From NCBI GenBank assembly GCA_015068055.1, contig SVLG01000039.1, forward strand, positions 1 through 19,310: a stretch of DNA of 19,310 bases, read 5' to 3'. Below the pieces are notes generated by a model. The model saw nothing but the letters and a program-made list of their open reading frames with translations. It made no database searches and was not told the DNA's origin. This DNA is from Oscillospiraceae bacterium (GTDB taxonomy: Bacteria; Bacillota_A; Clostridia; Oscillospirales; Oscillospiraceae). A program made the position numbers and the translations under genes. Shown in pieces: positions 1-19,310 of the stretch. The first letter of the stretch is position 1; the number at the start of each line of letters is the position of its first letter.

Positions 1-684
1 CTCCTGGGGCTCAGCGCTGGGTTCCGGCGTGGGCGTGGGGTCGGGTTCGGCCACCGCACCGGAGTAAGAGAACTTATAGGGGCCGGTACCCGCCGGGGCA
101 TTGGAGAGAATGGAACCCTGCTTGATCACAGGAATGGTCAGGCGGTAGGGCAGGCCCGTGTCGGCATATTTGGTGGAAATACAAAGCTCCGAATCCGAAT
201 AGGCGCTGACACCCTGCACGCTGCTGAGACGGCTGATGTAATAGTCGGAATACATCATGGCACGCTGCAGGGAATAGCCCACGTCATAGGCGGTGAGGGT
301 GGAGCCGTCGTGCATAGGAATGCCCGATTTGATGCGGATGGTAAAGAAGTTGCCCTCCTCGTTGCACTCCCAGCTCTCCACCAGCCGACTCGAGAGGTTA
401 TAATTGACATCCACCTCAAAAAGGTTGTCGTAAACCAGCCCGGCCACCAGAAGGTTGGCGGAACTTTTGGTGCGCAGGGGGTTGAGGCTTTCATCAAAGT
501 CGGCGGAGAGGGAGAATACATCATCCGCCGCCGGTCCCGCCGTCAGCGTCTTGCCGGAGACGGTGTCTGCCAGCTCGATAACCACCTGTTCTTCTTCCGC
601 TTCCTCTTCCTTGCCGCAGGCCGCCAGCGGCAGCAGCAGGGTAAAGACAAGCAGGAGGGAAATATATTTTATGTATCGTTTCAT
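1..684 (-). CDS. Family 5 extracellular solute-binding lipoprotein, N-terminal part (runs off window start)
   Basis: Peptide/oligopeptide-type ABC transporter binding protein (SBP_bac_5 fold), expected outside the cell on a lipid anchor. The first 228 residues are visible. The N-terminus is KRYIKY followed by a hydrophobic stretch and the lipobox LAAC, so Cys23 should be lipidated, followed by a Glu-rich spacer. Family-like segments follow: SLNPLR near residue 70, LVYDNLFEVD, then DGSTLTAYDVGYSLQRAM and GTGPYKF. Oddly, GTGPYKF is followed by a Pro/Thr/Glu stretch (DPTPTPEPSAEP) reaching the window edge, where the family normally continues the domain. The start ATG has GAGGA upstream and lies 9 bases after the pgeF stop, so it is the third gene of the secA operon. 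No permease genes are visible, so the substrate is unknown. Family assignment is secure; substrate is not. Confidence 0.85.
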   Translation of the reverse strand, partial: MKRYIKYISLLLVFTLLLPLAACGKEEEAEEEQVVIELADTVSGKTLTAGPAADDVFSLSADFDESLNPLRTKSSANLLVAGLVYDNLFEVDVNYNLSSRLVESWECNEEGNFFTIRIKSGIPMHDGSTLTAYDVGYSLQRAMMYSDYYISRLSSVQGVSAYSDSELCISTKYADTGLPYRLTIPVIKQGSILSNAPAGTGPYKFSYSGAVAEPDPTPTPEPSAEPQE

Positions 685-693
685 AGTCTGTCC

Positions 694-1494
694 TCAGAGC
701 ATGATGATGGAAGCCTGGGTACCCCGGACACCCTTGTGGCCCCGGTGGGACCAGTATCGGTCTGTCTCACACATGGTGCAGTCGGGCAGAGTGTCGATGT
801 TCTCCGGAAGAAGGCCCAACTGCAGAAGGCGGCGGCGGTTGGCTTCCTTGAGATCCACCATAAACTTCCCCGGCACGCCGTTCTCCGGCCAAAAGGTCCC
901 GTCGGCATCGCCGCCCAGCAGCGCCGTCATGGCCTCGGGCACCTCCGGTCCGGTTTCAAAGCAGCAGCCGGAAATTCCCGGACCCAGCGCCGCGCAGATA
1001 CGATCGGCCCTGGCCCCTTTTTCCAGCATAGCCCGGACGCCGGCCCCGGCCATATCCTTTGCGGTGCCCTTCCAGCCGCAGTGGAGGGCGGCGATCACCC
1101 CCGCCGTCTCATCGCAGAGCAGCACCGGCAGGCAGTCTGCCCCGAACACCACCAGCGGCACGCCGCGTTCCGTGGTGCAGAGCCCGTCGCAGTCCACGGG
1201 CAGCTTGTCCAGCGGCGGCAGAACCATCTCCTCCGCGCCCACATGGCGCACGATGTCGCTGTGGATCTGCCGGGTAAGGCAGAGCCCCTCGGGCAGTTCG
1301 GCCCCCCGGCAGAGAGTCTGCCAGAGTTCCCGGACGCGCTGCTGGCTTTCCGGCTGCAGCCACTCCGGGTCATACACGGAGGAGTAAGGGCGGTCACCCA
1401 CGCCGCCGAGCTTTTCGGTAAAGAGATGCTTTACGCCGATCTTATCCGAAGCGCTCCAGCGGATGCCTTTGTATTCGTGTCTGGTAAATGCCAT
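694..1494 (-). CDS. pgeF: Peptidoglycan editing factor PgeF / multicopper-polyphenol-oxidase-like (laccase domain, YfiH/YlmD family)
   Basis: A 266-residue protein, the normal length of the DUF152/Cu-oxidase_4 family. In E. coli the member YfiH/PgeF prevents mis-incorporation of L-Ser in peptidoglycan precursors; other members act on purine nucleosides. The three conserved metal-site residues are visible: His78 in TRQIHSD, Cys121 in GADCLPVLL and His138 in HCGWKG. The glycine-rich GPGISGCCFE and the terminal YWSHR motif are also present. The start lies 4 bases after the secA stop and the stop is 9 bases before the binding-protein start, so the three genes should be co-transcribed. Family identity is strong; the exact substrate in this organism is inferred. 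Confidence 0.9.
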   Translation of the reverse strand: MAFTRHEYKGIRWSASDKIGVKHLFTEKLGGVGDRPYSSVYDPEWLQPESQQRVRELWQTLCRGAELPEGLCLTRQIHSDIVRHVGAEEMVLPPLDKLPVDCDGLCTTERGVPLVVFGADCLPVLLCDETAGVIAALHCGWKGTAKDMAGAGVRAMLEKGARADRICAALGPGISGCCFETGPEVPEAMTALLGGDADGTFWPENGVPGKFMVDLKEANRRRLLQLGLLPENIDTLPDCTMCETDRYWSHRGHKGVRGTQASIIML

Positions 1495-1498
1495 ATTA

Positions 1499-4249
1499 TC
1501 ACTCGTTTCGTCCGCAGCAGTCCTTATACTTCATGGGCAGGCCGTTGGGCCGGAGCTTGCCGCAGGGGCAGGGCTCGTTGCGGCCGGGCTTTTTCACCCG
1601 CTTGGCCGGGGCTCGGCGCAGGGTGCCGTCGCCGCCTGCGGAAGCGGCAGCGTTTTTGGACACGCTCTTGCGTTCCACGCCCTCGTTCTTTCTCACCTGG
1701 GCGGTGTAAATACGCCGCACCACCTCGCCGCGGATGCCGTCGATCATCTGCTCGAACATCTCAAAGCCCTCCTGCTTATAGGCGTCAATGGGCTTGATGT
1801 TGCCGTAACCCCGGAGCCCGATGCCCAGCCGGAGGTCGCTCATGCCGTCGATATGGTCCATCCAGTATTCGTCCACCACACGCAGCAGCACCACGCGCTC
1901 CAGTTCGCGCATGAGAGGCATGCCGTCGGGCAGGAGTCCAAAGGCGGCCTCACGTCGGGCATAGACCCGCTCCGCGATGGCGGTCAGCTGTTCTTTCAGC
2001 TCTGTCACGCTGAGACCGGGAGTGTAACGAATCTCGCCCCGGCGCAGGAAAATCTTATAGAGGGGAGCAAGCCGTTCTTCCAGTTCCTCCGCGCTCTCCA
2101 CATCGCTGACACCGGCAGCGGCGGCAATGACCTCCGCCGTCATGGAACGGATACTCTCCCGGACATCCTCGCCGTCCAGCACCTTGCGCCGCTCCCCGTA
2201 GATGATGCCGCGCTGCTGGTTCATAACGTCGTCAAATTCCAGCGTACTCTTACGGGCCTGGAAATGACGGCTTTCCACGGTTTTCTGGGCCTGCTCGATG
2301 GCACCGGTGAGCATCTTATGCTCAATGGGCATATCATCCTCAAGGCCCAGGGTATCCATCATGCTCATGACGCGCTCGCTGCCGTAGAGACGCATCACAT
2401 CGTCAGTAAGCGCCAGATAGAAGCGGCTCTCGCCCGCGTCGCCCTGACGGCCGGAGCGGCCGCGGAGCTGATTATCGATACGGCGGGAGTCGTGGCGCTC
2501 AGTACCCAGGATGAAAAGACCACCGACCTCCCGGACCCGGGCCGCTTCCTCGTCGGTGACGGCCTTATGAGCGGCGAGGCGGCTGCGGTAGAGTTCCCGG
2601 GCCGCCAGAATGTTCTCGTCCGCCGTCTCGGCATAGCCGGTGGCGGCGCTGATGCACTCGTCGTCAAAGCCGGCCTTGCGAAGGTCTGCCTTGGCCATAA
2701 ACTCCGCGTTGCCGCCCAGCATGATGTCGGTGCCTCGACCGGCCATGTTGGTGGCGATGGTGACGGCGCCGAACTTGCCCGCCTGGGCCACAATCTCGGC
2801 TTCCTTCTCGTGGTATTTGGCGTTCAGCACATTATGCGGCACACCCCGCTTTTTGAGAAGGGCAGAGAGATACTCACTCTTTTCGATGGAGACAGTGCCC
2901 ACCAACACAGGCTGGCCCTTTTTGTGGCACTCCACGATCTGATCGAGGATGGCCCGGTTCTTGCCCAGCTCGTTTTTATACACCACGTCGTTCCAGTCCT
3001 TACGGATGACGGGACGGTTGGTGGGGATCTCCACGATGTCCAGATTGTAGATGGCGCCAAACTCCTCTTCCTCGGTAAGGGCGGTGCCGGTCATGCCGGA
3101 GAGTTTTTCGTAGAGACGGAAAAAGTTCTGGAAGGTGATGGTGGCCAGGGTGCGGTTTTCCTTCTGCACGTCCACCCGTTCCTTGGCCTCGATGGCCTGA
3201 TGAAGGCCCTCACTGTAGCGGCGGCCCAGCATCAGTCGGCCGGTGTACTCATCGACGATGATGATCTCGCCGTCCTTCACCACATAATCGATGTCGCGCT
3301 TCATCACACCGTGAGCCTTCAGCGCCTGATTGATGTGGTGGGAAAGGGTGGCGTTTTCCAGATCGGCCAGGTTTTCTATGCCGAAGAACTGCTCCGCCTT
3401 CTGCACGCCGCGGGCGGTGAGGGTGGCACTGCGGGCCTTCTCGTCCACAATGTAGTCGGCATCGATATTCTCGTCTTCCTCCTCCTTCTCGTCCACACTG
3501 GCCACGGTAAGGCGCTTGAAGCGGGAAACAAGGTCGTTGGTACGGCGGTAAAGGTCCGTGGACTCCGCGCCCTGACCGGAGATGATGAGGGGGGTGCGGG
3601 CCTCGTCGATGAGGATGGAGTCCACCTCGTCCACGATGGCAAAGACATGGCCCCGCTGCACCATTTCCTCTTTGTAGAGGGCCATATTGTCACGGAGATA
3701 GTCAAAGCCCATCTCGTTGTTGGTGCCGTAAGTAATGTCCGCGGCATAGGCGGCACGGCGCTCGGCGGAAGTGAGGCCGTGGACAATGAGCCCCACGCTG
3801 AGGCCCATGAAGCGGTGGACCTTGCCCATCCACTCGCTGTCACGCTTGGCCAAATAATCGTTGACGGTGACCACATGGACGCCCCGGCCGGTGAGAGCAT
3901 TGAGGTAAGCGGGCAGCACGGCCACCAGCGTCTTACCCTCGCCGGTCTTCATCTCGGCGATGCGGCCCTGATGCAGCACGATGCCGCCGATGAGCTGCAC
4001 CCGGAAGGGTTTCATGCCCAGAACACGCCAGCTGGCCTCCCGCACGGCGGCAAAGGCTTCGGGCAGGAGCTCGTCCAGTGTCTCGCCCTGCTGATAACGC
4101 GCTTTGAACTCGGCGGTCTTTGCCTGCAGTGCCTCGTCGCTGAGAGCGGCGTATTCCCCTGCCAGTGCCTCGATTTCGTCCGCCAAAGGCTGTATCTTTT
4201 TGACCTCCCGCTCACTGCGGGTGCCGAACATTTTGGTTAAAAGTCCCAT
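1499..4249 (-). CDS. secA: Preprotein translocase ATPase SecA
   Basis: The ATP-driven motor that pushes unfolded secretory proteins through SecYEG at the inner face of the membrane. 916 residues, complete. The Walker A-type EMKTGEGKT is at about 99-107, [13 protein letters not shown] (DEAD-like Walker B) at 207-219, and the second nucleotide fold carries [13 protein letters not shown] and [10 protein letters not shown]. The C-terminus ends in a SEC-C zinc motif with Cys894, Cys896, Cys911 and Cys912. The spacing between the two Cys pairs is 14 residues rather than the usual 8, because of an inserted Pro/Gly segment. The start ATG follows AGCAGG at 5 bases. It heads an operon with pgeF and a lipoprotein. 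The long opposite-strand frame over this gene is a shadow. Confidence 0.98.
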
Positions 4250-4294
4250 GGTAACCTGCTTGCCTTTCTCATGGTGATAATATGCGTATGATAC

Positions 4295-4308
4295 ATTATA
4301 GCATTATA
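4295..4308 (-). promoter_or_regulatory. Probable secA promoter region, two overlapping-phase TATAAT boxes
   Basis: On the minus strand two perfect TATAAT hexamers lie two bases apart (plus-strand ATTATA at 4295-4300 and 4303-4308), 46-59 bases upstream of the secA start. No good -35 hexamer is seen at 17 bases for either, so the exact promoter is uncertain. The rest of 4250-4420 holds only this and the divergent acyltransferase promoter. Confidence 0.5.
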
Positions 4309-4354
4309 TCATGACCGCCAGCAGAAAAAAAGAGAAAAATAACGGATTTGTCAT

Positions 4355-4383
4355 TTGAAGAACGGCGAAAACTGTAATATAAT
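4355..4383 (+). promoter_or_regulatory. Sigma-A promoter of the acyltransferase operon
   Basis: TTGAAG at 4355-4360, a 17-base spacer, and TATAAT at 4378-4383. It sits 38 bases before the chosen ATG. Its position overlaps an alternative in-frame TTG start, which argues against that start. Confidence 0.8.
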
Positions 4384-4420
4384 AAATGGGTTGAAGCAAC
4401 ACTGTCTGCAGGAGGTCTTT

Positions 4421-5581
4421 ATGGAAGCTCACAAAAGACATGTCATTGTCTGGAAAATTCTTCGCCCCGTGGCCGCCTTGCTTTGGCGTGTCCTCTATAA
4501 CTTCCATGCCGAGGAGGTTGAGGTAAAGGGCCCCATCCTGTTCTTTGCCAACCACGTCACGGATGTTGACCCCGTGATGGCCGCCTGCAGTTTCAAGGAA
4601 CATATCTACTTTGTGGCCAGTGAGCATCTGATGCGCGGCCGTTTCGGTCCGCTGGTAACCTGGCTGCAGGCCCCCATCCCCCGGCAGAAGGGCGGCAGCG
4701 CCGCCGACACCGTCATGTCCACCCTGCGCCATATCAAGAAAGGCTACAGCGTGGGCATTTTCCCCGAGGGCAACCGCTGCTGGGACGGCGTCACCGCCTC
4801 CTTCCCCTCCGCCACTGCCAAAATGGCCCGCACCGCTGCGGCCTCCGGTGCTTCTCTGGTTACCTACCGCTTTGAAGGCGGCTACTTCGCCAGCCCCCGC
4901 TGGTCCGGCTTTTCCATCCGCCGGGGCAAAATGACCGGCCACGCCGTGGGCATCTACTCCCCCGAGCAGCTCCGGGCCATGAAGCCCGCCGAAATCGAGG
5001 CCATTTTGAAGCGCGATCTTTACGAGGACGCCTACGCCAGGCAGCGCGAAAACCCCATCGTCTTTAAGGGCCGCCATCTGGCCGAGGGTATGGAAACCCT
5101 TTTCTTCCTCTGCCCCAACTGCGGCAAGGTGCACACCCTCATCAGCAAGGGCGACCGCGTCTCCTGCACGGCCTGTGATTTTTCCATCCGCTACCTGCCC
5201 ACCGGTTTCATGGAGGGCGCAAAATGGGATAATCTCCGGGACTGGAACCTCTGGCAGCAGAGCGAAATCCGCCGCATGTGCGACGAAGCCGAAGATACCC
5301 CCATCTTTACCGACAGCGACATGGAATGTCTCCGGGTGGAGAGCGGCCGCCAGAGCAGTCCGGTGGGGCAGGGCGGCATGGCTCTCTACCGGGACCGGCT
5401 GGAGCTGCCCGGCGTGACGCTGCCTCTCAGCGAGATCCGCGGCATATCTCTCCGCGGTGCCCAGGACATCTTCTTCGGTACACAGGAGAACACCTATCAG
5501 CTCCGCTGCACCGCGCGGCGCTGCACCGTCCGCTATCTCACCGCCATCTCTTATATGAACAACGCAGAATACGGCGTATAA
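4421..5581 (+). CDS. PlsC-like lysophospholipid acyltransferase with C-terminal zinc ribbon
   Basis: A 386-residue protein. The first ~190 residues are a glycerolipid acyltransferase domain (1-acyl-sn-glycerol-3-phosphate acyltransferase family) with the catalytic NHVTDVD (His45-x4-Asp50) and the FPEG phosphate-binding motif at 114-117. It would acylate a lysophospholipid-type acceptor at the membrane, but the true substrate is not shown. Unlike the usual ~200-250-residue enzymes, it continues with a CPNCG...CTAC zinc ribbon (Cys231, 234, 249, 252) and a final ~120 residues of unrecognised fold. The ATG is chosen because GGAGG lies at 4411-4415 and a promoter lies just upstream. It heads an operon with DUF1846 (18-base gap). 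Domain call is firm; specificity is open. Confidence 0.88.
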   Translation: MEAHKRHVIVWKILRPVAALLWRVLYNFHAEEVEVKGPILFFANHVTDVDPVMAACSFKEHIYFVASEHLMRGRFGPLVTWLQAPIPRQKGGSAADTVMSTLRHIKKGYSVGIFPEGNRCWDGVTASFPSATAKMARTAAASGASLVTYRFEGGYFASPRWSGFSIRRGKMTGHAVGIYSPEQLRAMKPAEIEAILKRDLYEDAYARQRENPIVFKGRHLAEGMETLFFLCPNCGKVHTLISKGDRVSCTACDFSIRYLPTGFMEGAKWDNLRDWNLWQQSEIRRMCDEAEDTPIFTDSDMECLRVESGRQSSPVGQGGMALYRDRLELPGVTLPLSEIRGISLRGAQDIFFGTQENTYQLRCTARRCTVRYLTAISYMNNAEYGV

Positions 5582-5599
5582 ACCGTGGGAGAAAGAAAC

Positions 5600-7081
5600 A
5601 TGAAGATCGGTTTTGACAACGACAAATACGTACAGCTCCAGACCCAGAGCATCCGGCAGCGCATCGACCACTTCGGCGGCAAGCTATATCTAGAATTTGG
5701 CGGCAAACTCTTTGACGACTATCACGCCTCCCGGGTCCTGCCCGGCTTCCAGCCCGACAGCAAAATCCGTATGCTCATGGAGCTGAAGGACGAAGCCGAG
5801 GTCATCGTGGCCATCTCTGCCGATGCCATCGAGCAAAACAAGCGCCGGGGCGACCTCGGCATCACCTACGACATGGAGGCACTGCGCCTCATCGACGCTT
5901 TCCGGGCCTGCGGGCTGACGGTGGGCGGCGTGTGCATCACCCAGTGCCGGGGTCAGGAAGCCGCCAGGAAGTTCCATAAGCGGCTGGAGTCTCTCAATCT
6001 CCCGGTTTACCGGCTCTATTACATCCCCGACTACCCCGCCAACCTTCCCCTGATTGTCAGCGAAGACGGCTTTGGTAAAAACGACTTCATCGAGACGAAG
6101 CGCCCTCTGGTGGTAATCACCGCCCCCGGCCCCGGCAGCGGCAAGATGGCCGCCTGCCTCTCCCAGCTCTATCACCATCACGCCCGGGGCGAAAAGGCCG
6201 GTTACGCCAAGTTTGAGACCTTCCCGGTCTGGAATTTGCCGCTGAAACACCCGGTGAACCTGGCCTATGAGGCCGCCACCGCCGATCTCAACGACGTGAA
6301 TATGCTGGACCCCTACCATCTGGAGGCTTACGGCATCAAAGCCGTGAACTATAACCGCGACGTAGAGATCTACCCGGTACTCAGCGCCATGATGGAGCGC
6401 ATCCTCGGCGAAAACCCCTACAAAAGCCCCACGGACATGGGTGTGAACATGGTGGGCCACTGCCTCTCGGACGACGCCGCCTGTCAGGAGGCCTCCCGGC
6501 AGGAGGTCATCCGCCGCTGGTTCAACACCAGCTGTGAGCGGCGCAAGGGCATGGCCGAGCAAAGCACCGTCTATAAGCTGGAAATGCTCATGAACCAGCT
6601 GGGCATCACTCCGGAGGATCGCCCCTGTGTCATTCCCGCCCGGCAAAAGAGCGAGGTCAACGGCAAACCCGGTTTTGCCATGGAGCTGCCCGACGGCCGC
6701 ATCGTCACCGGCAAGACCAGTTCTCTGCTTGGCGCCTGCTCTGCCTGTATGCTCAACGCCCTCAAGACTCTGGCCGGCATTGATGATGACGTGATGCTCC
6801 TCTCCCCCGAAATCATCCGTCCCCTGCAGCACCTGAAGGTGGAGCACATGGGTAACTCCAACCCCCGGCTCCACGTGGACGAAGCGCTGATTGCTCTCTC
6901 CGTCTGCGCCGTCACCGATCCCACGGCCGCCGCCGCCATGGAGGCTCTGCCCCTCCTCAAGGGTACCGAGGCTCACTGTACCGTCATCCTCTCCCGGGTG
7001 GATGAGAATGTCCTCAGCAAGCTGGGCATCAATCTCAGCTGCGACCCCACCTACGAATCTCACAAGCTTTATCACGCCTGA
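5600..7081 (+). CDS. DUF1846 / UPF0371 family protein
   Basis: A 493-residue protein of the conserved UPF0371 (DUF1846) family, normal length for the family. It has a glycine-rich APGPGSGK loop at 175-182, then SQLYHHHARGEKAGYAKFET and the TADLNDVNMLDPYHLEAYG-type segment that mark this family. The biochemical function is not established to my knowledge; the loop resembles a nucleotide-binding P-loop, which is only a resemblance. Start chosen at the ATG with GGGAGAAAG upstream, rather than the GTG 15 bases earlier. It follows the acyltransferase by 18 bases and precedes the next small gene by 18 bases, so the three form one operon. Confidence 0.88.
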   Translation: MKIGFDNDKYVQLQTQSIRQRIDHFGGKLYLEFGGKLFDDYHASRVLPGFQPDSKIRMLMELKDEAEVIVAISADAIEQNKRRGDLGITYDMEALRLIDAFRACGLTVGGVCITQCRGQEAARKFHKRLESLNLPVYRLYYIPDYPANLPLIVSEDGFGKNDFIETKRPLVVITAPGPGSGKMAACLSQLYHHHARGEKAGYAKFETFPVWNLPLKHPVNLAYEAATADLNDVNMLDPYHLEAYGIKAVNYNRDVEIYPVLSAMMERILGENPYKSPTDMGVNMVGHCLSDDAACQEASRQEVIRRWFNTSCERRKGMAEQSTVYKLEMLMNQLGITPEDRPCVIPARQKSEVNGKPGFAMELPDGRIVTGKTSSLLGACSACMLNALKTLAGIDDDVMLLSPEIIRPLQHLKVEHMGNSNPRLHVDEALIALSVCAVTDPTAAAAMEALPLLKGTEAHCTVILSRVDENVLSKLGINLSCDPTYESHKLYHA

Positions 7082-7099
7082 TCGTAAGGAGGCCGGGCC

Positions 7100-7342
7100 A
7101 TGAAGCCAGTCTATTGCAACAACTCCACCGTCAACCTCAACCCCAAAACCGGCGAGGTCTCCATGTCTTTCTCCCATATCTACACCGACCACAATCTCTC
7201 CGTCTCCGGGGGCGGACTCACCGATGTCTCCGCCAAGCTGGTGGAGGAGGAAGCCCATGTGATCATGAGCCGGGAGGCCTTTATCGGCCTCAAGCGGGTC
7301 ATGGACAATATCTGGGAGAAGATGCAGGAAAGCCGCGAGTAA
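7100..7342 (+). CDS. Small protein of unknown function, last gene of the acyltransferase-DUF1846 operon
   Basis: An 80-residue soluble protein that I do not recognise. No signal peptide or membrane segment is visible. The N-terminal half is polar and Asn/Thr/Ser-rich (starting MKPVYCNNSTVNLNPKTGEV), suggestive of beta strands; the last ~30 residues (from EEEAHVIMSREAFIGLKRVM) look helical. A strong AAGGAGG at 7086-7092 lies 7 bases before the ATG, and codon use matches the neighbours, so it is very likely translated. The tRNA-Gly promoter begins just 6 bases after its stop. Confidence 0.8.
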   Translation: MKPVYCNNSTVNLNPKTGEVSMSFSHIYTDHNLSVSGGGLTDVSAKLVEEEAHVIMSREAFIGLKRVMDNIWEKMQESRE

Positions 7343-7348
7343 AAAACC

Positions 7349-7377
7349 TTGACACTTTCGCCGCCCGGTGATACAAT
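7349..7377 (+). promoter_or_regulatory. Promoter of tRNA-Gly
   Basis: Perfect TTGACA at 7349-7354, 17-base spacer, TACAAT at 7372-7377; the tRNA begins at 7389. A small inverted repeat CCCGGT (7364-7369) / ACCGGG (7379-7384) brackets the -10 box. Confidence 0.85.
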
Positions 7378-7388
7378 TACCGGGCCAT

Positions 7389-7462
7389 GCGGGTGTAATT
7401 CAATGGTAGAATACCAGCCTTCCAAGCTGGGTACGTGGGTTCGATTCCCATCACCCGCTCCA
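7389..7462 (+). tRNA. tRNA-Gly (anticodon TCC)
   Basis: A full cloverleaf: acceptor GCGGGTG pairs with CACCCGC, D arm ATTC/GAAT, anticodon stem CCAGC/GCTGG with loop CTTCCAA (anticodon TCC, reads GGA), and T loop TTCGATT. The discriminator T is followed by an encoded CCA. It has its own promoter upstream and a hairpin terminator starting at the final A. Confidence 0.97.
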
Positions 7463-7466
7463 AAAA
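7440..7466 (+). repeat. 27-base direct repeat, copy 1 (3' end of tRNA-Gly)
   Basis: Identical over 27 bases to 7583-7609. This copy is the T loop to CCA of the functional tRNA plus the first A residues of the terminator. Confidence 0.95.
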
Positions 7467-7501
7467 TATCCGGTCCCCTTTCGGGGGGCCGGATATTTTT
7501 C
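7462..7501 (+). terminator. Rho-independent terminator of tRNA-Gly
   Basis: A 17-base stem (7462-7478 with 7484-7500, one T-G wobble) with loop TTTCG; the 3' arm ends in TATTTTT. It starts inside the CCA tail. Confidence 0.9.
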
Positions 7502-7582
7502 GTGGCGTATGATAGGCGCGAGAAACCACCCGCGTATGCGGTGTGGGCGCTGGGAGCGCAGCGACCGAGTGCCCTTGGGGTA

Positions 7583-7609
7583 TTCGATTCCCATCACCCG
7601 CTCCAAAAA
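7583..7609 (+). repeat. 27-base direct repeat, copy 2 (duplicated tRNA-Gly 3' end, tRNA remnant)
   Basis: Exact copy of the tRNA-Gly T loop, acceptor 3' strand, CCA and following A run, offset by 143 bases from the functional copy. There is no matching 5' acceptor or anticodon arm, so it is not a working tRNA. Like the first copy it leads straight into a strong hairpin terminator. The ~80 bases between (7502-7582) hold no gene that I can support. The layout resembles an attachment-site duplication or a tRNA-end repeat family. Confidence 0.9.
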
Positions 7610-7640
7610 GCTCCTGCCCCCTTGGGGGCGGGAGCTTTTT
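7605..7640 (+). terminator. Second terminator-like hairpin after the tRNA remnant
   Basis: A 17-base stem (7605-7621 with 7624-7640, one wobble) with a TT loop and a terminal TTTTT. Its sequence differs from the first terminator although the layout relative to the tRNA end is the same. Confidence 0.85.
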
Positions 7641-7652
7641 CGCGTGGATGAT

Positions 7653-7688
7653 AAGACATCCCCTGCCGGTATCGGCAGGGGATGTCTT
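7653..7688 (-). terminator. Hairpin at the end of the thrC-thrB operon
   Basis: A perfect 16-base inverted repeat (7653-7668 and 7673-7688) with a 4-base loop, directly after the thrB stop. The U tract on the minus strand is weak, so it may act with the opposite hairpins as a two-way barrier. Confidence 0.75.
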
Positions 7689-7690
7689 AC

Positions 7691-8587
7691 TTATCCTTCG
7701 ATTTCCTCGCAGGTGACGCCCATACGGTCAATGGGCAGCTCGCGAACCTCCCAGCCGGGGAGGTCCTTGGCGGCAGCCATGCTCATGCGCTTGATGAAGT
7801 TATCATCGGCGGCCACGCAGAGGATGGTGGGACCGGCGCCGGAGATGCAGACGCTGACCGCGCCGCAGTCCAGAGCAAGGCGACGGGCCACGTCACCGCG
7901 ATCGATGAGTCCCCAGCGGTAGGGCTGATGAATGCGGTCATCCATGGAGGTGCGCAGCAGGTCCACCTCGCCGTTGCCCAAGGCATGCAGCACCAGAGCG
8001 CCGCGGGAGACGTTATAAATCGCATCGGCACGCAGCACCTTCTCCGGCAGCACAGCGCGGGCCTTGGCGGTGGAAAGCTCAAAGTCGGGAATGAGGCCGA
8101 TGAAGCGGAGACGGCCGCTGATGGGGAAGTGGACGGTGACGGCGCGTTCCCCCTCCATGGCCGAGGCGGTTAGACCACCGCAGAGAGAGGGGGCGATGTT
8201 GTCCGGGTGCCCCTCCACCACGGTACCGGCATCCAACAGGTCGTCCCGGCTGAGCCCCAGACCATAAACGGCGTTGGCCGCGGCCACACCCGCCACGATC
8301 AGCGCAGCGGAGGAGCCAAGCCCACGGCACACGGGTATCTCCGAGGGGCCGAAGTGGATGTGGACACCATCGGGCTTGATGCCGCAGCGTTCCAGCACGG
8401 TGCGGTAACCGATCCAGGCCAGATTTTCCTCGTTCTGGAACTCCTCCGGGCAGCCGGTGATGAGGAGGCCCTCGCCCTCCCGCTTGAAGTATATCTCGTT
8501 ATAGCACTGCCAGGCCACGCCAAAGCAGTCGAAACCGGGGCCCAGGTTGGCGCTGCTGCCGGGTACCCGAACACGGATCATGCTCAT
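7691..8587 (-). CDS. thrB: Homoserine kinase
   Basis: Phosphorylates L-homoserine with ATP to O-phosphohomoserine, the substrate of the threonine synthase encoded just upstream. A 298-residue GHMP-family kinase: N-terminal VPGSSANLGPGFD (8-20), the ATP-binding EIPVCRGLGSSAA (83-95), EGHPDNIAPSLCGGL, and the C-terminal SGAGPTILCV motif. AAAGGAG lies 9 bases before the first of two closely spaced ATGs (M-S-M), favouring the first. The gap to the thrC stop is 4 bases, so translation is probably coupled. Complete and normal length. Confidence 0.97.
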   Translation of the reverse strand: MSMIRVRVPGSSANLGPGFDCFGVAWQCYNEIYFKREGEGLLITGCPEEFQNEENLAWIGYRTVLERCGIKPDGVHIHFGPSEIPVCRGLGSSAALIVAGVAAANAVYGLGLSRDDLLDAGTVVEGHPDNIAPSLCGGLTASAMEGERAVTVHFPISGRLRFIGLIPDFELSTAKARAVLPEKVLRADAIYNVSRGALVLHALGNGEVDLLRTSMDDRIHQPYRWGLIDRGDVARRLALDCGAVSVCISGAGPTILCVAADDNFIKRMSMAAAKDLPGWEVRELPIDRMGVTCEEIEG

Positions 8588-8591
8588 CTTA

Positions 8592-10052
8592 TCATTCTCC
8601 TTTCATCTTGCTGCGGACATAGTCTATGAGATCGCCGCGGTCGATCACATCCCGATGCCGCGTCTCTTTCTCCCGCAGATTGGCAAGGTTTCCGGGCACG
8701 GGCACGCCGGTGAGGGCATGGAGGGCATCCATGGCAGCGAAGTCATCGCCCTCCACGGCGGCGTCCAGCGCCTCCAGCACGGCAGCAGGGAACTTATAGG
8801 GGGAGGCGGTGGAGAGCACCACCACGGGGTTCTCACTCTCAAACTCCTCCGCCACGGCGAAGGCCACCGCAGTATGAGGATCGGCCAGATACCCCTTCTC
8901 TTTCCAGAGCTTCGCAATCACGTCCGCACAGCGCTTTTCATCGCAGCAGCCGGCATCGAAGTGAGCGCGGATCTTCTCCATCAGCTCCGCCGGGAACTCA
9001 TAACGCCCCTCGGCAGCCAGTTCCTTCATGCAGCGCTCCACCAGCGCCGTGTCCCCGTCGGAGATGAGGAACAGCAGCCGCTCCAGATTGGAGGAAATGA
9101 GGATGTCCATGGAGGGAGAGGTGGTCAGCACGAAAGGACGGCGGCGGTCGTAAACGCCGGTGGCAAAAAAGTCGGTGAGCACCCGGTTGGCATTGGAGGC
9201 GCAGATAAGTCTGCCCACCGGGAGGCCCAGCAGCTTGGAATAGTAACCGGCCAGAATGTCGCCGAAGTTGCCCGTGGGCACCACAAAGTCCACCTTGTCG
9301 CCCTCGCGTATATCGCCGCGCTCCATGAGCTGCTTATAGGCAAGGAAGTAATACACCAGCTGGGGGGCAAGCCGTCCGATGTTGATGGAGTTGGCGCTGG
9401 AAAGGGTAACGCCGTTTTCCCCGGCGAAGTCGCCCAGCGCCGCAAAGGCCGCTTTCACGCCGCTCTGGCAGTCGTCAAAGTTGCCGCGAACGCCGCAGAC
9501 GGTGACGTTTTTGCCCTCCTGGGTGACCATCTGGGCCTTCTGCACGGCGGAAACGCCGTCTGCCGGGAAGAAAACGATGATGCGGGTACCTTCCACATCG
9601 TGGAAACCCTCCAGCGCAGCCTTGCCGGTATCGCCGGAGGTAGCCGTGAGGATCAGTGTCTCGGCGGCGGTGTTCTGCTGCCGTCTGCCCGCCGTCATCA
9701 GCTGGGGCAGCATGCTCAGAGCCACGTCCTTGAAAGCGGAGGTGGGGCCACGGTAGAGCTCCAGCGAATACTTATCCCCTACCTTTACCAGCGGGGTGAG
9801 CTCGTCCGTCTCAAACTTGCCCCGGTAGGCCTTCTCCACCAGCGCGTCCATGTTCTCATAATCCGGCAGCAGCGTGCCGAGGATCATGGAGGCCATGGAA
9901 AAGGCATCCTTTTTGAGACAGGCACGCCAGTCGAAGCCAAGCTTTTCAAGGCCCGCGGCTATGTAAAGTCCCCCATCCGGGGCGATGCCCGCCAGTACCG
10001 CCTCCACCGGGGAAGCGCGCAGGCCGGGATTTCTTGTGCTTTGATAGTCCAT
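8592..10052 (-). CDS. thrC: Threonine synthase
   Basis: PLP enzyme converting O-phosphohomoserine to threonine. 486 residues, the longer fungal/E. coli-type form. MDYQSTRN at the N-terminus and the substrate segment SPVEAVLAGIAPDGGLY are typical. The PLP lysine is Lys108 in SAFKDVA, and the phosphate-binding loop is TATSGDTGKAA at about 136-146. The start is set at the ATG at 10052, with GGAG 8 bases upstream; a longer in-frame reading to 10211 crosses the promoter and is not credible. First gene of a two-gene operon with thrB. Confidence 0.97.
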   Translation of the reverse strand: MDYQSTRNPGLRASPVEAVLAGIAPDGGLYIAAGLEKLGFDWRACLKKDAFSMASMILGTLLPDYENMDALVEKAYRGKFETDELTPLVKVGDKYSLELYRGPTSAFKDVALSMLPQLMTAGRRQQNTAAETLILTATSGDTGKAALEGFHDVEGTRIIVFFPADGVSAVQKAQMVTQEGKNVTVCGVRGNFDDCQSGVKAAFAALGDFAGENGVTLSSANSINIGRLAPQLVYYFLAYKQLMERGDIREGDKVDFVVPTGNFGDILAGYYSKLLGLPVGRLICASNANRVLTDFFATGVYDRRRPFVLTTSPSMDILISSNLERLLFLISDGDTALVERCMKELAAEGRYEFPAELMEKIRAHFDAGCCDEKRCADVIAKLWKEKGYLADPHTAVAFAVAEEFESENPVVVLSTASPYKFPAAVLEALDAAVEGDDFAAMDALHALTGVPVPGNLANLREKETRHRDVIDRGDLIDYVRSKMKGE

Positions 10053-10097
10053 GGTATGTCTCCATTTGTCCGTAGTAGTAAAACATTTTGCCCGCAT

Positions 10098-10126
10098 AGT
10101 ATATGCCAACAGGGGCAAATTGTCAA
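10098..10126 (-). promoter_or_regulatory. thrC-thrB promoter, overlapping the end of the XRE gene
   Basis: On the minus strand TTGACA (10121-10126), 17-base spacer, TATACT (10098-10103): a near-consensus promoter 46 bases before the thrC start. The -35 box overlaps the TGA stop of the upstream XRE gene (10123-10125). A 7-base inverted repeat TTTGCCC (10087-10093) / GGGCAAA (10113-10119) brackets the -10 box and could be an operator. Confidence 0.88.
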
Positions 10127-10359
10127 GGGTTGTCGCCTGTGCTGTACAGGGGAAGGAACAACGATGATGCGCGGATATTAAAATGGACAGCCGCCCGTAA
10201 AACAACCGCACTGCTCAGATACTTTGGGACATTTTCCGCCTCTATTTTTCTCAATGTTGTAATCGACACCCCAAGAACTTTTGACATTTTAGTAAGGCTA
10301 TAATTGTTCTTCAATCTCAGGTAGCGTATATTGCGACAAAAGATTTCCAGTTCGTACAT
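10123..10359 (-). CDS. Small XRE-family helix-turn-helix regulator
   Basis: A 78-residue protein that is little more than one XRE/Cro-type HTH: NIRYLRLKNNYSLTKMSKVL then GVSITTLRKIEAENVPKYLS, covering the five-helix DNA-binding fold at about residues 9-60. It probably represses its own divergent promoter region. The ATG is chosen because GGAGGTG (10365-10371 on the plus strand as CACCTCC) lies just upstream; the open frame further upstream crosses the promoter. It is AT-richer than the flanking genes, which suggests a separate origin. Its stop lies inside the thrC -35 box, with no terminator between, so read-through into thrCB is possible. Confidence 0.82.
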   Translation of the reverse strand: MYELEIFCRNIRYLRLKNNYSLTKMSKVLGVSITTLRKIEAENVPKYLSSAVVLRAAVHFNIRASSLFLPLYSTGDNP

Positions 10360-10375
10360 ATCAACACCTCCGTTA

Positions 10376-10460
10376 GATAACATAACGATAACACTTTGTT
10401 TGTGGATAGTCAAGACGTCCCCAGGTATAATGTTATCAAAATGCAAAGGAAGTGTTATCG
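10376..10460. promoter_or_regulatory. Divergent promoter and four-site operator region between XRE and RHH genes
   Basis: Plus-strand promoter: weak -35 TGGATA (10403-10408), 17 bases, TATAAT (10426-10431). Minus-strand promoter: TTGACT (10408-10413), 17 bases, TATCGT (10385-10390). Four copies of an RTGTTATC motif occur: two on the minus strand (GTTATC cores 10376-10381 and 10387-10392, 11 bases apart) and two on the plus strand (10432-10437 and 10454-10459, 22 bases apart). Outer and inner copies form inverted pairs, e.g. CGATAACACTT (10386-10396) with AAGTGTTATCG (10450-10460). Sites cover or adjoin both -10 boxes, and the last reaches the RHH start codon. Confidence 0.7.
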
Positions 10461-10639
10461 TGGCGACAGACAAAATACAAACAGGAATACGTTTTCAAGA
10501 AGAAACTCTGCGGAAAATCACCTATATCGCCAAAAAGAATCATCGCTCCCTGAATGCTCAGCTGGAACATCTGGCGCAGATATGCATTGATGAGTTTGAA
10601 AAGGAACACGGTGAAATTATCCTCGTTGCGGAAGAATAA
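10460..10639 (+). CDS. Small ribbon-helix-helix (Arc/MetJ-type) DNA-binding protein
   Basis: A 59-residue protein with a short beta strand (TGIRFQEET) followed by two helices (LRKITYIAKKNHR and SLNAQLEHLAQICIDEFEKEHG), the pattern of Arc-type ribbon-helix-helix dimers that read DNA with the strand. The start is a GTG with AAAGGAAG 7 bases upstream; no ATG is in frame at a better place. It is transcribed away from the XRE gene and shares its control region. One operator-like copy (10450-10460) covers its ribosome site and start codon, which suggests autoregulation. No toxin gene accompanies it. Confidence 0.75.
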   Translation: MATDKIQTGIRFQEETLRKITYIAKKNHRSLNAQLEHLAQICIDEFEKEHGEIILVAEE

Positions 10640-10641
10640 TA

Positions 10642-10678
10642 AATATCCCGTAGTCAGATGACTACGGGATATTCCTCT
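10642..10678. terminator. Bidirectional terminator between RHH gene and C11 peptidase
   Basis: A perfect 14-base stem (10642-10655 with 10660-10673), loop AGAT, followed on the plus strand by CCTCTTTTTT and on the minus strand by TATTATT. It serves the convergent ends of the RHH gene (plus) and the peptidase gene (minus). Confidence 0.9.
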
Positions 10679-10681
10679 TTT

Positions 10682-13165
10682 TTAATACTGCTTATAGGCC
10701 GGCGTCCAGTAATGGTTGCCGTAGATGTCGGTGATGCGGTAGGTAACGGAGAAGGGGCCTCCGCTGAGCTGGAGGTTCTCCAACACCAGGCCGTCTTCAC
10801 CCACCACCAGAGCGCTGTCGAGATAGTAGCTGTCGTCGTACGTGCCGTCGTAGCGGTAGTAGTCACAGAGGAACTCGATCTCGTCGCCCACTTCAATGGC
10901 GATATCACCCTTGGCCAGAACCTCGGTCTCGTCCTCCTTATAGAGGGGGTAAGCACCGGTGATGCTGGCCTCGTCGTCCTCAAAGACCACCTGCAGATTG
11001 ACGGGCTCGCCGTTGAGCATGGCGGGGATGCGACCCACGGTGGTCCAGCTGCCATCGGCGTTCTCCGTGTCGCTGACCAGATAGTAGGCAGCCACCTGAC
11101 CATTGACAGTGAGCCAGGTGCTGTCGAAGCTCAGAAGAAGATCGCCGTCGTCATCAAAGTCAAAGCGGTTATCCAGACCCAGGTCGATAAAGCCCTGACC
11201 GTCGTCCACATAGACGTTCAGCTCCACGCTGTCGATGAGAGCCCATTCCTCGTCGGTGAGGGCAAGAACCTGCTGCCCATTCTTATACGTAGTGGTGATG
11301 CGGGCGGGGTCAAGGAAACTGGCAGCGATGGTCTCCGCCTGACGGGAAACAAGCTCCGTATCCATCCACTCCAGCTCCTGAGGCATTCTGCGGCCGCCGA
11401 AGGCGGACATCAGACCCATAATGGTGGCGGGATCGATGCTGTAACCGGCGGACGTGCCGCCCATGGCGTTGCCATAGCCGCCCAGCAGACTGCCCACGGG
11501 AGAGGCGGAGGAAGAACCGCCGTAGGCACCCAGCAGGCTGCCCAGCAGATCGCCGTAGTTCTGTCCGCCAAGGTAGTTGGAAGACTGGGAAGCGCTTCCG
11601 GCAAACTGACCGGCCTGACCCAGCGAGGCAAAGCTCTTGATACACTCGGTATAGGCCGAGTCAAGACCAATGCTCTCAAAGGTAGAGACGGCGCTGTTCA
11701 TAGAACTCATGGACTCATAGGGGAAGTAGATGCTGACGCCGTTGGCTCTGGAAATGGTGGTCTTGTTGTACTTGACGCAGTCACGGAGAGCCTCGGCCAG
11801 CGCTTTGGACTCGCTGCTGCCGATGCGGTCGCAGAGGTCGATGAGGTCGATCTGGTTGATGCGGCTGCTCTGGGCAAACTGGCGGACGCCGCTGCGGGCA
11901 TTGGACACCTGCTTATACTGGCTTCCTTCCAGCATGGCGGTGGTGGACTCGGCAAAGGCATTGAAGGCCGGAGGCACGCTGCCCTGCATCTCCGCAAGGT
12001 CGATGACAGAGAGGGTCACCTGGGCCCGGGAGGACGCCGCACAGCTGGCGGAGACGAAGTCATCGATCAGCGTCTCGGCGGTATCCACAGTGGGGGTGGA
12101 GGTGTTGTTGGAAAGCTCCGTGAGCCAGCCGGTGTAGTCCCAGCCGGTGCCGGGTTCGGTCTCCTCCGAGGCGATGAGATAGTCGGCATAGTCGTTGCAG
12201 ACCAGCGCCGTCTCCAGCGTGGCCATAAGGCAGGCGTCAAAGCCGATCCAGTCGAAAACGCAGTCGGCCTTTTCCAGCGCGCTGCGGATCTCAGCGAGGG
12301 TCATGGTGTCGGAGGAGGACTTCTTCTCGTCGTAACCGTAGCCGCTGATGGAGCCGCCGCCGTGATCCCAGAAGATGAGGATGTTCCGGTCGGCGGGGTA
12401 GTTCTTTTCGCAGAAGTCGATGAAGGCGGTGAGGTTATCCGGGTCGGTCATGGCTGCGGTACCGGCGTTGTCCACCAGACGCTGCAGACCACCGGTCTCG
12501 ATCTTATAGATCTCGTTCACCGAGGCGGACACAATGCTGTTCTTCCACTTTTTGCAGCCGCCGGTCTCCACGATGAGGTTGACCTTATCGGAGATCTGCG
12601 CCTTGGTCATCTCGGCCAGGTCGCTGGTGCCCATGCCGTACTTGGACTCCAGATCGGTGCCGCACATATAGACCATGATGGTGACGGTATCCTTGCCGCC
12701 GCCAAGGGGTACCACGCGCTTTTCACGGCCCGCACCGGATACAGCGCTCTGTACCGGGGTCTGGGTGGGCGCCGGTGCCACGGTCGGCGCAGGCGTGGCC
12801 ACCGGTGCCGCTGTGGGGGCCGTTACCACGTTCTGACTGGGATTGAACTCGGGTACCTGCGTCGGCACCTGAGCGCTTTGGCCGCCAAGACCGCCGGTGA
12901 TAAACAGGAAACCGCCGATCAGCAGCACGCCGATGAGTACAACGCGCCGCAGTTTTTTGGGCAGAGCGAAGAAGATGGTCAGCAGACTCAGCAGACTGCC
13001 GCCACCGGCACGCTGAGGCGCGCTGCCCCGGCTGCTTTGCCGGCTTTCGCCCCGGGGACCGCCGCCAACGGGGCCGGAAACGCCCGCCTTGCCGGTCTTG
13101 CCAACGTTTGCGCTGCCCTTGCCATAAGTGGTTTTGCGGCTGTGGGGCCGGTTATTTCTTTCCAT
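10682..13165 (-). CDS. Membrane-anchored clostripain-family (C11) cysteine peptidase
   Basis: 827 residues. Residues 1-55 are a basic Gly/Arg/Ser-rich cytoplasmic tail. A hydrophobic segment at about 75-95 (VVLIGVLLIGGFLFITGGLGG region) is a membrane anchor, followed by a Pro/Thr/Ala/Val linker (~97-140). The peptidase C11 domain starts with VTIMVYMCGTDLE near 161 and carries the catalytic pair His268 (ILIFWDHGGG) and Cys312 (IGFDACLMATLE). A Gly/Ser/Tyr-rich low-complexity stretch follows near two thirds of the length, then a ~230-residue C-terminal region of likely beta structure. The C11 domain should face outside and cut after basic residues, as family members do; the target is unknown. 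Start chosen for GAGGG 8 bases upstream. Confidence 0.92.
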   Translation of the reverse strand: MERNNRPHSRKTTYGKGSANVGKTGKAGVSGPVGGGPRGESRQSSRGSAPQRAGGGSLLSLLTIFFALPKKLRRVVLIGVLLIGGFLFITGGLGGQSAQVPTQVPEFNPSQNVVTAPTAAPVATPAPTVAPAPTQTPVQSAVSGAGREKRVVPLGGGKDTVTIMVYMCGTDLESKYGMGTSDLAEMTKAQISDKVNLIVETGGCKKWKNSIVSASVNEIYKIETGGLQRLVDNAGTAAMTDPDNLTAFIDFCEKNYPADRNILIFWDHGGGSISGYGYDEKKSSSDTMTLAEIRSALEKADCVFDWIGFDACLMATLETALVCNDYADYLIASEETEPGTGWDYTGWLTELSNNTSTPTVDTAETLIDDFVSASCAASSRAQVTLSVIDLAEMQGSVPPAFNAFAESTTAMLEGSQYKQVSNARSGVRQFAQSSRINQIDLIDLCDRIGSSESKALAEALRDCVKYNKTTISRANGVSIYFPYESMSSMNSAVSTFESIGLDSAYTECIKSFASLGQAGQFAGSASQSSNYLGGQNYGDLLGSLLGAYGGSSSASPVGSLLGGYGNAMGGTSAGYSIDPATIMGLMSAFGGRRMPQELEWMDTELVSRQAETIAASFLDPARITTTYKNGQQVLALTDEEWALIDSVELNVYVDDGQGFIDLGLDNRFDFDDDGDLLLSFDSTWLTVNGQVAAYYLVSDTENADGSWTTVGRIPAMLNGEPVNLQVVFEDDEASITGAYPLYKEDETEVLAKGDIAIEVGDEIEFLCDYYRYDGTYDDSYYLDSALVVGEDGLVLENLQLSGGPFSVTYRITDIYGNHYWTPAYKQY

Positions 13166-13200
13166 AAGGTTATCCCTCGCTTTTAAGGCTGTATAAAAGC

Positions 13201-13229
13201 AGTATAGCGCATTTTGCGCAGCGGTGCAA
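13201..13229 (-). promoter_or_regulatory. Promoter of the C11 peptidase gene
   Basis: Minus strand TTGCAC (13224-13229), 17-base spacer, TATACT (13201-13206), 36 bases before the start codon. Confidence 0.8.
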
Positions 13230-13230
13230 C

Positions 13231-13259
13231 TTGATTTGCGGAGCATATTGGTGTATGCT
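13231..13259 (+). promoter_or_regulatory. Promoter of the EamA transporter gene
   Basis: TTGATT (13231-13236), 17-base spacer, TATGCT (13254-13259). Its -35 box lies one base from the -35 of the divergent peptidase promoter, so the two probably compete for or share RNA polymerase. Confidence 0.65.
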
Positions 13260-13281
13260 TCAGGGGAAAGGGGGATTCTCC

Positions 13282-13695
13282 ATGTGGTTTGTATTCGCCA
13301 TTCTGTCCGCGGTTTTCGCCGCACTTACATCCATTCTCGCCAAAGTAGGCATTGAAGGAGTTAATTCCAATCTGGCCACGGCGGTGCGCACCATGGTCGT
13401 GGTGGTCATGGCCTGGGTGATGGTCTTTGTTACCGACGCTCAGGGAGGGTTGGGAGACATTTCCCGGCGCAGTTGGGTGTTTCTGACCCTGTCGGGTCTC
13501 GCCACCGGCGCTTCCTGGCTTTGCTATTACAAGGCCCTGCAGATCGGTGAAGTGGCTAAGGTGGTGCCCATTGACAAGCTCAGCGTGGTCATCACGCTGG
13601 TTTTGGCCTTTGTCTTTCTCCATGAGAAATTTACGCCCAAGTCTCTCGTGGGCTGTGTCCTCATCACAGCCGGCACACTGGTCATGGTACTGTAA
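13282..13695 (+). CDS. EamA-family transporter, half-size
   Basis: A 137-residue very hydrophobic protein with about four to five membrane segments, equal to one EamA (DMT superfamily) repeat; most relatives have two repeats and ~300 residues, and half-size members are thought to work as dimers. Visible features are the N-terminal segment MWFVFAILSAVFAALTSILA, a conserved GASWLCYYKAL region, and the terminal helix after FLHEKFTPKSLVG. The substrate cannot be told. The ATG at 13282 has AAAGGGGG (13267-13274) upstream, better placed than earlier in-frame starts that overlap the promoter. Single-gene unit ending in a strong hairpin. Confidence 0.88.
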   Translation: MWFVFAILSAVFAALTSILAKVGIEGVNSNLATAVRTMVVVVMAWVMVFVTDAQGGLGDISRRSWVFLTLSGLATGASWLCYYKALQIGEVAKVVPIDKLSVVITLVLAFVFLHEKFTPKSLVGCVLITAGTLVMVL

Positions 13696-13738
13696 AGGAA
13701 AGCAGACTCTCACTTTGTGAGGGTCTGCTTTCCTTTGG
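13694..13738. terminator. Bidirectional terminator between EamA and nitroreductase genes
   Basis: Stem of about 20 base pairs (13694-13713 with 13717-13736, one wobble) with loop TTT, starting in the EamA stop codon and ending 4 bases before the nitroreductase stop. The arms carry AAAGGAAA and TTTCCTTT, so T-rich tails exist in both directions. Confidence 0.85.
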
Positions 13739-13739
13739 G

Positions 13740-14294
13740 TCAATGTACCTTGCGCTCGGGGTCCACCTGAGGAAGATTTTCAAAGCTGCCGTAAAACACG
13801 GTTTCTTCCAGCGGCTTTCTGTAAGGATGAAACTCGGGATGGGGTTCACAGTCCTCCGCCGGATAGCCCAGCATCAGCAAAGCGACGATTTCCAGATTTT
13901 CCGGAATGGAAAAGCGCTCCCGGAGCAGAGGCTCCTTGAACATACCCACGATCAAGCTGCCGATGCCCAGTTCCTCGGCCTGATACATCATCTGTGTAAG
14001 GACAATGCTGACATCCACATCGCCGTACTCACGGCCGCTGCGGCTCTTCCAGCTTTCGCCCTTATCATAGCAGATGACAAGGACCACGTCCTGTCCGTAA
14101 AGGAAGGGTGTGCAGCCTCTGAGCTTTTCAACTTCTTCGCCCTTCAGCACAAGAATCCTCTGGGGCTGATAATTTACGGCCGTGGGTGCCCAGCGCCCCG
14201 CTTCCAAAATCAGCTGCAGCTTTTCCGGCTCAATAGAACGCGGATCATATTTTCTGACAGAATATCTCCGCTTTACCAAATCGGCAAATGCCAT
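13740..14294 (-). CDS. Nitroreductase-family FMN oxidoreductase
   Basis: A 184-residue flavin enzyme of the NAD(P)H nitroreductase superfamily, a normal length for the short bacterial branch. The FMN-binding N-terminus is KRRYSVRKYDPRSIEPEKL with the usual Arg/Ser/Arg pattern; the APTAVNYQPQ motif follows at about 37-46, and LGIGSLIVGMF supplies the second flavin contact. Substrate is unknown. The start is set at the second ATG (14294), which lies 9 bases after AGGAG; the first ATG abuts the ribosome site directly. Single gene with its own promoter. Confidence 0.92.
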   Translation of the reverse strand: MAFADLVKRRYSVRKYDPRSIEPEKLQLILEAGRWAPTAVNYQPQRILVLKGEEVEKLRGCTPFLYGQDVVLVICYDKGESWKSRSGREYGDVDVSIVLTQMMYQAEELGIGSLIVGMFKEPLLRERFSIPENLEIVALLMLGYPAEDCEPHPEFHPYRKPLEETVFYGSFENLPQVDPERKVH

Positions 14295-14321
14295 CGTTAT
14301 CATCTCCTGAAATTTTTTACA

Positions 14322-14350
14322 AGTTTACCACTCTGCCAAGGAAAAGGCAA
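14322..14350 (-). promoter_or_regulatory. Nitroreductase promoter
   Basis: Minus strand TTGCCT (14345-14350), 17-base spacer, TAAACT (14322-14327), 28 bases before the start codon. Confidence 0.7.
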
Positions 14351-14385
14351 GAGGAACCGGGCTTGGCCCCGCCCCCCTCCGCATG

Positions 14386-14414
14386 TTGAAATCAGCAAAG
14401 GACCATGCTACAAT
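14386..14414 (+). promoter_or_regulatory. Promoter of the interrupted tyrosine phosphatase gene
   Basis: TTGAAA (14386-14391), 17-base spacer, TACAAT (14409-14414), 26 bases before the remnant's ATG. No terminator is seen before 15044, so it may now drive the DUF6809 genes. Confidence 0.8.
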
Positions 14415-14439
14415 GTTTTTAAGAAAGCGGGGGACCTTT

Positions 14440-14481
14440 ATGATAAAAATACTGTTCGTTTGCCATGGCAGGATTCTCTGA
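14440..14481 (+). pseudogene. 5' remnant of a low-molecular-weight protein tyrosine phosphatase gene
   Basis: Thirteen codons, MIKILFVCHGRIL then stop. The first ten residues match the start of low-molecular-weight protein tyrosine phosphatases, whose active-site loop reads CxGNxCRSP; Cys8 would be the nucleophile. The gene keeps a good promoter and a GGGGGA ribosome site (14430s), but homology ends after CHG plus one base (14470), and no downstream frame restores the phosphatase. I infer that inserted DNA cut the gene at the start of its active-site codons. The missing 3' part would be expected at the far end of the inserted element, outside this window. Confidence 0.75.
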
Positions 14482-14587
14482 AAACGAAAAAAATCCTGTA
14501 ATATCAATGGTTTGCGGCCCCACAGAAAGCAGATTTACACCACACGGACCTCGATGTGACAAAAAACTATGAAAAACGAGGTCAACT

Positions 14588-14857
14588 ATGAGAATTTTGG
14601 AAGAGTTCTGGCACGGCAATATTGAGCCGACCGATTTCGGTCCCTTTTCCTGCGACGAGTACAAAGACCTGCTCCAACTGGTCAGCCGAAACGAAGACCG
14701 CCTCTGGAAAACCCTGACCGAGGAGCAGAAGAACCTTTTCAACAACTACCTCCTGTGCACCAGCGAGTTCCACGCCGTCTCCGACCGCCTGCTGTTTCAG
14801 AACAGCTTTAAGTTGGGTGCCAGAATGATGCTGGAGGTCATGGAGGATAGCTACTGA
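14588..14857 (+). CDS. DUF6809 family protein
   Basis: An 89-residue acidic, mostly helical protein. The start MRILEEFWHGNIEP, the middle SRNEDRLWKTLTEEQKNLF and the end FKLGARMMLEVMED match the pattern I know for DUF6809, small proteins of unknown function common in Firmicutes mobile elements. No catalytic residues are evident. The ribosome site is weak (CGAGG 6 bases before ATG). It lies 4 bases before the next small gene, so the two should be translated together, probably from the captured phosphatase promoter at 14386-14414. Confidence 0.75.
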   Translation: MRILEEFWHGNIEPTDFGPFSCDEYKDLLQLVSRNEDRLWKTLTEEQKNLFNNYLLCTSEFHAVSDRLLFQNSFKLGARMMLEVMEDSY

Positions 14858-14861
14858 AAAG

Positions 14862-15038
14862 ATGAACAAGATTATTACCAACAAGATCCGCTGCAGGAAG
14901 TGCGGCGATGTGATCGAAAGCAAATACACCCATGATTTCAGGTTCTGCAAATGCGGCGCCGTAGCCGTAGACGGCGGAAAAGAGTATCTGCGTCGTGTGG
15001 GGAATCTTGAAGATTGGGAAGAACTAAGCGAATTCTGA
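14862..15038 (+). CDS. Tiny zinc-ribbon protein
   Basis: A 58-residue protein starting MNKIITNKIRCRKCGDVIES. Two Cys pairs, CRKC (Cys11, Cys14) and CKC (Cys29, Cys31), form a rubredoxin-like zinc knuckle; the rest is a polar tail ending DWEELSEF. It resembles small zinc-ribbon proteins of unknown function found in clostridial genomes and elements. The start is 4 bases after the DUF6809 stop with only GAAAAG near it, so translation is probably coupled to DUF6809. Cys spacing, an intact frame and a terminator 5 bases after the stop support it as a real gene. Confidence 0.75.
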   Translation: MNKIITNKIRCRKCGDVIESKYTHDFRFCKCGAVAVDGGKEYLRRVGNLEDWEELSEF

Positions 15039-15043
15039 TAAAC

Positions 15044-15073
15044 AAGGCCGGGGCTTTTGCCCCGGCCTTTTCC
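15044..15073 (+). terminator. Terminator of the DUF6809-zinc ribbon unit
   Basis: A perfect 11-base GC-rich stem (15044-15054 with 15059-15069), loop TTTT, followed by TTCC. Confidence 0.88.
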
Positions 15074-15089
15074 AATCACATAATTCTTA

Positions 15090-15119
15090 ATAAAAGTGTG
15101 ATTCTCATCACACTTTTAT
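15090..15119. repeat. Perfect 12-base palindrome with CRP/FNR-like core
   Basis: Arms 15090-15101 and 15108-15119 around six bases. The core is TGTGA-N6-TCACA (15097-15112), the layout of a CRP-family binding site. It lies in the 216-base gap before the DUF4143 gene, upstream of both tandem promoters. Confidence 0.6.
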
Positions 15120-15158
15120 GTATTATTGCGTGATTTCGCGTCTTTCGGTCTGCATCCG

Positions 15159-15234
15159 ATTGAAAAGTCGACCTCAATCGGCTAATATTTTATTGAAAAG
15201 TTGGTCATTATCTTATATAATCCTATTGAAAAGT
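15159..15234 (+). repeat. Three ATTGAAAAGT direct repeats at exact 33-base period
   Basis: Identical 10-base copies at 15159-15168, 15192-15201 and 15225-15234. Copies 2 and 3 share TATTGAAAAGTT. The period equals about three helical turns. Copy 2 contains the -35 box of the ATPase promoter; copy 3 covers the likely transcription start. Confidence 0.92.
15193..15221 (+). promoter_or_regulatory. Main promoter of the DUF4143 ATPase-hsdMS operon (with a tandem weaker one upstream)
   Basis: TTGAAA (15193-15198), 17 bases, TATAAT (15216-15221), 33 bases before the ATG. The first repeat offers a second, weaker version: TTGAAA (15160-15165), 17 bases, TAATAT (15183-15188). Confidence 0.82.
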
Positions 15235-15254
15235 TATCCACGGGAGGTTCAGCC

Positions 15255-16607
15255 ATGCTGTATCGTAAAATCGAATCCCTCATTGAGGAGCATCTGAAAA
15301 GCGATTCCAAAAAGATCCTGCTCATCGACGGAGCCCGTCAGGTAGGCAAAACCTATATCATCCGCCATGTGGGCCAAAAGCTCTTCGAAAACTACATCGA
15401 GATCAACATGGTGGAGGACTCCCTCAGCTCCCGCCTCTTTGCCGAAACCAAGTCCGTGGAGGATTTCTACCTGCAGATCAGCATGCTGGAAGGCAGCAAG
15501 ATGAAGCAGAAGGAAAACACCCTGATCTTCATTGACGAGATCCAGGCATACCCTCACCTGCTGACGCTGCTGAAATTTCTGGCTCAGGACAACCGTTTCA
15601 CCTTTATCGCCAGCGGTTCCCTGCTGGGCGTCACGCTGTCGCAGACGACCTCCATCCCCATGGGCAGCATCCGCAAGGTGCGCATGTTCCCGCTGGACTT
15701 TGAGGAGTTCCTTTACGCCAACGGGCTAAATGAGTTTGCCATCTCCGCCATGCGCAAAAAGTTTGAACGGCTGGAGGCGCTGGACGAGGCAACCCACAAT
15801 AAGATGATGGATCTTTTCCGGAAGTATCTGTTGGTGGGCGGCCTGCCGGACGCAGTCAATTCGTATCTGGAGCATCACAACATCCAGCTGGTCCGGGAGA
15901 TCCAGCAGGAGATCCACGACTACTACGCCGCCGACGCATCCAAGTACGACGAGGAGCGCAAGCTCAAGATCCGCCGGGTCTATGACCTGATCCCCTCCAA
16001 CATGGAGAATAAGAAAAAGCGCGTCGTAGCCCAGAGCATCGAGAACAAAAAGGGCAAGACCTTCGCCGACTATCAGGACGAGTTCGAGTACCTTATCAGC
16101 GCCGGTATCGCCCTGAATGTGCAGGCAATTTCCAACCCGGTCTTCCCACTGATCGAGTCGGCGGGTAAGAACCTCCTGAAGCTGTATCTGAACGATGTGG
16201 GCATCCTCACCGGCATCCTCTACGGCAACAACATCCGCGCCGTGCTGGACGATGTGGCCAGCATCAACCTGGGCTCGGTGTATGAAAGCGTCGTGGCCAG
16301 CGAGCTCGTCGCCCACGGCTACAAACTCTTCTACTACGACAACCGCAGCAAGGGCGAGGTGGACTACCTCATCGACGATTACGCCAGTCTTTCCACCGTG
16401 CCCATCGAGGTCAAATCCGGCAAGGACTACACCGTCCACAGCGCCCTCAACGGCTTCGTGCAGAACGAGGACTACCGCATTCAGAAGGCCTACGTCGTCT
16501 CCAACGAACGCAATATCACCACCAAGGGCAAGATCACCTATATCCCCATCTACTACATCATGTTCTTCCGGAACGCCCCGGAGAATGCCGCTGAGCTGAG
16601 GATCTGA
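15255..16607 (+). CDS. AAA ATPase with DUF4143 domain
   Basis: A 450-residue protein. The N-terminal AAA ATPase (AAA_14) has Walker A GARQVGKT (26-33), Walker B TLIFIDEIQ (89-97) and a sensor-like FIASGSLL. The middle has RKYLLVGGLPDAVNSYLE, typical of DUF4143 proteins. The C-terminal DUF4143 region carries GEVDYLID (Asp370) and VPIEVKSGK (Glu385, Lys387), the arrangement of a PD-(D/E)xK nuclease core, so it may be an ATP-dependent nuclease; this is inference. ATG chosen because GGGAGG lies at 15242-15247. It precedes hsdM by 45 bases with no terminator. Its role with the restriction system is unproven; cargo or stand-alone defence gene are both possible. Confidence 0.88.
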   Translation: MLYRKIESLIEEHLKSDSKKILLIDGARQVGKTYIIRHVGQKLFENYIEINMVEDSLSSRLFAETKSVEDFYLQISMLEGSKMKQKENTLIFIDEIQAYPHLLTLLKFLAQDNRFTFIASGSLLGVTLSQTTSIPMGSIRKVRMFPLDFEEFLYANGLNEFAISAMRKKFERLEALDEATHNKMMDLFRKYLLVGGLPDAVNSYLEHHNIQLVREIQQEIHDYYAADASKYDEERKLKIRRVYDLIPSNMENKKKRVVAQSIENKKGKTFADYQDEFEYLISAGIALNVQAISNPVFPLIESAGKNLLKLYLNDVGILTGILYGNNIRAVLDDVASINLGSVYESVVASELVAHGYKLFYYDNRSKGEVDYLIDDYASLSTVPIEVKSGKDYTVHSALNGFVQNEDYRIQKAYVVSNERNITTKGKITYIPIYYIMFFRNAPENAAELRI

Positions 16608-16652
16608 GAACACCAAAAACAGAACGGTGGCTATAAGAAAGGAAAAAGAAAC

Positions 16653-18431
16653 ATGGTCAATATAAGAAAGCTGGAAGCGGAACTTTGGGAGTCGGCAGAT
16701 CTTCTGCGTCAGGGCTCCAAACTGACCTCCAATCAGTATTGCATGCCCGTGCTGGGTCTGATTTTTCTTCGCTATGCCTACGGCCGTTTCAAACTGGTGG
16801 AGGCTGAAATACTGAAAAACCGCCCGGTCCGCCATGGCCGTGTGCTGCCGGTGGAAGCCAGCGACTTTGCAGAAAAGAGCGCTCTTTATTTGCCTCCCGA
16901 AGCCCGCTATGACTATCTGGTCAATCTCCCGGCAAGTACCGACATTGGCAAAGCCGTAAACCGTGCTATGGATCTGATCGAAGCGCAGAGCGAGCAGCTG
17001 GTGGGTGTTCTGCCCAAGGACTATACCATGTTCACCAACGAAATCCTTTCCGAGCTGCTGCGCATCTTTAATAACAGCGCTCTGGATGAGGTGGGCGATG
17101 ACATCCTGGGCCGCATCTACGAATACTTCCTCAATAAATTTGCCAAGAACATCGCATCCGACGATGGCGTATTCTTCACGCCCAAATCCCTGGTCAAAAT
17201 GATCGTCAACGTGCTGGAGCCCAAGAAGGGTATCCTTCTCGATCCTGCCTGCGGCAGCGGCGGTATGTTTGTCCAGACGGGCGACTTTGTGAACCACGCC
17301 GGCATGTCCGCCAATGCCGCCATGACCTTCTACGGGCAGGAAAAGGTGGAATATAACGCCCAGCTTTGCCTGATGAACATGGCAGTTCACGGTCTCAACG
17401 GCAAAATTCTCTCCGGCAACGAAGCCAACACCTTCTATAACGATGCCCACTCTCTGGCGGGCTGCTGCGACTATGTCATGGCCAATCCGCCCTTCAACGT
17501 GGATAAGGTCAAGTCCGAGTCCGCACAGAACGCCGGTCGTCTCCCCTTCGGTTTGCCCTCCATCAATGCTGCCAAAGAATTCGGCAATGCCAACTACCTT
17601 TGGATCTCCTATTTCTACGCCTACCTGAACGAAACCGGTCGGGCCGGCTTTGTCATGGCCTCCTCTGCCACCGACAGCTCCGGCAAGGATCGGGATATCC
17701 GCCAGAAGCTGGTGGAGACCGGCCATGTGGACGTGATGATGAGCGTAGGCAACAACTTCTTTTATACCAAGTCCCTCCCCTGTTCCCTGTGGTTCTTTGA
17801 TAAGGGCAAAGCCGAGACTATCCAGGACCACGTTCTCTTCATCGACGCCCGGAACTACTACACCGTGGTGGATAAAACCCTGAATGAGTGGAGCGAGTGG
17901 CAGCTGAAGAATCTGAACGCCATTGTGTGGCTGTATCGGGGCGAGGTGGAGAAATATACCGCTCTGCTGAACGAATACCGTCAGATTTTGGGACAGGCAA
18001 TTTCTTTTGAAGAGATTCACGTGGCGCTGAATGATGATTTGAAAGAACTGCAGCGCAGAGCGAAAATAGAAGTAGAGGCTGCGGCCCGCAAAGATAAAAA
18101 GCGAGTTCAGGCTTACTACGATGAAATGATCGCGGAAAAGGCAGAAGCTATTACCGTTGCGAAGGAAGCAGTCTGGCTTTATGAGAAGTTCGGCGAGGGA
18201 ACATATCAGGACATCCCCGGTCTGTGCAAGCTGGCAAGCCGCGCCGAGATCGCAGAGAAGAACTACTCTCTGACTCCCGGTGCCTATGTTGGTGTGGCTG
18301 CGGTGGAGGATGACGGCGTGGACTTTGCTCAGCGCATGGGCGAGATCCACCGGGAACTGCTGGAACTGCAGGCAGAATCCAACGAACTGATGCAGACTAT
18401 CTCCAAGAATATGAAGGAGATGGGACTATGA
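16653..18431 (+). CDS. hsdM: Type I restriction-modification system, DNA methyltransferase subunit HsdM
   Basis: The N6-adenine methylating subunit, which works with HsdS (target recognition) and HsdR (cleavage). 592 residues, complete. N-terminal HsdM_N region (MVNIRKLEAELWESADLLRQ), then the methylase: SAM-binding DPACGSGGM at 197-205 and catalytic NPPF at 278-281. YNAQLCLMNMAVHGL and GRAGFVMASSA are also typical. The C-terminal part is a long charged coiled region (about 450-530) followed by the HsdM-typical LTPGAYVGV and a helical tail. AAAGGA lies upstream of the ATG. The stop overlaps the hsdS start as ATGA, so translation is coupled. Confidence 0.97.
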   Translation: MVNIRKLEAELWESADLLRQGSKLTSNQYCMPVLGLIFLRYAYGRFKLVEAEILKNRPVRHGRVLPVEASDFAEKSALYLPPEARYDYLVNLPASTDIGKAVNRAMDLIEAQSEQLVGVLPKDYTMFTNEILSELLRIFNNSALDEVGDDILGRIYEYFLNKFAKNIASDDGVFFTPKSLVKMIVNVLEPKKGILLDPACGSGGMFVQTGDFVNHAGMSANAAMTFYGQEKVEYNAQLCLMNMAVHGLNGKILSGNEANTFYNDAHSLAGCCDYVMANPPFNVDKVKSESAQNAGRLPFGLPSINAAKEFGNANYLWISYFYAYLNETGRAGFVMASSATDSSGKDRDIRQKLVETGHVDVMMSVGNNFFYTKSLPCSLWFFDKGKAETIQDHVLFIDARNYYTVVDKTLNEWSEWQLKNLNAIVWLYRGEVEKYTALLNEYRQILGQAISFEEIHVALNDDLKELQRRAKIEVEAAARKDKKRVQAYYDEMIAEKAEAITVAKEAVWLYEKFGEGTYQDIPGLCKLASRAEIAEKNYSLTPGAYVGVAAVEDDGVDFAQRMGEIHRELLELQAESNELMQTISKNMKEMGL

Positions 18432-19310
18432 GTTGGCAAGAGATTATCATTGCAGATTTGGGTGAGATAATAACCGGTAAGACACCGCCTACGTCAACAA
18501 AAGAGAATTATGGAGGAAATATTCCTTTTATTACACCTTCAGACATGGTGGGAAACCGTACTGTTTATGAAACAGAACGCTATATCTCTGAGCAGGGTAA
18601 AAAGACGGTGAAGAATTGTATGTTACCTCCTTGCTCGGTATGTGTTTCGTGTATTGGCTCTGATATGGGTAAAGCGGTAATAACATCCAAAGAGAGTATT
18701 TCAAATCAACAAATCAACTCGATTATTTGCAATGAGGGATATGACCATCGCTTTGTATATTATTTGATGCTTACATTGCGTGACACCATCCGTAGCCTCG
18801 GAAAAAATGCTACGGCTGTTCCAATTTTAAATAAGAGCAAATTTTCCAATATCTCCATTATGGTTCCTCATCTTGATACACAAAACAGAATTGCAAATAT
18901 TCTTTCTATATATGATGACTTGATTGAAAACAACCAAAAGCAGATCAAGCTGTTGGAGGAAGCGGCGCAGCGACTGTATAAAGAGTGGTTTATGGATCTG
19001 CGTTTCCCCGGCCACGAAACCACCCCCATCGCTGATGGTGTCCCAGAGGGATGGCAGCGCAAGACAGTGGCAGAGTGCCTTTCCTTTCACGGTAATGGCG
19101 GCTGGGGAAAGGAAACACCTATGGGAAAAAATGAACACCCCGGTAAAGTGATTCGTGGAACAGATATCGAAGACATAAAAGCGGGTCGCTTCAATGATGT
19201 GCCTTTGCGGTATCATACCGATAATGACATCAAGAAGAGGACTCTGAAAAACTATGATTTGGTATTTGAATTGTCGAATGGCAATATCAACAATATCGGT
19301 CGTTGTCTGC
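18428..19310 (+). CDS. hsdS: Type I restriction-modification specificity subunit HsdS (C-terminal part beyond window)
   Basis: DNA target-recognition subunit; 294 codons are visible and the frame is open to the window end. Target-recognition domain 1 spans about residues 1-150, including GEIITGKTPPTSTKENYGG and PFITPSDM. The conserved spacer helix follows (QNRIANILSIYDDLIENNQK, 152-171, on to LLEEAAQRLYKEWF), then the second domain opens with VPEGWQRKTV and is cut off. Base composition shifts: domain 1 is clearly AT-rich, the spacer and start of domain 2 are GC-richer like hsdM, a mark of domain exchange. hsdR is not in the window. Confidence 0.93.
   Translation, partial: MSWQEIIIADLGEIITGKTPPTSTKENYGGNIPFITPSDMVGNRTVYETERYISEQGKKTVKNCMLPPCSVCVSCIGSDMGKAVITSKESISNQQINSIICNEGYDHRFVYYLMLTLRDTIRSLGKNATAVPILNKSKFSNISIMVPHLDTQNRIANILSIYDDLIENNQKQIKLLEEAAQRLYKEWFMDLRFPGHETTPIADGVPEGWQRKTVAECLSFHGNGGWGKETPMGKNEHPGKVIRGTDIEDIKAGRFNDVPLRYHTDNDIKKRTLKNYDLVFELSNGNINNIGRCL

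Follow-up and report, generated by a model that had tools for sequence, protein, structure and literature searches.

In Vibrio, the SXT ICE sits in prfC and supplies its target gene with a new 5' end and promoter. Elements that enter the 5' end of a conserved gene are also known from streptococci, where ICEs in rbgA, ftsK and ebfC use a tyrosine integrase and leave the N-terminus of the protein unchanged; the upstream region and promoter are replaced in two rbgA cases and in ebfC (PMC4701971). A satellite prophage, SpyCI, enters mutL at its 5' end and parts the gene from its promoter until excision restores it (cited in PMC4701971), with excision reported to follow growth phase (PMC4701971). 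With the serine-integrase ICEs in rumA, attR lies inside the serine integrase gene and rumA is disrupted (PMC4701971). Tn916 and Tn1549 insert with low specificity into AT-rich DNA (PMC4701971, PMC8138268). They are described in the latter as an exception to site specificity within the IntTn916 subgroup; its clusters contain integrases of phages side by side with those of ICEs, often with specific sites at conserved genes (PMC8138268). IMEs have been described to stack in tandem (PMC5704250).

Here we analyse a window of 19,310 nucleotides (the whole stretch of DNA under study) from an Oscillospiraceae bacterium (contig SVLG01000039.1, assembly GCA_015068055.1), in which the start of a gene for a low-molecular-weight tyrosine phosphatase (LMW-PTP) breaks off inside the catalytic-loop codons. 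We consider it very probable (roughly 0.87) that this break is the attL of an island that uses a Tn916-type integrase and excisionase (Int and Xis) and a 10-bp core, with the gene rebuilt at attR and elements stacking at the site. Such elements would resemble SXT in prfC in giving the target a new 5' end, and differ from it in recombinase, gene and host. With the streptococcal ICEs (PMC4701971) they share the tyrosine integrase and the 5' end of a conserved gene; they differ in target gene and hosts, in a core that lies within catalytic-loop codons, and in a site that is used and stacked by phage, Rep/Mob elements and small restriction islands. As with SpyCI, a gene loses contact with its promoter through integration at the 5' end. 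The likeness to Tn916 and Tn1549 consists of an Int with PF02920 and PF00589, a PF09035 Xis and the location of int at one end, whereas the LMW-PTP-linked integrases sit at one gene and stand apart by 100/100 branches. In mixing phage and element integrases, with a specific site at a conserved gene, they match the IntTn916 subgroup as described in PMC8138268.

LMW-PTP was not found as an integration target in the titles and abstract openings of open-licence papers, a search that left the serine recombinase case described below outside its scope, and the word 'phosphatase' is absent from the main texts of PMC4701971, PMC5704250, PMC6907783, PMC12884075 and PMC8138268. The kind of element is known; what appears to be undescribed is LMW-PTP as a target, this group of integrases and the arrangement with a spare gene.

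The junction in the window

The features of the window that bear on the junction are the following.

13740-14303, minus strand: nitroreductase gene, the chromosomal left neighbour (PF00881, 1.5e-25; relatives 80% in L001 and 71% in L002)
14386-14414, plus strand: probable native LMW-PTP promoter, TTGAAA-17-TACAAT, 10 of 12 consensus bases, putative in function and now reading into the island; TTGAAA at 14386-14391, 17-bp spacer, TACAAT at 14409-14414
14429-14434, plus strand: G-rich ribosome site
14440-14481, plus strand: stub, LMW-PTP codons 1-10 followed by RIL and a stop, ATG at 14440
14461-14470, plus strand: 10-bp core TGCCATGGCA, the attL crossover region and the stretch common to stubs and rebuilt genes
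14495-14510, plus strand: element-end motif 1 (arm-like), CCTGTAATATCAATGG, offset 24, 15 of 16 bases to consensus
14534-14541, plus strand: element-end motif 2 (arm-like), TTTACACC, offset 63
14588-14857, plus strand: DUF6809 protein, first cargo gene (PF20648, 9.7e-21)
14862-15038, plus strand: DUF7695 protein (PF24749, 3.2e-30)
15255-16607, plus strand: AAA_14/DUF4143 ATPase, candidate defence protein (PF13173, PF13635; PADLOC PDC-S01, 3e-180)
16653-18431, plus strand: HsdM, type I methyltransferase (PF02384, 5e-75; PF12161)
18428-19310, plus strand: HsdS, specificity subunit, incomplete because the window stops here (PF01420, 3.3e-27)

The sequence-only reading had recognized a promoter, a ribosome site and ten intact codons running into unrelated DNA, and all of this can be read directly in the window. 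Codons 1-10 of LMW-PTP (MIKILFVCHG) occupy 14440-14469/14470; past them AGG ATT CTC TGA completes a 13-codon reading frame with its stop at 14481. Homology between the window and intact genes ends past TGCCATGGCA, and since A14470 is the final base that they have in common, we place the core at 14461-14470. Beyond the break point the intact genes of relatives continue A(C/T)AT(C/T)TG. The promoter 5' of the stub fits the proposal that a captured native promoter now points into the element. Downstream, the predicted DUF6809 gene, zinc-ribbon gene and defence operon are borne out by Pfam as DUF6809, DUF7695, AAA_14/DUF4143, HsdM and HsdS.

Around the junction the G+C content drops, from 0.54-0.58 to 0.43-0.49; most of the genes beyond are back at 0.51-0.59. 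The DNA 5' of the stub is probably the native 5' flank, since the promoter is present and, by eye, an element-end motif is absent there. The window reaches 4.8 kb into the island, to 19310, and the rest of the island is reconstructed from relatives. By blastn the island of the window gave no match to phages and partial matches to 10 plasmid records, and an exact search for the window's left end in viral contigs returned 0. In the nearest relatives by nitroreductase, L001 (in genome G001) and L002 (in genome G002), no LMW-PTP lies next to this gene, so they provide no empty site for the window. Two further features of the neighbourhood may be mentioned: the stretch 13288-13695 encodes a half-size EamA transporter of 135 aa with a single repeat, and the AAA_14/DUF4143 ATPase adjoins the type I restriction-modification (RM) operon. 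Among the matches listed, up to two further scanned proteins match the PDC-S01 model group.

A recurrent break point

Two families were compared, with 299 genomes from the family of G001 (a Lachnospiraceae bacterium) and 300 from that of G002 (an Oscillospiraceae bacterium). Searched by blastn with window positions 13150-14500, the 299 genomes gave gene matches and many short matches stopping near base 14470; in 20 short-match regions examined, a break directly after CACGGCA or CATGGCA was found at nine places in eight regions, with varying DNA beyond. A stub pattern, defined as codons for K-I/V-L-F-V/I-C-H-G followed by A and a non-A base, occurs at 64 sites in 52 of the 299 genomes and at 13 sites in 12 of the 300. 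One match in each family is an intact gene reading HGSICRSP (L170 and L190), and their removal leaves 63 broken starts in 52/299 genomes and 12 in 12/300 (L154 being a duplicate of part of L153). These counts are minima, because the pattern demands a non-A base after the core and stubs followed by A escape it (L299, L307, L311). The expectation that other genomes would carry the same kind of fusion, and that the target lies in the CxGNxCRSP codons, is thereby upheld. Chance similarity was rejected as an explanation: the reversed control pattern had 0 matches in the same listed genomes and the end motifs lie at equal offsets (see below), so the window break exceeds what chance would give.

One target in many genomes with a common core amounts to site-specific integration, unlike low-specificity insertion into AT-rich DNA. 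In the family of G001, 95/299 genomes bear at least one of two marks, a broken start and a tyrosine integrase linked to LMW-PTP. An LMW-PTP match above the Pfam cut-off is present in 51 of the 52 stub-bearing genomes, G066 being the sole one in which such a match was not found; for G039, G084 and G194 the top hit is poor (1e-12 to 1e-17), so that a paralogue may be involved.

Could the window have arisen with no insertion at all, the stub being a short functional leader reading frame or the relic of a gene after deletion or rearrangement? The stub is indeed a tidy 13 codons with promoter and ribosome site, but an identical break point with differing DNA beyond it at 63 sites, shared end motifs and a full gene downstream leave this explanation hardly credible.

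The phosphatase gene is rebuilt in relatives

When stub loci were examined with up to 19 kb beyond the stub, a full-length LMW-PTP gene with a rebuilt start was found downstream on the same strand at 20 of 58 broken-start loci, 1.2 to 18.8 kb away; many of the others stop at a contig edge. The count was 21/58 at first, and L136 (G049) was removed from the pairs as a spare of the serine type and retained among the 27 islands. The sequence-only reading had the gene simply cut, which does not hold for relatives: it is rebuilt at full length (tyrosine elements) or replaced by a spare (serine elements). Loss of the gene was likewise rejected for the window.

In alignments anchored on the core, the stub and the rebuilt start have the coding start and the core in common and diverge from the next base. 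The core TGCCACGGCA stands on both sides in 16/20 pairs and the other 4 differ at 1-3 bases. Upstream, the DNA before the stub and that before the rebuilt start are unrelated except at L137, L138, L149 and L162. At these four loci (in G291, G292, G081 and G263, respectively) the two copies are alike for approximately 87-260 bp before the core, which suggests that closely related elements are stacked in a row there.

Between stub and rebuilt start, codons 2-7 of the 20 pairs contain 39 codons that differ silently and 20 with a residue change, and the changed bases number 23, 2 and 42 at codon positions 1, 2 and 3; the comparison is descriptive rather than a formal selection test, on stubs chosen by pattern. 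Because the changes are mostly silent, the element-borne start seems to have been kept as coding sequence. The ribosome site, the ATG and codons 1-10 are thus the element's own, apparently maintained as a working protein start, and because it supplies these the gene is rebuilt in full at the far end.

The rebuilt gene of the relatives is cut off from its native promoter. In 49 gaps between integrase and gene, a sigma-70-like promoter (at least 9/12) occurs in 21 (43%, with 47% in single-base shuffles) and a perfect-stem terminator in 4. With gap promoters not above chance and terminators rare, the rebuilt phosphatase may be expressed by read-through from xis-int.

A tyrosine integrase linked to the site

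In G143 the genes before the rebuilt LMW-PTP gene encode an integrase of 397 aa, an excisionase of 67 aa and a Rep_trans protein. All five LMW-PTP-linked integrases scanned contain PF02920 (Integrase_DNA of Tn916) and PF00589 (Phage_integrase), and the excisionase matches PF09035 (Tn916-Xis). The closest solved structure to the integrase is 6emy (1.4e-83), and the integrases of pMG2200 and pCF10 are 46-47% identical to that of G143; we take pMG2200 and 6emy to be of the Tn1549 type and pCF10 to represent Tn916.

Used as a query against the 299 genomes, the G143 integrase found 127 matches in 99 genomes at 1e-60. Within 600 bp after the match, 60 are followed by a full-length LMW-PTP gene (among them L257 of G196, a serine-type stub with a spare copy) and 6 by a stub, while 4 stop too soon and 57 are followed by something else, a number that counts against our explanation. 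The best 39 of the 127 by E-value are all LMW-PTP-linked (37 full genes, 2 stubs), within 530 bp. From integrase stop to gene start the distance is 142-201 bp in 44/54 measured cases, with a maximum of 530.

A maximum-likelihood tree of 91 rows (89/96 integrases and 2 references, with 7 fragments shorter than 340 aa left out) places all 50 full-gene and 4 stub rows on the 68-row side of a branch with 100/100 support; no LMW-PTP-linked row is among the 23 rows on the opposite side, where Tn916 (pCF10) and the Tn1549 type (pMG2200) are found. The 68-row side includes 11 rows classed as 'other', 9 of which belong to a subclade of 12 rows that also contains two tailed-phage integrases. For three of these nine (L192, L241, L244) an intact or broken LMW-PTP start lies 1.1 to 6.6 kb past int, and in the stretches examined for the remaining 6 no LMW-PTP start was seen. 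In a second tree, of 44 chosen rows and including later finds, a Tn916/Tn1549 group of 18 rows without linked rows is once more set apart at 100/100. The elements differ from the Tn916/Tn1549 transposon itself in their single target with a common core and in the separation seen in both trees.

Two integrases stand somewhat aside. That of L326 (G118:C6), 45% like the others, lies 138 bp before an LMW-PTP gene; in the second tree it is a long branch of unsure place, and it may mean that the site has been adopted independently once more. At L085 15356-16522 (G286), a different tyrosine integrase (PF00589 and PF14659) lies inside an LMW-PTP island, upstream of Tn916-type xis-int.

Element-end motifs and the proposed reaction

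Motif 1 (CCTGTAATATCAATGG) has one match in the window at up to 3 mismatches, with 0.34 expected. It reaches at least 11/16 in 18/72 left ends, all at offset 23-25 and 12 of them at 24, compared to 4.3% of shuffles, the consensus having been picked after viewing the left ends and the shuffles being single-base. Motif 2, as TTTAC or TACTACAC, lies at offset 60-63 in 21/60 left ends (offsets 56-68 sought; 1.2 expected in single-base shuffles), and the window's TTTACACC at offset 63 fits these other left ends. Together with the recurrent break point, the matching offsets support the proposal that the window holds the left end of an island. Motif 1 stays below 11/16 in 54/72 left ends, which counts against our explanation; several families of element ends therefore exist. 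With regard to function, both motifs are putative integrase arm sites, an assignment suggested by the PF02920 domain.

The reaction we propose is as follows. A Tn916-type tyrosine integrase, with its Xis encoded alongside it at the far end of the element, would join the core TGCCAYGGCA in the catalytic-loop codons of LMW-PTP with an identical core on the element, which would be preceded by the element's own ribosome site, ATG and first codons. Integration would leave at attL the native promoter and the codon 1-10 stub, reading into the left end of the island and its cargo, and at attR the order int, gap and full-length phosphatase with an element-borne 5' end. The rebuilt gene would be a target again, so that elements could stack in tandem. 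Junction, core and motifs lie in the window itself; for integrase, rebuilt gene and arrays the evidence comes from relatives, and the window's island presumably ends as theirs do, by the same reaction.

It counts against our explanation that a clean pair of empty and filled sites with a common native flank was not found when the flanks of G245 and G207 were compared within their genera. In G245's genus, G600 and G245 have such an integrase before LMW-PTP and G607 and G609 have none, which speaks for occupancy of the site rather than for a clean pair because the upstream DNA failed to align. G207's genus was represented by one genome.

A serine recombinase family at the same loop

The sequence-only reading had suggested a serine recombinase as the agent. 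G144 encodes a large serine recombinase (PF00239, PF07508, zinc ribbon) whose frame of 623 residues runs on into the 3' half of LMW-PTP starting KVCRSP, comparable to the attR within the serine integrase gene of the rumA ICEs (PMC4701971). The family of G001 has 69 matches to this recombinase in 56/299 genomes at 1e-30. Among the 30 of these 69 loci examined, the best four (G144, G071, G196, G049) run into the LMW-PTP 3' half (KVCRS) and no LMW-PTP was found at the other 26. The serine-type break, NIC|RSP, lies 8 bp beyond the tyrosine core, and the stub ends CHGNIC in G144, G049 and G196; in G071 a serine-type stub was not seen. A complete spare LMW-PTP gene follows the stub after 65-73 bp in these three genomes, unlike the rumA ICEs, which disrupt rumA. 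The spare genes form a type of their own, with starts MIRVMFCCHG, MIRVAFCCHG and MVRVLMCCHG. From stub to 3' half the distance on one contig is about 7.6 kb in G144 and 11.9 kb in G196; G049 is split over two contigs. In G196 the broken gene had earlier been rebuilt by a tyrosine element, the integrase of which lies just upstream (L257). The loci are:

L076, 154-8200 (G144:C27): serine-element locus
L257 and L356 (G196:C111): serine-element loci
L136, 6350-6930, and L357 (G049): serine-element loci

That a large serine recombinase cut the window's own gene in its active-site codons is very improbable, even with a serine family that runs into the LMW-PTP 3' half in four genomes. Serine stubs break after NIC and are followed by a spare gene, while the break in the window comes 8 bp sooner, past GGCA, no spare gene follows its stub and its motifs are of the tyrosine kind; in addition, the 300 genomes of the second family gave no match to the serine recombinase at 1e-60. 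The suggestion is thus not supported for the window, whose type of scar goes with PF02920, PF00589 and PF09035, and was right for the target in general, since a serine family breaks the same loop in four genomes. Judging by its left end, we rejected the serine recombinase for the window and favour the Tn916-type integrase.

With serine elements the native promoter stays before the spare gene, and with tyrosine elements the native gene body stays behind an element-borne start. A speculative and rather unlikely extension is that two unrelated recombinase families converged on the phosphatase loop with opposite upkeep, that the phosphatase is under control of the elements and that excision resets its read-through expression. 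Tyrosine elements would then preserve the gene body while exchanging its promoter, serine elements would exchange the gene body while preserving its promoter, and in the tyrosine case the native promoter would be diverted into cargo (DUF6809 and DUF7695 in the window). If this were true, the phosphatase would be a thing that elements control and not a neutral landing pad.

The site is a common and apparently undescribed landing pad of mobile DNA, occupied or marked in 95/299 genomes of the family of G001. Its precise core and its site-specific kin of the low-specificity Tn916/Tn1549 integrases offer a case for studying how specificity is gained or lost, and possibly integration tools for bacteria with few genetic tools. 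For annotation, short MIKILFVCHG reading frames should be read as scars, and the ends of prophages can fall in the LMW-PTP gene.

Islands, cargo and arrays

In the islands, cargo includes, among the matches listed (25 of 418 PADLOC and 25 of 112 Pfam families), RM of types I, II and IIG, Schlafen, YhcG and Mob proteins; the scan covered 146 of 162 island ORFs of at least 120 aa and 2 window proteins. The RM cargo of the window agrees with that of its relatives. With regard to relaxase or conjugation genes, a Rep_trans protein lies beside xis-int in G143 and MobA_MobL occurs in 1 of 148 scanned proteins; no relaxase or conjugation gene was found in the visible part of the window's island, to 19310.

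A hit to the LMW-PTP-linked integrases lies right before the next copy in 10/27 delimited islands (9 long, 1 a fragment), and right before the gene in 7/20 stub-to-rebuilt-gene islands, one of them a fragment; the latter count speaks against our explanation. With so few, many islands are likely decayed or non-autonomous; the remaining stub-to-rebuilt islands may be decayed, non-autonomous or using something else. That the window's island is itself of this kind, with attL and attR and no integrase, moved in trans or fixed in the manner of a CIME, is a serious possibility to which we give somewhat less than even odds. The 10/27 count favours it, as does a visible cargo of restriction and accessory genes only; within the window's 4.8 kb it would look the same as an island with its own integrase, and it is a variant of our explanation, not its opposite.

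Elements are stacked in tandem at the site. Two stubs in the same direction share one contig in G143, G027, G286, G144, G178 and G124, and many stub flanks have approximately 80-330 bp in common with sequence that precedes LMW-PTP genes in other genomes, frequently genes linked to an integrase; we read such flanks as probable right ends of earlier elements. Very small islands between two phosphatase starts were observed at L175 (G252, 1.2 kb), L174 (G144, 1.7 kb) and L146 (G146, 2.2 kb). No hit to LMW-PTP-linked integrases lies inside these three, which are candidate non-autonomous elements.

A tailed prophage uses the site as well. In viral contigs the stub pattern occurs in nine stretches, of which at least one (L291) looks like chance and another (L292) has two integrase-stub units in a row. 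Arrangements of the integrase-to-gene and stub-to-gene kinds occur in two contigs from the human gut, MT836428.1 and MT837131.1, and in Ruminococcus phage NatCom_3870 (55% integrase) an LMW-PTP site of such kind was not found. Monoglobales phage CHVD 5762 (PV036456.1, 'complete genome', Ca. Heliusvirales) carries such an integrase, and one end of its record (L289, 1-380) codes for residues 1-126 of an LMW-PTP, in a gene that starts with MIKILFVCHGNICRSP; judged by this arrangement, it is a tailed prophage at the LMW-PTP site. The phosphatase stretch of PV036456.1 is annotated 'similar to hypothetical protein', and the end of the record looks like a prophage border inside host DNA.
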